Notes under the pieces: generated by a model
The model's database searches: none
What the model was told of the DNA's origin: nothing
What the model saw: the letters and a program-made list of their open reading frames with translations, nothing else
Part shown: positions 1 through 64,000 of the stretch, piece by piece
Position numbering within the stretch: position 1 is the stretch's first letter
Layout of the letters: every line of letters starts with the position of its first letter
Assembly: GCA_021825585.1 (NCBI GenBank)
Contig: JAKAGT010000011.1
Location: 1 to 64,000, forward strand
DNA: 64,000 bases
Source of the DNA: Bacteroidota bacterium
GTDB taxonomy: Bacteria > Bacteroidota > Ignavibacteria > Kryptoniales > JAKASW01
Direction of reading: 5' to 3'
Made by a program: the position numbers and the translations under genes

Positions 1-2
1 CG

Positions 3-2060
3 ATGGGTACCAATACCACCATCCACGGTGGCGCTCTTACGCAGTCTGGGAAAGCGCTTGTTTCCATACCTGCCAGCCAGGCCAGCGTTACGTTTGGAAA
101 ACCGCTGCAGAACGCGGTTGAGGCAATCGCCATCCCTTACACCGCTTCTGACACGGTCGGAAACACCGATGCCATCACGGCGACAACCTTGACGGGGGGA
201 TACACTTCCACCGCCAGCTTTGTCGTCCGCAGTAACGTGCCGGCCACGTTAAAGATGGTTCAATCGACTGGCTCGGACAGCTCGGTAGTGGCGTCCAATT
301 ATTCGAACAGCATCGCTTACAAGGACTCTGCCTGGGATGCATACGGAAATCTTGTCAGCGCGCCGTCGTCGAGCTACAAGATTGCGCCGACACTCTCTTC
401 TTACGGCATCGTATTCGCCACCAATGGCCTCGCGAAGTTTAACCGCGGCATGAGATCCACGAAGGACACCGTTGCGGTCGATACACTCTATAGCAATGGC
501 GGTGTCATTGCAGATACGGTGTCCTCCGGAAAGACAACTGGCATCGATACATTGAAGACATGGGCGGTAGCGAACTCTTCAGTCGCGAAAGCTTCACCGG
601 TCTATGTTACGCCGGCAGCTTTTGCGAAGCTTGTTATTACGCCGTCTCAAGACACGACGACCACAGCCGGACAGTCCGAGACCTTCACTGCCGACAAGCA
701 GGACCAATACGGCAATCACATCGACTGGGGTCTGGCTGGAAGCAACGCCCGTGGAAATACAGGCAGTGTAACCACTCCTACCGCAGCTCAGAAGTCCACA
801 GACTCTAACGCGGTCGTCAGCAACTGGTCAATATTGAAGAGCAGGACCGGCGCGGCATTGGCAGTAGCTTCCACGCCTTATTCCGGTAAGGCCAGCACGG
901 TCGGCGCGAGCATAGGTGGCAGCCTTGATTTCGCCTTCACATACACTGCGGCTCAGGCAAGCGCAGATACTGCGAAGTTCAGAGTTGTTCTTTCACCCGC
1001 GGCAGCAGATACAGTGTTGGTTCGCTCCCTTGCGACTACGCTGTTCGGCAGCTATAAGCTTGCCCTTAGCGATACGACTGAGACCGCAGGTACTCCGGTT
1101 ACTCTGACGGTAACCCCGTTGGATACGAACGGCAACACGATTTATACGTATGATCCTTCGAGCGTAATGGTCACTCTGAACCATACGTCGGTTATGCCGG
1201 ATACGTCGGTCGATTCGACGTATTACTTTACGTACGTGAACCTGAAGACCGGAAAGACCGTGAAGACGACCGGTTACATACCCGATTCAGTGTTCGCCAA
1301 TGGAACTACAACGATCACGCTCAATAAGTTCTGGGCTGACGAGGACAGCATGGAGACCATCACGGTTGCAGATACCGCGGCAAATGTATCTACGACATCG
1401 AAGGCCTTCACTTACACGGCTGCTTCTTCAAAGGCTGCATACGGCAAGTGGGCGGTCACGATCAATACGGACACCGTACAGCTCGGCAACCCGATCGTCA
1501 CATTCACGGTTACACCGCGTGACCAGTACTACAATGTGAACAGTACAGATACGACGATCGTGAACATCACCACCAGCACGTCCAGCGGCTCGTATAACTT
1601 CGGAAGCAACCCGAAGGTAATCATCGGACCGACGGTAGTCACGGGCGTCCTGACAGGCGCATCGAGCTCGGTTTCTCTGCAGGCCACTGTGTTTACCGGT
1701 GACAACGTCCACATCCTCGGGACGAGTGCTCTTAAGAGCCTGCTCGACGGAGTTGCCACTCCCACGGATGCACTGCCGAAGACGTTCGCGTTGGATCAGA
1801 ACTATCCAAACCCCTTCAACCCGACAACGACCATCAAGTATGATGTGCCGAAGATGTCGGGTGTCAGGATCACCATCTACGATATTCTCGGAAGAGAAGT
1901 TCGTTCGCTGGTCAGCAACGGCAACGTTGCTCCGGGCCACTACTCAGCAGTGTGGAACGGCCTGAACAATGAAGGACAGCAGGTCAGCAGCGGAGTGTAC
2001 TTCTACAGGATGCAGGCAGGAAGCTTCGTCCAGATGAAGAAGATGCTTCTGCTGAAGTAA
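3..2060 (+). CDS. T9SS-secreted repeat protein, C-terminal part (5' end outside window)
   Basis: The frame is open from the window edge, so the N-terminus is missing; the first ATG at base 3 is not taken as the start. The visible 685 residues are Thr/Ser/Asp-rich beta-type sequence. They align throughout with the C-terminal half of the protein at 5182-8709, with shared blocks such as KMVQ..G.DSSVVAS, GNHIDWGL and YYNVN. The protein ends in a type IX secretion sorting domain: NYPNPFNP near residue 600, then YDILGREV, WNGLNNEG and GVYFYRMQAG, with basic KKMLLLK at the C-terminus. In this family the domain directs outer-membrane translocation and is removed or anchored by the PorU machinery. By alignment about 500 N-terminal residues lie upstream. 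No catalytic domain is recognised; an adhesin or surface structural role is inference. A strong terminator follows. Confidence 0.9.
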   Translation: MGTNTTIHGGALTQSGKALVSIPASQASVTFGKPLQNAVEAIAIPYTASDTVGNTDAITATTLTGGYTSTASFVVRSNVPATLKMVQSTGSDSSVVASNYSNSIAYKDSAWDAYGNLVSAPSSSYKIAPTLSSYGIVFATNGLAKFNRGMRSTKDTVAVDTLYSNGGVIADTVSSGKTTGIDTLKTWAVANSSVAKASPVYVTPAAFAKLVITPSQDTTTTAGQSETFTADKQDQYGNHIDWGLAGSNARGNTGSVTTPTAAQKSTDSNAVVSNWSILKSRTGAALAVASTPYSGKASTVGASIGGSLDFAFTYTAAQASADTAKFRVVLSPAAADTVLVRSLATTLFGSYKLALSDTTETAGTPVTLTVTPLDTNGNTIYTYDPSSVMVTLNHTSVMPDTSVDSTYYFTYVNLKTGKTVKTTGYIPDSVFANGTTTITLNKFWADEDSMETITVADTAANVSTTSKAFTYTAASSKAAYGKWAVTINTDTVQLGNPIVTFTVTPRDQYYNVNSTDTTIVNITTSTSSGSYNFGSNPKVIIGPTVVTGVLTGASSSVSLQATVFTGDNVHILGTSALKSLLDGVATPTDALPKTFALDQNYPNPFNPTTTIKYDVPKMSGVRITIYDILGREVRSLVSNGNVAPGHYSAVWNGLNNEGQQVSSGVYFYRMQAGSFVQMKKMLLLK

Positions 2061-2124
2061 GATTAGTACCTCCCATCTTTTCCCCTGTCCGAGGAATGGA
2101 TGGGGGAAAAAGGGATAGCGGTCA

Positions 2125-2163
2125 AAAGAGAGCCCCTCGATTTCGAGGGGCTCTCTTTCTTTG
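2125..2163 (+). terminator. rho-independent terminator
   Basis: AGAGAGCCCCTCGA and its perfect complement form a 14-bp GC-rich stem around a 2-nt loop. An A-run precedes the stem and TTCTTT follows it, about 65 bp after the stop of the T9SS protein. The flanking A and T runs could let it work in both directions. Confidence 0.85.
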
Positions 2164-2181
2164 TATGGGGGTCATGGAAGG

Positions 2182-2670
2182 AACCCCGAGGGGCTGATAT
2201 TATTTCAGAATTAGAACCGACGATGGGTATCCACCCAGTCATTGAAACAATGCCACCCCTTCGGGGTTGGGAATTAATGCCGTCGGAATGGCTATAATAA
2301 TGTCATCGCTTCGCGATTTGAAGAAAGCCGGGGATGGAAGTATTTGTGAGCGGAAGCCCGAAGGGCTGACATTACTGTAGAATGGAAAACAAAATTCCGA
2401 TTGGAACCCCGAAGGGGTGACATTATGCGGCGGGGCAAGAAGAGAACCAGGAAAGAAGCAGGAAGATTTGATCCTACCCTGTGTCTCCGGAATAATGCCA
2501 CGCCTCCGGGGTTGGGAATTAATGCCATGGGAATGGCTACAATAATATCATCGCTACGCGATTAGGAGAATTCTCGGAGAAGAGACAATTTCTAAGGAAA
2601 GCCCGAAGGGCTGGCATTACTGTAGAATGGAAAACAAAATTCCGATTGGAACCCCGAAGGGGTGACATTA
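2182..2670. repeat. phased hairpin array 1
   Basis: Nine short palindromes, each a 5-bp stem with a 2-3 nt loop, lie at 2183, 2255, 2305, 2355, 2406, 2500, 2550, 2600 and 2651. Within a unit the pitch is 50-51 bp. Four types recur in the order A (ACCCC-TTC-GGGGT), A2 (ATCGC-TTC-GCGAT), B (AGCCC-GAA-GGGCT) and C (ACCCC-GAA-GGGGT). B and C are the same flank-plus-hairpin design in the opposite orientation: all read TAATGYCA, hairpin, TT on one strand. The first hairpin is a degraded C and the A at 2500 has mismatches. The two B-C segments, 2355-2425 and 2600-2670, are almost identical. No convincing protein is encoded; short ORFs here are translations of the repeat. Confidence 0.9.
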
Positions 2671-2793
2671 TTTTACGGTTGCGTTGCATATTTCATCCAA
2701 CAGGTTGTAAAATTCATAGGACACGGGAGCATCTGGGCGATCTTCGCGAATGGTGGAAATCGAATGCTCCGGTTCCTAGAAAGTGGAGGAGTA

Positions 2794-3018
2794 ATGACGG
2801 TAGATGAGATTGAGAAAGAATTATTAGGACTCGACCCGAGGTCTCGTGCCGAGCTGGCACTCAAGCTGCTTAGTAGTCTGGAGGAGCTATCGGACAGCGA
2901 GAATGAGCTCTTGTGGGCAGAGGAGGGAGCGAGACGACACAACGAACTCGTCGAAGGTAAGGCTTCCTCTCGTCCAATTGAAGAGGTCGTAAGAAACCTG
3001 CGGGCCTCTCTGAAATGA
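2794..3018 (+). CDS. antitoxin of a ParE-type toxin-antitoxin pair (addiction module component family)
   Basis: A 74-residue acidic protein with the arrangement of the putative addiction-module component family (TIGR02574 type): an N-terminal helix MTVDEIEKELLGLDPRSRAE, then LALKLLSSLEEL, then a hinge with W-AEE-A-RR and a C-terminal helix near EEVVRNLRASL that would wrap the toxin. The ATG at 2794 is chosen because GTGGAGGA lies just upstream and because the longer in-frame reading runs back into the repeat array. The stop overlaps the toxin start by ATGA. By family, the antitoxin neutralises the toxin and may repress its own operon; no operator could be identified. Confidence 0.8.
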   Translation: MTVDEIEKELLGLDPRSRAELALKLLSSLEELSDSENELLWAEEGARRHNELVEGKASSRPIEEVVRNLRASLK

Positions 3019-3311
3019 CGGTCAGCGTCTCGATTCATGAATTGGCAGCCCTGGAGCTGGCTGATGCTGTAAATTATTATGAATCGAGAATTTCAGGCCT
3101 GGGCCGATCTTTCTTGGACGAGATTGAACGCGCGGTAAAGGAAATAACCGACCAGCCTGAAGCTGCCCCCGTGATCTACAAATTTGTCCGGCGTAAGTTG
3201 CTGCGCCGTTTTCCGTACAGCCTAATGTATTCCCTGACCGGTGATACGATCCGTATCCTATGCGTAGCTAATCAGAAGAGACGACCGAGTTATTGGTATC
3301 GTCGTGTGTAG
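3015..3311 (+). CDS. ParE/RelE-superfamily toxin
   Basis: A 98-residue basic protein with the ParE/RelE fold signature: an N-terminal beta strand (VSVSIHELAALELADA), a helix with YYESRISGLGRSFLDEI, then FPYSLMYSLTGDTIRILCVAN and a terminal RRPSYWYRR. This matches the family pattern R-FPY-i-Y-------i-i-aV-H--R-P-yW--R. The usual His of ----H--R is replaced by Q in ANQKRRP. ParE members poison gyrase and RelE members cut mRNA; which applies here cannot be told from the sequence. It is translationally coupled to the antitoxin (4-nt overlap). The pair sits between two hairpin arrays, typical of an accessory insertion. Confidence 0.85.
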   Translation: MTVSVSIHELAALELADAVNYYESRISGLGRSFLDEIERAVKEITDQPEAAPVIYKFVRRKLLRRFPYSLMYSLTGDTIRILCVANQKRRPSYWYRRV

Positions 3312-3434
3312 TGGAGTATCCTCCAGTCTTTCCTCTCCGTATCTGAATTGAACTTCGGGCGTCGCAGCTTTGGAAAATTTGACCTCACCCTGCCCCTCTC
3401 CTTCAGTGCGGAAATTCGGGAGTACCACTGGGGT

Positions 3435-3487
3435 GAAGGTAACCTTCTCCAGCGGTGTGTCGAAACCGAAGATTACTTTCCTCTTTC
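3435..3487 (+). repeat. diverged 53-bp direct repeat, left copy
   Basis: The 53 bases align without gaps to 4023-4075 with about 38 identities by eye; the core is AGCGGTG-GTCG. In the same reading frame both copies give related peptides (KVTFSSG... and KVVSFSG...). They flank hicAB, so they could be remnants of one duplicated gene or of an insertion event. No gene is recognised in 3312-3545. Confidence 0.45.
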
Positions 3488-3545
3488 CCGGAATGTTGCC
3501 CTTTGATACCGGATTGTTTAGCTTTGAATCAATGAGGAAGAAATA

Positions 3546-3803
3546 TTGGCGAGGAAGGAAAAAATAATATCTAAAATCCTTTCCGGCTCAGCCGATGTAG
3601 ACCTGACGTTTGATGATTTGCACAACTTGTTGGTTTCGATTGGATTTGAGGTGAGGATCAGGGGGAGCCATCATATCTACCGGAATCAAGGGGTGGAGGA
3701 GAAGATTAACCTGCAAAAGGACAATAAGAAGGCGAAACCGTATCAAGTGAAACAGATCAGGGCTATTCCCCTGAAATACAGATTTCTAATTGAGGAGGCA
3801 TAA
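3546..3803 (+). CDS. hicA: HicA-family toxin (mRNA interferase)
   Basis: An 85-residue basic protein of the HicA family, a double-stranded-RNA-binding-like fold that cleaves mRNA. The diagnostic block is VRIRGSHHIYRN, with the catalytic His in GSHH, followed by a KAKPYQVKQIR segment equivalent to the family's C-terminal Lys-rich strand and helix. The TTG at 3546 is taken as start because GAGGAAG lies 5 nt upstream and no ATG offers a better fit. The stop overlaps the start of hicB by one base, the usual hicA-hicB order and coupling. It lies in an island between the two hairpin arrays. Confidence 0.85.
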   Translation: MARKEKIISKILSGSADVDLTFDDLHNLLVSIGFEVRIRGSHHIYRNQGVEEKINLQKDNKKAKPYQVKQIRAIPLKYRFLIEEA

Positions 3804-4015
3804 TGTACAAATATGAAGTGATAATATTTTGGAGCGACGAAGATCAGGTGTTTGTCTCGGATGTTCCGGAGTTGCCAGGTTGCGTTGCTCATGGCAACAC
3901 GTACTCCGATGCGCTTGAGAATGCTGAAGATGCTATTCAACTGTGGGTCGAGACCGCGAAGGAATTTGGCGACCCAGTACCGGTTCCAAAAGGGAAACGG
4001 CTGCAATTCGCATAA
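3803..4015 (+). CDS. hicB: HicB-family antitoxin
   Basis: A 70-residue protein with the partial RNase H-like HicB domain: MYKYEVIIFWSDEDQVFVSD, then VPELPGCVAHGNTYSDALENAEDAI, matching the family pattern vPelPGc-a-G-t-eEAl-n---ai. It lacks a C-terminal DNA-binding domain, as in the short single-domain HicB class. By family it blocks the HicA active site. Its ATG overlaps the hicA stop (TAATG). The second copy of the diverged 53-bp repeat starts 7 bp after its stop. Confidence 0.85.
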   Translation: MYKYEVIIFWSDEDQVFVSDVPELPGCVAHGNTYSDALENAEDAIQLWVETAKEFGDPVPVPKGKRLQFA

Positions 4016-4022
4016 CCCTGAC

Positions 4023-4075
4023 GAAGGTAGTGTCCTTCAGCGGTGCGTCGTGGCATAAGGTTACCTTCTTCTTCC
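4023..4075 (+). repeat. diverged 53-bp direct repeat, right copy
   Basis: Partner of 3435-3487 on the far side of hicAB; see that entry for the alignment. Downstream to about 4130 the same frame stays open (REFETGGELRLKGDPPG), but no gene is recognised. Confidence 0.45.
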
Positions 4076-4138
4076 TCCGTGAGTTCGAAACGGGAGGAGA
4101 GTTGAGATTGAAGGGTGACCCGCCGGGGTAGTCGGAGA

Positions 4139-4920
4139 AGCCCGAAGGGCTGACATTATTGCAGAATAGAGAACGGAAGCGAATCAGAACCCCGAAGGGG
4201 TGACATAACGGACAGGATGAGATTAGAAGATTGGGTTGAAGCCGATGGAACAATGCCACCCCTTCGGGGTTGGGAATTAATACCGTTGGAATGGCTATAA
4301 TAATATCATCGCTTCGCGATTTGAAGAAAGCTGAGAGTGAAGATAAACGTGTGGAGAAACCCGCAGGTCCAACAATTGTACAGGATTTGGATGGTTCAAT
4401 CTAGGGCTAAGCCCGAAGGGCTGACATTATTGTAGAATGGGAATGAAACACCAATTGGAACCCCGAAGGGGTGACATAACAATGAAATTGGGATAATGAT
4501 GGGTCGTTATCGAATGCGGTGAGATAATGCCACCCCTTTGGGGTTGGGAATTAATACCGTTGGAATGGCTACAATAATGTCATCGCTTCGCGATTTGAAG
4601 AAAGCCGGGGATGGAAGTATTTGTGAGCGGAAGCCCGAAGGGCTGACATTATTGTAGAATGGGAATGGAACACCAATTGGAACCCCGAAGGGGTGACATA
4701 ACAATGAAATTGGGACAATGATGGGTCGTTATCGAATGCGGTGAGATAATGCCACCCCTTTGGGGGTAGGAATTCGTGTCGTTGGTGTGGTCACAGTAAT
4801 GCTATCGCTTCGCAATTGGGAGGATTCTCGGAGAAGAGACAATTCTAAGGAAAGCCCGAAGGGCTGACATTATTGTAGAATAGAAAACGGAAGCGAATCA
4901 GAACCCCGAAGGGGTGACAC
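4139..4920. repeat. phased hairpin array 2
   Basis: Same family as array 1. Hairpins lie at 4139 (B), 4189 (C), 4258 (A), 4308 (A2), 4358 (decayed B), 4410 (B), 4460 (C), 4532 (A), 4582 (A2), 4632 (B), 4682 (C), 4754 (A, degenerate), 4804 (A2, one mismatch), 4853 (B) and 4903 (C). Spacing is 49-52 bp inside units and 69-72 bp from C to the next A, giving a 222-bp period. Segments around 4433-4540 and 4655-4762 differ at only a few positions, so the array grew recently by tandem duplication of a whole four-hairpin unit. The stretch 4605-4650 also matches 2328-2373 of array 1. No gene lies inside. Confidence 0.9.
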
Positions 4921-4949
4921 GACATCTTAAGGTTCACATAAAATTCTTC

Positions 4950-4978
4950 TTGACAAAGTCATTCCTGTTGGCTATGCT
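4950..4978 (+). promoter_or_regulatory. sigma-70-type promoter of the 1175-residue T9SS protein gene
   Basis: A perfect TTGACA at 4950-4955 and TATGCT at 4973-4978 are separated by 17 bp. The predicted start near 4985 leaves a leader of about 195 nt before the ATG at 5182. The promoter begins 30 bp after the last hairpin of array 2. Confidence 0.7.
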
Positions 4979-5108
4979 ATCCGTGATAGATAGCCCAGGG
5001 ATTGTCCTAAGCGGAAATTAGCGATAGATTACCTGGATAGGGAGTGATACCATTCCATCCGCTCTTTGCGATGCACCTCCTCGTTCAAAGAATTCATGTG
5101 TCACACGG

Positions 5109-5134
5109 AAAAGGATACGTCATGTATTCCTTTT
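5109..5134 (+). promoter_or_regulatory. leader hairpin upstream of the T9SS protein gene
   Basis: AAAAGGATAC pairs with GTATTCCTTTT, with one bulged T, across a 5-nt loop. The stem ends in a T-run 48 bp before the start codon. It could be a weak attenuator or a stability element; this is inference from shape only. Confidence 0.3.
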
Positions 5135-5181
5135 GACAATAGTATTCTCGGACTGAGAGAAGTCAAAATCAGGAGGCGGAA

Positions 5182-8100
5182 ATGTCACGGATTAGCATTC
5201 ATCCCGCGTGTATTATCACATCTGTTATGCCGGTCATCATTCTGTTCGTTACAGCATGTTACACGACAGCTGCGGCACAGGTAGGCGCTGCCTGTTACGA
5301 TACGACCCTGATACCGCTCCAGCATACGGCGAGCAGCGTTGGCGATTCACTCAGGTATAAACCCAGCACCATCACGATCATCGAATCGGTTGCCGGAAGG
5401 CTTCTGGACGCACCCGGCGACTCGGTCAAGATAACTCTGCCGTCTGGATTCAACCTCTTGCCCGATTCCGTCATCACAATCTCCTCTTCATCTACGAGAC
5501 CCACAGGCATTCGTCTAGACACGGCGGGTACCTCCGCCGGGACCAACGGCCTCCAGCAGGGCTCAACCGGAAGTAAACTTAGAATGAAGGCGGCAAGCAA
5601 TTCCGGTTCGGGCTTATATGTCTCTTTCATGTTAAAGACCTCTTCAACTGAACCGGACACGGTGACTATCGACGGGATCTATGTCCAATCAGTCGACACG
5701 ACGAACGTCATGTATGATTCAACAACCGGCGGGGTCCTGCAGCTTTCTCAGATCGGCGTCCCGTCGAATGCGACATTTCTCAGCCGTCTCACTGCTCTTC
5801 CGGGGCCGGCAGCCAGGATTGGGTTCGGGCCGGCGAGCCGGATTCCCAGCGCCAATCAGTCGGCGGGTAACATCATCAACACTCAACCCGGCGGCTCGCC
5901 CTCGGCAGATACCGGCAGGGGGATCGTAATCGAATTCCTGGACAGGATGAACAATCTCACCTCGTACGGGACCTCGACGCCCAAGGTGAGAGCATTGCTG
6001 AGTCTTACGAACATGGCGGGCAACGGGGCGCTGAGCGGGACGTCGGCGACTCATTGGTACGGCGATCATCGCGTTGCCATGTCGTTTGACAGTTTGTGCT
6101 ATCTCAAAGCCGAGAAAATCGACCTCGAGTTCTCGTTTGGCGGCTTCTCCATCAATAGCAATACGACAGCTTTGAGCGCCGGCATCACAGTTGCCCCAGG
6201 CAAAGCCGCGAACATTTCGGCAAGCATTACGAGCAAGGACGAATACGCTGTCGACGAAACGAAGAAATACAACCTCGTGGTGACGGATAAATATTTCAAC
6301 CCCGTTAATCCGACCTGGATTCAGGCGAGAGAGCTCACTCCTCACGGCGGAATATTCACCGGTACGGGAATACACGGCGATTCAATATGCACCGGCACCG
6401 GCAGCTCACTTGGAGAAGCCGCTCTTACCTTTGACCCCAGTAATTATTTTGTCGGCAGGGACACTCTTCTCTTCATTGCAAGGTCGAGCTCACCGGCAGC
6501 AAAGCACTACAGAGACGTGCTCATCATGCCGGGCGAGCTGGGTGGAATCATTGCCGACTATGCACCTACGGTCAATGGTGCGGCACTCTCGGAGAGTGTT
6601 GCCGCCGGCGGGACGGTTTACGTCCGTGCTTTCCTGCGCGACTCGTACGGCAACCCGATCGACGCCGATTCAAAATCAGGGATAACCTTCTCCCTGGGAA
6701 GCATACTTGGGAAGAATATGTCGTTGAATCAGTCCGGAAAGGTCCTGACGAATTCCATTGAGGAGGCACAATATCTGAATTCCACGAATACTGCCGTCGG
6801 AATGGCGATCCCTTACAATGTCTCGATAAATGTGAGAGGATTCGCTGATACAGTTGTCGCTAACTGTGAAAATTACAGCATCCCTGTTCTGATACCCATT
6901 CGCAGCAGCATGCCGGCTGTGATTAAGATGGTGCAGACTTCAGGCCGGGACAGTTCCGTGGTCGCCTCGGAGCATGCAGGCACAATCACTTTCAGCGATT
7001 CGGTCTGGGACGCGTTCGGGAATCTTGCCGAAGACCCGGGCCCCTCGGTCACCCTGGAACCCGGACACCCATCATACGCTATAATCTTCTCGACAAGAGG
7101 GTTGGTGACATTCCCTGGAGTCCCGGTGAATTCGACGGGCAGCGTTATTGACACTTCATATCCCATGGCTGGCGTGGTAAGCAGGACCGTCTCGTCCGGC
7201 GAGAAGGCGGGCATAGACACAATGAAGTCGTGGCCGGCATCAAATCAAAGCCTTGTCGTCTCCACGCCGGTCTGGATAACTCCCGCGGTTTTCTCCAATC
7301 TTGTGCTGACTGCCGACGGCGAAGACGTCATGCTGGCAGGGGAGACGAGAACATTTGAGGTGGAAAAACAAGACGCCTTCGGAAACCATATTGACTGGGG
7401 GCTGCCGGGAGGCAATTTGCGGACAAATTCAGGTAAAATTACGGAGCCTACTGCTGATCAAATCACAGCCGACTCTGCGGGGCTGCATGCGGGCGCCGTG
7501 AACGCCGGCCGTAATCGTGGAGGAAGCGTGACGGAGATCTACTCGATCGTCGGGCAACCCGGAATCGCCAGTGTCGGCGGCACACTGGCGGCCGCCTTTC
7601 CTTTTACCGCCTCCGCAGCCGGTCCCGACACGGAATCAATCTATGTAAAGCTGGCCAGCGGCGGCATAACCGCATACGACACGCTAAATGTTGTTTCGAC
7701 TTCCACCGGTACAGTACGGAGATTGCAGGTCATGCTTGACACAACAAACGCCTTGAGTCACTTGGCCGGTGATAGTGTAAGAATTACGGTCACGGCGAGA
7801 GACTCGTCAGGACACCGCGTGTACACCTACGCTCACGGTGAGCACGCACTGTCACTGAACAGCACCGCATTCGACCCCTCTGCCTCAAAGGATACAACGC
7901 ACCACTTCACTTACCGGGACATCTGCGGAAAGCACGTCAGGTCCACCGGCGTGAGCATCTGCGACACGGTGTTTAAACAGGGGCAGGCGGTTTTCTATCT
8001 TCACAAGTTTGCCGTTGACAGCCTGCCGAATACCGTCTCAATTTCCGGCAACGGCTGTTGCGATACTTCGGAGGCGTCAGTGTTGTTTCATCCGCTTCCG

Positions 8101-8709
8101 GTCGATTCCTCTTATGGATACTGGCGGGTCGAGATAAGCGATACCGCTAAGTTGCCCGGCACATTCACCTTTACCATCCTGCCCCGGGACAGGTATTACA
8201 ATGTCAACCCGACAGAGCAAGTCATAGTCAACATCGCATCAAACGAAGTGGGCGGAGTCGATTTCGGAACCAACCCGAAGGCCGTCAAGGGACGGACGAC
8301 ATTCTCCGCCTGCTCGTCGCTCCCGATATCCGGCCTGACGATTTACGTTTTCAACGGCGATATGTCACGTATCTACGGCGAAGGGACAATCGCCTCCGTG
8401 AACGATGTCAGTGTAAGTCCGGAAATCCCCGGAGAGTTCGCTTTGAGTCAGAACTACCCGAATCCATTCAACCCAAGCACGGAGATATTTTTCGAATTAC
8501 CGGAGGCTTCCGCCGTAAGAGTTGCCGTCTACGATATACTTGGGCGTTCGGTCAGGACACTTATCGACAGGAATATGACGGCGGGCAGGTACAGGGTCCG
8601 TTGGGACGGTTTGAACAATGGCGGAACCCCGGTTGGCGCCGGAGTGTATTTTTACCGCCTCAATGCAGGAAAACACACTCAGGTCAAGAAGATGTTGATG
8701 CTGAGATGA
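5182..8709 (+). CDS. large T9SS-secreted repeat protein (paralogue of the window-start gene)
   Basis: A 1175-residue protein. The N-terminus has a signal-peptide-like segment (hydrophobic IITSVMPVIILFVTAC, then TTAAAQ as a likely cleavage site). The VTAC stretch also resembles a lipobox, so the mode of processing is open. The body is Ser/Thr/Gly-rich beta-type sequence in several Ig-like or bacterial-adhesin-like modules without a recognised enzyme. From about residue 1086 it carries the type IX sorting domain: NYPNPFNP, VYDILGRSV, GVYFYRLNAG and a basic tail. The ATG is supported by AGGAGG 5 nt upstream. It is similar across its second half to the protein encoded at 3-2060, so the two are tandem paralogues separated by the repeat and toxin-antitoxin island. 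A cell-surface or gliding-related adhesin role is inference. Confidence 0.92.
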   Translation: MSRISIHPACIITSVMPVIILFVTACYTTAAAQVGAACYDTTLIPLQHTASSVGDSLRYKPSTITIIESVAGRLLDAPGDSVKITLPSGFNLLPDSVITISSSSTRPTGIRLDTAGTSAGTNGLQQGSTGSKLRMKAASNSGSGLYVSFMLKTSSTEPDTVTIDGIYVQSVDTTNVMYDSTTGGVLQLSQIGVPSNATFLSRLTALPGPAARIGFGPASRIPSANQSAGNIINTQPGGSPSADTGRGIVIEFLDRMNNLTSYGTSTPKVRALLSLTNMAGNGALSGTSATHWYGDHRVAMSFDSLCYLKAEKIDLEFSFGGFSINSNTTALSAGITVAPGKAANISASITSKDEYAVDETKKYNLVVTDKYFNPVNPTWIQARELTPHGGIFTGTGIHGDSICTGTGSSLGEAALTFDPSNYFVGRDTLLFIARSSSPAAKHYRDVLIMPGELGGIIADYAPTVNGAALSESVAAGGTVYVRAFLRDSYGNPIDADSKSGITFSLGSILGKNMSLNQSGKVLTNSIEEAQYLNSTNTAVGMAIPYNVSINVRGFADTVVANCENYSIPVLIPIRSSMPAVIKMVQTSGRDSSVVASEHAGTITFSDSVWDAFGNLAEDPGPSVTLEPGHPSYAIIFSTRGLVTFPGVPVNSTGSVIDTSYPMAGVVSRTVSSGEKAGIDTMKSWPASNQSLVVSTPVWITPAVFSNLVLTADGEDVMLAGETRTFEVEKQDAFGNHIDWGLPGGNLRTNSGKITEPTADQITADSAGLHAGAVNAGRNRGGSVTEIYSIVGQPGIASVGGTLAAAFPFTASAAGPDTESIYVKLASGGITAYDTLNVVSTSTGTVRRLQVMLDTTNALSHLAGDSVRITVTARDSSGHRVYTYAHGEHALSLNSTAFDPSASKDTTHHFTYRDICGKHVRSTGVSICDTVFKQGQAVFYLHKFAVDSLPNTVSISGNGCCDTSEASVLFHPLPVDSSYGYWRVEISDTAKLPGTFTFTILPRDRYYNVNPTEQVIVNIASNEVGGVDFGTNPKAVKGRTTFSACSSLPISGLTIYVFNGDMSRIYGEGTIASVNDVSVSPEIPGEFALSQNYPNPFNPSTEIFFELPEASAVRVAVYDILGRSVRTLIDRNMTAGRYRVRWDGLNNGGTPVGAGVYFYRLNAGKHTQVKKMLMLR

Positions 8710-9342
8710 AGGTGGGACAGATGAAAGTGGGTACGTAACGAGGAAATGGGACCAATAGCCTGCCAGGGGGCCCTTCTCTTCGGAGTGTAGGTTTGCGCGA
8801 AAGTTGACGTTTTGGAACGATTATTTGTAAGTGCGTTGAATTTATTTTCAAGTTGGAATATATTTCTCGGTACATGTCGCTGAATACCGGCGTTGTGATG
8901 CACGTACGGGGATTTGCTTTCGAGAGATCCTCCAGATAGAGTTTCCGATACGTTGAAAGGGCGGTTAATTTCTCGGGCTTTTCGTGGCTAATCGTCTTTA
9001 AGATCACAAGCGAAGCTAGTGCAACGGCAAAGCCCCGCCAGTCGTCCCAATTGGCGTATGAATCAAATGGCTCACGCACGGGTTGGAGCAAAGCCTGATA
9101 GAACTAAACGTCATGGCTTCAGGAACCGGAATTTTTTCCGAGATTACGTGTGAATAGAATCGTCAAATAGATTTTGAATGAATCAAGAAGATTCTCAAGA
9201 GATTGGCAGTGTGACTGAGATGACTAAAACTGATACCGGTAGCATGAACTTGTGGAATCCCGATCGGTCGGGATTTCTGCCGGCTAGCCTTCCCCGCGTT
9301 AGATTGGCACTGGTACCGAAAAATAAAAAAGGAGAACATTAA
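8710..9342. other. intergenic region, no convincing gene
   Basis: A 135-codon minus-strand frame (about 8684-9091, TTG start) crosses this region and overlaps the end of the T9SS gene. It has no recognisable family and no good ribosome binding site, so it is not called. At 9256-9275 a perfect 8-bp stem, AATCCCGA with TCGGGATT around TCGG, lies some 65 bp before the ferredoxin start. No clear promoter was found. Confidence 0.4.
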
Positions 9343-9681
9343 ATGGCTACGATGATCACTGAGGAGTGCATTAACTGTGGCGCATGCGAGCCGGAGTGCC
9401 CGAACACGGCTATCTACGCTGGCGGCGTCGAGTGGGACCTCCTCGGCGAAAAGCATCCCCCTGTCTCAAATGATTTCTATTACATTGTGCCCGATAAGTG
9501 CACTGAGTGCGTGGGTCACCACGAGCAGGAACAGTGCGCCGCGGTATGTCCGGTTGACTGCTGCGTCCCCGATCCGAATCATGTTGAGTCGGAAGAGGTG
9601 CTTTTTGCCAGGGCAGTGCAGTTGAATCCCGAACTGGCGGGGCTTGAGCTCACTGCGGCCAATTCAAAATTCCACAAGTGA
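9343..9681 (+). CDS. 2[4Fe-4S] ferredoxin, long-loop type
   Basis: A 112-residue soluble electron carrier. Cluster motifs are C9-x2-C12-x2-C15-x3-C19-P and C53-x2-C56-x8-C65-x3-C69-P. The eight-residue spacing in the second motif is the insertion seen in Chromatium/Chlorobium-type ferredoxins of low potential. A 30-residue segment after the first cluster and an acidic C-terminal extension follow that pattern. The start is backed by AAAGGAGA. It is monocistronic, with a terminator directly downstream. A role as partner of the 2-oxoacid:ferredoxin oxidoreductase at 59-64 kb is plausible but inferred. Confidence 0.93.
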   Translation: MATMITEECINCGACEPECPNTAIYAGGVEWDLLGEKHPPVSNDFYYIVPDKCTECVGHHEQEQCAAVCPVDCCVPDPNHVESEEVLFARAVQLNPELAGLELTAANSKFHK

Positions 9682-9722
9682 GCGGAATAGGTTTGGCTGG
9701 TCTGTCGAAGTGACGGACCTGG

Positions 9723-9757
9723 AAAAGGTCGGGTTTGAACGCCCGGCCTTTTTTTAT
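9723..9757 (+). terminator. rho-independent terminator after the ferredoxin gene
   Basis: AAGGTCGGG pairs with CCCGGCCTT (one G-T pair) around an 8-nt loop, followed by TTTTT. It lies about 45 bp after the ferredoxin stop. Confidence 0.85.
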
Positions 9758-9813
9758 ATGCGGTAACAGACGGTGGTTCTTGCGGGCCGTCCTGTTGAAG
9801 GCACGGGCGATTC

Positions 9814-10425
9814 CTACTTTTTCTTTACAAGCACGACTTTTGACAGAGTGACCTTTGTTATTTCCAAAGCCAACGGCCTCACCGTCGGATTTATCGACCT
9901 GAGCATCACCGTGCCTCCGTCGAAATAGGCGATTTTCAGAGTCTCTTTCTGAATTCCGACCTTTGCGGCTACGAGGTCGCCGTCCTTGATATGCGCGTTC
10001 CGGGAGAGAAGCACGCGGTCCCCCGAGGCGAGAATCGGGTAAACGCCCATGCCATTCTGCTTACTGACCTGAAGCCACTGAAGCCCTGCCGATTTGTTCC
10101 CATCGCCCTTGCCGTCCTTCTTCCCCGAGGAGTGCGTTAATTCCTGGAGCAGAATGCTCTCTGCGAATTGGCCGTCCCCTTTCGTCGATTCGACGGTATC
10201 GGGCTGTCTCTCACCATTGAAAAACAACTTTGTAACGTCGCATCCATTTGCGATAAGCGGAACGACGATATGCTGGACGTCGAGCACTCCCTTGATGTAC
10301 TTGCTTACGTTGGCTGGACTGATATGCATGTGCTCCGCAAACTCTTTCTTGGTCCAGCCCTTCGACCTTATGAACTCTTCCAGGCGGTGCCCGGTTTCAG
10401 GTGGGGACACGGCTACCATAAACAT
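9814..10425 (-). CDS. XRE-type HTH regulator with S24/LexA-like C-terminal domain
   Basis: A 203-residue protein. Residues about 12-60 form a helix-turn-helix of the XRE class (RLEEFIRSKGWTKKEFAEHM, then ISPANVSKYIKG). After a polar Ser/Gly/Lys linker, residues about 113-203 resemble the S24 peptidase/cI C-terminal domain: GVYPILASGDRVLLSR, KDGDLVAAKV, LKIAYFDGGTVMLRSINP. In true LexA/cI proteins a Ser sits in a G-S-M motif just before this strand; here the position reads MGVYP, so the catalytic Ser seems absent while the Lys (TLKI) may remain. It is therefore probably a regulator that dimerises but does not cleave itself. It faces away from the inverted-repeat element at 10548-10665. Confidence 0.8.
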   Translation of the reverse strand: MFMVAVSPPETGHRLEEFIRSKGWTKKEFAEHMHISPANVSKYIKGVLDVQHIVVPLIANGCDVTKLFFNGERQPDTVESTKGDGQFAESILLQELTHSSGKKDGKGDGNKSAGLQWLQVSKQNGMGVYPILASGDRVLLSRNAHIKDGDLVAAKVGIQKETLKIAYFDGGTVMLRSINPTVRPLALEITKVTLSKVVLVKKK

Positions 10426-10547
10426 TACTACTTTGTGCTTGACCTTGTGTCGTAAAGATTATTATAATGTTTGGTCTCGATCGTATCTCTTTTGCTTGGG
10501 GATATGATACGAAACAAGTTGGCTATTATCAACGACATACGAACGAA

Positions 10548-10665
10548 CTAGTGCCATTCCAACTAATTTTACCAAACAACGTGCAGGTAAAATTACTGTT
10601 GGAATGAGCATCCCGCCCGCTTTTGGCGGGACCAAGTTAGTAAATGATAGTTGGATCGGCACTAG
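10548..10665. repeat. nested inverted-repeat element (possible MITE or structured RNA)
   Basis: The outer arms CTAGTGCC-ATT-CCAACT (10548-10564) and AGTTGG-ATC-GGCACTAG (10649-10665) are complementary except at the central triplet. Inside, CATTCCAAC-TAATTTTACC (10555-10573) pairs with GGTAAAATTA-CT-GTTGGAATG (10586-10606), a 19-bp stem with a 2-nt bulge and 12-nt loop. A third hairpin is CCCGCC/GGCGGG (10612-10630). The CCAAC segment can pair with either GTTGG at 10598 or AGTTGG at 10649, so two structures exclude each other. No flanking target duplication was found. It contains no ORF. Confidence 0.65.
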
Positions 10666-10715
10666 CCGTGCTGAGGCTAATGATCAGCAAAGCGGAGTTG
10701 GCGAGGAGGCGTAAC

Positions 10716-10844
10716 ATGGCCGGACATTCTGGAAATATGTTTTTCTACGTAAGAATGTACTGTACCGCTGGCTTGGATCGGGTTAGACCTTTCTTGCCAG
10801 GAAACTCGCAGGCCCTGCAGACTCTTGCAAGGATTCCTCTCTAG
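10716..10844 (+). CDS. hypothetical 42-residue small protein
   Basis: A short frame starting at an ATG preceded by a full GAGGAGG ribosome binding site 6 nt upstream, one of the best in the window. The predicted peptide has no recognised family, with a hydrophobic/aromatic patch NMFFYVRMYC near residues 7-16. It lies 50 bp after the inverted-repeat element and 92 bp before the kinase gene. It may be a real small protein, a leader peptide or chance. Confidence 0.35.
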   Translation: MAGHSGNMFFYVRMYCTAGLDRVRPFLPGNSQALQTLARIPL

Positions 10845-10936
10845 ATTCTGGTCCCAGGTGGCTTATACGAGCTGCAAGGCTGTTTCCTGAACCTGTAAAG
10901 CGAATTACGCAATTCCCAAGTGCGCGGGAGACAGAA

Positions 10937-13669
10937 GTGTTGCATATAGATTTATCCATCAAAACAAAAGTCCTCCTTTTGTTTTCCCTGCTTCTATTTG
11001 CAATTGGTGGGGTGCTGGCATACCTGACAATCGATTCTGTTCGTAATGACTGGGCCGAATCCGAGATGTTGGAGAAGTATGGCCTTGCGGAAACCGAGGC
11101 GGAGAACATATCCAGATGGATAGAGGGTGAAGCGAGGGCCATAAGTCACGTTGCCGATACGGTGGAATTTGACTTGAAGGGTGCCGGGCGGGCGGATGAA
11201 GAGCTGAAAATGGTCAGCGAGCTGCTTAGCAGGGGTGGAAGCGAACCGGCCATTCTCGTCATGTCTAAGAAGGGGGAAGTCATTTATCGGGACAATGCAA
11301 CCGACTGGGATCAAGTATCCATGGGCGAGGTCAGAAAGACCAACAGGTCGCTTGTGACGAACAAGAATCCCGATGCCGAGATGCCTCCCTTTTACGTATC
11401 ACCGAGGAGTACCAGGTTCCTTTTCGTTGTACCCAAGAGAACCACCGAGGGAAAACTCGTCGGGACGCTGAATGTCCTTCTTACTTATAGCAATGCCGTG
11501 TTTCAGATCGGCTCGCGCCTGTCAGGGCCAACAATCGAGTGGTATATCCTTTCTTCGGATTCACTGAATTTCTACAAGCCGCATTCTGGAGACCAACGGG
11601 CACTCCTTGGGGGCTGGAGCCAGAGGCCCCGAGAGCTTCTTTCAAAAGACGGCGGTTACTTCATCAGCTCAGGAGGAGTAACCTGTTCCTACGCATTGAT
11701 ACCACATACCGACAGCTACGTTACAATTCTCGATCCCGTACCGGGTTTTGGCACTGCGCTGAGAAACCTGGTGAGACTCCAGATCGGGTTTGCCGTCATA
11801 GCTTTGTTTCTCATCGTGTCGTTGTCGTTTTTTGTTTCCAACTCTCTTGTGCGTCCTATAAAGGCTCTGAAGAAAGGAGTCGAGTCGCTGAGGAACGATA
11901 CATTCTCCGAGGTAACAGCCAAAGCTTCCGGAGAGATCGGTGACCTGCTCGACACTTTTAACGATATGGGACGTTTGCTTCAGAAAAACCGCAAAGAGCT
12001 GCGATCTCTCAGCGATTTCGCAAGCTCTTTGATAACCGATGTCCAGGAAGAAGATGTTTATATAAAGGTAGCTAAGGCCGTCGCGGAGGCCTTCGAGGCG
12101 GCGGCGGTCATATTGTCAATTGAAGAGAAGGGTGTGCTCATTCCCAAGGGTACGGTGGGAATCGCAGAGGACCTGATAGATCACCTGCGAATTAAAGTCG
12201 GGGAAGGTCTGATGGGTACAATCTTCAAAGAGGGAAAAGGGGCAATTGTGAACGATCTGTCGAGCGATCGAAGGGTTAAGTACACAAGGATAGTGGAAGA
12301 GCAACAATTCAATAAATTCGCGGGGGTCCCTCTATCGGTTCAGGACAGGAACATCGGGGTTCTCGCTATCTTGAATCCGATGGATAATCGCGATTTTAAT
12401 AAGTCCGACTTGTATCTCCTCACGACATTTGCCGGCCAGGCTGCGATAAGAATAAGGAATCACGACCTGTTCGAAGAGTTAGAGACAGACATGGAGAGGA
12501 TCCAGCAGCTACAGTCGGGCCTGATACAATCAGAAAAGCTTGCTGCGGTTGGCCAGATGGTTTCGGGAGTCGCTCATGAACTCAACAATCCACTTGGTGT
12601 AGTTCTCGGATATGCCCAGCTGGCTTCGGAGAGGACAGATGATGAAATCCTGTCCCAGCACCTCAAGAAGATAGAGGATGCCGCTGAAAGGGCTGCAACA
12701 ATCGTCAGGAATTTACTTGCCTTCTCGAGGAAGAGAGAAGTAAGCCAGCAGACGGTTAATCTCAATGATGTCATTAGAAGCGTCTGTGACCTGGTGCATC
12801 CTCAGTTGGTGTCAAATGATATCACGCTCCGTCTGAACCTGAGTGAACAGCTCCCCAGTACGACGGGTGATTTCCAGCAGCTTCAGCAGGTTTTCCTAAA
12901 CCTCGTGACAAATTCCATCCATGCGATGGAGGAAAACACTCGCGGGAGGCTGGTAATCTCGACTTTTCATGAAGGCCCGAACCTGGTTGCGACGGTGTCA
13001 GACGACGGCAATGGCATAAGTCCAGAAAACTTGTCCAAAGTATTTGAGCCGTTTTTCACCACGAAGCCTGTCGGTAAGGGAACGGGCTTGGGCCTGAGCC
13101 TGTGCTACGGCATTATCAAGCAGCATGGTGGTGACATAACTGTTCAAAGTCCTAATGACAGGGGAACTGTTTTCACGGTTGAGTTACCCATCAGGGAGGC
13201 GTCCGGGCCTGGTCAGCACTTGTCCCTCCCGGATGTTTTTCACGGCGTTTCAGACTGCAGGATCCTGGTGGTCGAAGATGAACCTGCGATGCAAACCCTG
13301 CTAAAAGACCTGCTGGAGAGGTACGGCTGCAAAGTCTCAACCGCTAACAATGGGAAAGAAGCGCTGGAAGTTCTCCAAAATACGCAGACTGACATGATCA
13401 TTTCCGACTTGAAAATGCCGGAGATGGACGGAGAGGAATTTTACCGGATATGTATTTCAGAGCGCCCGGAATACAAGGACAGGTTTATCTTCTCGAGCGG
13501 CGATACGGCTTCGAGGCAAACGCACGAATTCCTGGAAAATACCCATTGCGAGGTTTTGCTGAAGCCGTTCTCAAGTGCGCAACTCCTTGCGGCTATTAAC
13601 AGAATCAGAGAGAGGCTGGCCTCGAACAACGCGGCAGACAGCCGGGATGAGTATATCTCAAGGCTTTGA
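10937..13669 (+). CDS. transmembrane hybrid sensor histidine kinase (HAMP-GAF-HisKA-HATPase-REC)
   Basis: A 910-residue inner-membrane kinase. Domains in order: TM helix about 12-31 (LLLFSLLLFAIGGVLAYL), extracytoplasmic sensor about 35-275 (Cache-like, judged from size and position), TM helix about 278-300, HAMP about 300-352, GAF about 375-515, HisKA with the phospho-acceptor at H547 (VAHELNNPLG), HATPase with FEPFFTTKPVGKGTGLGL, and a C-terminal receiver with D824 (IISDLKMPEMDG). The GTG start is supported by GGGAG 6 nt upstream. No response regulator with an output domain is adjacent, so phosphate transfer to an unlinked partner is expected. The signal sensed is unknown. Confidence 0.92.
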   Translation: MLHIDLSIKTKVLLLFSLLLFAIGGVLAYLTIDSVRNDWAESEMLEKYGLAETEAENISRWIEGEARAISHVADTVEFDLKGAGRADEELKMVSELLSRGGSEPAILVMSKKGEVIYRDNATDWDQVSMGEVRKTNRSLVTNKNPDAEMPPFYVSPRSTRFLFVVPKRTTEGKLVGTLNVLLTYSNAVFQIGSRLSGPTIEWYILSSDSLNFYKPHSGDQRALLGGWSQRPRELLSKDGGYFISSGGVTCSYALIPHTDSYVTILDPVPGFGTALRNLVRLQIGFAVIALFLIVSLSFFVSNSLVRPIKALKKGVESLRNDTFSEVTAKASGEIGDLLDTFNDMGRLLQKNRKELRSLSDFASSLITDVQEEDVYIKVAKAVAEAFEAAAVILSIEEKGVLIPKGTVGIAEDLIDHLRIKVGEGLMGTIFKEGKGAIVNDLSSDRRVKYTRIVEEQQFNKFAGVPLSVQDRNIGVLAILNPMDNRDFNKSDLYLLTTFAGQAAIRIRNHDLFEELETDMERIQQLQSGLIQSEKLAAVGQMVSGVAHELNNPLGVVLGYAQLASERTDDEILSQHLKKIEDAAERAATIVRNLLAFSRKREVSQQTVNLNDVIRSVCDLVHPQLVSNDITLRLNLSEQLPSTTGDFQQLQQVFLNLVTNSIHAMEENTRGRLVISTFHEGPNLVATVSDDGNGISPENLSKVFEPFFTTKPVGKGTGLGLSLCYGIIKQHGGDITVQSPNDRGTVFTVELPIREASGPGQHLSLPDVFHGVSDCRILVVEDEPAMQTLLKDLLERYGCKVSTANNGKEALEVLQNTQTDMIISDLKMPEMDGEEFYRICISERPEYKDRFIFSSGDTASRQTHEFLENTHCEVLLKPFSSAQLLAAINRIRERLASNNAADSRDEYISRL

Positions 13670-13971
13670 AACAAAAGACTGCAATCATGGCGTCAGGGGG
13701 TAGGAAAACATCATGATTTATTTCCCGGGGCATTCCCGTTGCCGGGATGCTTTCTGATGAGGGGACTACCAGCGATGGATGGTCGCGCCCTGAAGGTCCT
13801 GTGCGTGGTTTCCTTGTTCCGCCTCGTCTTACGATAACAACTCATCCCTTCCCCCGCCACTCCTCTCGCACTTATTCCCGCCCTTTTTTGTTTATGATTT
13901 ATGTTGACTAACTTGAGAAAGGCCTTATTGCTCGTTTCTCAGATGGAATCACCAAATATGATGGTATTTAT
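13670..13971. other. intergenic region
   Basis: No gene was seen. A GC-rich imperfect hairpin around 13724-13748 (CCCGGGGCA against TGCCGGG) could end transcription of the kinase gene, but it lacks a T-run. A TTGACT at 13904 has no good -10 partner. Confidence 0.4.
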
Positions 13972-14826
13972 ATGCGAATCGGCAGTTATACATTGACTGC
14001 TCTCGAGACGGGACGCTTCTATCTCGACGGTGGAGCGATGTTCGGGGTTATCCCGAAGGTGTTATGGAACCGAACGAACCCGGCTGACGACAGGAACAGG
14101 ATTGAGCTGGGACTGCGAACGCTTCTGATAAGGGACGACAAGCGGTGCATCATGGTCGATACCGGAATCGGGGAGAACTGGGATCCGAAATTTTCCGATA
14201 TCTATGGCGTCGACCATTCCAGATACTCGCTGGAGAAGTCGCTCCGCGGTGCAGGGCTGTCGTTTGCCGATATTACCGACGTGATAATCACGCACCTTCA
14301 TTTCGATCATGCCGGAGGCGCGACACATCGTACCGAGAATGGAGAGGTGGTTCCTGCGTTCCCGAATGCGAACTATTACATTCAGAAGAAACATTACGAA
14401 TGGGCCGTCAACCCATCTGAAAAAGATCAGGCAAGTTTTGTCAAAGAGAGGTACGTCCCACTTTTTGAATTGGGGAAGCTGAGACTGCTGGAGGGCGAGG
14501 TCGAATTATTGCCCGGTATTCACATCAGACTTTCCGACGGACACACGACAGCGCAGCAGAATGTCCTCGTGACAGACGGCGCCAAATCACTCTATCACCC
14601 CGGCGATATGATTCCAACATCATCTCATGTTCCCCTTCCGTTCATAATGGGATATGATAATTTCCCCCTCATCACGTTGGAGGAAAAGAAGAATGTGTTG
14701 AAGAGAGCCGTGGAAAACGGGTGGCTCCTGTTTTTCGAGCACGATCCCAGGTACGCGGCCACTTACGTCGAAAAAACCGAGAAGGGGTATAAGGCGGTTA
14801 AGCCGGTGGATTTGAATCTGGAATGA
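13972..14826 (+). CDS. metallo-beta-lactamase fold hydrolase
   Basis: A 284-residue cytoplasmic protein with no signal peptide. The zinc-binding motif THLHFDHAGG (HxHxDH) lies near residues 106-115. Further metal ligands are expected at LSDGHTTAQQNV and LYHPGDM. VDTGIGENWDP precedes the motif. Overall it follows the quorum-quenching lactonase / glyoxalase II-like branch, but the substrate cannot be assigned. It is followed by a Rieske protein and queG on the same strand with a gap of about 50 bp, so it may head that group. Confidence 0.85.
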   Translation: MRIGSYTLTALETGRFYLDGGAMFGVIPKVLWNRTNPADDRNRIELGLRTLLIRDDKRCIMVDTGIGENWDPKFSDIYGVDHSRYSLEKSLRGAGLSFADITDVIITHLHFDHAGGATHRTENGEVVPAFPNANYYIQKKHYEWAVNPSEKDQASFVKERYVPLFELGKLRLLEGEVELLPGIHIRLSDGHTTAQQNVLVTDGAKSLYHPGDMIPTSSHVPLPFIMGYDNFPLITLEEKKNVLKRAVENGWLLFFEHDPRYAATYVEKTEKGYKAVKPVDLNLE

Positions 14827-14878
14827 CCGTGCGATGCCACCGAAGGAATGACGGGAAACCGGGAATAATGAGGGAATA

Positions 14879-15211
14879 TTGGGCGAATTCACCGAGATAG
14901 CATTGCTTTCAGAACTCCGGAAAGGCAAGGGAAGCGTGCATAAGTTCGAAGATGACGAGATCGCGCTTGTGAAGCTTGACGGCGGCGTCTACGCTTTCCT
15001 GAACATGTGTCCTCACCAGCACACACCCCTCGTCGACAAATACGGCGGACAGATTGCCGGAGAGAATCTGACGTGCCCGATGCACGGCTGGACCTATCAT
15101 CTCAAAACGGGCAAATGTGTCAACGAGAGCGGAAAGCTGAAGATGCTCGAAGTCAAAATCGAAGGCGGGGTTGTATTTGTAAGGAGAGAGGCCAGGAGCC
15201 AGAGTTGGTGA
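14879..15211 (+). CDS. Rieske [2Fe-2S] ferredoxin-like protein
   Basis: A 110-residue soluble Rieske domain. Cluster ligands are C44 and H46 (CPHQH) and C66 and H69 (CPMHGW). This is the short single-domain form found as a dioxygenase or nitrite-reductase-type electron carrier. The TTG at 14879 is chosen because GAGGG lies 6 nt upstream and it gives a standard N-terminus. The stop overlaps the queG ATG by one base (TGATG), indicating translational coupling. A role as electron donor to the neighbouring reductase is an attractive but unproven idea. Confidence 0.88.
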   Translation: MGEFTEIALLSELRKGKGSVHKFEDDEIALVKLDGGVYAFLNMCPHQHTPLVDKYGGQIAGENLTCPMHGWTYHLKTGKCVNESGKLKMLEVKIEGGVVFVRREARSQSW

Positions 15212-16137
15212 TGGAAGGGAATTCGAAATTCATGAAACAGGCCGCCATCGAGGCAGGATTCGACCTTGTCGGCATTACGGGCGCAGTTCCGCTGAAGGAG
15301 GAATCGGAAAGGCTGAACGAGTGGATACGGCGGGGATATCATGCGACGATGTATTGGATGACGAATGACGGAGGGAAGAGGACGGATCCGGGCAGGATAC
15401 TCCCCGGAGCCCGGTCTGTGATTTCCCTCGGGAGGAACTACTATTTCCCGGCCGGCTATCCCGCCGGGTCGGCAAAAATCTCCCGTTATGCCTGGGGTGA
15501 CGATTACCATATCGTCATTGCCGAAATGCTGAAGAGATACGCCGCTAAGCTTGAAGCGAAATTTCCGGGTCATAAGTTTATTTATTATTGCGATACCGGG
15601 CCGGTAATGGACAAAGTCTGGGCGCAACGGGCAGGGCTTGGTTGGATAGGCAAACATACCAACGTTATCAATCAAAGGAACGGGTCGTGGATGTTCCTCG
15701 CAGAGGTGATAACCGACGTGGAATGTGAATACGATGAGCCGGCCGTCGATCATTGCGGAAGCTGCCGCGCATGCATAGACGCGTGTCCGACGCAGGCAAT
15801 CGTCGAACCGTATGTCCTCGATGGGAACAAGTGTATATCCTTTCTCACTATAGAGAACCGGGACCCGGAAATTCCTGACGGCCTCGCATCGAAGTTGGAG
15901 GGCTGGGTGTTCGGGTGCGACATTTGCCAGGACGTTTGTCCCTGGAACGAGAAGTCTCAAACTGCGACGGAGGATCCGGCTTTTCGTCCGCGCGAAGAAA
16001 ATCTGAATCTGAAAGCCGAAGACATTCATCTAATGACAAGAGAGGAATTCTCGACGAGATTTCGCAAAAGCCCCGTCAAACGGGCGAAGTTCGAGGGTTT
16101 CCGGCGCAACGCAAGTGCTCTTGTTCATTCCAGGTGA
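15211..16137 (+). CDS. queG: epoxyqueuosine reductase
   Basis: A 308-residue iron-sulfur and cobalamin enzyme that reduces epoxyqueuosine to queuosine in tRNA, the last step of queuosine synthesis. Seen: RYAWGDDYHIVIAEML, DTGPVMDKVWAQRAGLGWIGKH, then two 4Fe-4S motifs, CGSCRACIDACPTQAI and CDICQDVCPWN. The upstream frame stays open far into the Rieske gene, so the start is placed at the ATG that overlaps the Rieske stop; a later in-frame ATG at 15232 is possible. No other queuosine gene is in the window. Confidence 0.92.
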   Translation: MEGNSKFMKQAAIEAGFDLVGITGAVPLKEESERLNEWIRRGYHATMYWMTNDGGKRTDPGRILPGARSVISLGRNYYFPAGYPAGSAKISRYAWGDDYHIVIAEMLKRYAAKLEAKFPGHKFIYYCDTGPVMDKVWAQRAGLGWIGKHTNVINQRNGSWMFLAEVITDVECEYDEPAVDHCGSCRACIDACPTQAIVEPYVLDGNKCISFLTIENRDPEIPDGLASKLEGWVFGCDICQDVCPWNEKSQTATEDPAFRPREENLNLKAEDIHLMTREEFSTRFRKSPVKRAKFEGFRRNASALVHSR

Positions 16138-16172
16138 CTACATGAACATTTCAATAAGAAAAGGGAATTCAC

Positions 16173-16844
16173 TTGACATACAAAGGATTCATATTTGATC
16201 TGGACGGGGTTCTTGTGGACAGCTCAAAGATCCATTATGCAGGATGGAAAAGGTTTCTGAATAGCCACGACAAAGACTTCGAATACGAGACTTTTCTAAG
16301 AGACTATTTCGGTAAAAGAGGTCAGGAAACTCTGGAACAGGTTTTTGGAAAGGGAAGGTTCTCAGCCGAAGAGGCAAAGAAGATTTCCGACGACATCGAT
16401 TCAAATTTTGTGAGCAAGATCGCGGAATTCGGGATGCCCGTAAGAGGCGCTCTTGGATTCGTCAATGCACTGAAGGAATCTGGCGAGAAGATCGCGCTTG
16501 CGACATCCGCCCCGCGGCAGAATGTCGATGCGTTTCTCGATGCATTCAGTCTCAGGGGCATCTTCGACGCTGAGGTTTGTGCCGACGACGTCTCCAGGGG
16601 CAAGCCGGACCCGGAGGTGTTCCTGAAGGCGGCTTCGCTCCTCCGTGAAGGCGCTCCCGATTGCGTCGTCTTCGAGGATTCGATGTTTGGTGTGAGCGCC
16701 GCGAAAGCTTCGGGCGCGACGTGCGTTGCGCTACTGACCACGACGACACGTGAAGTTCTGAGAAAGGCTGATTATTTTATAAGCGATTTTGCAGACGAGG
16801 GCTTGAATGGAATAATCCGGCTAAAAACTAAGGAGAAGAAATGA
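16173..16844 (+). CDS. HAD-superfamily phosphatase / beta-phosphoglucomutase-like
   Basis: A 223-residue HAD hydrolase, subfamily IA. Motif I is [10 protein letters not shown], with the Asp pair as nucleophile and acid. Motif II is the TSAP segment, motif III the Lys of RGKPDPEVF, and motif [10 protein letters not shown] helical cap lies between motifs I and II. The pattern fits beta-phosphoglucomutase or a small phosphosugar phosphatase. The TTG start has AAAAGGG upstream. It overlaps the start of trxB by ATGA. Confidence 0.85.
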
Positions 16845-17785
16845 ATCACAGAAAAGTCATGATAATTGGTTCCGGTCCGGCAGGTCTGACGGCGGCAATA
16901 TATACAGGACGGGCGAACCTGGAACCTCTTGTTTTCGAGGGGAGCCAGCCGGGCGGGCAACTAACGATCACGACGGAAGTAGAAAACTATCCCGGTTTTC
17001 CGGAGGGAATAATGGGCCCCGAACTGATGGACGTGATGAAGAAGCAGGCGGAAAAGTTCGGCGCAAAAATGGTGTTCAAAGACGTCTCAGAAGTCGATCT
17101 ATCCAAGAAACCCTTTGTGGTAAAGAGCGGAAATGAGACTTACACGGCAGACTCGATAATAATCTCAACCGGCGCTTCGGCGAAGCTGATCGGGATCGAG
17201 TCGGAGAAGGCCCTGATGGGTTACGGCGTTTCTGCCTGTGCGACATGCGACGGTTTCTTCTTCAAGGATCAGGAGGTCGTCGTCGTCGGGGGAGGAGATA
17301 CGGCGATGGAAGAGGCGACCTTCCTGACGAAGTTTGCAAGCAAAGTTACGATAGTGCACCGGCGCGATTCACTGCGGGCCTCGAAGATCATGCAGGAGCG
17401 GGCGTTCAAGAATCCGAAGGTTAAGTTTGTGTGGAATTCTGTCGTCGACGAGGTACTCGGAGTCGGTGAGAAGCGCGTGCGCGGAGTCATGCTGAAGAAT
17501 GTGGCGACCGGAGAGAGGACCGAGCTGAAGTGCGATGGGGTTTTCGTTGCGATAGGCCATCAGCCGAACATCTCGGTTTTCAAAGGCCAGCTGGAGACGG
17601 ATGCCGTGGGTTATATAATTACAAAGAATGGTTCGACCGAGACGAGCGTGCCGGGCGTGTTTGCCGCGGGAGATGTGGCGGACAAGAGGTATCGCCAGGC
17701 CGTAACCGCAGCGGGCACGGGCTGCATGGCCGCTGTCGACGCGGAGAAATACCTGGAAGCTTTGTACCACCACGCCGGAGATTGA
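16841..17785 (+). CDS. trxB: thioredoxin reductase
   Basis: A 314-residue NADPH-dependent flavoprotein. FAD-binding [16 protein letters not shown] is at the N-terminus; the redox disulfide is C133-A-T-C136; the NADPH site [10 protein letters not shown] and [10 protein letters not shown] follow. The C-terminal FAD motif is [20 protein letters not shown]. It is normal in length. It is coupled to the HAD gene by a 4-nt overlap. No thioredoxin gene is in the window. Confidence 0.95.
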
Positions 17786-17798
17786 AATACATTGAAGG

Positions 17799-17828
17799 GA
17801 CAGGCAATGTGATGCCGCATTGCCTGTC
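17799..17828. terminator. bidirectional terminator-like hairpin between convergent genes
   Basis: A perfect 11-bp stem, GACAGGCAATG with CATTGCCTGTC, around an 8-nt loop, placed exactly between trxB and the minus-strand membrane gene. No T-run follows, so it may act as a stabilising 3' end rather than an intrinsic terminator. Confidence 0.6.
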
Positions 17829-17835
17829 TAATGCT

Positions 17836-18255
17836 TTACGCGACGGCTTGTTTGGGCTTTCCCTCCTTGTAGACCAATGCGAGTGCGATTCCGGCAATGA
17901 TGTATTCGATTACGCCGTAGATGAGCCACTGAAGCGCAAGCGAATGCGGGATAGCAATCATCGCGTACGTGGCGTACGCCGCCGGAATACTCATCCAGAG
18001 ACCGATATACAACCCATATCGCACTCCTTCCCATATCCCCTTTTTCTGATAGCCTTTAGAGAATATGAATGAGAAGAAGAACGCTATGAAGATGTTCACG
18101 ACATGGAATATCCACATCTTGGAATTCATGTCCGAACGCCAGACGTTCTGAATCGAGCTGTAGGTCCCTGCAAGGAACACGCCATCGATCAGAAACATGA
18201 GGATTTCAAGGACTATGAAGACCACAACAAACCCAAGCCATACCTTCTTGTTCAT
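17836..18255 (-). CDS. four-helix integral membrane protein, function unknown
   Basis: A 139-residue hydrophobic protein with four predicted membrane helices: VWLGFVVVFIVLEILMFLI, WIFHVVNIFIAFFFSFIF, a helix near YGLYIGLWMSIPAAYATY, and WLIYGVIEYIIAGIALALV. The start at 18255 is chosen because GGAGGC lies just upstream; a longer reading adds a polar stretch without a ribosome binding site. Similar four-helix proteins are common in Bacteroidota and Ignavibacteria without assigned function (from memory of the family, not checked). Confidence 0.7.
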   Translation of the reverse strand: MNKKVWLGFVVVFIVLEILMFLIDGVFLAGTYSSIQNVWRSDMNSKMWIFHVVNIFIAFFFSFIFSKGYQKKGIWEGVRYGLYIGLWMSIPAAYATYAMIAIPHSLALQWLIYGVIEYIIAGIALALVYKEGKPKQAVA

Positions 18256-18458
18256 TTTGCCTCCTTTTTGTTTTGGGGGATTAATCGCATACGACTCGAC
18301 AGATTGTAATAAACCCCCTCGCAAAATCCAAATGCGTTCATTCCAGGGGTGTCTCAAATCTGGCTCGAGTTCAAACGGCGAGACATATTAATCGCAATTG
18401 AGACGGTACGTAATGCCGGTTTTTTTTCCGGCAAAACACTTATATTTCTCCTGGTATT

Positions 18459-18863
18459 ATGGATATAAAAACTCATAGAAAAATAGTGCTGGTTGGCGAC
18501 AAAGTCCTCATAATTCCTGACAAGAACCAGGAAAGAATGGAGCATGGACTATACCTGCCGCCGGGTGTCAAGGACAAGGAGAAAGTGACTGGCGGTACGG
18601 TCGTCCAGGCCGGTCCGGGGTATGCAATCGCGAATCCGAATTATATTGACCAGGAGCCATGGTCAACTTCCCCAAAAGAACCTGTGAAGTACATACCGTT
18701 GCAGGCAGAAGCGGGCGATTATGCCCTCTTCTTACGGGATCAGGCTGCGGAGATCGAATTCGAAGAGGAGAAGTACTTCATAGTAAGCCACTCGTCCATT
18801 CTAATGCTCGTCCGCAACACGGAGTTTTCGAGTGATACATTCAGACTCGACCCGACGACATAA
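18459..18863 (+). CDS. GroES-like co-chaperone (Cpn10 family), Bacteroidota type
   Basis: A 134-residue Cpn10-fold protein: VGDKVLIIPDKNQERMEHG, LYLPPGVKDKEKVTGGTVV, then a Pro-rich segment of about 25 residues (NPNYIDQEPWSTSPKEPV) absent from classical GroES, and the closing strands GDYALFLRDQAAEIEFEEE and YFIVSHSSILMLVR. The mobile loop is short. No GroEL gene is nearby, so whether it works with GroEL is unknown. No clear ribosome binding site was seen upstream of the ATG. Confidence 0.8.
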   Translation: MDIKTHRKIVLVGDKVLIIPDKNQERMEHGLYLPPGVKDKEKVTGGTVVQAGPGYAIANPNYIDQEPWSTSPKEPVKYIPLQAEAGDYALFLRDQAAEIEFEEEKYFIVSHSSILMLVRNTEFSSDTFRLDPTT

Positions 18864-18955
18864 ATACCCATTCTGAACGCAATTCGGCGATTCTGTGCCG
18901 GTTTGTGTCCCATGTTTGTTTCAACTTAGTCCTTGAGTTGTTAACTTAATAAGCG

Positions 18956-19558
18956 ATGAGAGAGCTGTTGGTAATAGATAATGTGACTATAGATGGAAGT
19001 CTTTTGAGGCGCAATTTTGCGTGCGACCTTTTGAAATGCAAGGGCGCGTGCTGCAGCCTGCCGGGCGGGAGGGGCGCACCTCTTCTCGACTCCGAAATCG
19101 GGCAGATTCAGGAGTCGCTTCCTTTTGTCATTCCCTTGCTCGAAGACGCAAAAAGGGGGATTATCGAATCGCGCCGTGACGAATCCGGCCGGACAGGGTT
19201 CTATGAGGGAGAGAGCGGAGATTACGCGACGACATGCGTCGATGATGAGGATTGTGTTTTTGTCTACCGTGAAAACGGAATCTCTAAATGCGCGATAGAG
19301 CGTGCATACAACGAGGGGAAAATCAGTTTCAGGAAACCAATTTCGTGTCACCTTTACCCGATAAGGGTCGGCAATTTCGGCGGGGACGTGCTTCGCTACC
19401 ATGAGATCTCCGAGTGCAGGCCGGCCGTCAGGCAGGGTGATGCGGAGAAGGTCGGAGTAATAGAATTTTTGAAGCCGGCACTTGTCAGACGATACGGAGA
19501 GGAATGGTACAATAAGTTGGATGTTCAGGTAAATGTAAATGTGGATAATAAGGTCTGA
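18956..19558 (+). CDS. DUF3109 family Cys-rich protein
   Basis: A 200-residue protein with conserved cysteines in FACDLLKCKGACCSLPGGRG, then CVDDEDCVFVYRENGISKCAIE and CHLYPIRVGNFGG. This spacing matches the DUF3109 family, related to the YkgJ-type proteins proposed to bind zinc or iron-sulfur. Biochemical function is unknown. It is followed 18 bp later by rpoN on the same strand. Confidence 0.85.
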   Translation: MRELLVIDNVTIDGSLLRRNFACDLLKCKGACCSLPGGRGAPLLDSEIGQIQESLPFVIPLLEDAKRGIIESRRDESGRTGFYEGESGDYATTCVDDEDCVFVYRENGISKCAIERAYNEGKISFRKPISCHLYPIRVGNFGGDVLRYHEISECRPAVRQGDAEKVGVIEFLKPALVRRYGEEWYNKLDVQVNVNVDNKV

Positions 19559-19576
19559 TGGGAGGCACGTACTGAT

Positions 19577-21028
19577 ATGCTGAAATTTGGGCAGACGCAG
19601 CGCCTCAGTCAGGAGTTAAGGCTGCAGCCGCAGCAGATTCTCTATTACGACCTATTGCAGCAACCGATCTTTGCGCTGCAGCAAAGGCTGAGGACGGAAC
19701 TTGATGAGAACCCGGTGCTCGAACTCGAAGAGACCGAAGATGTGGTCGAAGAACAGGAGATGGAACTCAAGGAATCAGACGAAAAAGCAGACGACCCGAT
19801 AGACGAGCCGGAATTCAGCGACGTCGATCTTGATGAGTTCAGAAACGACGACACAGAAATCAGGATGAGGCGCCGTACCGAAGACGATGAAGAGTTTGAG
19901 TTCGCTCCGCCTGCGATAGAGAACATGTATGATCACCTTCTCCAACAGCTGCAGCTGCTGAATTTCGACGACAAGGAGAAACGGCTCGGAGAAGAGATCA
20001 TCGGAAACATCGACGACGATGGATATCTGCGCGAAGATTTGCAGAAGATAGTTGAAGATGCCAACCTTGCCTTCCAGCTCGATATGAAAATCGAAGATGG
20101 GGAGAAGGTTCTCGCAGGAATACAGACGCTGGATCCTGTCGGTGTCGGGTCGAGGACCCTGCGCGAGTGCCTGCTGGTTCAGCTCAGAACCCGCACGGAT
20201 ATCGACCCAAAGGACCGGGCGATCGCGCTGAGGATAATCGAAGAGGGTTTCGAAGACTATTCGAACCACCGATACGACCAGCTTTCCAGAAAGCTTAACT
20301 TAAGCATGGAGGATATAAAGGCTGCTGATATAGTCATCAAGAAGCTGAATCCGAAACCTGGTGAAGGCTTCCTCCTTCCGCTTGAAACGACGATCGTGGT
20401 CCCCGATTTTGTGGTACAGGAAGACGAACAGGGTGAGCTGGTTATCACGCTTAACGAGCATGACATGCCGCAGGTCAGGATCAGCCCGCGGTACCTGGAC
20501 ATGATGAAACAGGCCCGCAGCCACAAGACGGACGCGCAGACGAAAGATTTTCTGAAGAGGAAACTGGAATCCGCGAAATGGTTCGTCAACGCGCTGCAGC
20601 AGCGGCGGCACACGATGATGCAGGTGATGCAGGCACTGATCGAGACTCAACGCGAGTTCTTCACGGAAGGCCCGGACCACGTCCGACCGCTGATTTACCG
20701 CGATATCGCTGACAGGACTGGTTTTGACATATCCACCATCAGCCGGGTTGTAAGCGCGAAGTATGTCCAGACCGATTACGGCGTATTTAAACTGCGCGAA
20801 CTCTTCAGCGAGGGCCTGAAGACGTCTGACGGCGAAGAGGTGGCTACCAGGGAAATCAAGAACAAAATTAAGAGCATGATAGAGGCTGAGGGGAAAGACA
20901 GTCCTCTTAACGACGAGAAGATCACGGACCTGCTTAACCAGCAGGGTTACAAAGTCGCGCGCAGAACTGTCACGAAGTACCGGGAGCAGCTCCGGATTCC
21001 GCCTGCCAGAATGCGACGGGAGGCTTGA
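19577..21028 (+). CDS. rpoN: RNA polymerase sigma-54 factor
   Basis: A 483-residue alternative sigma factor. The N-terminal Gln/Leu-rich activator-interacting region is QTQRLSQELRLQPQQILYY; a very acidic linker spans about residues 50-110; the core-binding domain follows; the HTH region is near DRTGFDISTISRVVSAKY; and the C-terminal RpoN box is ARRTVTKYREQLRI. All regions are present, so it should be functional. No sigma-54 activator (AAA+ enhancer-binding protein) is in the window. Confidence 0.96.
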   Translation: MLKFGQTQRLSQELRLQPQQILYYDLLQQPIFALQQRLRTELDENPVLELEETEDVVEEQEMELKESDEKADDPIDEPEFSDVDLDEFRNDDTEIRMRRRTEDDEEFEFAPPAIENMYDHLLQQLQLLNFDDKEKRLGEEIIGNIDDDGYLREDLQKIVEDANLAFQLDMKIEDGEKVLAGIQTLDPVGVGSRTLRECLLVQLRTRTDIDPKDRAIALRIIEEGFEDYSNHRYDQLSRKLNLSMEDIKAADIVIKKLNPKPGEGFLLPLETTIVVPDFVVQEDEQGELVITLNEHDMPQVRISPRYLDMMKQARSHKTDAQTKDFLKRKLESAKWFVNALQQRRHTMMQVMQALIETQREFFTEGPDHVRPLIYRDIADRTGFDISTISRVVSAKYVQTDYGVFKLRELFSEGLKTSDGEEVATREIKNKIKSMIEAEGKDSPLNDEKITDLLNQQGYKVARRTVTKYREQLRIPPARMRREA

Positions 21029-21033
21029 TCGTC

Positions 21034-21273
21034 ATGAAGGCGGTTGATACAATGGATCGGGTTAACGTTGAGGGCAAAGTCCGGCACTACCAGGCTATAA
21101 TAACCAATTACGAAGGTAAATATTCGGCGTCGTACGAGTCCTTTTCCAACTCTGTGGCAAACTCGGAGCTGTCATCCGAGATGGAGGACGACCTTCTCGA
21201 TTGGAAAGAGGCCATCCTTATGCTGAGCGTATACGAGAGGTTGCTGGGCGAGCTGCCGGAAGCCGGCCGATAA
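21034..21273 (+). CDS. hypothetical 79-residue protein between rpoN and hslV
   Basis: A small acidic helical protein with no recognised family (VEGKVRHYQAIITNYEGKY, then SEMEDDLLDWKEAILMLSVY). The ATG at 21034 gives 10-nt spacing from GGGAGG; a TTG at 21025 overlapping the rpoN stop is also in frame. Its place directly after rpoN and before hslVU suggests co-transcription. Confidence 0.6.
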   Translation: MKAVDTMDRVNVEGKVRHYQAIITNYEGKYSASYESFSNSVANSELSSEMEDDLLDWKEAILMLSVYERLLGELPEAGR

Positions 21274-21334
21274 TTTTGAAGCCTGCCGGTTCAGACCAGG
21301 TTTTTAATCGGTTCCCCTTGTCCTAAGGAGTAAT

Positions 21335-21865
21335 ATGAAAATTCATGCGACTACGGTAATCGGCATTATCAAGGACGGCAAATGTGCGATAGGCGGAGAC
21401 GGCCAGGTCACTATCGGGCAGTCGGTAATGAAGCACAATTCCAAGAAGGTAAGAAAGCTCTACAACGATACTATCCTGGCGGGTTTTGCCGGTGCTTCCG
21501 CAGACGCGTTTACACTGTTCGAGCGCTTCGAGGACAAGCTCCAGCAGTACCATGGAAACCTCAGCCGCGCGGCCGTCGAGCTGGCTAAAGACTGGCGAAT
21601 GGACAAGTATCTCCGCAATTTAGAGGCGCTTCTCGCCGTCATGAATAAGGATGTGGCGCTCCTGATTTCAGGGAACGGCGACGTGGTGGAGCCGGACGAC
21701 AAAATAGTGGCAATCGGTTCCGGTGGAAACTACGCATTAGCGGCGGCCAGGGTGCTCATCAGGCACACGAATCTTTCGGCGCGCGAGATTGTGCTGGAAT
21801 CGCTTGACGCCGCTTCCGATATTTGCATTTACACGAACAAGAATTTTTCTGTAGAAGAAATTTGA
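21335..21865 (+). CDS. hslV: ATP-dependent protease, proteolytic subunit HslV
   Basis: A 176-residue proteasome-like Ntn hydrolase. The catalytic Thr lies in HATTVIGI, so a short propeptide (MKIHA) must be removed, as in the CodW-type form. [31 protein letters not shown] and [14 protein letters not shown] match the family. AAGGAG precedes the ATG. It is followed after one base by hslU, with which it forms the HslUV complex. Confidence 0.96.
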
Positions 21866-21866
21866 T

Positions 21867-23264
21867 ATGGCTAAACTCTTGAAGAAAATAAAAGCTGAAG
21901 TTGCAAAGACCGAACTAACCCCGCGGGAAGTAGTCCGCGAACTGGACAAGTACATAATAGGCCAGGATGCCGCAAAGAAGTCTGTGGCCATAGCTCTACG
22001 CAACAGGTGGCGGCGGCAGCAGGTCCCCGATAACCTCCGCGAAGAAATAATGCCTAACAACATAATACTCATCGGGCCGACGGGAGTCGGCAAGACGGAA
22101 ATCGCGCGACGGCTCGCCAAACTGTCGAACGCACCTTTCGTAAAAGTCGAGGCGTCAAAGTTCACGGAGGTCGGGTATGTCGGGAGAGACGTGGAGTCTA
22201 TGATCCGCGACCTCGCAGAGATAGCGGTGGCAAACGTGAAGGCCGAGAAGACTTCGGAAGTAAGGGATCGTGCGAAGACTCTGGCCGAAGAGCGTGTACT
22301 TGACGAGCTCATACCCATGAAGGCTCCGAGAAAGGCTGCCCAGGATGTGCCCGATAACGGAGAAGAAGGGGAACAGCGGGCGGAGACAAGGGAGAAGCTG
22401 AGAAAGATGCTTCAGAACGGCGATCTGGATTCGAGAACGGTAGAAGTACAGGTTAACGCCGACGTAATGCCCATGATGCAGGTTTTCGGACCGTTCGGTG
22501 CCGAGGATCTCGGCGCGAACTTCCAGGATATGCTCAGCAATATTATGCCGAAGAAGACAAAGACCCGCCGGGTGCCGATTCCGGAGGCGCTGAAAATCTT
22601 TGAACAGGAAGAGGCACAGAAGCTTGTCGATATGGATGGTGTCGTCAAGGAGGCGATCAGCAGAATCGAGAACAGCGGGATAGTGTTTGTCGATGAGATA
22701 GACAAGATTGCGAGCACAGGCAGCGAATCTCATGGTCCCGACGTGTCACGCGAGGGAGTGCAGAAGGACCTTCTGCCGATTGTTGAAGGCTCTACCGTGA
22801 TGACCAAGTACGGGATGGTGAAGACCGATCATGTATTGTTCATCGCTAGCGGCGCATTTCACACGGCAAAACCATCCGACCTGATCCCGGAACTTCAGGG
22901 AAGATTTCCTATCAGGGTCGAGTTGAACAGCCTGAACGAGGAGGATTTTTACAAGATTCTCACGATGCCCGAGAACGCCCTGATCAAACAATATACGGCG
23001 CTCCTCGCTACCGAGGGCGTCGAGATAAGTTTCACCGACGATGCAATTCGTGAGGTTGCCAGGGTCGCCACGGAGGTCAATGAGCAGGTCGAAAATATCG
23101 GCGCGAGGAGGCTGCACACGATCATGACAACGCTTCTCGAGGATATCCTTTTTGAAGTCCCGGACAAGATTGATGAGAAAGAAATCAAGATCTCACGCGA
23201 TATGGTCCGCGACAAGCTGAACAACATCGTCAAGAATCGGGATCTCAGCAAATACATCCTTTAG
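21867..23264 (+). CDS. hslU: ATP-dependent protease, ATPase subunit HslU
   Basis: A 465-residue AAA+ unfoldase for HslV. Walker A is GPTGVGKT at residues 70-77, Walker [12 protein letters not shown], sensor and arginine regions in [12 protein letters not shown]. The I-domain lies between the Walker motifs with an acidic/Arg-rich stretch. The C-terminus ends NRDLSKYIL, the tail that inserts into HslV. Full length and next to hslV. Confidence 0.96.
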
Positions 23265-23596
23265 CGGCTCTCTTGCCGGCGCGCTATCGAACACAGGGTA
23301 ATGCAGGGTCATCGGCAGCGGGTGGTTCGCAGGTTTCTGATTCGGTGCGTTGAGTTCTGAACAATTTTGAAATCCAACTTCCACAAAAGTTCGGAATGCT
23401 TTCACATTGAACTGTCCATCTCCTGATTTGTCTTGCTCGTCTGTTAAAACTTTCCATTGCGGGCGTCAGGGCGAGAGACTTACCCCATCGCTTTGCCGGC
23501 GACAAAACTGGAAAACGTACGCAACTTCTGCGGGATCCCGGCGGCCCGCCCTTATTCTGAACGGCATCCATCATTACACTTCGGCATCCGGGTAAT
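23265..23596. other. intergenic region, nothing recognised
   Basis: About 330 bp without a supported gene, RNA or terminator. Short frames on both strands look random. Confidence 0.5.
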
Positions 23597-24565
23597 ATGA
23601 GTGAACTGAACGTCGAAAAGGTGGACTCAGGCGCCTACGAGAAATTTCTCTCGGAAAATCCACCGGACAATCCGTTTTCAATACCCCTTTTCCTGGAGAC
23701 ATATCGGGAGGTTTTTGCGTGCGATGTCGAGTATTTGTTCATCCTCCGGAATGAGACTCCTGTCGGGGCTTGTGCCGTATTTGTCGGTACGAGATTCTCA
23801 CAGAGGATAGTGAAGCTGCTGCCGATAAGGACCTATGACGGCGTCTGCTTCCGCAGGCTGGAGGGGTCGAAGAGTCAAAAACAGGAATACGAGAAGCTTC
23901 TGGCATTGCAGGCGCTGGAATCGTACCTCGCGCAAAATTTCAGTTTCTACCAGATGGTCTTTCCGCCGGGATTCTCAGATATACGCTCATTCCAGTGGGC
24001 CGGTGCGACTGTCATCCCGCAATACACATATATCGTGGACATGGCGGATTATTCGGAGGCGAATTACACGAAGTCGCTGAAGGAAGTCCTTCGCGGCGCC
24101 GAACGTTCCGGCCTTGGCGGCTCGACCTGCGGTATAGAGGAACTTACCACACTCCAGAAACTCAGCTATGAGCGTCACGGAAGACATGCCCCGGTCGACG
24201 CCGGGAGGCTAAACCGCCTGTTGAACGCATTTGATGCCGCGGGGCTGCTGAGGACTTCGTGCGTGAGAAACGCGCAGGGGGACGTCCTGGCCGGCCTGGC
24301 GCGGATGCATTTCGGGAAGAGGTCGTACTTCTATGTGAGCGGGACAAACGCGGAAGGTGAAAAAGGTGCTTCGCATCTCCTGTACCATGAAATCCTGAAA
24401 TCCGAGAACGAAGCGGGTATTTCTTTCGTCGATTTCTGCGGTGCGAATACGCCTTCTATAAATCTCTTCAAGTCCTCTTTCGGACCGCGGCTTGAAACTC
24501 ATTTCCGTGTCTGGCGTGCGAATCGGCTCGTCACACGGCTGGCGTCACTCATCAAGAGAATTTAA
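23597..24565 (+). CDS. FemAB/GNAT-type peptidoglycan or polysaccharide-related acyltransferase
   Basis: A 322-residue protein with the double-GNAT layout of the FemAB/BioF2-like family: an N-terminal domain with NPFSIPLFLETYREVFACDV, and a C-terminal domain with FGKRSYFYVSGTNAEGEKGA, HLLYHEILKSENEAGISFVD and LFKSSFGP. The LF..FG-Gp ending is typical of proteins annotated as GNAT or CelD-like in exopolysaccharide loci. It overlaps the flippase start (TAATG), which supports a role in surface glycan or lipid-linked oligosaccharide modification. Substrate unknown. Confidence 0.75.
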   Translation: MSELNVEKVDSGAYEKFLSENPPDNPFSIPLFLETYREVFACDVEYLFILRNETPVGACAVFVGTRFSQRIVKLLPIRTYDGVCFRRLEGSKSQKQEYEKLLALQALESYLAQNFSFYQMVFPPGFSDIRSFQWAGATVIPQYTYIVDMADYSEANYTKSLKEVLRGAERSGLGGSTCGIEELTTLQKLSYERHGRHAPVDAGRLNRLLNAFDAAGLLRTSCVRNAQGDVLAGLARMHFGKRSYFYVSGTNAEGEKGASHLLYHEILKSENEAGISFVDFCGANTPSINLFKSSFGPRLETHFRVWRANRLVTRLASLIKRI

Positions 24566-26037
24566 TGGACGACGTTTCTGCGGAGAACCGGACCGAAGAA
24601 TCTTCGTTGACCAGGAGTGCAGGTATCGTCGGGGTATCCAAGTTTGTCAATATCCTCGGTCTCCTTTCGGCGTCGATGGTCCTCACCAGGATAATGTCCC
24701 GTTCGGAATATGGCAATTACGAACAGGTCTGGCTGGTCTACAATTCTTTCCTGCCGCTAATCGGGTACGGTATAAGCAGTTCCATATATTTCTTTTCCGC
24801 GAAGGAAGAACGGCGAACGGTTTACACGGCTGCAATCGTGTGGTCTTCGATTGTCGGCTTGGCGACGGGGATCCTGCTTGCCATTCTCGCACCGGTCATA
24901 GCCGGATGGTTTAAGGCCGAGGTACTTACCGATTATATAAGGATATTTGCAGCCTATGCTGTTGCCTCATCGCCGTCTCTGATGTTCGAGTCGGTTTTTG
25001 TAACCGAGAAGAGAGTTGCGCTTCTGCTGGCTGTAAATGCCATCCTGGCGGTTTTATTCGGGGCTGCGGTGATCCTTTCGGCTTTGTTATTTCATAACCT
25101 TACCGTCGTATTCGCGGCGATAGCAGTTATCGGAGGGATTAAGTCCATATTCCTTTTCGCCTTTCTTATCCGGAAGAGGCGTCTCTCGGCAGGAAAATTG
25201 TCGCCCGCTATGAAGGCTCAGCTCCTGTATGCGCTTCCCATCATCGTAAGCAGCCTTACAGGTACGCTCAGCAAGCAGATTGACAGGTTCTTGGTCACGC
25301 TGTTCTTCTCGCCTGGTCAGTTTGCGGTCTATTCGATCGGTTCAAAAGAGATTCCGATGATCACTGTAATAACCGGTTCGGCGGCCGCAGTCCTTTTCCC
25401 GGTGTTCAGCGAGTTCGGCTCGAAGGACATGCGTGACAAGTTTGTCGGTATCTGGAGAAATTCCATTTCAAAGACCGGTTTCTTTCTTCTGCCGATGATG
25501 GTCTTCCTCCTTTTCGCCGCGAAAGACTTCATGGGTTTCTTCTTCGGCGAGAAATATGTCGTCAGCGCCGGCATTTTCCGGATATTCCTGCTGCTCCTGC
25601 CGCTTAGACTTGCATTCTACAGCCAGGCGCTGTTCTCGCTCGGGAGGCAGAAACTGTACATGTACACATCGATATTGGAAATGCTGCTGAGCGGGTTGGC
25701 TTCGTATTTCCTCCTTCGGATATACGGCCTGGAGGGAGCCGCAATAGGTAAGGTGATTGTCAGTTATGTCGAGGTGCTGGTACTTGCCGCTGTGCTCATG
25801 TCTATTCTGAGGACCAGCATCCGCGAATTTCTCCCGTGGGCCAAGATATCGAGAATAATCGTCATTTCCATATGCGGAATCATACCGCTGTTTCTGGTCA
25901 GAGGATTGGTCGAAAACGTCTATCTTCGTTTTGTCGTCGAGGGGGTCATCTTCGCTTTCGTATTCGGAGGCATTGCAGTCTTGACAAAGTCAGTACGGAT
26001 TGTGAGCCTGAGGAAACTGCAGTTTGTCGTAAACTGA
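24565..26037 (+). CDS. polysaccharide flippase, Wzx/MATE-like
   Basis: A 490-residue polytopic membrane protein with about 12-14 helices. The N-terminal pattern SLTRSAGIVGVSKFVNILG, then LTRIMSRSEYGNYEQVWLVY, is typical of the Polysacc_synt / Wzx family that moves lipid-linked oligosaccharides across the inner membrane. QIDRFLVTLFFSPGQFAVYS also matches the family. Coupled to the FemAB-like gene. No glycosyltransferase lies in the window, so the glycan is not known. Confidence 0.85.
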   Translation: MDDVSAENRTEESSLTRSAGIVGVSKFVNILGLLSASMVLTRIMSRSEYGNYEQVWLVYNSFLPLIGYGISSSIYFFSAKEERRTVYTAAIVWSSIVGLATGILLAILAPVIAGWFKAEVLTDYIRIFAAYAVASSPSLMFESVFVTEKRVALLLAVNAILAVLFGAAVILSALLFHNLTVVFAAIAVIGGIKSIFLFAFLIRKRRLSAGKLSPAMKAQLLYALPIIVSSLTGTLSKQIDRFLVTLFFSPGQFAVYSIGSKEIPMITVITGSAAAVLFPVFSEFGSKDMRDKFVGIWRNSISKTGFFLLPMMVFLLFAAKDFMGFFFGEKYVVSAGIFRIFLLLLPLRLAFYSQALFSLGRQKLYMYTSILEMLLSGLASYFLLRIYGLEGAAIGKVIVSYVEVLVLAAVLMSILRTSIREFLPWAKISRIIVISICGIIPLFLVRGLVENVYLRFVVEGVIFAFVFGGIAVLTKSVRIVSLRKLQFVVN

Positions 26038-26437
26038 TTCTGCACCCCGGTTGTTAAGTGGTCGTGATATGGTTACTCCGCGTTTTGGTGGGCACTCGCA
26101 ATGAGCGGAAGGCGCCTGTCGGCCGGTGAAGGGGAAACAGCCTCCCGTGATGGTGAGATTTTTCTGACAGAGGGAGACGTGTCCAACAAAGAGGAGGGAG
26201 AACGTTACCTGAAACGTGCCGATGCGTCGATAACATGGGCACGAAAGCGATGCAGGCATATCATGGATACCAGAGGGCTTGCTCGCGAAGGGGCGATTGT
26301 ACAAATTAATAACAGATGAGACGGCCTTTGTTATGGAAATCGAAAGGTCTCCAGATGTGAAGCAGGACCAAAATGAATTTGCTGACATCTGTAAATGGAA
26401 AACAAAATTGGAAATCTTGAATTGAAATGGAGTAAAA
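26038..26437. other. intergenic region, nothing convincing
   Basis: About 400 bp. A 72-codon frame at 26101-26319 lacks a good ribosome binding site and any recognised similarity and is not called. No tRNA or terminator was seen. Confidence 0.4.
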
Positions 26438-27046
26438 ATGTCCAAACTGGTTTTAATCCGCCACGGCGAATCGCAATGGAACCTGGAGAATCGCTTTACC
26501 GGCTGGGTTGATGTTCCCCTCTCCGAGAGGGGCGTAAAGGAAGCTGAGTCGGCCGGCGACAAGTTGAAGGGCTACAAGTTTGACCTGGGTTACTGTTCAA
26601 AACTCAAACGCGCAATAGACACATTAAGAATCGTACTTCAGAAGACCGGTCAGACCGATCTCCCGATAGAGTACGACACATCACTGAATGAAAGGCATTA
26701 CGGCGATTTGCAGGGATTAAACAAGGCCGAGACGGCAAAGAAGTTTGGAGAAGAGCAGGTGCATATCTGGAGACGGAGCTTCGATGTTCCGCCGCCAAAC
26801 GGCGAAAGCCTGAAGGACACAGCCGCGCGAGTTCTCCCTTATTGGCGTTTCAAGATTTATCCCGATATCAAAGCGGGAAAGGAAGTCCTTGTCGTGGCTC
26901 ACGGCAACAGCCTTCGGTCGCTTGTGATGTTTCTTGACAACATGACGAATGAACAGGTGCTTGAGCTGAACATACCGACCGGAGTCCCTCTTGTTTATGA
27001 CTTTGACGGAGAGAAGGTTAAGAGCAAGAAATATCTGGAAGGCTGA
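26438..27046 (+). CDS. gpmA: 2,3-bisphosphoglycerate-dependent phosphoglycerate mutase
   Basis: A 202-residue histidine-phosphatase superfamily enzyme of glycolysis. The phospho-accepting His is in [41 protein letters not shown] and [11 protein letters not shown] carry the other active-site residues. It is shorter than the E. coli enzyme (about 250) because of a shortened C-terminal part. GGAG precedes the ATG. Monocistronic, upstream of a tRNA. Confidence 0.95.
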
Positions 27047-27077
27047 GTTGCGCTTAATCCTGCGCCATTAATCGTTC

Positions 27078-27106
27078 TTGGAAACTTTGGGGCCATGAGC
27101 TAAATT
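27078..27106 (+). promoter_or_regulatory. probable promoter of the CAU tRNA
   Basis: TTGGAA at 27078-27083 and TAAATT at 27101-27106, 17 bp apart, predict a start about 4 bp before the tRNA. Confidence 0.5.
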
Positions 27107-27116
27107 GTGTCGCCAA

Positions 27117-27190
27117 GGCGGAGTAGCTCAGGTGGTTAGAGCAGTGGAATCATAATCCACGTGTCGGGGGTTCGAGTCCCTCCTCCGCTA
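27117..27190 (+). tRNA. tRNA with anticodon CAU (elongator Met; Ile2 not excluded)
   Basis: A complete cloverleaf of 74 nt. The acceptor GGCGGAG pairs with CTCCGCT (G-T at position 1-72); the D arm is GCTC/GAGC; the anticodon stem GTGGA/TCCAC carries loop ATCATAA with CAT at 27151-27153; the T arm is GGGGG-TTCGAGT-CCCTC; the discriminator is A. CCA is not encoded. The 3' 16 nt are repeated at 27315-27330. Confidence 0.93.
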
Positions 27191-27314
27191 CGACTCACCT
27201 TTACAAATTCCATTGAAGCAATCGAGAGCGGCTGGGCCTTTCACCAGTCCATTGGAGACGCGTCGTCGGTTCTCCCTCACGGACCGGAACGGTTCGCGAG
27301 AGATCCCATAGGGA

Positions 27315-27330
27315 GAGTCCCTCCTCCGCT
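27315..27330 (+). repeat. duplicate of the tRNA 3' end (att-like)
   Basis: GAGTCCCTCCTCCGCT matches 27174-27189 of the tRNA exactly, 141 bp downstream, and the following bases are also similar (TCGATTC against ACGACTC). The intervening DNA cannot form a second tRNA. This is the geometry of an attachment site left by an integrative element, now almost empty. The rest of 27191-27504 holds no gene. Confidence 0.6.
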
Positions 27331-27504
27331 TCGATTCGTCCCATTTAAGGACTGCTGTAGGAAATGAGCCGGATCATTGCCTGTCGAAGCCGGGCGAATG
27401 GAGAACGCTGCACGAGGTGTCCCGGCAGCGGTGTGTAATCTGTCTTGACTTAATGCCTGAATTCAGGCGGTGTGTTCGTTGTTCGGAAGTGCTTTCGGCG
27501 TTCG

Positions 27505-28002
27505 TCAATCGACCTGTGCGAACGCGACGACGTAATTGTGACCGTATTTCTTCGCACATTTGGGACAGGTCGTGTAGTAGAAATAGTATTTCTTTGTAAT
27601 CTTGCCCTGCGATGCAACGAACCTATCCATTTCCTTAATCCATTTCGGGACGGCGTTGTAAGGCCCGTCGAATACTCTGGTCAGGAAAGTGCCCGTGAGC
27701 TTTGCATTATCGTTATCCGGGACTTCCTTCGTGACTGCCATGTAGATCTCGGATTTCCAGGGCGATGGATCGTAAGCGATTGCCAGGAAATCCTGAATTG
27801 CCGGCGCTGCATCGGCCTGTTCTGCCGCCTGCCACATTCGGCCCATCGTTCGCTTCATTGTACCCGGCAAAGGAATATGAAACAACTGCGGGACAATCCC
27901 CTTGATAAAGAGCTTTTCTTTCCACTGATGGGTTTTGCCTTCCCATGGACTTGGCTCGAACTTCGGACAGCAGTCTTTCGATTCGTCATCTTGCGTTCGC
28001 AT
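27505..28002 (-). CDS. conserved hypothetical protein with CxxC near the C-terminus
   Basis: A 165-residue soluble protein with an N-terminal DCCPKFEPSPWEGKTHQWKE, an internal LAIAYDPSPWKSEIYMAVTK and a C-terminal YYTTCPKCAKKYGHNYVVAF. The paired cysteines suggest metal binding or a redox disulfide. I recall this family from Bacteroidota genomes under the label hypothetical or hydrolase. The compact alpha/beta pattern would fit a GyrI-like small-molecule-binding fold, but that is a guess. The gene stands alone next to a broken methyltransferase. Confidence 0.7.
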   Translation of the reverse strand: MRTQDDESKDCCPKFEPSPWEGKTHQWKEKLFIKGIVPQLFHIPLPGTMKRTMGRMWQAAEQADAAPAIQDFLAIAYDPSPWKSEIYMAVTKEVPDNDNAKLTGTFLTRVFDGPYNAVPKWIKEMDRFVASQGKITKKYYFYYTTCPKCAKKYGHNYVVAFAQVD

Positions 28003-28080
28003 ATTCGCTTCCCCTGAATTTTGAATGATCTGTTTCGACGCAGAGTCGATGTCGCAATCCGGAATCTCTCGCTCCCTTGT

Positions 28081-28526
28081 TCATTTAGCACCATGTGCAT
28101 GCAGCCAAATATGGAGATTCTTCCAGGTCCTTGCTTGTCCAAGCATTGGGAGACGATGAAGTGAGTGTTCGTAAGACGCGACAGCCCGCGACTCTTTTCG
28201 ATAGAATGTACTATCAGGGATCGGCAAAGTCAAACCCGGTCGGAAGTAAATGACGACATGCCTGACTTCAAGCGTGCAATTGAGATTCGGGAGTCTTGCC
28301 AGGAGTTTCAGAGTATAATTACCGGCACCGCTGCCGACGTCCAGCACGTCCTTTGCATTGGGTGCTATTCCGCGGCAATCTCGCTGAGCATCTGAAGGTT
28401 GACAACGGCATCTACCGCAGCGACCTGTCCGGACTCGATATTCGAGAAACGCTTGACCACATCGTCGGATTCGAGTTTCTTTCTAATCTCCTCGACGCTC
28501 ATCTTCTCTTCGCTACCTTCTGTCAT
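28081..28526 (-). pseudogene. broken SAM-dependent methyltransferase
   Basis: Reading from an ATG at 28526, the frame gives MTEGSEEKMSVEEIRKKLES ... VDAVVNLQMLSEIAAE and stops. The neighbouring frame continues at once with GIAPNAKDVLDVGSGAGNYT and LKLLARLPNLNCTLEV, i.e. motif I of a class I methyltransferase (VLDVGSGAGNYT). A single frameshift therefore splits the gene. After this block the sequence no longer resembles the family, so the central part and the C-terminus are deleted or degraded. In intact relatives the two halves are one protein of about 220-250 residues (family knowledge). Confidence 0.75.
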
Positions 28527-28842
28527 CGAAACCAATTCTTCTTATTAGTGATTTAATTTAGCGAAATGTTAAATTCATTATAACGTGGATGATATCATTA
28601 AGGCGCTGTTTCGAGAGTGCGATTCTACGGTTTGTTCCGGGATCCGGGATTTCCAGAGGACACTGTTTGCGAGGCCGTGTTTCACCTGCCGCGAAAGCGT
28701 CCTGCTGAATCCGGACAAATCCTGATCAGGTTAGTCGATGGGTTGTCAGCTTTTGTGCCGGCGGGGCAGGCTCGAGTGGAAAGAGTGACTCTCCGCAAAG
28801 TTCGATTCCGTCCGTATCATCCGTCTGAGAAAGGAATCTCAA
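28527..28842. other. intergenic region, nothing recognised
   Basis: About 315 bp. A plus-strand frame at 28617-28853 overlapping the glcD start looks random. A tRNA-like GTTCGATTCC at 28801 has no cloverleaf around it. Confidence 0.45.
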
Positions 28843-30315
28843 ATGATCAATGACAACGTAAAAAAGAAACTAAAGGAAATTTTCGGAGACAAGGGCTTCC
28901 TTGATTCGGCCGAGGATCGGATTTCCTATTCGTACGATGGGACGCCGGTCATAAGCGCCTTGCCTGATGCGATAGTAATCCCGGCGTCAGTAGATCAGAT
29001 AAGTGCACTGGTCCGTCTTGCAAATGACGAGAAGTTCACCGTCGTCCCTCGTGGTTCCGGAAGCGGATTGAGCGGCGGGTCGATACCTTCGGAGAATTCG
29101 GTCGTGCTCCTGATGAATCAATGGAACAAGGTTATAGAGCTGGATAAGAACAATCTTACCGCCTGGGTTGAGCCCGGAGTGATCACAGCGAGGTTTCAGT
29201 CCCAGGTTGAGTCGCAGGGTCTTTTTTATCCACCTGATCCCGGAAGCGCACAGATATGCACGCTTGGCGGGAACGTCGCTGAGAATGCGGGCGGGCTGAG
29301 GGGTCTGAAGTACGGAGTTACCAAGAATTACACACTGGGGTTTGAAGTCGTTCTGCCGACCGGCGAAGTAATGAAGATCGGCGGAAAGAACATGAAGGAT
29401 GTTGCGGGCTACAACCTCAAAGACGTTCTCATCGGATCCGAGGGGACGCTCGGTATTTTTACCAGGATCCTGCTGAAGCTCATACCGATGCCTGCTTTCA
29501 GCAGGACTCTGCTTGCGTTCTACGACTCGATTGGCGGTGCTGCCGAGACTGTTTCCGCGATAACCGCAGCGAGAATAATGCCCGCGATGATGGAATTTCT
29601 CGACAATCCGACCATACGTGCGGTTGAGGGTTTCTCTCGCCTCGGACTCGACACAAACACGGGAGCGCTCCTTCTCGTAGAAGTGGACGGCCCGCGGTCG
29701 GCGGTCGAAGAGGATGCGGTTGCCGTCGAGAAAATTTGCAGGATCACAGGCGCAAAAAACGTGCGCGTGGCAAAAGATGACGCGGAGGCTGCTAAGCTCA
29801 AAGCGGCCCGCAAGTCGGCGCTTGCCGCCCTCGCCAGGATACGTCCGACCACGATTCTGGAGGATGCAACCGTCCCGCGGAGTGAGCTGGCGGTAATGGT
29901 GGATTTCATAAGCCAGACGGCAAAGAAACATTCGATTCAAATCGGCACATTCGGGCATGCCGGCGACGGGAACCTTCATCCTACTGCCTTGACGGACGAG
30001 CGGGACCACGCTGAAATCAAGAGGACAGAGGAGGCGTTCGACGACATTTTCAGGAAGGCGGTCGAATTGGGGGGTACAATTACCGGCGAACACGGAGTCG
30101 GTCTGACAAAGAAGAAATTTCTGGAAGAGTTATACGATTCTCCGTTTGTTAGGATGATGGAGACGACCAAGCAAATGCTCGATCCCAACGGTATCCTCAA
30201 TCCGAACAAAGTCATATCAGTAATGCCAAGGTGCGAAGGAGCGCTGCCGAAAAGCCGCGAACAAATAGAGAGTATCATGAAGAGGATGGGTAATCCCTCG
30301 GAGGCGTATATCTGA
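28843..30315 (+). CDS. glcD: FAD-linked oxidase, glycolate/lactate oxidase subunit GlcD
   Basis: A 490-residue flavoprotein that oxidises a 2-hydroxyacid such as glycolate or D-lactate. The FAD_binding_4 domain holds VVPRGSGSGLSGGSIP and GGNVAENAGGLRGLKYG; the C-terminal FAD-oxidase domain holds FGHAGDGNLHPT and TGEHGVGLTKKKFL. It overlaps glcF by one base, so the two form the membrane-associated oxidase complex. Which 2-hydroxyacid is used cannot be read from the sequence. No glcE-like subunit is present. Confidence 0.92.
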   Translation: MINDNVKKKLKEIFGDKGFLDSAEDRISYSYDGTPVISALPDAIVIPASVDQISALVRLANDEKFTVVPRGSGSGLSGGSIPSENSVVLLMNQWNKVIELDKNNLTAWVEPGVITARFQSQVESQGLFYPPDPGSAQICTLGGNVAENAGGLRGLKYGVTKNYTLGFEVVLPTGEVMKIGGKNMKDVAGYNLKDVLIGSEGTLGIFTRILLKLIPMPAFSRTLLAFYDSIGGAAETVSAITAARIMPAMMEFLDNPTIRAVEGFSRLGLDTNTGALLLVEVDGPRSAVEEDAVAVEKICRITGAKNVRVAKDDAEAAKLKAARKSALAALARIRPTTILEDATVPRSELAVMVDFISQTAKKHSIQIGTFGHAGDGNLHPTALTDERDHAEIKRTEEAFDDIFRKAVELGGTITGEHGVGLTKKKFLEELYDSPFVRMMETTKQMLDPNGILNPNKVISVMPRCEGALPKSREQIESIMKRMGNPSEAYI

Positions 30316-31574
30316 TGAATGCGATCTCGGACGATCTGCTCACCCAATGCATGCACTGCGGCCTTTGCCTCCCGGTGTGTCCCACCTATGCGCTGACCGG
30401 GCTTGAGAGGAGTTCCCCGCGCGGGCGTATACGGCTGATGAAGAGTGTGATGGAAGGAAAGATCCCTCTTTCAGATGCATTCGTCGAAGAGATGAATTTC
30501 TGTCTCGATTGCCAGGCATGTGAGACGGCGTGTCCCGCCGGGGTGAAATACGGCGAACTGGTTGAATCCGCCCGCGTCTTCGTGGACGAACAGAGGAAAG
30601 GATTCAACCTGAAGCGGTTTGTCCTCAGGAAAATCGTGGTGAGGAAGGGCGCACTTCGTCTTGTCGCAAGGGTGACGCGATTTTACCAGGCAAGTCGAAT
30701 CGAAAAGGTGGTTCTCGGGGTATTGAGGCTGTTTTCCAGAAGGCTGTACAACCGCGCGAAGTTGCTGCCGAGAATCTCGAAGGAATTTGCCATCGACGTA
30801 CTTCCCGAAGTTGCGGAGCCTAAAGAAAATGCGCGCGGAACCGTCGCGGTGCTCACCGGTTGTGTGATGGATGTCTTTTACGCGGGCGTCAACAGGGACA
30901 CGGTCGACGTGCTTCTGGAAAACGGGTGGCGAGTCGCCGTTCCGCAGGACCAGGTCTGCTGCGGCTCGCTTAATGCCCACAACGGCGACAGTGAGACTCC
31001 GAAAGCTCTGGCCCGAAAGAACATCGAAGTCTTCGAGAAGTCTGGAGCAGAATATTACGTCATCAATTCGGCCGGCTGCGGGGCCTTCATGAAACAGTAC
31101 GGGGAAATTCTCGCCGATGATGCCGAGTTTGCCGAAAGGGCAAAGAGATTCAGCTCGAAGGTCAAAGACTTTTCGGAGTTCCTTTACCAGACGGGTTACA
31201 AGAAACCTGAGGCGCATATATGCAAGTCGACCGTTTACCACGAGGCATGCCATCTCGTACACGCGCAGAGAGTGAGCGCGGAGCCGAAGTCAATCGTCAA
31301 GGAACTCTCAGGCAATGAGTTCCATGAACTCAACGAAGCAACATGGTGCTGCGGCAGCGCAGGAATATATAACGTGGTCCGGTACGAGGACGCCTCGAAA
31401 TTGCTGGACCGCAAGATGAAGAACATCAAAGACAGCGGTGCCGAGGTCGTCGTAACAGGAAACCCGGGATGTATGGCACAGATCGGAGCGGGTGCCAAAA
31501 ACGAAAAGCTGGATATCGAGGCCGTTCATCCGGCTACTGTTCTAAACAGGCTCTATAAATCAGGGAAAATCTAA
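30315..31574 (+). CDS. glcF: glycolate/lactate oxidase iron-sulfur subunit GlcF
   Basis: A 419-residue protein with two 4Fe-4S ferredoxin motifs (CMHCGLCLPVCPTYAL and CLDCQACETACPAG) and two CCG domains ending in QVCCGSLNAHNGD and ATWCCGSAG. It takes electrons from GlcD and passes them to the quinone pool or another acceptor. The ATG overlaps the glcD stop (TGATG). A rhomboid protease gene follows after 47 bp. Confidence 0.92.
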   Translation: MNAISDDLLTQCMHCGLCLPVCPTYALTGLERSSPRGRIRLMKSVMEGKIPLSDAFVEEMNFCLDCQACETACPAGVKYGELVESARVFVDEQRKGFNLKRFVLRKIVVRKGALRLVARVTRFYQASRIEKVVLGVLRLFSRRLYNRAKLLPRISKEFAIDVLPEVAEPKENARGTVAVLTGCVMDVFYAGVNRDTVDVLLENGWRVAVPQDQVCCGSLNAHNGDSETPKALARKNIEVFEKSGAEYYVINSAGCGAFMKQYGEILADDAEFAERAKRFSSKVKDFSEFLYQTGYKKPEAHICKSTVYHEACHLVHAQRVSAEPKSIVKELSGNEFHELNEATWCCGSAGIYNVVRYEDASKLLDRKMKNIKDSGAEVVVTGNPGCMAQIGAGAKNEKLDIEAVHPATVLNRLYKSGKI

Positions 31575-31621
31575 AATCAAATAGTCGGCGTCGAGAAGAG
31601 CGAGTCCGATAAGAGGGCATT

Positions 31622-32293
31622 ATGATCCCCCTGAAAGATAAGAACCCTTCGTATTCCGTACCAATCGTCAACTACATTCTAATTGCGGCTAACGCGGTTG
31701 TGTTCTTTTATGAGCTGTCACTGGGCCCACAGCTCGATAAGTTCTATATCAATTACGGCCTTGTGCCGAGCAGGTACTTCGAGATGGTCGCGCGGCACAC
31801 GCATCCTATCACGAGATATCTCCCGTTTCTTACGTCCATGTTTATTCATGGCGGATGGCTCCACATTATCGGCAACATGTGGTTCCTTTTTATATTCGGC
31901 GACAACGTCGAAGACAGATTCGGACACAGGAGGTACTTCTTCTTCTATATGCTTAGCGGCCTGGCGGCGGCGGCGTTGCAGGCGTCGCTGTCCGCTGGTT
32001 CTTCGATACCGACGATAGGAGCCAGCGGGGCCATATCGGGAGTTCTCGGTGCTTATCTCGTCTTGTTTCCGAGAGCGAAGATCGTCACTCTTATTCCGAT
32101 CTTCTTCATATTTGACATCATCGATATTTCTGCAGTTCTGTTCATCGGATTCTGGTTCCTGATGCAGTTTTTCAGCGGTATCCAGTCAGCTGGGCTCGAT
32201 ACTTCGGGCGGCATAGCATGGTGGGCGCATGTCGGAGGGTTTCTCGCAGGTATTCTGATGGTTCCGCTGTTCAAGAGAAGGTACTCGACATGA
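31622..32293 (+). CDS. rhomboid-family intramembrane serine protease
   Basis: A 223-residue protein with about six membrane helices. The catalytic Ser is in GASGAISGVLGAY and the catalytic His in WWAHVGGFLAGI. FIHGGWLHIIGNMWFLFIFG, with the oxyanion-hole region, and the helix near RYFFFYMLSGLAAAAL match the family. It cleaves membrane-protein substrates inside the bilayer; the substrate is unknown. Confidence 0.92.
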   Translation: MIPLKDKNPSYSVPIVNYILIAANAVVFFYELSLGPQLDKFYINYGLVPSRYFEMVARHTHPITRYLPFLTSMFIHGGWLHIIGNMWFLFIFGDNVEDRFGHRRYFFFYMLSGLAAAALQASLSAGSSIPTIGASGAISGVLGAYLVLFPRAKIVTLIPIFFIFDIIDISAVLFIGFWFLMQFFSGIQSAGLDTSGGIAWWAHVGGFLAGILMVPLFKRRYST

Positions 32294-32778
32294 GAGATTA
32301 TATAAATTGGTTAACCACCCTGTCATTGAGGTGTTATTTCGGCATAGTTGGGAGTGTTTGCCGCTTTGCAAAGCCGGTTGGTCGGTTTCATTCACGAAGG
32401 AAAAGTTGGAAGTGAAGGGCCTCAAGACGTGCTTGTAATCTCAGATAGTGGGCATGCTCTTTCCAGGTTACGATTGTTTAGCAAATGGTCTTAAATTAAT
32501 AAATAAGCTGGGGAATCCGATTATAGTAACGTGAACGTGTCGTGCGACCACGAGAGAATAGGGTAAGCGATTTCGGCAATGCCAAGTATTCGTTTAATGT
32601 TCAGACTCGTTGGGTTTTAGCTATCGGCTTAATCGGCGTGAGTTGAATTGAATTGACACCGGGCAAGGTGTTTTTGTCAATAGCCCCCCGATGAAAGCAC
32701 ATATTCCGCATGTCGAATGGTCGATCAACATCAGCCATATATCCTCAGAGATTCATCCGCACCTAAACAAATTCGGCC
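32294..32778. other. intergenic region with a nested hairpin
   Basis: About 480 bp with no supported gene. At 32651-32682, ATTGACACC-GGGCAA-GGTGT-TTTT-GTCAAT forms a nested stem (inner ACACC/GGTGT followed by TTTT), which could terminate the rhomboid transcript or sit in the leader of the kinase gene. Confidence 0.45.
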
Positions 32779-35700
32779 GTGCTGCACGGCCTGGAGCGAA
32801 TCAAGAGCATGTGCCCGACGCCAAAGGACTATTCGAGGATTCTGTTTGTCGAAAGCGGCAAGCGGGACGTAGCGCTTGTGCAGCAGCTGTTCGGCACGGA
32901 TCCGGACTCGTTCGTAATTGACATAGTACAGTCTTGCAGTGATGCAGAGACCAAAGTCAATGGTGGGGCGACATATGATATCGCTTTTGTTGACCTCGAT
33001 ATCCAGGATGGGGACGCAATTCGGTTTATCGCCTCTATTCGTAATGGGGCTCTCCCGACCAGGGTCGTGGCAGTGGTGAGCAGTGGCGAGGATAGAAGAA
33101 CAATCGGGGCCCTGAAAGCCGGGGCGGATTACTACATCGTTAAGTCGAAAGATTATCAGAATGAGTGGAAGGAAGTAATGATTGAGATCACCGGGCATTT
33201 GATTTCCCCGGATGACTCGGATGTAAAGGTCTGCGATCTGGCTAAGCCGGTTCACGTCCTGTACGCAAAACGCACGGAAGATGGAACTGACTCCATCCAG
33301 AAATACCTGGCTCGCTGCACACCCCTTGTCACAGTGGAGGTTATTGAGCCGAGCGATGAACTGATTTTGAAAGCCGTCAGGCATGAGCGCGCCGACCTTC
33401 TTCTGCTGGACTATGACTTCTTAGGAACGCGGACGTTCAAGATAGTCGGAGATGTCAGAAGGGCGAGCAATCGGAAAGTCCCTATTGTAATTGCGGCAAG
33501 CGAAGTAAATGAAGAAGATGCTGTTCAGGCCATCAAACTCGGAGCCGACGACTGTGTGCTGAAATCAGACTCTTATCTTCATCGCGTCCCGAGGGTGCTG
33601 GAAAACGTCGCCTTCCGATCATTGATAGCCCAGGAGCAATCCAGGCTGAGAATAAGTGAAGATAGGTACCGCAAGATATCCGGATTGATCTCTCATTACG
33701 CGTACGTTTTCGATGTAACGGAAGAGGGGAAGCTCGCCAGCGAGTGGATATCCGAGTCGTTCCAGAAGAAGTTCGGTTATACGCTTTCCGAAATAGAAGA
33801 CAAGGGAGGATGGCAAGGGCTGGCCCATCAAGATGATGTAACACTGGTATCAGAGCATATCAGACGGATTCTGGCCGCTACATCGGACCAGGCGGAGTTC
33901 AGATTCGTGACCCGTTCCGGCGAGGTCGTTTGGCTGCGTGATTATGCGGACCCTGTTTGGGATGCCGAACATAGCCGGGTGGTGAAGGTGTACGGAGCCT
34001 CTCAGGACCTGACGGAGCAAAAATCGGCCGAGAATCAACTTAGGCTTGCAGAGGAAAGGTTCATGGAAGTGGCCGATTCTCTGCCGCAGCCTCTCATCGA
34101 AGTGGATATTTTCGGCAAGGTAACATTTGCTAATCATGCCGCCTTTGATTTCATGGCAGCGGACCAGGGGGACTTCGAGCAAGGCTCTTACCTTTTTGAC
34201 TTCGTTTCACCTGCCGAACACGAGCGTGCCATAGACAGCTTCGGCGCGATTCTGCGAGGGGAGAAGATCGAGCCGCGGCAGTATACGATAATAAGGAAAG
34301 ATGGCTCGACACGGCCCGTGATTGTGTCGGCTACCCGCATATCCAGGGGCGCACAGATAGTCGGCATGAGAATAGTCCTGCTGGACATGACAGAGATTAA
34401 TAAGATTCAGGAGGCAGTGAAGGCGAGTGAAAATCGCTATAGGCTTCTGTTTGAGAATTCTGCGGATGAACTGTTTATCCTGGACGAGAAAAGGGCTTTC
34501 TTGCAAGTCAACCGGGCAGCATCAGACAAGTTGGCTTATGCCCCGGAAGAGCTACTCGGTCAGGAGATGGACAAAATTCTCCCGGGGTCCATCCGTGAAG
34601 AGGAAAAGATACGCATCGACCGGATTTTTCAGGAAGGAGAGACTACCTTCGAGTCCCTCCATTTGAGCAAGGACGGGAGCGCCATCCCTGTCGAAGTGCA
34701 CGGCCGCTCCATTACGCTCGACGACAAGAAACACATACTTCTGGCCGTCAGGGATTTAACGGAACGAAAGAAAGCCGAAGCCGCAATACGCGAGAGCGAA
34801 GAGAAATTCAAAACCCTCGTGGAATCATCGCTTGTAGGCGTCTATATAATCCAGGATGGAAAGTTTGCATATGCCAACCCGGCATTATCCAGAATATTCG
34901 GCTACACCCAGGAGGAGTTGACTGCGATGCCGTCGTTGGTTGCTGGAGTTGTTCCGGAAGACCGGAATAGGGTTCGCGAGAGGATGAGGAAGCGACTCGA
35001 GAGCGACGCGCAGACCGGGAAGTATTTCTTTCACGCCATCCGAAAAGACGGTGCGATTATCGAGCTCGAAACGCTCGGTTCAAGGACCATGTTCCGGGGG
35101 AGGCCTGCGTTAATCGGTACGCTTGAGGATGTGACCGAGAGAAGGAATGCGGAGGAGAAACTTCGTGAATCCGAGACCAGATACAGAGATCTCTTTGAGA
35201 ACTCGGTTGACGCAATATATCTCTCCACGCCCTCGGGCAGGATGCTGGACATAAATCCTGCAGGTGTGAAACTACTCGGGTTCTCTTCCAAAGAAGAGGT
35301 CCTCAACGTGGATGATATCGGGATGTTCTATGAAAACAGGGGCGACAGGACTATTTTTGAACGCACGTTGGCAACCAAGGGTGAAGTGAGAGATTTTGAA
35401 GTGAAGATAAGGAGGAAGGACGGCCAGAGGCTCACCGTCCTGGACACCGCGAATGTCGTCTTGGACGAGAAAGGCCAAATTGCCGTCTATCACGGTATCT
35501 TGCGCGACCTTACTGAAAAAAGAAAGCTCGAGGAACAGCTCTTCCAATCGCAGAAGCTCGAAAGTCTCGGCCAGCTCACAAGCGGTATTGCCCACGATTT
35601 CAACAATGTCCTCGGAGGGATCATGGGATTCACCGAACTGGCGACAGAGAAGACGAGCGAGGACAGCGTTGTGTACGGGTATCTGACCAAAATCTACAAA

Positions 35701-36687
35701 CTCGCAGAGCGCGCAGCGAAAATTACCCGGCAGCTTCTCGCGTTTGCGCGCCGCCAGATTTTGATGCGGCGGGATATGAATCTGAACGAACTGATCGGCG
35801 ATCTGTTTGAGCTTTTGCCGCGCTTGCTGGGAGAACAGGTGCAGACGAGATTCGTTCCCGGGGAAAATCTGAAGACGGTGCGTGCCGATCCATCCCAGAT
35901 AGAACAAGTCCTGATCAATCTTGCGGTAAACGCCAGCGACGCAATGCCCCAGGGCGGGATGCTGATAATTGAGACGGGCAACGCCTTCCTGGATGAATCT
36001 TACTGTTCCTCTCACGCGAATGTCCAGCCGGGCGAGTACGTCATGGTCTCGGTTAGTGACACGGGCGCCGGTATGGACGAAACTACTTTGCAGCGAATCT
36101 TCGAGCCTTTCTACACTACGAAGGCTGTGGGAAAAGGCACAGGCCTGGGACTTGCAGTGGTACATGGGATTATTCAGCAGCACGGCGGTTCAATTAATGT
36201 TTACAGCGAAGTCGGAAGGGGTACCACATTCAAGATTTATTTCCCTGCAATCACTGCTACCGCAGAGAAGCTCGAGGGCCAGCAGAAGGGCACCAGGCGC
36301 CTGATGATGGGAACTGAAACCGTGCTTATAGTCGAGGATAATGAGGAGCTGAGGGAGTTTATGAAAACGCTTCTCTTCGAACATGGATATACGGTTTTGA
36401 CGGCAAACGATGGAGAAGAGGGTGCGGCCGTTTTTGAACGCAATGCCGACCAAATAGCCCTTGTTATCACAGATGTTGTAATGCCTAAAATGGGCGGGGG
36501 TGAGCTGCGGGAAAAGATCCTTGCGGCCTATCCTGACAAGAAATTTATGCTTATCAGTGGTTATCCCGGCCATGCTATCAACCATGGATTCCTGCTCGAC
36601 TCGCGAGTGGATTTCCTTCAGAAGCCTTTTACCGCTTTTGAGTTTGCCGAGAAAGTCAGGAGAACGATCGATAAACCGGCGAAGTGA
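32779..36687 (+). CDS. soluble multi-PAS hybrid histidine kinase with N- and C-terminal receivers
   Basis: A 1302-residue cytoplasmic sensor without membrane segments. Order: receiver about 14-135 (FVDLDIQDGD, D72/D74), a second receiver-like domain about 155-280 (LLLLDYDFLGT), five PAS domains between about 298 and 915, HisKA with H939 (SGIAHDFNNVLGG), HATPase (FEPFYTTKAVGKGTGLGL) and a C-terminal receiver with D1232 (VITDVVMPKMGGG). The GTG at 32779 has no ribosome binding site; an in-frame ATG at 32809 with GGAG upstream is an alternative start. With receivers at both ends it can be both target and source of phosphate in a phosphorelay. No partner is encoded nearby. Confidence 0.92.
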   Translation: MLHGLERIKSMCPTPKDYSRILFVESGKRDVALVQQLFGTDPDSFVIDIVQSCSDAETKVNGGATYDIAFVDLDIQDGDAIRFIASIRNGALPTRVVAVVSSGEDRRTIGALKAGADYYIVKSKDYQNEWKEVMIEITGHLISPDDSDVKVCDLAKPVHVLYAKRTEDGTDSIQKYLARCTPLVTVEVIEPSDELILKAVRHERADLLLLDYDFLGTRTFKIVGDVRRASNRKVPIVIAASEVNEEDAVQAIKLGADDCVLKSDSYLHRVPRVLENVAFRSLIAQEQSRLRISEDRYRKISGLISHYAYVFDVTEEGKLASEWISESFQKKFGYTLSEIEDKGGWQGLAHQDDVTLVSEHIRRILAATSDQAEFRFVTRSGEVVWLRDYADPVWDAEHSRVVKVYGASQDLTEQKSAENQLRLAEERFMEVADSLPQPLIEVDIFGKVTFANHAAFDFMAADQGDFEQGSYLFDFVSPAEHERAIDSFGAILRGEKIEPRQYTIIRKDGSTRPVIVSATRISRGAQIVGMRIVLLDMTEINKIQEAVKASENRYRLLFENSADELFILDEKRAFLQVNRAASDKLAYAPEELLGQEMDKILPGSIREEEKIRIDRIFQEGETTFESLHLSKDGSAIPVEVHGRSITLDDKKHILLAVRDLTERKKAEAAIRESEEKFKTLVESSLVGVYIIQDGKFAYANPALSRIFGYTQEELTAMPSLVAGVVPEDRNRVRERMRKRLESDAQTGKYFFHAIRKDGAIIELETLGSRTMFRGRPALIGTLEDVTERRNAEEKLRESETRYRDLFENSVDAIYLSTPSGRMLDINPAGVKLLGFSSKEEVLNVDDIGMFYENRGDRTIFERTLATKGEVRDFEVKIRRKDGQRLTVLDTANVVLDEKGQIAVYHGILRDLTEKRKLEEQLFQSQKLESLGQLTSGIAHDFNNVLGGIMGFTELATEKTSEDSVVYGYLTKIYKLAERAAKITRQLLAFARRQILMRRDMNLNELIGDLFELLPRLLGEQVQTRFVPGENLKTVRADPSQIEQVLINLAVNASDAMPQGGMLIIETGNAFLDESYCSSHANVQPGEYVMVSVSDTGAGMDETTLQRIFEPFYTTKAVGKGTGLGLAVVHGIIQQHGGSINVYSEVGRGTTFKIYFPAITATAEKLEGQQKGTRRLMMGTETVLIVEDNEELREFMKTLLFEHGYTVLTANDGEEGAAVFERNADQIALVITDVVMPKMGGGELREKILAAYPDKKFMLISGYPGHAINHGFLLDSRVDFLQKPFTAFEFAEKVRRTIDKPAK

Positions 36688-37008
36688 TCGAGCTGAGTAT
36701 CCTTCCGTCCTCAAGTCCGGGTGTAAAGTGTAACCTCAGTACCGCATCTCCTCTCAGCGGGACCAGATTTTCCAAACCGAAATTTGCTGTCGGTAACAGA
36801 ATTCGTGTCTCTTCGGTTCCCCATATCGGAGACGACGGGCAGTTTTGATGCGACATCTGCCGAGGGCACCTTCAGTAATTGCGGGACATCCGTTGTAGAA
36901 GCGGACTAATTGTTCCGTTAGCGGCATTGTGCCTTGATTTCTTCCCCTTGAACTCACTTGATTAATATTTTGTTGACCATAGATAGAAACTTACTATAGG
37001 AGTGTTCC
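36688..37008. other. intergenic region, nothing recognised
   Basis: About 320 bp. A TTGACC and TATAGG pair 16 bp apart near the end is not called, because the presumed -10 overlaps the AGGAG ribosome binding site of the next gene. Confidence 0.4.
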
Positions 37009-39396
37009 ATGTCTCAGTCAAAAAGCGCCCCGGGATGGCCGGGCATACCTGCCAAATGGACTTCGAGTGCTAAAGATGGAGTGGGGGTCGCCCATGTCGG
37101 TGTCAGTCCGACGTGGTTCACTATTTCACATGGAATACTCGATGAGGTTTACTATCCTCGCATGGACCAGGCGATGATCCGTGATATGGGGCTGGTAATT
37201 ACGGGTGGAAATGACTTCTTTTCGGAAGAGAAGAGGGACACATCTCATTTGGTGCGTCTTGTGGAAGCGGGGATTCCTTCTTACGTACTTGAAAACAAAT
37301 GCAGGGCCGGTCGATACGTGATTGAGAAGCAAATTGTCAGCGATCCCTGGAGGCCGGTGGTCCTGCAGAAGATAAAATTCTCCCCGCTGTCGGGCGCTAT
37401 TTCCGATTATCGCATACACGTACTTCTCGCTCCCCATATTGCGAACAGGGGTGCAGGGAATACCGGGTGGGTCGGTGAATATAAAGGCAACGCCGCTCTC
37501 ATGGCCACGCGAGACGGCTTCTCGCTTGCGATGGTTTCCTCGGTCCCGATGAAAGGTGCTTCTGCAGGTTTCGTAGGGACTTCCGACGGCTGGCAGGACT
37601 TGAGATACAGTAAAAGGCTCACAAATTTTTACGAGAGAGCGGAAAACGGTAATGTTGGGCTTGTTGCCGAACTGGATGCGGAGAATGCCGGCGGTGAGTT
37701 CGTACTGGCTCTCGGCTTTGGCCGCACCGCAGATGAAGCGGCTCACCAGGCACTAGCCTCACTCTATGACGGGTTCGACTATTCGCTGGAGCGTTATGTA
37801 AGATTCTGGAAAGGCTGGAGCAAAAATCTGTGGAAACCGAAGAAAACGGCCAATCTGTACGATACCAGCAAAGCTGTCATGAAAGCACACCTGGGAGTCT
37901 ACATGCCGGGCGGGATCATTGCCAGTCTGTCGATTCCGTGGGGATTCTCGAAAGGCGATGATGATCTCGGCGGATATCACCTCGTCTGGCCGCGCGACAT
38001 GGTGGAGGCCGCTGGTGCGTTCCTGGCAATGGGTGCAAATGATGAAGCGAAACAGGCTTTGACTTATCTGGAAGTGACGCAGGAAAAGGACGGGCATTGG
38101 CCGCAGAATATGTGGATGGACGGGAGCAGATATTGGGGCGGAATACAGATGGACGAAACTGCCCTCCCGATTTTGCTTGTTGATCTGGCATACAGGCAGG
38201 GCGCCATTTCAGACGACGATTTGAAAAGATTCTGGCCGATGATGCGATCTGCCGCCGGATTTGTCGTCCGCAACGGTCCCGTAAGCCAGCAAGACCGCTG
38301 GGAGGAGGACCCGGGTTATACTCCGTTCACCCTTGCCGCCGAGATCGCCGGCCTCGTGGTTGCTGCCGACTACGCCAGGCGATTTGAAGGAGACGGTCTG
38401 GCGGATTATCTACTTGAGACGGCGGATACATGGAATTCAAGTGTCGAGAGATGGATATATGTTTCAGGAACCAGTCTCGCCGACAAGTTAGGTGTAGAGG
38501 GGTACTACGTCCGCATTTCTCCAATCGATGTCTCGGAAGCCGGCTCCCCGAAGGACGGTTATGTCCCTATAAAGAATCGGCCCCCGTCCGATACTAATAT
38601 GAAGGCTACGCACATAATAAGCCCCGATGCTCTCGCGCTCGTGCGGCTCGGGCTACGCGATGGGAAAGACCCACGGATTCAGAATACGGTAAAGGTGATC
38701 GACGAGATGCTTCTGGTCGAAACGCCGACGGGACCGTCCTGGCACAGATATAATGACGACGGCTACGGCGAACACGAGGATGGTACACCTTTCGATGGGA
38801 CCGGAGTAGGAAGAGCATGGCCGCTTCTTACGGGTGAGAGAGCACATTATGAGGCGGCTGGCGGGAAATTCGATGAAGCCGGCAGGTTGATGAAGGCCAT
38901 GGAATCTTTTGCCGGTGACGGGGGGCTGCTGCCCGAGCAGATCTGGGATTCGCCGGATATACCCGAAAAGGAGCTGTTCTTCGGCAGGCCTTCCGGCTCA
39001 GCAATGCCGCTGGTTTGGGCTCACGCCGAATATATCAAGCTCGTGCGGTCGCTCGAAGAGAAAAAAGTGTTCGATACGCCTCCGCAGACCACTGCGAGAT
39101 ACATCCAGGCAAATCATCCGGCTGAGTTTGCATCATGGAGGTTCAATCACAAAATTAGGACTATGCAGAAGGGTCTAAAGCTGAGAATAGAAGTGCTGGC
39201 CCCGGCGACAATACACTGGTCCGCGGACGGATGGAAGAGTCCTAAAGACACAACCACGCACGATACAAGTCTCGAATTGCACAGCTGCGACCTTGATGTT
39301 TCTAAATTGAAAAGCGGTGCCGAAATCCTGTTCACCTTCTACTGGAACAAATCAGCAAACTGGGAGGGGACGGACTTCTCGGTCATAATAGAATGA
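37009..39396 (+). CDS. glucoamylase (glycoside hydrolase family 15)
   Basis: A 795-residue GH15 enzyme that releases glucose from the non-reducing ends of alpha-glucans. The N-terminal beta-sandwich starts GWPGIPAKWTSSAKDGVGVA. The (alpha/alpha)6 catalytic domain holds YHLVWPRDMVEAAGAFLAMG, RWEEDPGYTPFTLAAEIAGL with the acidic residues, and LLPEQIWDSPDIP with the second catalytic Glu. No signal peptide is seen, so it probably works in the cytoplasm on glycogen or maltodextrin. AGGAG lies 6 nt before the ATG. It is followed closely by gnd, zwf and pgl. Confidence 0.92.
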   Translation: MSQSKSAPGWPGIPAKWTSSAKDGVGVAHVGVSPTWFTISHGILDEVYYPRMDQAMIRDMGLVITGGNDFFSEEKRDTSHLVRLVEAGIPSYVLENKCRAGRYVIEKQIVSDPWRPVVLQKIKFSPLSGAISDYRIHVLLAPHIANRGAGNTGWVGEYKGNAALMATRDGFSLAMVSSVPMKGASAGFVGTSDGWQDLRYSKRLTNFYERAENGNVGLVAELDAENAGGEFVLALGFGRTADEAAHQALASLYDGFDYSLERYVRFWKGWSKNLWKPKKTANLYDTSKAVMKAHLGVYMPGGIIASLSIPWGFSKGDDDLGGYHLVWPRDMVEAAGAFLAMGANDEAKQALTYLEVTQEKDGHWPQNMWMDGSRYWGGIQMDETALPILLVDLAYRQGAISDDDLKRFWPMMRSAAGFVVRNGPVSQQDRWEEDPGYTPFTLAAEIAGLVVAADYARRFEGDGLADYLLETADTWNSSVERWIYVSGTSLADKLGVEGYYVRISPIDVSEAGSPKDGYVPIKNRPPSDTNMKATHIISPDALALVRLGLRDGKDPRIQNTVKVIDEMLLVETPTGPSWHRYNDDGYGEHEDGTPFDGTGVGRAWPLLTGERAHYEAAGGKFDEAGRLMKAMESFAGDGGLLPEQIWDSPDIPEKELFFGRPSGSAMPLVWAHAEYIKLVRSLEEKKVFDTPPQTTARYIQANHPAEFASWRFNHKIRTMQKGLKLRIEVLAPATIHWSADGWKSPKDTTTHDTSLELHSCDLDVSKLKSGAEILFTFYWNKSANWEGTDFSVIIE

Positions 39397-39409
39397 GGAG
39401 AATATCTTG

Positions 39410-40318
39410 ATGGAACTCGGAATTATTGGCCTTGGCAAAATGGGTGCCAACATGGCGGAACGCCTCCACAAGGGAGGTCATAGAATCGTAGGTTTCGACA
39501 GGGACTCGCGGGCCGTGGAAGCTATCGTGACCCAGGGAAACGAGGGGGCTGCGTCTATCGTCGAGCTCGTCTCAAAACTGAAAACTCCACGGGTCGTGTG
39601 GATTATGGTCCCGGCAGGTAAGCCTGTGGACGATACAATCGAGTCTCTCATCCCGGAGATGAAAAGAGGCGATGTGCTGATTGACGGCGGCAATTCCTAT
39701 TACAAAGACTCGATGAGAAGGGCGCAGAGACTTGCCGGACTCGGAATCAACATGCTGGATGCGGGAGTGAGCGGCGGAATATGGGGATTGAAGGAGGGAT
39801 ACAGCATCATGGTCGGCGGCGAAAAGAAAGCCGTCGACTCTGTGAAACCGCTCTTTGAGACTCTGGCTCCGGGCAAGGATAAAGGATGGGGATACGTCGG
39901 ACCGAGCGGTTCAGGGCATTTCGTGAAGATGGTTCACAACGGGATCGAGTACGGCCTGATGGAAGCTTACGCAGAAGGTTTCGAGCTGCTGCGGAAAAAG
40001 AGCGAGTTCAACCTGGACCTCCATAAGATTGCCGAGATATGGAGATTCGGAAGTGTGGTGAGGAGCTGGCTTCTTGACCTGACTGCAGATGCGCTGAAAG
40101 CCGACCAGCAACTGCAAGGGATAGAGCCATACGTTGCGGATTCCGGTGAAGGGCGCTGGACAGCACTCGAAGCGATCGAACTCGGGGTCTCACTCCCTGT
40201 AATAACGCAATCGCTTTATGAACGCTTCTCCAGCCAGGACACGGAAGAGTTCGGCGGGCGGCTTCTTGCGATGATGAGGCACGAATTCGGCGGCCACGCC
40301 GTTAAAGAGGGGAAATGA
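39410..40318 (+). CDS. gnd: 6-phosphogluconate dehydrogenase, decarboxylating (short form)
   Basis: A 302-residue enzyme that oxidises 6-phosphogluconate to ribulose 5-phosphate and CO2. The Rossmann motif is IIGLGKMGANMAERL; IDGGNSYYKDS and DAGVSGGIWGLKEGYSIMVG hold the substrate site. The length of about 300 is that of the short YqeC/GntZ-like class, often NAD-preferring, rather than the 470-residue NADP form. The ATG at 39410 follows GAGGAG at 9 nt; a TTG at 39407 is also possible. Second gene of the glucoamylase-gnd-zwf-pgl set. Confidence 0.94.
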   Translation: MELGIIGLGKMGANMAERLHKGGHRIVGFDRDSRAVEAIVTQGNEGAASIVELVSKLKTPRVVWIMVPAGKPVDDTIESLIPEMKRGDVLIDGGNSYYKDSMRRAQRLAGLGINMLDAGVSGGIWGLKEGYSIMVGGEKKAVDSVKPLFETLAPGKDKGWGYVGPSGSGHFVKMVHNGIEYGLMEAYAEGFELLRKKSEFNLDLHKIAEIWRFGSVVRSWLLDLTADALKADQQLQGIEPYVADSGEGRWTALEAIELGVSLPVITQSLYERFSSQDTEEFGGRLLAMMRHEFGGHAVKEGK

Positions 40319-40319
40319 A

Positions 40320-41762
40320 ATGAACGGTAAGAGAATACCTCCGTATCTGCTGGTAATCGTGGGTGGAACCGGCGATCTTGCCAGAAGGAAGCTGATTCCG
40401 GCGATTTGCAGGCTCCGCGAGAAGCATTTGTCGGAGTTCTACCTGATCGCTTCAGGATCCGGCAAGAAGCATAATGATCAGACATATCGGGATTTCATTG
40501 CGCGATCGCTCGAAGACGAAGGAGTTGACCTTCGTGAAATTGGGGATAACCTCGATTGGATGTATTATCAATCGGTCGGCGGTGGATCAATCGAGGAATA
40601 CAAAGTTCTCGCCGACCGCGTAATCCAACTGGAGAAAGAGCATAATTTACCAGGCAATCGCGTCTTCTATCTCGCGGTTCCCCCATCGGTCTTTCCAAAC
40701 GCTATTAAAAACCTCGGGGAATCCGGTCTCAACAAGAGCAACGGAGAAATTAAGCTGGTAGTGGAGAAACCCTTCGGACAGGATCTGAAATCGGCGCAGG
40801 AGCTGAATGGACTCGTCCACGGATATTTTGACGAACGCCAGATCTATCGGATCGACCACTACCTCGGAAAGGAGACTGTCCAGAATCTACTTGCTTTCCG
40901 TTTCAGTAATGCCATGTTTGAGTCGTTGTGGAACAGGGACCGGATCGAACGCGTGGAAATAACGGTGGCCGAGACCGTCGGAGTGGAGCACAGGGCGGGT
41001 TACTACGATAAGGTCGGGGCCTTGCGCGACATGATACAGAATCATCTGACACAACTCCTTACGCTCGTTTCAATGGAAGTACCGACGGCACTCGAAGCGG
41101 ACGACGTGAGACACGAAAAGGTCAAGGTCATCCGTGCGATTTCTCCGATTTCCTCTGAGGACGTAGTGTTTGGGCAATACACGAGTGGTGCCGTACAGGG
41201 AAAGGAAGCCGCCGCGTATGTCGAAGAAGAGGGCGTCGGGAAGGATTCCAGAACGGAGACGTTTGTTGCACTGAAGCTCAATATTTCCAACTGGCGATGG
41301 CAGGGAGTTCCCTTCATTCTCCGGACCGGAAAGCGTATGTTCAAGGGAATAACCGAGGTCGCAATCACGTTTCGCCGCCCCCCGGTCTCGATCTTCCGTC
41401 AGTTTTCGATAAATGATATTCAACCGAACAAACTTGTGATGACGCTGCAGCCGAACGAGGGATTCGATTTGTTCTTCAAGGTAAAGGAGCCTGGTGATTC
41501 TTACAGGCTCTCTACTCAGAAGCTGCATTTCCAGTACTCGGAGATCTTCGGTAGAATTCCTGATGCTTACGAGACACTTTTGCTGGACGTACTGAGGGGA
41601 GATCAGACCCTGTTTGTGCGAGCTGACGAAGTCGAATCGTCGTGGGAACTCTACACACCGCTTCTTTCTCATGAGTTTGAAGTCCACAAGTATGCATCCG
41701 GAACGTGGGGACCCACTGTTGCCGAGAGTCTTCTTGATGGGGACAAATGGTTTACGGTTTGA
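40320..41762 (+). CDS. zwf: glucose-6-phosphate 1-dehydrogenase
   Basis: A 480-residue enzyme for the first step of the oxidative pentose-phosphate pathway. The NADP-binding motif is GGTGDLARRKLIPAI; EKPFGQD and the active-site RIDHYLGKETVQNLLAFRF are intact; FILRTGKRM lies in the C-terminal part. It starts one base after the gnd stop and overlaps pgl by 16 nt, so the three are co-transcribed. Confidence 0.96.
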   Translation: MNGKRIPPYLLVIVGGTGDLARRKLIPAICRLREKHLSEFYLIASGSGKKHNDQTYRDFIARSLEDEGVDLREIGDNLDWMYYQSVGGGSIEEYKVLADRVIQLEKEHNLPGNRVFYLAVPPSVFPNAIKNLGESGLNKSNGEIKLVVEKPFGQDLKSAQELNGLVHGYFDERQIYRIDHYLGKETVQNLLAFRFSNAMFESLWNRDRIERVEITVAETVGVEHRAGYYDKVGALRDMIQNHLTQLLTLVSMEVPTALEADDVRHEKVKVIRAISPISSEDVVFGQYTSGAVQGKEAAAYVEEEGVGKDSRTETFVALKLNISNWRWQGVPFILRTGKRMFKGITEVAITFRRPPVSIFRQFSINDIQPNKLVMTLQPNEGFDLFFKVKEPGDSYRLSTQKLHFQYSEIFGRIPDAYETLLLDVLRGDQTLFVRADEVESSWELYTPLLSHEFEVHKYASGTWGPTVAESLLDGDKWFTV

Positions 41763-42481
41763 GTCGCGAAGTAAGAAGATTTGCAGATTTAAACGAACTC
41801 AGCGCCTCCGCAGCGGAAGACATCAACCGTTTGATTTCGCGGGTTGTAAAATTGAAGGGCCGTTTCAGCCTGGCGCTCTCCGGCGGAAGCACGCCGCGTT
41901 TGCTCTATCGTATTCTCGGGACGACATATCAGGACATGATTCCATGGGATGCCGTGCATTTCTTCTGGGGCGACGAAAGGTATGTGCCGCATGAGGACAA
42001 GGACAGCAACTATAGAATGGCCAGGGAGGCGCTCCTTGATCTGCTGACGGTTCCGGCGGGCAACATTCATCCCATTCCGACAACTTATCGCAAGCCGGAA
42101 GATGCGGCCGAATCATACGAGAAGGATTTGCGCGGATTCTTTGACGCGGACGGGGACACTTTTGACCTTGTCCTTCTGGGCATGGGAAAGGAAGGGCATA
42201 CGGCATCGCTATTTCCCGAGTCGCCTGCGGTTGAGGAAACAGACAGGTGGACTGTGGCAGTTGAGGTCAATGACAAACCGTCAAAACGAATTACGCTTAC
42301 ATATCCTGTCCTTAATCGGGCCGCTACGGTCTACTTTCTGATTTCCGGGCCGGAAAAAGCCGAAGCGATTGCAAAGGTCTTTGATAGTTCGACTTACGCA
42401 CATTCTTGTCCGGCAAAAGGGGTGAACCCTCCAAATGGCAGTGTCGTCTGGTGGATAGATTCAAGCATTCCTGATTTCTGA
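41747..42481 (+). CDS. pgl: 6-phosphogluconolactonase
   Basis: A 244-residue DevB-type lactonase. LALSGGSTPRLLYRIL, HFFWGDERYVPHEDKDSNY and LLGMGKEGHTASLFP are the conserved blocks. The ATG at 41747 overlaps the zwf 3' end by 16 nt; no better downstream start is seen. It completes the oxidative branch with zwf and gnd. Confidence 0.94.
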   Translation: MVYGLSREVRRFADLNELSASAAEDINRLISRVVKLKGRFSLALSGGSTPRLLYRILGTTYQDMIPWDAVHFFWGDERYVPHEDKDSNYRMAREALLDLLTVPAGNIHPIPTTYRKPEDAAESYEKDLRGFFDADGDTFDLVLLGMGKEGHTASLFPESPAVEETDRWTVAVEVNDKPSKRITLTYPVLNRAATVYFLISGPEKAEAIAKVFDSSTYAHSCPAKGVNPPNGSVVWWIDSSIPDF

Positions 42482-42656
42482 AGCAGACTCAAGATTAGAA
42501 GGATAGTCAAAACCGGTTCTGTACGCCTTGAAGGTTCAATCCTTTTTTAGGAAGACCAGATAACTCTTTCCCGTGTTCAATTATGCCCGGAAGCTGGTTC
42601 CGGTCGCTCCCCCGCCGAAAATTTTATAACTTTCGCAAAATCAACAGGTTAGCTCC

Positions 42657-42685
42657 TTGACTTTTCCCCCTCTTTTTGTTATTAT
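42657..42685 (+). promoter_or_regulatory. sigma-70-type promoter of purC
   Basis: TTGACT at 42657-42662 and TATTAT at 42680-42685 are 17 bp apart. The predicted start near 42692 lies before the GGAGG at 42701 and the TTG at 42710, which supports the shorter purC start and rules out the ATG at 42689. Confidence 0.65.
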
Positions 42686-42709
42686 TTTATGAATTTCAGC
42701 GGAGGTTTA

Positions 42710-43432
42710 TTGGCAAAAAAAGAGAAAAGAGCGGCCCTTTTCAGGGGGAGTTCCAAGGTTCTATACGCACTCCCCCAAGATGACATTTTGTTAGCCGAAT
42801 TCCGTCCAGACCTGGGCGTTGACGGGAAGAAGGTCTTCAGAATCAAGGACAGGCCACGAATTGCCGCAGAGTTGCAGGCGTTTATATTTGCCTACCTGGA
42901 AACCTATCAAATTCCTACTCATTTTTTTAGCCAATCGGGCAGTGAACTTCTTGTGAAGCGGCTGAACATCATTCCCGTCGACGTAACGGTCAGAAATCTT
43001 GTCTCTCAATCATTCGCACGTAGATTCAAACATTTCAAACCGAAGCAGCAGCTCGACTTTCCGATATTTGAATATTATTTGAAGGATGAATCCGGCGGAT
43101 TCTATGTGAACGATACGCACTTGTATGCTCTGCAACTCCTGACCCCCGATGAGTTTAAGACGATCAACCGCCTTGCAAGTAAGATTGACGCAGTTATGAA
43201 GAGTTTTCTTGAGAGGCGCGGTTTTACACTTGTAGACTTAACGATGAAATTCGGAAAGTATAAAGGCGTAATAATGTTAGGGGATGAAATTTCTCCTGAA
43301 AATATAACTGCAATAGATAATGCCACGGGCGATGAGATCTCGATCTTGTCGGCACGTGATTCTCGCGAAGCAACGAAGACCTACCAGCTGATCTACGACC
43401 GTATCCTTCCCTCCGCGGGACGTAAGGCTTAG
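42710..43432 (+). CDS. purC: phosphoribosylaminoimidazole-succinocarboxamide synthase
   Basis: A 240-residue SAICAR synthase of purine synthesis. RGSSKVLYALPQDDILLAEF is the N-terminal strand region, IIPVDVTVRNLVSQSFARRF the substrate-binding part and FGKYKGVIMLGDEISPEN the C-terminal signature. The TTG at 42710 is chosen over the upstream ATG because GGAGG lies 4 nt before it and the promoter start site falls between the two. It heads a same-strand group with psd, pssA, purS and purQ. Confidence 0.9.
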   Translation: MAKKEKRAALFRGSSKVLYALPQDDILLAEFRPDLGVDGKKVFRIKDRPRIAAELQAFIFAYLETYQIPTHFFSQSGSELLVKRLNIIPVDVTVRNLVSQSFARRFKHFKPKQQLDFPIFEYYLKDESGGFYVNDTHLYALQLLTPDEFKTINRLASKIDAVMKSFLERRGFTLVDLTMKFGKYKGVIMLGDEISPENITAIDNATGDEISILSARDSREATKTYQLIYDRILPSAGRKA

Positions 43433-43440
43433 TTAGAAGT

Positions 43441-44106
43441 ATGTTGCCCAAGTTGGCTAACTATGGGTCCGACGTGTTAGCGGTCGTGCTGATTCTTTGT
43501 GTCCTGCTGGTTCTCCTCTCTTTTGTAATTCCTGTCTTTCCCGTCAGACTTCTTCTCGACTTGATTGCTCTATTTGCCGGTGCCTTTACCATCTATTTCT
43601 TTCGCGATCCGGACCGGAAAGCGCAAATGTCCGGCGATGAATTCGTGATTTCGCCCGCAGATGGAAAGGTCATCTATGTCGGCGAAGTGGAGGAATCTGA
43701 GTTTCTCAAGAGTCGCGCGAAGATGGTAAGTATATTCATGTCGTTGACGGATGTTCACGTGAACAGGATACCGATCAACGGCACGGTCAGGTTTCTCAAA
43801 TACATAAAGGGCGAGTACCTCGTTGCCTTCGAGGAAAAAGCAAGCGACCGGAACGAGAGAATGTTAATCGGAATTGAAAACAAGGGGCAGAGAGTGTTGT
43901 TTAAACAGATTGCGGGTTTCATTGCGCGCAGAATCGTATGCGAACTTTCCGAAGGGCAGAGTGTTACTGCCGGCGACAGGTTTGGAATGATTAAGTTCGG
44001 TTCCCGCGTCGATGTTTTCCTTCCTTTGAATTGCAGTATCAAGGTTGCGAAAAACGATCGCACGCGGGGAGGAAGTACGGTACTGGGAGTATTGCAGAAT
44101 GAGTAG
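43441..44106 (+). CDS. psd: phosphatidylserine decarboxylase, short archaeal/bacterial type
   Basis: A 221-residue proenzyme that makes phosphatidylethanolamine. An N-terminal membrane segment (VLAVVLILCVLLVLLSFVIP) is followed by FVISPADGKVIYVGEVEE, FMSLTDVHVNRIPINGTV and the self-cleavage site FGSRVD, where the Ser would become the pyruvoyl group. The short form matches the class commonly paired with pssA. It overlaps pssA by 8 nt. Confidence 0.92.
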   Translation: MLPKLANYGSDVLAVVLILCVLLVLLSFVIPVFPVRLLLDLIALFAGAFTIYFFRDPDRKAQMSGDEFVISPADGKVIYVGEVEESEFLKSRAKMVSIFMSLTDVHVNRIPINGTVRFLKYIKGEYLVAFEEKASDRNERMLIGIENKGQRVLFKQIAGFIARRIVCELSEGQSVTAGDRFGMIKFGSRVDVFLPLNCSIKVAKNDRTRGGSTVLGVLQNE

Positions 44107-44884
44107 AAAAAGAAATCTCCATATCTCCCGCGCCGTTATACCCAGCTTCTTCACCATCCTGAACATGTTTTCCGGATTCATGTCGATCCTGTCGTCCGCG
44201 AACAAGGATTACCTGTCTGCGGCGTGGCTGATTGTCCTTGCGGCAATCTTCGACAGCCTCGACGGGATGATGGCCCGTCTGACAAAAAGCTCGAGCGAAT
44301 TCGGCGTCGAGCTCGATTCACTCTCGGACCTTGTCTCATTCGGTGTAGCGCCTTCGTTTATGGTTTACCAGCTTGGGCTGCGAAGCCTGGGACCCCTCGG
44401 TACACTGTCAAGCGCGATGATAATGGTCTTCGGCGGGCTGCGCCTGGCGAGATTCAACGTTCAGCTCGTCGGCTTCGACAAGTCTTTCTTCAAAGGGCTT
44501 CCGATACCGTCGAGCGCTATCACAATCAGTTCCTTCGTCCTTCTTTTCTATGACTCGTCGCTTGGAATGCTGAATCAGAATGCGGCCCCATTCCTCCCTG
44601 TCCTGGCAGTTGCGCTTTCGCTCCTGATGGTGAGCACGGTAAGGTACGATACGATACCGAAGCTGAGTAAAAAGGGCCTCCGCGCTCATCCTCTGAAATT
44701 TCTCGTGTTTTTGGTCGGTTTGGTTATTGCCATTGTCACACTTGGGAAGGCGTTGTTTTGGTTATTCCTGCTGTATATTGTGGGCGGTTTGATACGCTGG
44801 GTTATTGAGCACATAAGGGCGATCGTTACTCCCCACAAACGCGAAGAAGAAGAGGACGTTGAACTAAGCAGCTTCGATATCTGA
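44099..44884 (+). CDS. pssA: CDP-diacylglycerol-serine O-phosphatidyltransferase
   Basis: A 261-residue integral membrane enzyme that makes phosphatidylserine for Psd. The CDP-alcohol phosphatidyltransferase motif reads FDSLDGMMARLTKSSSEFG, then VELDSLSDLVSFG (D-G-x2-A-R-x8-G-x3-D-x3-D). About six to eight membrane helices follow. The start is placed at the ATG overlapping the psd stop; the frame stays open further upstream inside psd. The tail is acidic. Confidence 0.93.
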   Translation: MSRKRNLHISRAVIPSFFTILNMFSGFMSILSSANKDYLSAAWLIVLAAIFDSLDGMMARLTKSSSEFGVELDSLSDLVSFGVAPSFMVYQLGLRSLGPLGTLSSAMIMVFGGLRLARFNVQLVGFDKSFFKGLPIPSSAITISSFVLLFYDSSLGMLNQNAAPFLPVLAVALSLLMVSTVRYDTIPKLSKKGLRAHPLKFLVFLVGLVIAIVTLGKALFWLFLLYIVGGLIRWVIEHIRAIVTPHKREEEEDVELSSFDI

Positions 44885-44931
44885 ATCCGAAGCACCATTC
44901 CGTTGAGAAGCTCGTTTCTAAAGGAGGTAAT

Positions 44932-45246
44932 TTGTTCAAGGCGATAATAAAGGTCACCCTAAAGGAAAAAATTCTTGATCCTCAGGGAAAGGCGATAGAG
45001 CACAGCCTGCACAATCTCGGCTTTCATAGTCTCGGCAGCGTCAGGACCGGGAAGAATATCGAGATAACGGTCGATGAAAGAGAGTTGGCGACCGCCGAGG
45101 AGTTGATCCGGTCGGCATGTACGAAGCTTCTGGCAAATCAGGTCACAGAAGACTACGAGTATCAGATTTTTGACGGCAACGGCTCGGCGCTGGCAAGTTT
45201 CAACAGCCGGCGTGGAGTCGAAAGCATTTCAGGACACGCGGGGTAA
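44932..45246 (+). CDS. purS: phosphoribosylformylglycinamidine synthase, subunit PurS
   Basis: A 104-residue PurS with the start pattern [20 protein letters not shown] and [18 protein letters not shown]. It bridges PurQ and PurL in the FGAM synthase complex. The TTG start follows a full AAGGAGG. The C-terminal 20 residues extend past the usual family end. purQ follows two bases after the stop; purL is not in the window. Confidence 0.93.
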
Positions 45247-45248
45247 AG

Positions 45249-45944
45249 ATGGCACACAAAGTAGGAGTCGTCGTTTTCCCGGGTTCCAACTGCGACAGGG
45301 ACGCGTTCAATGCGTTCGGAACGGTACTGAACCAGAAAGTTGAATACCTCTGGCATAAGAACACCAGCCTCGACGGAGCCGACGTAATCGTGCTCCCGGG
45401 AGGATTCTCGTATGGTGATTACCTGCGGTCCGGAGCCATTGCCAGGTTCTCTCCAATCATGAACGAAGTAATACGGTTTGCCCAGCAGGGCGGACTGGTA
45501 ATGGGGATATGCAACGGGTTCCAGATCCTCGTCGAGTCTGGATTGTTGCCCGGTGCACTTCTGAGAAATTCGTCCCTCAAATTCATATGCAGACAGGTTT
45601 ATTTGAGAACCGAGACATCGGCTACGCCGTTCACCTCGAGTTTACGCGTCGGCGATGTGCTGAAGGTGCCGATTGCACACGGAGACGGGAATTACTACGC
45701 TGACGATTCGACGTTGAAGGGGCTGCAGGACAACGACCAGATCGTGTTTCGGTATTCCACGAGCGGCGGCGAAATCACGCCGGAGTCGAATCCGAACGGA
45801 TCAATTATGAACATCGCCGGTATCGTCAACACGAAAAGGAACGTTCTGGGAATGATGCCGCATCCCGAGCGGGCGAGTGAGAAAATCCTGGGAAGTGCCA
45901 GCGGAGTGATGGTTTTGAAGTCGGTCATCGAGAGTTTAAATTGA
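45249..45944 (+). CDS. purQ: phosphoribosylformylglycinamidine synthase, glutaminase subunit PurQ
   Basis: A 231-residue class I glutamine amidotransferase. [16 protein letters not shown] is the N-terminal strand, [20 protein letters not shown] holds the catalytic Cys, and [16 protein letters not shown] holds the His-x-Glu pair. It supplies ammonia to PurL. It is followed by two tatA-like genes on the same strand. Confidence 0.95.
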
Positions 45945-45962
45945 AGAAAAGTGGAGGTTGCA

Positions 45963-46154
45963 ATGTTTGATGGAATTGGACCTACCGAAATTCTACTTAT
46001 CATAGTAGTACTGGTTCTCCTCTTCGGGGGGAAAAAGATCCCGGAGCTTGCGCAGGGAATAGGCAAGGGCATAAGAGAATTCAAGAAGGCAGTGAAGGAC
46101 GTACCGGAAGACGGCGAACAAAGGACAGACGAAAACAAGACCAACAAGCAGTGA
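45963..46154 (+). CDS. tatA: twin-arginine translocase subunit TatA/E-like, copy 1
   Basis: A 63-residue single-span protein: N-terminal helix IGPTEILLIIVVLVLLFGGK, the FG-KKIPELAQGIGKGIREFK hinge and amphipathic helix, then an acidic tail. This is the TatA family pattern. The ATG at 45963 has GGAGG 5 nt upstream. tatA copy 2 begins 9 bp after its stop. Confidence 0.92.
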   Translation: MFDGIGPTEILLIIVVLVLLFGGKKIPELAQGIGKGIREFKKAVKDVPEDGEQRTDENKTNKQ

Positions 46155-46163
46155 CCTTGTCGT

Positions 46164-46436
46164 ATGTTTGAGAATCTTGGTTTCGGTGAGATAGCTCTTA
46201 TCGTTCTTGTCGTGATTTTGCTCTTCGGTCCGAAACGTATACCGGATGTCATGCAGTCAGTGGGTAAAGGGCTTCGGGAATTCAAGAGGGCGGTGAGAGA
46301 CGTGCAGGATGAAGTGAACAAGGCCATGGACGAGAAGCCCGGGCCCAGCCAAAAGAAGCAGAAGCATCTCCCGGACAATTCCGCAGATCAGGAAATCCAC
46401 CCGGCCTCCGGGGAGAAGAAACCAGAGAAGGTCTGA
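46164..46436 (+). CDS. tatA: twin-arginine translocase subunit TatA/B-like, copy 2
   Basis: A 90-residue protein with FGEIALIVLVVILLFGPKRI, the amphipathic SVGKGLREFKRAVRDVQDEV and a charged, Pro-rich tail longer than in copy 1. The FGPKRIPD form and longer tail are also seen in TatB-like proteins, so the role is not settled. Immediately downstream of copy 1. Confidence 0.9.
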   Translation: MFENLGFGEIALIVLVVILLFGPKRIPDVMQSVGKGLREFKRAVRDVQDEVNKAMDEKPGPSQKKQKHLPDNSADQEIHPASGEKKPEKV

Positions 46437-46939
46437 GTACCACCTCTCTTCATGAGCATCCAACAAAGTTACGTTCCACAGAACGGTAACCGTATACGCC
46501 CGGCAAAAAGCAGCAGGGCAACAGGTTGCACATTCAAGCATGAATGTGACTCGCGGCATCCCCTGAACGAGTCTTTGGACGCTTCCTTCGAGTCCGCGTT
46601 ATTTCACTCTCCCGCAATCCAGCCTCACCCAGGCGAAGAAATCATGCACTATCGGAACTCCAAGTTTCGGGCGCCTCGTGATTTGTGAATTGGGAAGGGG
46701 ATGCTGGTGGTGTTGTGACGATTTCTCCGGGCTGTTTTGATAGCGATTACCGGATTAATCGGGTGTCGATTTCCCGAGAATTTTGGCTATCCGGCACGCC
46801 TTCGTGGTTTTGAAGATAACCCTGGAGATTATAAATTGAGTGCGATGAAGCAATCGGGGTTACCCGAGAGTTTCAAGTGATTGTTCATAGTGGTTCTATT
46901 TAACAAATGCTTTAGAGCAAATGCTCTGGAGAAGAGAAT
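46437..46939. other. intergenic region with a small palindrome before tatA copy 3
   Basis: About 500 bp with no convincing gene. At 46914-46927, AGAGCA-AA-TGCTCT is a perfect palindrome just before the GGAGAAGAG ribosome binding site of the next gene; it may be an operator or an mRNA hairpin. Confidence 0.4.
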
Positions 46940-47209
46940 ATGTTTGACGATTTTAGTTTCGGTCACATCCTGGTTATCGTCCTGGTGTTGGTAATATTGT
47001 TTGGCCCCAAGAAGATACCCGACCTTGCGCAGTCCCTCGGTAAGGGGATTAGAGAATTCAAGAAAGCTATGCGCGACATTACAGATGAGGTCCAGAAGCC
47101 TGCTACGGAAGAAGCAAAGGGCCAGTCTGTTTCACCTAAAATGATAGAGCCTTCAGCCCAACAGACGCTGAAGACCGACGCCAAGTCAGAAACTGAAATA
47201 AAGTCTTAA
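46940..47209 (+). CDS. tatA: twin-arginine translocase subunit TatA/B-like, copy 3
   Basis: An 89-residue protein: FGHILVIVLVLVILFGPKKI, PDLAQSLGKGIREFKKAMRD, then a polar tail. It is closest in sequence to copies 1 and 2, so the three look like a local gene family. It is separated from them by 500 bp and lies 6 bp before gatA. tatC is not in the window. Confidence 0.9.
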   Translation: MFDDFSFGHILVIVLVLVILFGPKKIPDLAQSLGKGIREFKKAMRDITDEVQKPATEEAKGQSVSPKMIEPSAQQTLKTDAKSETEIKS

Positions 47210-47215
47210 GGAATA

Positions 47216-48637
47216 TTGCCGGACACGTATCAGAATTTCAGGAAGCGGCTTCTCAACGGAGAAGTCACTTGCAAGGGTGTTGTTGAATCCTACCTCAAGA
47301 AAGCAAAGTCGAAAGCGGATTTAAACGCATTCCTGGAGCTTTTCGAGGAGTCGGGGGAAGCCGCCGAACAGGTCGATGTCAAGCTGAGAGCCGGAACGGC
47401 AGGGAAACTTGCCGGGATGGTAATCGGGGTCAAAGACATAATTGGAATCAAGGGCAAGCGGCTGACTTGCGGGTCGAGAATACTCAAGAATTTCATCTCC
47501 CCTTACGACGCAACCGTTATCGAACGGTTGAGGCGTGAAGATGTAGTAATAATCGGTAAGACTAATATGGACGAGTTCGCGATGGGTTCGTCAACCGAAT
47601 ACAGCTCGTTCGGACCGGTCTTGAACCCTGCCGACACTTCACGCGTGCCTGGTGGATCGAGCGGCGGGAGCGCTGCGGCAGTCGCGGCAGATTTGTGCCA
47701 GGTTGCCCTCGGTACCGACACCGGCGGCTCCATAAGACAGCCTGCGTCCTTCTGCGGCGTTGTAGGTCTGAAACCGACATACGGTCGGGTCTCAAGATAC
47801 GGGCTCGTGGCGTTCGCCTCCTCGTTTGACGTTATCGGCCCTTTTGCCAGCTCAGTCTACGACGCGGCGCTGGTCCTCGAAGTGCTCTCCGGGCCTGACG
47901 ATCGGGATTCGACGTGTGCCGCCGCCCCAGTTCCATCGTATACATCCCTCATCGATAGAGATGTCAAAGGCCTGAGGGTCGGGATAGCGCAGGAGACACT
48001 GACGTCGGGGATAGCCGATGACGTCAGGCAGTCGATTGAAAAGCAAATCGATTCCCTCCGTTCCGCAGGTGCATCGATAGCGGAAGTTTCCCTGCCTCAC
48101 CTAGATTACACGATACCGGCCTATTATATACTGGCGACCGCCGAAGCTTCTTCCAACCTGGAAAGGTACGATGGAGCAAGATATGGCCACAGGGCGAAGG
48201 AGGTGCAGGAACTCGAAGAGATGTACGTCCGCTCCCGCACGGAAGGCTTCGGACCGGAAGTGAAGCGCAGGATTATGCTCGGGACGTTCGTTCTTTCGGC
48301 CGGGTACTACGATGCGTACTACCGGAAAGCGCAGAAGGTCCGCCGGCTGATAAAGGAAGATTTCGACAATGCTTTTAAGGATGTAGATGTCATATTGACT
48401 CCGACCGCTCCTACGACGGCGTTCAGGTTCGGGGAAAAGACATCGGATCCGCTTCAGATGTATCTCTCCGATATATTCACTGTATCTGCCAACCTTGCCG
48501 GAATACCCGGCATCTCGGTGCCTGTGGGCAAAGATTCAGAGTCTCTCCCGATAGGTCTCCAGCTTCTGGGAAGACAGTTTGAGGAAGAAACGATATTAAC
48601 TGCGGCAAATTTCATAGAAAAAACGAGAAAGAATTAA
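47216..48637 (+). CDS. gatA: aspartyl/glutamyl-tRNA amidotransferase subunit A
   Basis: A 473-residue amidase-signature enzyme. The catalytic triad is the Lys in VIGVKDIIGIKG, the Ser in GTDTGGSIRQPASF and the Ser in PGGSSGGSAAAVAA. STEYSSFGPVLNPAD and LKPTYGRVSRYGLVAFASS are typical of GatA rather than general amidases. The TTG start has AAGGA upstream. gatB and gatC are not in the window. Confidence 0.92.
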   Translation: MPDTYQNFRKRLLNGEVTCKGVVESYLKKAKSKADLNAFLELFEESGEAAEQVDVKLRAGTAGKLAGMVIGVKDIIGIKGKRLTCGSRILKNFISPYDATVIERLRREDVVIIGKTNMDEFAMGSSTEYSSFGPVLNPADTSRVPGGSSGGSAAAVAADLCQVALGTDTGGSIRQPASFCGVVGLKPTYGRVSRYGLVAFASSFDVIGPFASSVYDAALVLEVLSGPDDRDSTCAAAPVPSYTSLIDRDVKGLRVGIAQETLTSGIADDVRQSIEKQIDSLRSAGASIAEVSLPHLDYTIPAYYILATAEASSNLERYDGARYGHRAKEVQELEEMYVRSRTEGFGPEVKRRIMLGTFVLSAGYYDAYYRKAQKVRRLIKEDFDNAFKDVDVILTPTAPTTAFRFGEKTSDPLQMYLSDIFTVSANLAGIPGISVPVGKDSESLPIGLQLLGRQFEEETILTAANFIEKTRKN

Positions 48638-48649
48638 GAGAGAGAACCA

Positions 48650-49618
48650 ATGAGCATTCTTGTTGACAAAACCACGCGACTCGTAGTTCAGGGGATAACC
48701 GGTGGAGAGGGTTCCTTCCACACCGAGCAAATGATTGAGTACGGAACGAAAGTCGTAGCCGGAGTGACTCCCGGTAAAGGGGGAACAAGCCACCTCGGCC
48801 GACCCGTTTTCAATACGGTTGCCGAAGCCGTGGAGAAGGAGGGCGCCGACACATCGGTCATCTTTGTCCCTGCGGCCTTTGCACCCGATGCGATTGTAGA
48901 GGCGGCGGATGCCGGAGTAAAACTCGTTGTTTGCATCACGGAAGGGATCCCCGTACGTGATATGGTGAAGGTTTACGACTATTTGAGGAAGAAGAACGTT
49001 CGAATGGTCGGTCCCAACTGCCCAGGTGTGATTTCACCCGGAAAGGCCAAGGTGGGAATAATGCCCGGATTCATCCATCGCAAGGGTTCCGTCGGGTTGA
49101 TTTCCCGAAGCGGAACTTTGACATACGAGGCGGTTGCCCAGGTAACCGCGCAGGGCTACGGCCAGTCGACCTGTGTCGGTATCGGTGGCGACCCGATAAT
49201 CGGAACGAAGTTCATCGATGCACTTCAGTTGTTCAAGGATGACGAACAGACAGAGGCCGTCGTCATGATAGGTGAAATTGGAGGCACGGCGGAAGAAGAA
49301 GCTGCCTCATACATAAAGAAGAATTTTGACAAACCGGTGATCGGATTTATCGCCGGCCGCACCGCTCCTCCCGGACGAAGGATGGGACATGCCGGTGCAA
49401 TAATTTCAGGCGGGCACGGGACCGCAGACGAGAAGATGGCCGCCCTGAAAAAGGCGGGCATCGTTGTCGTCCAGAGCCCGGCCTTGATAGGCGAAGCGGT
49501 GTCAAAGGTCCTTGGCACGAAGTCGAAGAAAAAGACCGTTGTTACGGTTGTCAAAAAGTCTGCAAAGAAAAAGATGATCTCGAAAGCCTCATTGGCCAAA
49601 TCGAAGAAAAGAAGATAA
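48650..49618 (+). CDS. sucD: succinate-CoA ligase, alpha subunit, with Lys-rich tail
   Basis: A 322-residue citric-acid-cycle enzyme subunit. CoA binding is in [26 protein letters not shown] and the phosphorylated His H247 ([11 protein letters not shown]) are intact. The enzyme proper ends around residue 288 (EAVSKVLG). It is followed by about 34 residues very rich in Lys/Arg ([22 protein letters not shown]), not usual for SucD. sucC is not adjacent. Starts 12 bp after gatA. Confidence 0.94.
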
Positions 49619-49703
49619 GACAATAATAATTAGGCGGCGCGCCGGAAGGGACGGGCACGTACCGGCCCGGGCGTAGCAACCTGAAAGGAAAGCTTAACAA
49701 TAT

Positions 49704-50144
49704 ATGAGTCGCACTCTCGCAATATTGAAACCCGATTGTGTTAGAAGAAACCTTATCGGCGATGTCGTCGCAAGGATACAGAAGGCCAATTTCAAGATAG
49801 TGGGTATGAAAATGATACGTCTCAGCAAAGAGACGGCCGGAGAATTCTATGCCGTTCACAGAGAGCGCCCGTTTTACAACGACCTTGTGCACTTTATGAC
49901 TTCGGGTGCATGCGTCCCGATGGTTCTTGAGAAGGAGAACGCATTCGAGGAATTCAGGAGGTTGATCGGTGCAACGGACCCGAAGGAGGCTCAAGCCGGA
50001 ACCATCCGCCGTGATTTTGCCGAGAGCAAGCAGGAAAATATCGTTCACGGCTCCGATTCTCCCGACAACGCCGGAAGAGAAATATCGTTTTTCTTTTCAG
50101 AGCGCGAGCTCGTGGAACTGTATTCTGAAGACGTTCGGAAGTAA
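49704..50144 (+). CDS. ndk: nucleoside-diphosphate kinase
   Basis: A 146-residue kinase that equalises nucleoside triphosphate pools. [18 protein letters not shown] is the N-terminal signature and [20 protein letters not shown] holds the phosphorylated His (about residue 115). Normal length. It lies between sucD and the NUDIX gene, all on the same strand. Confidence 0.96.
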
Positions 50145-50146
50145 AA

Positions 50147-50704
50147 TTGCCCCTCAAGAGACCGCAAACCCTCAGCAGCGACTCCATAAGTAAGAACCCA
50201 TATTGGGAATACCGGCTTGACAGTTACACGCTGCCCAATGGGGGACACGGTGAATATCACTATGTCCACACGCGCGGGGCGGCGATGGTTGTTGCCCTGG
50301 ACAATGACGGGAAACTGATCCTCGTTAAACAGGTCAGATACCTGCTGAAGCGGGAGAGTATTGAATTCCCCGGCGGAGGTGTCAAGGGGGAAGACTCCCT
50401 TCTCTCGGCGAAGGACGAGCTGGCCGAAGAGGCGGGGTTTTGTGCCGCAAATTGGGAATTGGCCGGCGAGTTCGATCCATACAACGGCGTGACGGATGAA
50501 ATCTGCAAGGTGTATCTTGCAACCGGCTTGAAGGAAGCAGCTAAAGAGAAAGATCCTTCGGAAGAATTTGAGGTGCTCAAGCTTACGGTGGATGAATTCC
50601 AATCTATGGTCGATGGGGGCGAAATATGGGATGGAATGACGCTTGCTGCATGGGGGCTCGCAAAGAAAACCATGCTTCATAATTTGAAGGAGGTTGTGAG
50701 ATGA
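50147..50704 (+). CDS. NUDIX hydrolase, ADP-ribose pyrophosphatase-like
   Basis: A 185-residue NUDIX protein. The box is GGGVKGEDSLLSAKDELAEE, then AGF, with the metal-binding Glu pair; the usual Arg of REUxEE is Asp here. WEYRLDSYTLPNGGHGEYHY at the N-terminus is typical of the ADP-ribose pyrophosphatase group. The TTG start is two bases after the ndk stop. It overlaps namZ by ATGA. Confidence 0.88.
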   Translation: MPLKRPQTLSSDSISKNPYWEYRLDSYTLPNGGHGEYHYVHTRGAAMVVALDNDGKLILVKQVRYLLKRESIEFPGGGVKGEDSLLSAKDELAEEAGFCAANWELAGEFDPYNGVTDEICKVYLATGLKEAAKEKDPSEEFEVLKLTVDEFQSMVDGGEIWDGMTLAAWGLAKKTMLHNLKEVVR

Positions 50705-51942
50705 AAAAAATGATTCTTCTTTTGATCCCTCTGCTCTCATTAATTTCGGTGCCTTCGCTCTTTGCCGGGGGGAGAGTCAGGACCGGCGATGAAGTTCTTG
50801 TGCAGAAATACCTCAGCCTCATCAAAGGCAAGACGATCGGACTTATAACTAACCAGAGCGGCAGACTTTCAGATGGCAGGGATGTCATCGATGTCCTGGA
50901 CAAGGTCCCAGGTGTCAAGCTTGTCGCCCTTTTTAGTCCGGAGCATGGGATAAGAGGTCAGGCCTCGGCGGGAGAAAAAGTGTCCAGTAATGTCGATGAA
51001 AAGACCGGCGTGCCGATCTACTCGTTGTACGGGAAGACGGATAAGCCGACTCCTGAAATGCTGAAAGGGATCGATGTCCTTCTCTATGACATACAGGATG
51101 TCGGGACGAGGTTTTACACCTTCATCAGCACGCTCGACCTCAGCCTCGAAGCAGCGGCCGAAAACCACATCGAATTTGTCGTGCTCGACAGGCCCGACAT
51201 GATGCGGGCAAATCTAGTAGACGGTCCCCTCCTGCTCGACTCATTGCGGTCTTTCATCGGTATTCAGCCCATAACGAGCGTTTACGGAATGACGCCGGGC
51301 GAGTTTGCCACGATGATCAATGATGCCCACATGCTGAAGGACGGGGTCAAGGCGGATCTCAAGGTTGTGAAGATGGAAAACTACCGGCGCAGCATGTGGT
51401 ACGATCAGACAGGCCTCAATTGGGTAACGCCGTCGCCTAACCTTCCGGATATGAATGCCGTGGAAGTGTATGGCGGCAATGTGCTCTTTGAAGCAACCAA
51501 CGTTTCAGAAGGACGCGGAACGGAGCATCCGTTCGAGACAATCGGCGCACCGTTCATTAACTCGAGGCAGCTTGTCGATCTTCTGAACGAACAGCATGTC
51601 GCCGGAGTCAAGTATGAGCCTGTCGATTTCACTCCCCGCTCATTCCCGTGGGCCGTCAAGCCGAAGTACCAAGGCGAAGTCTGTCACGGTGTCAGGATCA
51701 TTGTTGCTGAGAGAAACGTATTCAAGCCCGTTGAGGCGGGAGTGACTCTTGTCTGGGCCATCCACAAGTTGTATCCGGACTCATTCAAGATGCACGGCAG
51801 AGGTTTTGATCTCCGGGCAGGAACGCCGGAAGTGAGAACGATGATTGACGAGGGGAAGACTCCACATGAGATTATTTCCGCATGGCAGCCCGGATTGAAG
51901 AAGTTTGAGAAATTCCGCGAGAAATACCTTTTGTACAAATGA
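50701..51942 (+). CDS. exo-beta-N-acetylmuramidase NamZ-like (DUF1343)
   Basis: A 413-residue exported protein with a clear signal peptide (MKKMILLLIPLLSLISVPSL, cut near FAGG). The DUF1343 pattern is GLITNQSGRLSDGRDVIDVL, LFSPEHGIRGQASAGEKVSS, YDIQDVGTRFYTFISTL and WVTPSPNLPDMNAVEVYGG. Members characterised in Bacteroidota remove terminal N-acetylmuramic acid from peptidoglycan fragments, so a cell-wall recycling role in the periplasm is likely. A TonB-dependent receptor gene follows. Confidence 0.87.
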   Translation: MKKMILLLIPLLSLISVPSLFAGGRVRTGDEVLVQKYLSLIKGKTIGLITNQSGRLSDGRDVIDVLDKVPGVKLVALFSPEHGIRGQASAGEKVSSNVDEKTGVPIYSLYGKTDKPTPEMLKGIDVLLYDIQDVGTRFYTFISTLDLSLEAAAENHIEFVVLDRPDMMRANLVDGPLLLDSLRSFIGIQPITSVYGMTPGEFATMINDAHMLKDGVKADLKVVKMENYRRSMWYDQTGLNWVTPSPNLPDMNAVEVYGGNVLFEATNVSEGRGTEHPFETIGAPFINSRQLVDLLNEQHVAGVKYEPVDFTPRSFPWAVKPKYQGEVCHGVRIIVAERNVFKPVEAGVTLVWAIHKLYPDSFKMHGRGFDLRAGTPEVRTMIDEGKTPHEIISAWQPGLKKFEKFREKYLLYK

Positions 51943-52010
51943 ACAAGATAAGGATGGGGAGCTGCTCTCTGTTGACATCCATGAATGTTCGCCACAGAAA
52001 CTCCGGATAA

Positions 52011-53945
52011 ATGGAAACCAGGCCGTTTCTGCCTTTCGCGTGCGGTCTCTTTCTGACTGTAACTCTAATGATGGCTGCGGCACCTCCCGTCTATTGCCAG
52101 GAGGATTCGACGAAGGTATCGCACGAGCGCCTCGTCAGCCCGGTCTTTCCGTCCGGTACAATCACCCGCGAGCCGTCATACACCATTTCCGATTCTGAAA
52201 TAATCTGGAGCGATTACAGGTATTCCGGCGAGATCCTGCAAAGGATCCCGGGGTCCTTCCTTGCGAATATGGATCAGCCCGGGGATCCATCCGAGCTGTA
52301 TTTCGATGGGCTCGGGGTCGACCACACGAAGTACTTGCTCGACGGGGTTGAGCTGAACGAGCCGACGACTTCCTCCCTGAATCTTTACCACGTGCCGATG
52401 GAGTTTGTCGGGAACGTCCAGTACATTGACGCCCTCCGTGCGCCGATCTATCAGTTCAACGCGACGGGCGGCCTTGTAAATTTTCAGACCCACCAGTACA
52501 GCGAGCCGGTTCCTTACTCGAAGGTCAGGCACATGGAGGAACCGTACAACTATCTCATAACCGACGGGGTCTTCTCGCAGAACATCGGCTACAATTCGAA
52601 CATAGATGCCGGATTTGAACGGCAGACGACGGACGGAAGGTTCGACAATGCGGTCTACGACGGCGTAAATATCCGCGCTAAGTACAGATACAGCATTGAC
52701 TCTACCCGCCAGCTGACGGCAACGGAGGTATACTACCGCACCAAAGGAGGTGCGAATGGCGGGGCGCTTCCATATAATATCAACGCGAACATATTCCAGC
52801 AATTTCTAATTCCACTGAGAAGCACGACAGCCAATCTGACTTATCTCCAGCACCATGTGCAGGCAGCTTACTCGCAGGGAGATCCGTACGACTCGACGCA
52901 GTTTCTTACCGCCTCGGTCTTCTACGATTACTACAGCTTCCAGTACGGCGACGCGTCCTTCTACCTGGCCAACATCAGCAGGAGGGTAGGTGCGAACGTT
53001 CGCGGGAGCGAGAATTTTGCGTTTGGGCGGCTTAATTTCGGTGCGGAAGCGGTGCGCGACGAAAACCCTTACAACAGCCATGCTGTCATTCCTTCGCAGA
53101 ACAGAATCTCAGGATATGCCGACGAAGAGTTCCACCTGTTCGATCTTGTCAGTGCCGGCGTCTTCGGCAGGGGTGATATTGTATCAGATACGTTTTATCC
53201 GGCCTTCGGGTTTCTGTTCGGTTTCAGAAACGAGTATTTCGGTCTCGAAGCAGGGGCCAATATATCGGACCAGGTACCGAGCTTGTCGGAAAAATACTTC
53301 GTAAGTCAGAGCTTCACCGGCAACACAAACCTTAAGGCGGAGACCGACAAGCTGCTCCAATTGAAGGCGGGCGTAAGGCTGGGAGAAACCCTGGAATTTT
53401 CGCTCAAACCATACATGAGACTCATAGACAATCCGATTTATTTTCGCGAGCAATATGTCGGACAGCCGGCCTACCCGAACATTTCTGTCGTCAATCTGAG
53501 TACCAGGAAAATTTACGGCGTCGATGCGGCGATCAAACTGACCTTGTGGAAGTTCGGGGCAGACGGGAATTTTAACTATGTCAGTGAGAAGATCGATGGC
53601 GCCGGTGTCAACACGCTGCCGAAATACTATGCTGCAGGTGAATTGTACTATCACGACATTTTATTCAACGGACATCTGAATTTGAGGGCCGGAGTGAGGG
53701 GAAGGATCCTGAGCGAATTCCAGGGAAGCGGCTTCTATCCGGAAGCCCTGATTTACTATCCGACCGATTTGAACCAGTATGGTCCATACGGAAGTTCCGA
53801 CCTGTTTGTTCAGGCGAGAATAGGCAGCGCGGTGATTTACTTCACTTTCTTCAACTTGACTGGGGAGGACTACTTCGTCGCGCCGGTGTACCCCGCACTC
53901 AACAGCAGCTTTGGATTCGGAATAAACTGGGAGTTCCTTAACTAG
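52011..53945 (+). CDS. TonB-dependent outer-membrane receptor
   Basis: A 644-residue protein with a signal peptide (FLPFACGLFLTVTLMMAAAP, cut near YCQ). The plug domain spans about residues 60-165 (ILQRIPGSFLANMDQPGDP, KYLLDGVELNEPTTSS). It is followed by a beta-barrel with alternating hydrophobic strands and a closing FGFGINWEFLN. No TonB box is obvious and no carboxypeptidase-like domain precedes the plug, unlike SusC proteins. The substrate is unknown; it follows namZ by 68 bp, which makes a link to cell-wall fragments conceivable. It converges on the kinase gene with only 14 bp between the stops. Confidence 0.87.
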   Translation: METRPFLPFACGLFLTVTLMMAAAPPVYCQEDSTKVSHERLVSPVFPSGTITREPSYTISDSEIIWSDYRYSGEILQRIPGSFLANMDQPGDPSELYFDGLGVDHTKYLLDGVELNEPTTSSLNLYHVPMEFVGNVQYIDALRAPIYQFNATGGLVNFQTHQYSEPVPYSKVRHMEEPYNYLITDGVFSQNIGYNSNIDAGFERQTTDGRFDNAVYDGVNIRAKYRYSIDSTRQLTATEVYYRTKGGANGGALPYNINANIFQQFLIPLRSTTANLTYLQHHVQAAYSQGDPYDSTQFLTASVFYDYYSFQYGDASFYLANISRRVGANVRGSENFAFGRLNFGAEAVRDENPYNSHAVIPSQNRISGYADEEFHLFDLVSAGVFGRGDIVSDTFYPAFGFLFGFRNEYFGLEAGANISDQVPSLSEKYFVSQSFTGNTNLKAETDKLLQLKAGVRLGETLEFSLKPYMRLIDNPIYFREQYVGQPAYPNISVVNLSTRKIYGVDAAIKLTLWKFGADGNFNYVSEKIDGAGVNTLPKYYAAGELYYHDILFNGHLNLRAGVRGRILSEFQGSGFYPEALIYYPTDLNQYGPYGSSDLFVQARIGSAVIYFTFFNLTGEDYFVAPVYPALNSSFGFGINWEFLN

Positions 53946-53959
53946 AAAAGTCGGGAAGT

Positions 53960-56900
53960 TTATTTCGTCGAGTCGATGGCATCGCGAACATGTACAGCGA
54001 GGTCGGCTACGGAGTATGGTTTCCCGACCACAGTGTTCACTCCCATCGAAACCAGATCATCGACCTTCTCTCCAATGCTCAAGCCAGTTGCAAGGAGAAC
54101 GGCCACATCAGGGTTGATTTCCTTCAGGAGCGGGTAGACATCTGTGCCTGTCATTTCAGGCATCAGCATGTCGAGAATCACGAGGTCTATTTCGCTGAAA
54201 TGTTTCCTGTAAGCCTTCAACCCCTCGATCGGGCCCTCGGCGGTCAGCACTTTATATCCCAATCCCTCCAGGATTTCTCTCGTCAGGTCGAGGAGGGTCG
54301 CCTCGTCGTCGATGATCAATATTCTTTCCGAACCGCGCGGCACTTCTGTCGGCACCGATTCTAAGTCGTCGGAAGGAATTTTGTCCGTCGAAGGGAAATA
54401 GAGTCTGAACGTTGTCCCGCGGTCCAGCTCGCTTTCAACGGTAATGAACCCCTTGTGGTTCTTCACGATTCCATATACGATAGATAGACCGAGTCCCGTT
54501 CCTTTACCGAGAGGCTTCGTCGTGAAGAAGGGCTCGAAGATCTTCCTCTGAATCTCCTTGTCCATTCCGACTCCCGTATCCGAGACTGCCATACAGACAT
54601 ACTTGCCTGCCATAGCATCGGGATTTTGCCTCACTATGTGCGCTGTGAATTCCACGTTCGATGTGGCTATCCGAAGCATCCCGCCCGCAGGCATCGCGTC
54701 ACGGGAATTTATGCAGAGATTTATTATGACACTCTCAAGCTGACTGGTGTCGGCCTCGATGATGCTTATCGTTGGATCGAGCGTGGTTTCTATCTTGATA
54801 TTCTTGCCGATGCTTCTTATCAAAATCTTCATCGCATCATTGACGATATCGTTCAATCGCGCCGGCCTGAAGTCGCTTTCGCGCTGGCGTGAGAAGGTCA
54901 GAAGCTGGGACGTGAGCTCGGCGGCTCTTTGAGCGGAAGAATCGAGAACGTCGATATATTTCTTCAGATTCACATCTTTTGGAGCGTATCTTCTCCTCAG
55001 AATCTCTATGGCGCCGTAAATTGAACCGAGCAGGTTGTTGAAGTCGTGTGCTATGCCGCTCGCGAGCTGGCCGATGCTCTCCATCTTCTGAGACTGGATG
55101 AGCTGTTCCTCGAGGGTTTTGGTGTCCGTGACGTCGACAAGGGCGGCCTGGATTGCGGGTTTTCCCAGGTAGCTTATACCGGCAGCCCATCCCTCCAGTG
55201 ACTTCATCCTTCCGCTCGACGACATTATCCGGATTGTGAACTGAATGTCCCTGTCGGGAGACAGGGCAACCTCGGAAAGTCTTTCGGAAAGCTGCACGTA
55301 GTCGTTCGGGTGTACGAGGCTGTCTAAGGGTGACCCCTGCAGCAGGTTGAGGTCGGTCTCGAACAACGCGCCGAGTGTGGGGTTTGCGTAAACTATGAGG
55401 CCGTCCTGTACGACGAGCACTCCGAGCATGGAGTGTTCCACAAGGCTTCGGTATTTCTCCTCAGACTCATGTAATGCGTTCTTTACGGATTGTTCAAGCG
55501 TAACGTCCCTGCCTATGGCCATGATGCCGGTCACCTTGCCTGCGGCCCGGAGCGTAGTCATGCTCAGTTCGACGATGCGTTCCTCGTTGAACTTCGTAAG
55601 AAGTCTCACGGTGTAGCGAGAATGTTCGTCAGGAGAATCGAACTGCTCCTGAATCCTTCTCATAATAGCTTCGGCATTATCAGGATGGGCGATCTTGGAG
55701 ATAGGTTTTCCCCAGATCTCGTCGGCGGCGTAATTCAGCTGCTCGAAGAATCTCTTATTGGCAAAAACAAACTCGCCGCGATTATTGAACAGGAGCACCA
55801 TATCGTTGGCCTGTTCAACCAGGTTGCGGTACCTGTTCTCCGATGCTCGAAGCTGTTCCTGGAGACGGCGCTTCTCGGTGATGTCCCGCTGAATTCCCCA
55901 TATCCTGACCAGGGTGTCGTTCGACTTTTCACCGATGTATGAGTTCTCGAAATAGTGGATATTGCCGTGCTGATCCTTCTCGACGGTCTCGACGTTTGTG
56001 ATCGAAAAATTCTGTTCGGTGAATTTCACTTTCGATGCGATGTAACCATCCAGGTCGGCGATGAACTCGTAGGCGTGCTTGCCGGTCAACTGAGTGGGAA
56101 AATCGAATCCGTACATTTTGGCGAGGGCCTGGTTACACTCGACAATTACGCCCCTATCGACGATTTCTTTCGCCAGCTTGTCTGTCCTCTGATTCACGTC
56201 GATGGGCTCGCTGAATTCGATCCTCCAGATCCCCTCAGCGCTGTTTCTTATGAAATTCTCATACCGGATGCGCTGAAGGTCCGCTTCGACTTTTGCCTTC
56301 TTTCTTTCCGTTGTGTCGATCGCCGAGATAAGCATGTAGGTGGAACCACCGAACGTGACTTTTGTCCCCCTCATTTCTACTTCGATCTCTTTGCCGTTCT
56401 TGTGGCGATATACTTTTGAAGGAATATCTGCAAATCCCGCATCAAGCCCTTTTTGAATGTGTGCGTCTACCACGGGCCGCGGGTCGGTAGCCAGGTCGTA
56501 TAGAGTCAGCTTCTCTAAATCCGATTCGTGATAACCGAATGAACGAAAGAAGGCCTTGTTCGCCTCAATTATCCTTCCGGTCAGCGGGTCAAAAATGAAA
56601 ATCGCAGCCGGGACTTGCGCAAGCGCTGATGAGTATTTTTCCCGCAAGGCTCTGTAATTGTCGTCTGTCTCTTTTGAATGAATCATAAGTGACAACTGCT
56701 TTGCAGCTGCCGAAAGTGTCCTGATCGAGGACTCTCTATCCGCTTCCGAACCGAATCTCCTGTCAAAAGCACCTATGAGGAGACCGAGGAATTGCGTATC
56801 GAATCTCAGAGGATAAACTTCAAGAGTTTCTATGCCGTCTTCAGAGAAGAGTTTTCTTTTGATCGTCTGAAATTCGGATGTGTCTTTTCTGAGGTGTATC

Positions 56901-57205
56901 GGATTATCTGACTTCACAAAGGGTTTGATTGCGGGTTCGCTGAGTTCCAGCTTCACGCTTGCCGGATGAACGCTCTCGTCGGAAGCCGAAAACAAGAATA
57001 CGTGCGACTGTTTACTGTCTGACAGGAATAGCGAAATAGAACGGGACTCTGTCAGTCCTCGCAGTCTCTTCTGCAGTTGGGCGGTAATGTCCTTGAAGCT
57101 GGCTTCACCAGTCAGTGCCGCCTCACAAGTCTCAGCGAAAGCCTCGAACAACGAATCATTGCTTTCTCTCTTTGAAGACTTGCCCTTAGGGGATTCCTTC
57201 GTCAT
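53960..57205 (-). CDS. soluble GAF/multi-PAS hybrid histidine kinase
   Basis: A 1081-residue cytoplasmic sensor kinase. Order: a GAF-like N-terminal domain (about 20-185), four PAS domains (about 190-700, the second enlarged), HisKA with H720 (SGIAHDFNNLLGS), HATPase (FEPFFTTKPLGKGTGLGLS) and a receiver with D1012 (VILDMLMPEMTG). Its layout and the kinase core closely resemble the kinase at 32779-36687, so the two probably share ancestry. No transmembrane segment and no output domain. Its target is not encoded nearby. Confidence 0.92.
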   Translation of the reverse strand: MTKESPKGKSSKRESNDSLFEAFAETCEAALTGEASFKDITAQLQKRLRGLTESRSISLFLSDSKQSHVFLFSASDESVHPASVKLELSEPAIKPFVKSDNPIHLRKDTSEFQTIKRKLFSEDGIETLEVYPLRFDTQFLGLLIGAFDRRFGSEADRESSIRTLSAAAKQLSLMIHSKETDDNYRALREKYSSALAQVPAAIFIFDPLTGRIIEANKAFFRSFGYHESDLEKLTLYDLATDPRPVVDAHIQKGLDAGFADIPSKVYRHKNGKEIEVEMRGTKVTFGGSTYMLISAIDTTERKKAKVEADLQRIRYENFIRNSAEGIWRIEFSEPIDVNQRTDKLAKEIVDRGVIVECNQALAKMYGFDFPTQLTGKHAYEFIADLDGYIASKVKFTEQNFSITNVETVEKDQHGNIHYFENSYIGEKSNDTLVRIWGIQRDITEKRRLQEQLRASENRYRNLVEQANDMVLLFNNRGEFVFANKRFFEQLNYAADEIWGKPISKIAHPDNAEAIMRRIQEQFDSPDEHSRYTVRLLTKFNEERIVELSMTTLRAAGKVTGIMAIGRDVTLEQSVKNALHESEEKYRSLVEHSMLGVLVVQDGLIVYANPTLGALFETDLNLLQGSPLDSLVHPNDYVQLSERLSEVALSPDRDIQFTIRIMSSSGRMKSLEGWAAGISYLGKPAIQAALVDVTDTKTLEEQLIQSQKMESIGQLASGIAHDFNNLLGSIYGAIEILRRRYAPKDVNLKKYIDVLDSSAQRAAELTSQLLTFSRQRESDFRPARLNDIVNDAMKILIRSIGKNIKIETTLDPTISIIEADTSQLESVIINLCINSRDAMPAGGMLRIATSNVEFTAHIVRQNPDAMAGKYVCMAVSDTGVGMDKEIQRKIFEPFFTTKPLGKGTGLGLSIVYGIVKNHKGFITVESELDRGTTFRLYFPSTDKIPSDDLESVPTEVPRGSERILIIDDEATLLDLTREILEGLGYKVLTAEGPIEGLKAYRKHFSEIDLVILDMLMPEMTGTDVYPLLKEINPDVAVLLATGLSIGEKVDDLVSMGVNTVVGKPYSVADLAVHVRDAIDSTK

Positions 57206-57535
57206 CTAAATCTAGCCTCAGCCTTAAACGGGTTTATGAATTTATCTCAGCAAATATAAAAATACAAACCGACACGCCGAAAAACGCTCGAATCGCGGTT
57301 CTCGTTCCCGAGCATGTCACAGGCCCGATCCGGCAGAGTATTTGGCATCCTATCTTCCTCTAACTAATCTTTCCGAAAAATCAGTCCCACGGTCGGAAGG
57401 CTCAACCTCTCACAGACAGGCTGTCCTGAAGGACGATAGAAATTGTGAGAACGGGCATTACAGCCGCCGTCAGCGTGTGCGGTCTCATCAAACGCCACCA
57501 GGCTCCCCAGTCCGTTCTTGTTCTCCTGCTCCTGT
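57206..57535. other. intergenic region, nothing recognised
   Basis: About 330 bp between two minus-strand genes. An AT-rich stretch lies just upstream of the kinase start (57240-57275), but no -35/-10 pair was convincing. Confidence 0.45.
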
Positions 57536-58951
57536 TCATTTGAACAAGGGCCTGAATCTGAACCTCACACCTATCTCATCTTCCGCAAATCTTCTGGCCT
57601 TCTCCACATCCACACCGTTCAAGCCTACTGCACTCATGTACACTTCTGGAATGTATCTCTTCGCCTCTTTTGTAAACTCGACCATCGAATCCCATTGCTT
57701 TCCGTTTCCGATACCCATGAGCCGCCCGTACTCTGCGGGATCCGCGGAATTGAGGCTTATTGAAACGGCATCTATCAGTCCGGCTAATTCAGGGACAATG
57801 TTCCGGTGGTTGATTATGCTGCCGTGTCCGTCTGTGTCGAGCCTGGTTCTCCCGCCGTTGTCCTTAACATAACGCGCCACGTCTTTCACCACCTGAAGTC
57901 TTATCGTGGGTTCACCATACCCGCAGAATACAATTTCCTTGAATCCCTTCGGATCGCCGATTTCCCGCACCAATTCTTCCGTCGAAGGTTCTGCCTCGAT
58001 GTGCAAATTGTATCCCTTTACCATCGCTTCGCCCTTCCGGTCACAGAAGATGCAGTCCGAATCGCATCGCAATGTCAGATTCAAGTAAAGGGAATTCCGA
58101 ATCTGGTACGTGATTCTCGGGGTCGGCGCCTCGCCTACTCCGAAGAGCTTGTACGCGTTGTATGAAGTAATCCTGCGGATATCAACTGCGGTCAAATCCT
58201 GGATCTCCGCTATTTTGTCGATGATGAAGGGAATATAAGCCGGACTGTTTGCGCTCCCCCGGTAAGGTGCGGGGGCGAGATAGGGTGCGTCCGTCTCCAC
58301 TATGAAATGTTCAGGTTGTATCCGTCTTACCGTGTCCTGCAGCTCCGATGGAGAGTTCTTCTTTCCGAACGTAATCATTCCGCTTATACCCAGGTAGAAG
58401 CCCAGTCCGATGGCTCGCAGTGCGACATCATAAGAGGAGTTGAAGCTGTGAAGTACACCGCGCGGCTGAGGATTAATCTGATAGTCAAACCTCTTCGGAA
58501 GTACCCACTCTCCGGAGGACTGTCTTTCAAGAATCTCGAAGAGGTCGGAGTCCGATTCCCTGTTGTGAATCGAAACCGGGAGCCTGACGGATTTTGCGAT
58601 TTCGATCTGGGCCTCGAAGGCTCTTCTCTGTTCTTCGGGTGGAGAGAGGTTGTAATGATAGTCCAACCCTATCTCGCCGATAGCCACGACCTTTTCATGT
58701 GATGACATCCGCGCGATCTCATCCAATGCCGCATGGTCGGCTTTGGATGCATCGTGTGGATGGAAGCCGACCATGGCAAAGACTCCATCGTAATTCCCGG
58801 CGAGCTCGATAGCTCTTTCGCTGGATGGCAGATCCCAGCCCGGAACGATAACGTACGCTACTCCAGCGGCCTTAGCCTCCTCGATTACCCGGGATGCATC
58901 TGTGAACTTCTCGTGATTTAAATGGGAGTGTGTGTCGACTGAATAATTCAT
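57536..58951 (-). CDS. TatD-family hydrolase fused to a radical SAM domain
   Basis: A 471-residue two-domain protein. Residues 1 to about 270 are a TatD-type metal-dependent nuclease: HxH in DTHSHLNHEKF, Glu in IGEIGLDYHY, His in VSIHNRESD and VLHSFNSS, Asp in VETDAPYLAP. Residues about 280-471 are a radical SAM domain with the cluster motif C296-x3-C300-x2-C303 (LRCDSDCIFCDRKG), GYGEPTIR and SISLNSADP. The second half matches the family known as TatD-associated radical SAM protein, usually encoded beside tatD; here it is one polypeptide. What the two halves do together is not established. Monocistronic. Confidence 0.9.
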   Translation of the reverse strand: MNYSVDTHSHLNHEKFTDASRVIEEAKAAGVAYVIVPGWDLPSSERAIELAGNYDGVFAMVGFHPHDASKADHAALDEIARMSSHEKVVAIGEIGLDYHYNLSPPEEQRRAFEAQIEIAKSVRLPVSIHNRESDSDLFEILERQSSGEWVLPKRFDYQINPQPRGVLHSFNSSYDVALRAIGLGFYLGISGMITFGKKNSPSELQDTVRRIQPEHFIVETDAPYLAPAPYRGSANSPAYIPFIIDKIAEIQDLTAVDIRRITSYNAYKLFGVGEAPTPRITYQIRNSLYLNLTLRCDSDCIFCDRKGEAMVKGYNLHIEAEPSTEELVREIGDPKGFKEIVFCGYGEPTIRLQVVKDVARYVKDNGGRTRLDTDGHGSIINHRNIVPELAGLIDAVSISLNSADPAEYGRLMGIGNGKQWDSMVEFTKEAKRYIPEVYMSAVGLNGVDVEKARRFAEDEIGVRFRFRPLFK

Positions 58952-59383
58952 TGGGTCCTGATTCTTCCGAGTTCATTTTGTTCGTTTTTGCGAATTCCAA
59001 AACTTTATTTGATAATTTCGGCAATCTGAAAGATAAATTCACGGTATGTCACTGAACGCGGTGGGAAATTGTTCCTCGCCCGGTCGCTTCAACGTTGAGA
59101 GTCAAAGTGAGGCAATGGCCGTAGGGCATGTGGCAGGTTGTCACAATCGCGTGAGGAATATTTATCCTGAAGGTGTTGAATTTGGCTTAAACGCGGCGTA
59201 TTTGCGGGCACGGTGTTTGACGTGATTTCTGTCGAGTCCTTTGATCCATTATGATTCTGTTCGGCAAAACTGACAGACAAAACTGACCTGCGGTCTGGAT
59301 CACTTTACAGAAGTATGCGGACTGTGGGTGTACCTGTGTAGAAACTGGATTCCGAAGCTTGTCTTCGGAGAAGGAGAACAAGG
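58952..59383. other. intergenic region before the 2-oxoacid oxidoreductase operon
   Basis: About 430 bp between divergent genes, without a supported gene. It should contain the promoters of both neighbours, but no consensus pair stood out. A hairpin near the right end is listed separately. Confidence 0.45.
59351..59369 (+). promoter_or_regulatory. hairpin directly before the operon's first ribosome binding site
   Basis: TCCGAAG pairs with CTTCGGA (7 bp) around CTTGT and ends 2-3 nt before AAGGAGA. It may tune translation of the gamma subunit or stabilise the 5' end. Confidence 0.4.
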
Positions 59384-59971
59384 ATGATTGAAATTCGCAT
59401 GCATGGCAGGGGTGGCCAGGGAGGAGTGATAGCTGCCAAGATTCTTGCGTCGGCTATTTTCAAGGAAGGGAGGTTTGCACAGTCATTCCCTTCGTTTGGG
59501 GTCGAGAGGAGGGGAGCGCCCGTCCTGGCGTTCACAAGAGTTGATGACAAACCGGTCAGGCTCAGAACTGCAATTTACGAACCGGACCACCTGATCGTAT
59601 TGGATGCGACACTGATCAAGTCTACCAACGTATTTTCCGGCTTGAAGCACGGCGGAACGATTCTGGTCAATACATCCGTTCCAGTTGAACTCGCCAGGTT
59701 TCCGGAAGAGTACACGGTAGGTGTTGTCGATGCCGCCGACATAGCCGTCAGGCACAATCTGGGAACGAAGAGTATTCCGATAGTTAACACTTCAATTCTC
59801 GGAGCGTTCTCCAGATTTACCGGGGTCGTAGGGATAGACGCCGTAGTCGAGGCGATTCGAGAAGGAGTCCCGATTATGCCGGACGAGAATGCGGCGGCGG
59901 CAATGGAAGCTTACGAAGCGGTCAAGTCGACTGCTTTGGAGCGAGTATCGGGAAAGGTAAAAGTAAATTAA
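59384..59971 (+). CDS. porG: 2-oxoacid:ferredoxin oxidoreductase, gamma subunit
   Basis: A 195-residue subunit with the family start MHGRGGQGGVIAAKILASAI, then FPSFGVERRGAPVLAFTRVD. With the alpha and beta subunits it forms the enzyme that converts a 2-oxoacid and CoA to acyl-CoA, CO2 and reduced ferredoxin. AAGGAGA precedes the ATG. First gene of a four-gene operon; pyruvate is the most likely substrate but others (2-oxoglutarate, 2-oxoisovalerate) cannot be excluded. Confidence 0.9.
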   Translation: MIEIRMHGRGGQGGVIAAKILASAIFKEGRFAQSFPSFGVERRGAPVLAFTRVDDKPVRLRTAIYEPDHLIVLDATLIKSTNVFSGLKHGGTILVNTSVPVELARFPEEYTVGVVDAADIAVRHNLGTKSIPIVNTSILGAFSRFTGVVGIDAVVEAIREGVPIMPDENAAAAMEAYEAVKSTALERVSGKVKVN

Positions 59972-59983
59972 GGGTGTGCTGAA

Positions 59984-61666
59984 ATGGGTCAATACAAATT
60001 CACAACTGTCGAAGAGATGCCCCCGTTGGCTTTCTCACTCGAGTCAACGCGCAAGATACCTACCGGAAGCTGGAGGCACGTCAGGCCTATATATAAGGAA
60101 AAGTCTTCCCCTTGCGAGATAGGATGTCCTGCAGGAGAGAATATCCCGCAGTATTTTGATCTTGTGCGCAACGGGAAATACGAAGAGGCCTGGCACAAGA
60201 TTCTCGAGGACAATCCGCTTCCCGGTGTGACGGGACGCGTATGTTACCATCCTTGCGAGGGGCAATGCAACAGGGGACCGTATGACGAGGAGATCGCGAT
60301 ACACAATATCGAGAGGTTCGTTGCGGACAAGAATTTCCGAAACAGAAACCTGCCGCGGTCCGGCGAGTTCCACAAAAGCGAAAAGATAGCGGTTATTGGT
60401 TCCGGGCCTGCCGGGTTGTCCTGTGCGTACCAGCTGGCGAGAAAAGGGTATCGTGTGGTTATATATGAATCGGAGCACGAACCGGGGGGAATGCTTCGGT
60501 ACGGTATCCCACACTACCGTCTGCCGAAAAACATTCTCAACAAGGAGATCGGAGACATCAAGAGTCAAGGCGTCGATATTAGTGTCGATTCCAAAATAGG
60601 GGGCAACGTCGCCTGGACTGAGCTTGAAAAGTATGATGCAGTCTTTGTCGCGGTCGGTGCGACCTCCAGCAGAAAGATGGAAGTGGATGGCGAGGACCTG
60701 CAGGGCGTATACAGCGGCGTCGAATTCCTTTATGAGCTGAACAACGGCAGGAAACCGAAGGTAGGCAACCGGGTCGTCGTCATCGGCGGCGGGAACACCG
60801 CGATAGACGCGGCTAGAAGTGTGTTGCGATTGGGGAAGAAGGTAACGGTACTCTACAGACGGACACGGTCTGAAATGCCCGCGGTACCGGAAGAAATCGA
60901 AGAGGCCGAAAAGGAGGGTGTCAAATTCGAGTTCCTTGTCGCACCCGAGGAGTTAACGGGCAATCGTGGAAAAGTCTCTAAAATCGAACTGATCAGGATG
61001 AAACTCGGCGAACCTGATGAAAGCGGAAGGCGCAAGCCGGTGCCTCTCAGGAATTCCAATTTCACGCTTCCGGTCGACACGGTGATTTCCGCGATAGGTG
61101 AAGCGCCGGATTTGTCGTTCCTGCCGTACTCGTTTCTCAAAAAAGGAGTGCGGATATTCGTGGATGAGAATTATTCCACGGGTGTGCCGGGGATTTTTGC
61201 GGGCGGCGACTCCGCGACGAATCCAAACGGGACCGTTGTCAATGCGATCAGGGCCGGAAAGGAGGCCGCAATCTCCATTGACGAATTTCTCGGCTGGAGA
61301 GCAAAGTCGGACGGTGCGCCGCGCGAAATCGTGAAGCCGGAAGAGATAAACACCTTCTATTTCCCGCATGAGAAACGTGTCAAAATCCCTCGTATGAAAG
61401 TTGACAGCAGCGTTTCCACGTTCAAGGAGGTCAACAAGACCATCAGTGATGCGCAGGCGCTGGAGGAGGTGGAGAGGTGTTTCAGCTGCGGGACATGTCT
61501 GCATTGCGACGTCTGTATGACCTTCTGTCCGGACGTTGCCATCAGCAAGGATGAGGCGGGCGAGTATGTGATTGACTATGATCATTGCAAGGGGTGCGGA
61601 ATTTGCGTGAACGAATGCCCACGCGAAGCCATGGAACTTGTCGAGGAGGAAACCCAATGGGTATGA
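59984..61666 (+). CDS. GltD-like FAD/NAD(P) oxidoreductase fused to a 2[4Fe-4S] ferredoxin (delta-like subunit)
   Basis: A 560-residue fusion. The N-terminal Fe-S part has CEIGCPAGENIPQYFDLV and GRVCYHPCEGQCNRG. The glutamate-synthase-small-subunit-like flavin domain follows, with GSGPAGLSCAYQLARKGY for FAD and VVIGGGNTAIDAARSVLRLG for NAD(P). The C-terminal ferredoxin domain has CFSCGTCLHCDVCMTFCP and CKGCGICVNECPREAM, the position taken by a separate delta subunit (PorD) in other organisms. It probably links the oxidoreductase to NAD(P)H. It overlaps the alpha gene by 10 nt. Confidence 0.9.
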   Translation: MGQYKFTTVEEMPPLAFSLESTRKIPTGSWRHVRPIYKEKSSPCEIGCPAGENIPQYFDLVRNGKYEEAWHKILEDNPLPGVTGRVCYHPCEGQCNRGPYDEEIAIHNIERFVADKNFRNRNLPRSGEFHKSEKIAVIGSGPAGLSCAYQLARKGYRVVIYESEHEPGGMLRYGIPHYRLPKNILNKEIGDIKSQGVDISVDSKIGGNVAWTELEKYDAVFVAVGATSSRKMEVDGEDLQGVYSGVEFLYELNNGRKPKVGNRVVVIGGGNTAIDAARSVLRLGKKVTVLYRRTRSEMPAVPEEIEEAEKEGVKFEFLVAPEELTGNRGKVSKIELIRMKLGEPDESGRRKPVPLRNSNFTLPVDTVISAIGEAPDLSFLPYSFLKKGVRIFVDENYSTGVPGIFAGGDSATNPNGTVVNAIRAGKEAAISIDEFLGWRAKSDGAPREIVKPEEINTFYFPHEKRVKIPRMKVDSSVSTFKEVNKTISDAQALEEVERCFSCGTCLHCDVCMTFCPDVAISKDEAGEYVIDYDHCKGCGICVNECPREAMELVEEETQWV

Positions 61667-62943
61667 ACGATACAAACGATCTCCGGAAGAAGAACGGCTT
61701 GATGCATCCTTCGGTAGACAAGGTCCTGGTCATCGAAGGAACACATGCAGCCTCTCACGCGGTGAGGCTGGCCAAAGTGCAGGTGATTGCGGCTTACCCG
61801 ATTACCCCGCAGACCGGTGTGGTGGAAAAGCTTTCTGAGATTGTAAGTCACCGGGAACTGAACGCAAAGTTCATAAAAGTCGAATCCGAGCATTCCGCCA
61901 TGGCATGCTGCATCGGCGCGTCGATAAGCGGCGCCAGGGCATTCACTGCGACTTCTTCGCAGGGACTTGCTCTGATGCACGAGCTTCTTCATTGGGCCGC
62001 CGGAAGCAGACTGCCTATCGTAATGGTGAACGTGAACCGGGCCATGGCACCGCCGTGGTCTATTTATGTTGACCATAATGACAGCCTTTCGCAGCGCGAT
62101 ACCGGCTGGATCCAGTTCTACGCAGAAAGCAACCAGGAGGTTCTGGACACGGTCCTGCAGGCATACAAGATTGCGGAAACCGTTTCGCTCCCGATAATGA
62201 TAAACCTCGACGCTTTCGTCCTGAGCCATACTTCGGAACCGGTTGCGATCCCTAAACAGGAAGTCGTCGACGAGTTTCTGCCTGAACGGAAAGCGTTGTT
62301 CAAGGTCGATCCGGCCGAACCGCATGCGTTCGGTGCGTTGATCGGTCCGGAAGCGTACATGGAAATGCGTTACAAACTCTTCCAGGCAATGGAGGATGCA
62401 AGAGAAGTTATTCGCAGAGTGGATTCCGAATATTCCGAAAAATTCGGGCGTTCGTACGGCGGGCTGGTGGAAGAATACTGCATGGAGGATGCGGAGATAG
62501 TGCTTATGACGTCGGCTACCGCGGTGAGCACGGCACGTATCGCAGTCGACGAGCTGAGAAGTCTCGGCTTTCCCGTGGGGTTGATGAAAGTGAGGGCATT
62601 CAGGCCGTTTCCGGTGGATGAGATACGCGAGCTCGCGCAGAGGGTTCACAAGATCGGCGTCATGGACAGGAATATATCGTTCGGCGCGACCGGTATGATC
62701 TACCAGGAGACAAAGGCCGTGTTATACAATGCATCCGTCAGGCCGAAATTGTTCGGCTTCATCGCCGGCCTCGGCGGACGCGATATCACTCCGGAAACCA
62801 TCAAGGACATTTATTCTTACCTGCTGAACCATGATGCACCAGAGAGCGAAACTATCTGGGTTGGTCTCAAGTCCGGGCAGGAGGTCCGGCCGGAGGGCGG
62901 AAATGCTTCATCGGCAGCCTTCGGGCAGAACGAAAACGTTTAG
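61657..62943 (+). CDS. porA: 2-oxoacid:ferredoxin oxidoreductase, alpha subunit
   Basis: A 428-residue subunit with the pyrimidine-binding domain: VIAAYPITPQTGVVEKLSEI, KVESEHSAMACCIGASISGA and ATSSQGLALMHELLHWAAG. The transketolase-C-like domain follows (GLMKVRAFRPFP). The frame stays open upstream inside the previous gene, so the start is set at ATG 61657, which has GGAGGA 6 nt before it. It pairs with the beta subunit encoded 12 bp downstream. Confidence 0.9.
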   Translation: MGMNDTNDLRKKNGLMHPSVDKVLVIEGTHAASHAVRLAKVQVIAAYPITPQTGVVEKLSEIVSHRELNAKFIKVESEHSAMACCIGASISGARAFTATSSQGLALMHELLHWAAGSRLPIVMVNVNRAMAPPWSIYVDHNDSLSQRDTGWIQFYAESNQEVLDTVLQAYKIAETVSLPIMINLDAFVLSHTSEPVAIPKQEVVDEFLPERKALFKVDPAEPHAFGALIGPEAYMEMRYKLFQAMEDAREVIRRVDSEYSEKFGRSYGGLVEEYCMEDAEIVLMTSATAVSTARIAVDELRSLGFPVGLMKVRAFRPFPVDEIRELAQRVHKIGVMDRNISFGATGMIYQETKAVLYNASVRPKLFGFIAGLGGRDITPETIKDIYSYLLNHDAPESETIWVGLKSGQEVRPEGGNASSAAFGQNENV

Positions 62944-62955
62944 GGAGATTATGCA

Positions 62956-63942
62956 ATGGGACAGATAAAATACCAATTACCGCCTGAAGAGATTCTTTCG
63001 CCGGGTCATTTTGCTTGTCCGGGCTGCGGTGGAACGCTTACGATGAGATATGTCCTGAAGGCTCTCGGAAGAAAGACAGTAGTTGTCATCCCGGCGTGCT
63101 GCTGGTCGGTGATCGACGGTCCTGTCCCGTACTCCGCGGCAGGCGTTCCGGTCTTTCATACCGCGTTTGAGGCTGCTGCTTCTACAGCCAGCGGAATCAA
63201 GGCAGGGCTGGAAATGCAGGGTGACCATGAGACGACCGTCGTTGCCATAGCAGGAGACGGCGGGACTTTTGACATAGGGTTTCAGGCGCTATCCGGCGCG
63301 GCCGAGAGGAACGAAGACTTCATTTACGTTTGCTATGACAATGAAGCCTATATGAACACCGGCATCCAGCGGAGTTCGGCTACTCCTTTCGGCGCCTGGA
63401 CTACCACGACTCCGACAGATTCGCCGAAGGCCGAGAAGAAGAAGGATATCGTACAGGTCCTGGCGGCGCATCACATTCCATATCTCGCGACGGCAAGCGT
63501 GGCATATCCTGACGACATGATTGCGAAGATTCAGAAAGCAAAGGAGATTCGCGGATTGCGTTTCGTCCACGTCTTCTCGCCTTGCCCCCCGGGGTGGAAA
63601 TTCGAGCCGGAAGACTCGATAAAAATCTCGAGAATGGCGATCGAAAGCAGGGTCTTCCCGCTTTTGGAAATCTATGACGGGAACGATTACAGATTAACGC
63701 ATGAGCCCGCGGGAAGCCCCGTGAGGGACTATCTGAAAATGCAGGGAAGATTCCGGCATCTGAAGGAGGCCGACATCGATGTAATTCAGAAGAACGTGGA
63801 TGAAGAATGGGAGGGGCTAAAAGGTAAGCTTGCTTATTCGATGAAAGTTCACAAATCGAACAACTCGGTCCGTTCTCAAGACAAGGAGGTATCTCTCGCA
63901 AAGGCGCAAAGTCGCAAAGGGATCAAACGGAATGTACGATGA
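62956..63942 (+). CDS. porB: 2-oxoacid:ferredoxin oxidoreductase, beta subunit, with repeat-derived tail
   Basis: A 328-residue thiamine-diphosphate-binding subunit. CPGCGGTLTMRYVLKALG holds an Fe-S ligand pair and AIAGDGGTFDIGFQALSGA with CYDNEAYMNTG is the ThDP/Mg motif. The normal protein seems to end near MKVHKSNNSV. The last 20 or so residues (DKEVSLAKAQSRKGIKRNVR) are translated from an octamer repeat, so the original stop has probably been replaced. The stop overlaps the start of a GxxExxY gene by ATGA. Confidence 0.9.
   Translation: MGQIKYQLPPEEILSPGHFACPGCGGTLTMRYVLKALGRKTVVVIPACCWSVIDGPVPYSAAGVPVFHTAFEAAASTASGIKAGLEMQGDHETTVVAIAGDGGTFDIGFQALSGAAERNEDFIYVCYDNEAYMNTGIQRSSATPFGAWTTTTPTDSPKAEKKKDIVQVLAAHHIPYLATASVAYPDDMIAKIQKAKEIRGLRFVHVFSPCPPGWKFEPEDSIKISRMAIESRVFPLLEIYDGNDYRLTHEPAGSPVRDYLKMQGRFRHLKEADIDVIQKNVDEEWEGLKGKLAYSMKVHKSNNSVRSQDKEVSLAKAQSRKGIKRNVR
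63896..63919 (+). repeat. three tandem octamers NCGCAAAG
   Basis: TCGCAAAG, GCGCAAAG and TCGCAAAG follow each other without gaps inside the 3' end of the beta-subunit gene and 20 bp before the GxxExxY start. I recall the same octamer motif from intergenic repeats near GxxExxY genes in other genomes; this was not checked. Confidence 0.7.
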
Positions 63943-64000
63943 CTGAGAATGAGTTATCGCGGATCATTGTAGATTTGTGTCTGAAGATTCACAAACGTCT
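63939..64000 (+). CDS. GxxExxY family protein, N-terminal fragment cut by the window edge
   Basis: The ATG at 63939 overlaps the previous stop (ATGA). The 20 visible residues begin MTENELSRIIVDLCLKIHKR, which matches the conserved N-terminus of the GxxExxY family (TENELS--IV--a--vH--LGPG). Function of the family is unknown; a PD-(D/E)XK-like fold has been suggested. Only the first sixth of the gene is in the window, so the call rests on this short stretch and on the repeat next to it. Confidence 0.7.
   Translation, partial: MTENELSRIIVDLCLKIHKR

What the first reader, a model, noticed from the sequence alone, without database searches (positions are those of the whole stretch)
2182..4920. 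Hairpin arrays with a constant 50-bp pitch
In both arrays the small palindromes repeat at 49-52 bp inside a unit (for example 2255, 2305, 2355, 2406 and 4532, 4582, 4632, 4682) and at 69-72 bp (once 94) between units. Four hairpin types always come in the order A, A2, B, C, oriented forward, forward, reverse, reverse, giving a 222-bp period. Fifty bp is close to five helical turns, so all stems would face the same side of the DNA. Even a decayed hairpin (4358) keeps its slot. Simple duplication explains copies of the unit but not the regular pitch between four different hairpins inside it. A protein-binding or supercoiling-sensitive scaffold is one reading.
Basis: seen in the sequence. Interest (0 to 1): 0.72.

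Follow-up and report, generated by a model that had tools for sequence, protein, structure and literature searches.

The report
Double-hairpin ends of an IS200-like element
The regularly spaced hairpins are repeated end-sequences of a small transposon family (IS200-like) whose ends each carry two hairpins about 50 bases apart, and that spacing is kept in relatives across many bacteria even though the DNA between the hairpins is not.

Summary
The window carries two arrays of 5-bp-stem, TTC-loop hairpins at 48-51 bp. They are end-sequences of elements whose gene, an intact Y1 HUH transposase (TnpA, IS200-like), lies inside matching arrays on contig C18 of the same genome. Across 85 loci with TnpA homologues (57% identity or more, mostly Bacteroidota, several phyla) the typical layout is an inner and an outer hairpin in tandem on each side, inverted about the gene. 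Same-orientation neighbours peak at 51 bp (195 of 274 at 47-53); opposite-orientation neighbours do not. Spacers are no more alike than shuffled sequence. There are no side peaks one helical turn away, so helical phasing is not supported, but neither is 'accident of one ancestor'. Outer hairpins follow a CTAYAAW box at a fixed 13 nt; dispersed copies share homology only up to the outer hairpins. The TnpA fits 'subclass 1.2' of Y1 transposases, which the 2018 survey (PMC6006769) lists without REP sequences. The window arrays are tandem TnpA-less copies of a four-hairpin element. I infer that the pitch is the spacing TnpA needs between two hairpins on single-stranded DNA; this is untested. New variant of the IS200/REP kind.

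The parts
2182..2201 (-). decayed outer' hairpin at the start of array 1
   Evidence: 3-mismatch match
2249..2268 (+). hairpin A = inner hairpin, right end
2299..2318 (+). hairpin A2 = outer hairpin, right end, preceded by CTATAAT box
2354..2373 (-). hairpin B = outer hairpin, left end
2405..2424 (-). hairpin C = inner hairpin, left end
2494..2513 (+). hairpin A (inner), one stem mismatch
2544..2563 (+). hairpin A2 (outer), loop TAC
2599..2618 (-). hairpin B (outer)
2650..2669 (-). hairpin C (inner)
4138..4157 (-). hairpin B (outer), start of array 2
4188..4207 (-). hairpin C (inner)
4252..4271 (+). hairpin A (inner)
4302..4321 (+). hairpin A2 (outer)
4357..4376 (-). decayed hairpin B keeping its slot
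   Evidence: read from sequence
4409..4428 (-). hairpin B (outer)
4459..4478 (-). hairpin C (inner)
4526..4545 (+). hairpin A (inner)
4576..4595 (+). hairpin A2 (outer)
4631..4650 (-). hairpin B (outer)
4681..4700 (-). hairpin C (inner)
4748..4767 (+). hairpin A (inner), imperfect
4798..4817 (+). hairpin A2 (outer), imperfect
4852..4871 (-). hairpin B (outer)
4902..4921 (-). hairpin C (inner), end of array 2

Best explanation
The arrays are tandemly multiplied, transposase-less copies of a four-hairpin mobile element of the IS200/REP kind. Each end of the element is a pair of hairpins in tandem: an inner one (AATGYC + 5-bp stem, TTC loop), an unconserved spacer, then a CTAYAAW box and, exactly 13 nt from the start of the box, an outer hairpin that marks the element's end. 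Shown: the architecture, its conservation around subclass-1.2-type TnpA genes, the fixed same-strand pitch of about 50 nt with unconserved spacers, and one clear case of dispersed copies whose homology ends at the outer hairpins. Inferred: TnpA (Y1 HUH) binds both hairpins of an end as folded single-stranded DNA, probably as a dimer, and cleaves at or near the CTAYAAW box or the outer hairpin, so the pitch is the reach between its two hairpin-binding sites rather than a helical repeat. The 222-bp arrays then grew by ordinary tandem duplication of whole elements. My confidence figure is for the element identity and the conserved pitch; for the two-hairpin TnpA mechanism alone it is about 0.5.
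For: TnpA of 153 aa (PF01797, 89 bits) at C18:4109-4570, inside an array with the same A, A2, B, C hairpins. In 85 homologous loci, same-orientation hairpin neighbours peak at 51 (195/274 at 47-53) while opposite-orientation ones are broad; Markov-shuffled flanks gave 21 hairpins against 504. A canonical pair lies on at least one side in 37 of 42 loci at 65% identity or more, and 28 of 43 at 57-65%. Spacer identity is 0.346 vs 0.332 shuffled on the right and 0.392 vs 0.388 on the left. Perfect stems form at offset 13 from the box in 103 of 155 boxes and at no other offset from 10 to 16; stem position 2 is T-A 54, C-G 52, G-C 9. Genome-wide, free of TnpA, with gaps 14-44 allowed, all 20 hits have gaps of 26-29 nt and the reversed pattern gives none. 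The second TnpA of the same genome (C50, 51% identical) has TAC-type-loop hairpins of its own at 50, 51 and 48. G000 C20 and G003 C7 share only the element, from outer to outer hairpin, in unrelated flanks. Loop type clusters on the TnpA tree: 6 changes vs 14.6 shuffled, 0 of 500.
Against: No binding or cleavage was tested. The cleavage site and the active strand are unknown. Copies in the window were not caught moving: a sister species has the same array at the same place with fewer units, so this array is inherited and varies in length. 20 of 85 loci lack a detectable canonical pair. Homologues at 45-57% identity show none with the strict loop set, though some carry other hairpins.
Confidence: 0.85

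Rival explanations
1. A double-stranded scaffold: stems are phased on one face of the helix for a DNA-binding protein or for supercoiling.
For: 50-51 bp is close to 4.8-5 turns; the peak is narrow.
Against: No side peaks near 40 or 61 (5 of 274 neighbours at 35-44 and 5 at 57-66) and no phase between oppositely oriented neighbours; the unit is tied to a Y1 transposase gene and its two ends.
Confidence: 0.06
2. Accident: one ancestral unit had this spacing and was copied; nothing holds it.
For: Within one array, neighbouring units are near copies; several relatives have tandem copies with near-identical spacers.
Against: Spacers between loci are saturated, while length varies by only a few bases; distances not inside an end vary freely. 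The same pitch is held by a TnpA only 51% identical in the same genome.
Confidence: 0.06
3. RNA-level elements: the hairpins act in transcripts as terminators, stabilisers or translation controls of tnpA, and mobility is secondary.
For: The left inner hairpin is often centred 12-25 nt upstream of the tnpA start, where it could block ribosome binding, as known for IS200 (own knowledge).
Against: It does not explain the mirror-image pair downstream of the gene, the boxes, or elements without tnpA; no Rfam family reaches its gathering score.
Confidence: 0.12

Closest known systems
TnpA_Y1 subclass 1.2 (PMC6006769)
   Same: Y---Q--HH motif (84 of 85 homologues), WQ, about 150 aa, mostly Bacteroidota
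   Different: The survey lists no REP sequences for this subclass; here 65 of 85 genes have paired hairpins on at least one side.
REP/RAYT REPtrons and REPINs (PMC2817692, PMC3116915, PMC8266576)
   Same: Y1 gene flanked by inverted hairpin repeats, with gene-less copies elsewhere; each TnpA has its own hairpin type
IS200/IS605 insertion sequences (IS608, ISDra2)
   Same: TnpA family by model score and distant sequence match to solved IS200-type transposases; terminal hairpins
   Different: Two hairpins per end, arranged as mirror images about the gene; no tnpB seen next to the C18 copy.

Membership tests
RAYT / REPtron | REP-associated tyrosine transposase protein (NF047646, cut-off 80 bits) | tested here: not met
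   27.6 bits; Y motif is Y---Q--HH, not Y---NP
RAYT / REPtron | GTAG or GTGG tetranucleotide at the 5' foot of the hairpin | tested here: not met
   Foot consensus is T-N-N-C
RAYT / REPtron | gene flanked by inverted hairpin repeats, copies elsewhere in the genome | tested here: met
IS200/IS605 family | Y1 HUH transposase of the family (NF033573, cut-off 55 bits) | tested here: met
   66 bits; Pfam Y1_Tnp 89 bits
IS200/IS605 family | single subterminal hairpin at each end, same orientation in both ends (feature from own knowledge of IS608) | tested here: not met
   two hairpins per end, mirror-image ends
IS200/IS605 family | single-strand excision and integration | not testable with these tools
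   needs biochemistry
TnpA_Y1 subclass 1.2 | Y---Q--HH signature and WQ motif | tested here: met
   84 of 85 and 84 of 85 homologues
TnpA_Y1 subclass 1.2 | no REP-like flanking hairpins (a description in PMC6006769, not a defining trait) | tested here: not met
   paired hairpins at 65 of 85 loci

The most novel reading that the evidence does not exclude
A family of Y1 transposases whose DNA ends are read as two hairpins at a fixed distance, so the enzyme measures about 50 nt of single strand; REP-like elements of this two-hairpin type are spread through Bacteroidota and neighbouring phyla and have been overlooked.
Probability: 0.5. Interest if true: 0.72.

Novelty: new variant of a known kind. 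Interest (0 to 1): 0.64.

Why it matters
It gives a likely substrate to a transposase subclass that had none assigned, and adds a kind of transposon end, two tandem hairpins at a fixed distance, to the IS200/REP world. The fixed pitch with unconserved spacers is a direct, testable clue to how the protein sits on single-stranded DNA. It also supplies a simple signature (CTAYAAW, 6 nt, 5-bp stem, TNC loop, partner 50 nt upstream) for annotating these repeats in Bacteroidota.

Tried and rejected
Inner-inner gaps in the window and on C18 as remnants of tnpA: alignment scores no better than shuffles (p 0.10-0.90). Known RNA family: only sub-threshold matches, mainly plant miRNA models on the long inverted repeat between C and A. 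Plasmid and phage copies for empty sites: best 52% identical, no close pair. DNA folding energies of the two strands: equal or nearly so with the available parameters, so the active strand could not be told. Literature for the motif string: nothing. Boundary test over all loci: alignments often end 7 nt outside an outer hairpin, but a conserved hairpin next to unconserved DNA would give this anyway, so only the C20/C7 pair is used as evidence. Stem covariation counted on hairpins chosen by their stems was set aside as circular; the count starts from the box instead.

Full report
Observation. The window has two hairpin arrays, 2182-2669 and 4138-4921, as described. The hairpins have a 5-bp stem and a TTC triloop behind AATGYC. 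Centre distances within units are 48-51 bp, and the period is 221-222 in the second array. Nineteen matches fall in the arrays; shuffles of the whole window give a mean of 0.75.

Transposase. The genome has ten Y1_Tnp matches. One, an intact 153-aa TnpA at C18:4109-4570, lies in an array of the same hairpins. Its motifs are DHLH, WQ and YILNQEEHH. It passes the NCBIfam IS200 model (66 over 55 bits) and fails the RAYT model (27.6 under 80 bits). In the scheme of PMC6006769 it fits subclass 1.2 (Y---Q--HH), for which that paper reports no REP sequences and generally no IS200-type ends.

Relatives. Eighty homologous loci were fetched from genome contigs, and others from related genomes. The typical layout is outer', about 50, inner', about 15, tnpA, about 17, inner, about 50, outer. 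Over 85 loci at 57% identity or more, same-orientation neighbours peak at 51; opposite-orientation neighbours show no peak. There is one peak only, so a helical-phase reason is not supported. The spacers are as different as shuffled sequence, so the length is not just slow decay of a shared sequence. A canonical pair is found on at least one side in 65 of the 85 loci and on both sides in 25.

Fine structure. Outer hairpins follow a CTAYAAW box; the stem starts 13 nt after the start of the box in 103 of 155 boxes and never at offsets 10-12 or 14-16. Because boxes, not stems, were selected, this test is free of the stem criterion used elsewhere. Paired changes at stem position 2 (T-A, C-G, G-C) support a folded strand. 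Loops are TTC, TAC, TCC or TGC in most cases, closed by C-G; on the other strand these read GNA closed by C-G, a loop type known for very stable DNA hairpins (own knowledge). Conservation stops at the T after the outer stem.

Independence and co-inheritance. A second TnpA in the same genome (C50, 51% identical) has different hairpins (TAC-type loops) with the same pitch: 50, 51 and 48. Loop type follows the TnpA tree (6 changes vs 14.6 in shuffles), as expected if each TnpA keeps its own hairpin type.

Genome-wide spacing. A pattern for an inner hairpin followed by a boxed outer hairpin, with any gap from 14 to 44 allowed, was run over 119 genomes of the class. All 20 hits, in seven genomes, have a gap of 26-29 nt, and the reversed control pattern gave none.

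Mobility. Four-hairpin elements without tnpA exist: C20 in this genome and C7 in the sister genome G003 share about 80% identity from outer to outer hairpin, with unrelated flanks. G003 C10 holds a single B C A A2 unit like those of the window, so the natural unit is B C A A2. The window array itself is inherited: the sister genome G006 has it at the same place with fewer units.

Mechanism. Shown: architecture, fixed pitch, association, co-inheritance, a dispersed copy. Inferred: TnpA binds both hairpins of an end on single-stranded DNA and the pitch is set by the protein complex. Which strand is active and where it cuts are open.

Known kinds. It works like a REPtron or IS200 element but is a full member of neither by the features tested. 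[quoted passage not shown] here each end is such a dimer. I found no paper describing paired hairpins for this TnpA subclass, with the limit that only open-licence papers were searched, and neither ISfinder nor the supplements of PMC6006769 could be checked.

Noticed in passing
window 2797-4015: Two toxin-antitoxin pairs (Unstab_antitox/ParE at 2797-3311 and HicA/HicB at 3546-4015) lie between the two hairpin arrays.
   Followed up: partly
window 3604-4081 vs L175 1-478: The HicAB segment is 97.7% identical to sister genome G006, while the neighbouring gene is 77-82% identical over most of its length, which suggests recent exchange of the cassette next to the array.
   Followed up: no
L178 1175-1230: In G003 C7 a roughly 57-nt insert with its own palindrome sits in the loop region of the right inner hairpin.
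   Followed up: no
L179 962-1229 and L181 917-1179: G003 has a 268-bp repeat, 93% identical, at C33 and C39 that contains opposed outer hairpins 24 nt apart: another composite repeat.
   Followed up: partly
L046 1900-3050: The second TnpA of the genome (C50) has its own hairpin family with TAC-type loops in duplicated blocks.
   Followed up: partly
L155, L156, L158, L161: More distant Y1 homologues (31-40%) are flanked by longer palindromes of other kinds, some repeated in tandem.
   Followed up: no
window 2125-2160: Strong inverted repeat followed by T-rich sequence after the gene ending at 2060, probably its terminator.
   Followed up: no

Follow-up and report, generated by a model that had tools for sequence, protein, structure and literature searches.

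A TatD nuclease fused to a TIGR04038 radical SAM domain in a Bacteroidota bacterium belongs to a named combination found across at least seven phyla

Results

Two domains in one uninterrupted reading frame

The TatD-radical SAM fusion of this Bacteroidota bacterium is a real, old, widespread and already named combination. It is encoded within the window, by which we mean the whole 64,000-nucleotide stretch of DNA that was analysed. The gene and its domains are:

57536..58951, minus strand: whole fused gene, 471 aa plus stop, running from ATG to stop
58139..58939, minus strand: TatD nuclease domain, residues 5-271, Group II (HxH), matched by PF01026 and TIGR00010
58115..58138, minus strand: short linker, residues 272-279, defined by its length in the fused alignment
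57548..58114, minus strand: radical SAM domain TIGR04038, residues 280-468

Pfam placed TatD_DNase (PF01026; E = 2.7e-73) at residues 5-271 and Radical_SAM (PF04055; E = 5e-17) at residues 291-457. NCBIfam models likewise matched both halves, with scores of 236.8 bits for TIGR00010 (cut-off 206) and 230.9 bits for TIGR04038 (cut-off 129.7, model positions 2-190 of 192). The definition of TIGR04038 includes association with a TatD family protein, and here both are on the same polypeptide. The first-pass annotation had placed the two domains in one polypeptide, as these matches confirm, and a check for a stop between the domains found none: the frame has zero internal stops across its 471 codons. 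An Rfam search across 57000-59700 gave 0 matches.

Spread of the fusion across genomes

We searched 61 genomes, comprising the source genome and 60 relatives, and detected the radical SAM family in 34 of them at E 1e-20. The fusion was present in 28 of the 30 TIGR04038 loci fetched from these genomes, own locus included; the other two (L020 and L023) were cut by contig ends, and L015 was fused with its start missing. On this count, two genes with a missed stop and an assembly artefact were both rejected as explanations. We kept as named loci the best 80 among 587 relatives of the genome collection: 79 of them were fused, and the exception (L094) starts at the contig start inside the domain. 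Taken together, the E-values and the same architecture in 28/30 fetched and 79/80 named loci exclude chance. The named loci come from Ignavibacteriota/Bacteroidota, Chlorobiota, Nitrospirota, Nitrospinota, Planctomycetota, Thermodesulfobacteriota, Myxococcota, Firestonebacteria and Acidobacteriota. The fusion thus spans at least seven phyla, and a recent fusion in the source lineage was rejected for this reason.

We also surveyed four phyla, in which "fused" denotes open-frame length and not a TatD search. In the window's phylum 86 of 395 genomes matched; 57 of these lie outside a single genus (g88, family f31), with frames of 452-605 aa in 55 and contig-cut matches in two, one of which (G258) reads as a truncated fusion. 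The phylum of Geobacter gave 20 matches in 118 genomes (19 long frames, one cut), Nitrospirota 42 in 100 (40 with long frames, the others being G639, which begins at a contig end, and G561, which matches the C-terminal part only), and Planctomycetota 23 in 119 (22 long frames). The remaining planctomycete, G719, showed two weak, short matches below the cut-off, which correspond to two tandem, distant radical SAM genes with frames of 284 and 281 aa (L150:2664-4361). A Methanosarcina acetivorans control was matched. No relative was found among 34 pattern matches in viral contigs, and plasmids yielded a single record, a TIGR04100 protein. Oxygen-lifestyle markers offered no contrast to set against presence of the radical SAM domain, since anaerobic RNR (PF13597) was found in 0/61 genomes and COX1 (PF00115) in 60/61.

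The radical SAM family had been annotated as normally a separate neighbour of tatD. This does not hold in the sampled genomes, where fusion is the rule. The proposed count of fused and separate pairs came out fused nearly everywhere sampled, and separate copies above the cut-off came from one Bacteroidota genus only. The separate-neighbour form may occur in Bacillota and archaea, outside the sampled genomes.

Catalytic residues of both halves are conserved

Conservation was scored in an alignment of 85 fused proteins, in which the following sites were located:

58922..58930, minus strand: HxH metal ligands H8 and H10, 85/85 aligned fusions
58673..58675, minus strand: metal ligand E93, 85/85
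58565..58567, minus strand: metal ligand H129, 85/85
58448..58450, minus strand: metal ligand H168, 85/85
58289..58291, minus strand: metal ligand D221, 85/85
58043..58066, minus strand: CX3CX2C cluster motif, C296, C300 and C303, 85/85
57908..57922, minus strand: GYGEP, a GGE-like motif, with G344, G346 and E347 invariant in 85

The earlier statement that the TatD metal ligands and the C-x3-C-x2-C motif are intact is therefore borne out in every aligned fusion, and from these residues both halves are predicted to be active. The TatD half has the HxH and the remaining metal ligands of Group II, and the radical SAM half has the CX3CX2C motif and partial barrel fold of its superfamily. We take GYGEP to be the GGE-like SAM-binding motif. 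Beyond the three cluster cysteines, the only widely conserved cysteine in the radical SAM half was C343 (82/85), followed by columns 412 (37/85) and 452 (35/85). There is thus no sign of an auxiliary cluster, and a SPASM/auxiliary-cluster cysteine set was absent from the radical SAM half in the 85 fusions. PMC10085689 defines Group II by the HxH motif and counts E. coli YcfH and YjjV among its members. It describes 3'-exonuclease and AP-endonuclease activity for each of the three E. coli TatD paralogues, weak in YjjV, and H2O2 sensitivity of the triple paralogue mutant.

The two halves look structurally coupled

An AlphaFold2 model of the whole chain had a pLDDT of 95.1 and a pTM of 0.92, the latter suggesting a fixed domain arrangement. 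The stretch between F270 and Y282 was 11-12 residues long in 83 of 85 fusions, with one of 13 and one of 28. Comparison of fused and non-fused TatD proteins revealed a residue pair specific to the fusion:

58172..58183, minus strand: D257-x2-R260 in the last TatD helix, a putative interface, from fused versus non-fused conservation

D257 was present in 104/112 fused compared with 1/28 non-fused TatD proteins, and R260 in 101/112 compared with 4/28; the 28 non-fused proteins are mostly of one class and include Desulfuromonadia paralogues (L156-L158) and a very long branch (L159), all four of which had been omitted from a first comparison. Reading the five best PDB alignments by eye, we saw neither residue at these positions. 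In the radical SAM half, the G332-D333-P334 loop, K356 and G366 were relaxed in free copies of the domain (this comparison dropped the contig-cut L023 and L094 and the too distant L150). We read D257/R260 and these relaxed positions as two sides of a putative interface. The distances of the TatD and radical SAM halves correlated at 0.79 among 85 fusions, as expected of any fused protein, and this is not evidence of coupling. An interface prediction had been proposed in the first-pass annotation; the pTM, the constant linker and the fusion-specific residues bear on it, and with them the halves look structurally coupled in the model and the alignments.

Each half also occurs without the other

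Separate radical SAM copies scored above the cut-off 31 times in 29 genomes, all of genus g88. We fetched 18 such loci from 16 g88 genomes (5.5-7 kb each), and none (0/18) had a TatD reading frame nearby. Relationships were examined in quick trees of sampled rows with SH-aLRT support only; the radical SAM tree held 42 of 115 fused and 22 separate or cut sequences, and the TatD tree 42 of 112 fused and all 28 non-fused sequences. The separate copies formed one group inside the fused Desulfuromonadia, beside Trichlorobacter thiogenes (L100; support 95). In the sampled tree they look to have been derived from the fused protein and not the reverse. The free copies keep the invariant radical SAM core, which argues that the radical SAM chemistry needs no TatD in cis. 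In the TatD tree, three TatD-only proteins (L153, L155 and L165) grouped with the fused L037 and L061 (support 98). Their genomes had no radical SAM match, which suggests that this lineage has lost the domain. The halves are thus separable in both directions. The earlier claim that a fusion shows the two to act together is not supported as stated, as each half persists without the other; the close relatives with only one half, on whose absence it had staked its reading, do exist, as the TatD-only trio and the radical SAM-only copies within the fused Desulfuromonadia.

The genomic surroundings of the free g88 copies (L116-L131, L134 and L135) were of two kinds. One subset had genes for an MsbA-like ABC exporter and a small HMA metal-binding protein, together with NMT1/SaoA-like ABC importer and BadF/HGD-D dehydratase-like genes. 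A second subset had MFS, FMN reductase or Fe-ADH genes nearby, and two genomes (G186 and G244) carried one free copy of each kind. One TGA was seen inside the separate radical SAM match in G119, G144, G271, G358 and G424. In L126, L127 and L130 the reading frame ends at about the end of the match, and the TGA is probably the profile running past the normal stop.

In relatives of the same class that lack the radical SAM domain, TatD was also found joined to other sequences. An in-frame C-terminal extension of more than 150 aa was present in 13 of the 25 radical SAM-lacking relatives that have the main TatD (L141-L147, L162, L163 and L170-L173). Seven of these were inspected and showed a signal-peptide-like stretch directly after TatD, ending in an A-Q step. 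When five extensions were scanned with Pfam, a beta-barrel match (PF13505) fell just under the cut-off in L143 (E = 2.4e-6) and was weaker in L145 (E = 0.0038), with none in the other three. It would be odd for one frame to encode both a cytoplasmic nuclease and an exported outer-membrane protein. Since TatD is also joined to such an outer-membrane-like protein, a C-terminal fusion need not mean common function.

Genome role and neighbourhood

The fusion is the sole TatD in its own 100%-complete genome, and among the 61 genomes a second TatD beside the fusion was found in G045 only. Ten named genomes all had the fused TatD (10/10), with an extra stand-alone TatD in three and a weak, sub-cut-off match for another TatD in G437. 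In the 80 named loci, metG lay directly upstream (within 250 bp, same strand) in 22, and other upstream genes were holB (19), PSP1 (17) and tmk (10). We take these tmk-holB-PSP1-metG surroundings, which belong to fusions of other phyla, to be the classical tatD locus. Neighbours in the window and in Ignavibacteria were mostly unrelated to nucleic acids. In the window the fused gene has as neighbours a PAS sensor kinase gene and, divergent from it, an operon for a 2-oxoacid:ferredoxin oxidoreductase; close relatives preserve part of this arrangement, which we think uninformative. The operon (59384-63942) encodes three subunits, gamma, alpha and beta, and embedded in it is a gene for an NAD(P)-linked Fe-S oxidoreductase.

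Discussion

What the joined domains may do

We tentatively favour a reading in which the radical SAM half acts on what TatD handles: a nucleic-acid end, a lesion or a nucleotide that has been released. The fusion would be the genome's housekeeping TatD, a YcfH-like metal-dependent 3'-exonuclease/AP-endonuclease, with a minimal radical SAM enzyme rigidly docked at its C-terminus. TatD would trim or incise a nucleic-acid 3' end that is damaged or not yet mature. The radical SAM half, having neither an auxiliary cluster nor a lid of its own, might use the 5'-deoxyadenosyl radical to alter that end or lesion, or else the nucleotide set free. This reading is favoured by the presence of both catalytic sites in 85/85 fusions, the pTM of 0.92, the constant linker and D257/R260. 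It is further favoured by the status of the fusion as sole TatD, the metG, holB, PSP1 and tmk loci, the activities of the E. coli paralogues and the lack of an auxiliary cluster. Against it stand the occurrence of each half without the other, the intact core of the free radical SAM copies and the TatD-outer-membrane-like fusions, as do nearly tied fold neighbours with different substrates and gene neighbours mostly unrelated to nucleic acids. The fusion alone is no proof of a common substrate.

Almost as likely is that the domains are joined and catalytically independent: TatD would be an ordinary nuclease and the radical SAM half would work elsewhere, the fusion serving only co-expression and stability. 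The survival of each half alone, the unchanged radical SAM core in free copies and the TatD extensions in 13/25 relatives (outer-membrane-like in two of five scanned) all argue for it; the outer-membrane-like ones have no plausible common substrate with TatD, and with the persistence of single halves they give the idea its standing. However, persistence of the fusion in at least seven phyla, together with a constant linker and a fusion-specific residue pair, exceeds the needs of co-expression alone.

The remaining proposals are less likely than either of these two. It is unlikely that the radical SAM half modifies a protein in the manner of an activase or maturase, with TatD itself or a nearby-encoded RNA/DNA-processing partner such as the PSP1 protein, presumably RicT-like, as target. 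The domain is minimal, without a SPASM or auxiliary cluster, its fold is closest to NifB (Z 16.8) and the PFL-activating enzyme (Z 16.1), the latter acts on a protein, and PSP1 lies upstream in 17/80 loci; yet the domain scored far under the cut-offs of the glycyl-radical activases PFLA (25.5 against 231.75 bits) and YjjW (16.1 against 250.2 bits), and viperin, which acts on a nucleotide, fits almost equally well (Z 15.4). The first-pass suggestion that TatD is a D-aminoacyl-tRNA deacylase whose D-aminoacyl substrate the radical SAM half shares is very improbable: metG does lie directly upstream in 22/80 loci and a cyanobacterial TatD-like deacylase, Dtd3, is known, although our literature search found no paper linking it with TatD; but metG beside tatD is a general bacterial arrangement and so is silent on the radical SAM half, and the closest tested relatives are nucleases.

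The nucleic-acid-end reading also has a bolder form, to which we give little weight. The fusion would then be a bifunctional end-repair or maturation enzyme performing a previously undescribed radical reaction on a TatD-bound DNA/RNA 3' terminus or abasic/oxidised lesion, with the g88 free copies having moved this chemistry to a different substrate.

As a new pairing the fusion is ordinary, since it is already named and widespread. Its interest lies in the partners: TatD proteins occur almost universally, with a debated physiological role, and TIGR04038 is a named family with no assigned function. A lineage whose sole TatD bears the radical SAM domain is a clean system for both questions, in which D257/R260 offers ready sites for mutants and relatives that naturally have one half serve as controls.

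Comparison with known systems

A literature search found no work on TIGR04038 or on a TatD-radical SAM fusion; in excerpts of PMC3478167, TatD and radical SAM are in unrelated table rows. Viewed against solved structures, the TatD half was nearest to other TatD proteins, 1j6o (Z 40.1), 6l25 (Z 39.3) and 2gzx (Z 39.1). It shares the HxH motif with E. coli YcfH and S. aureus TatD/YcfH (1yix, 6l25 and 2gzx; Z 36.7-39.3 over 251-255 residues), which stand alone, unlike the fusion, and have E/E (S. aureus) or E/Q (E. coli) at the D257/R260 positions. QatD, the TatD of the Qat anti-phage system, is likewise a TatD family nuclease (56.1 bits, under the cut-off of 230), and we know of no radical SAM enzyme among its partners.

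The radical SAM half, modelled alone with a pLDDT of 94.7, had no close solved relative (best 3c8f, E = 0.0005). It has the barrel fold in common with NifB, the PFL-activating enzyme and viperin, which are nearly tied in the model comparison and too close to choose among, and whose partners and substrates differ from those of the fusion. Its score against the viperin family was 28.5 bits, below the cut-off of 180. The QueE structure 5th5 aligned with Z 12.7 over 166 residues, and no QueE (7-carboxy-7-deazaguanine synthase) family was among the 25 NCBIfam matches listed. TIGR04100 (rSAM_pair_X) showed full-length similarity at 158.7 bits, below its 262-bit cut-off, and stood alone in the single record examined (L140). 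With TIGR04038 itself (tatD_link_rSAM, "TatD family nuclease-associated radical SAM protein"), residues 280-468 match nearly the whole model and no difference was found; the family name itself states the TatD link, and the pairing is therefore not new, being already named in NCBIfam.
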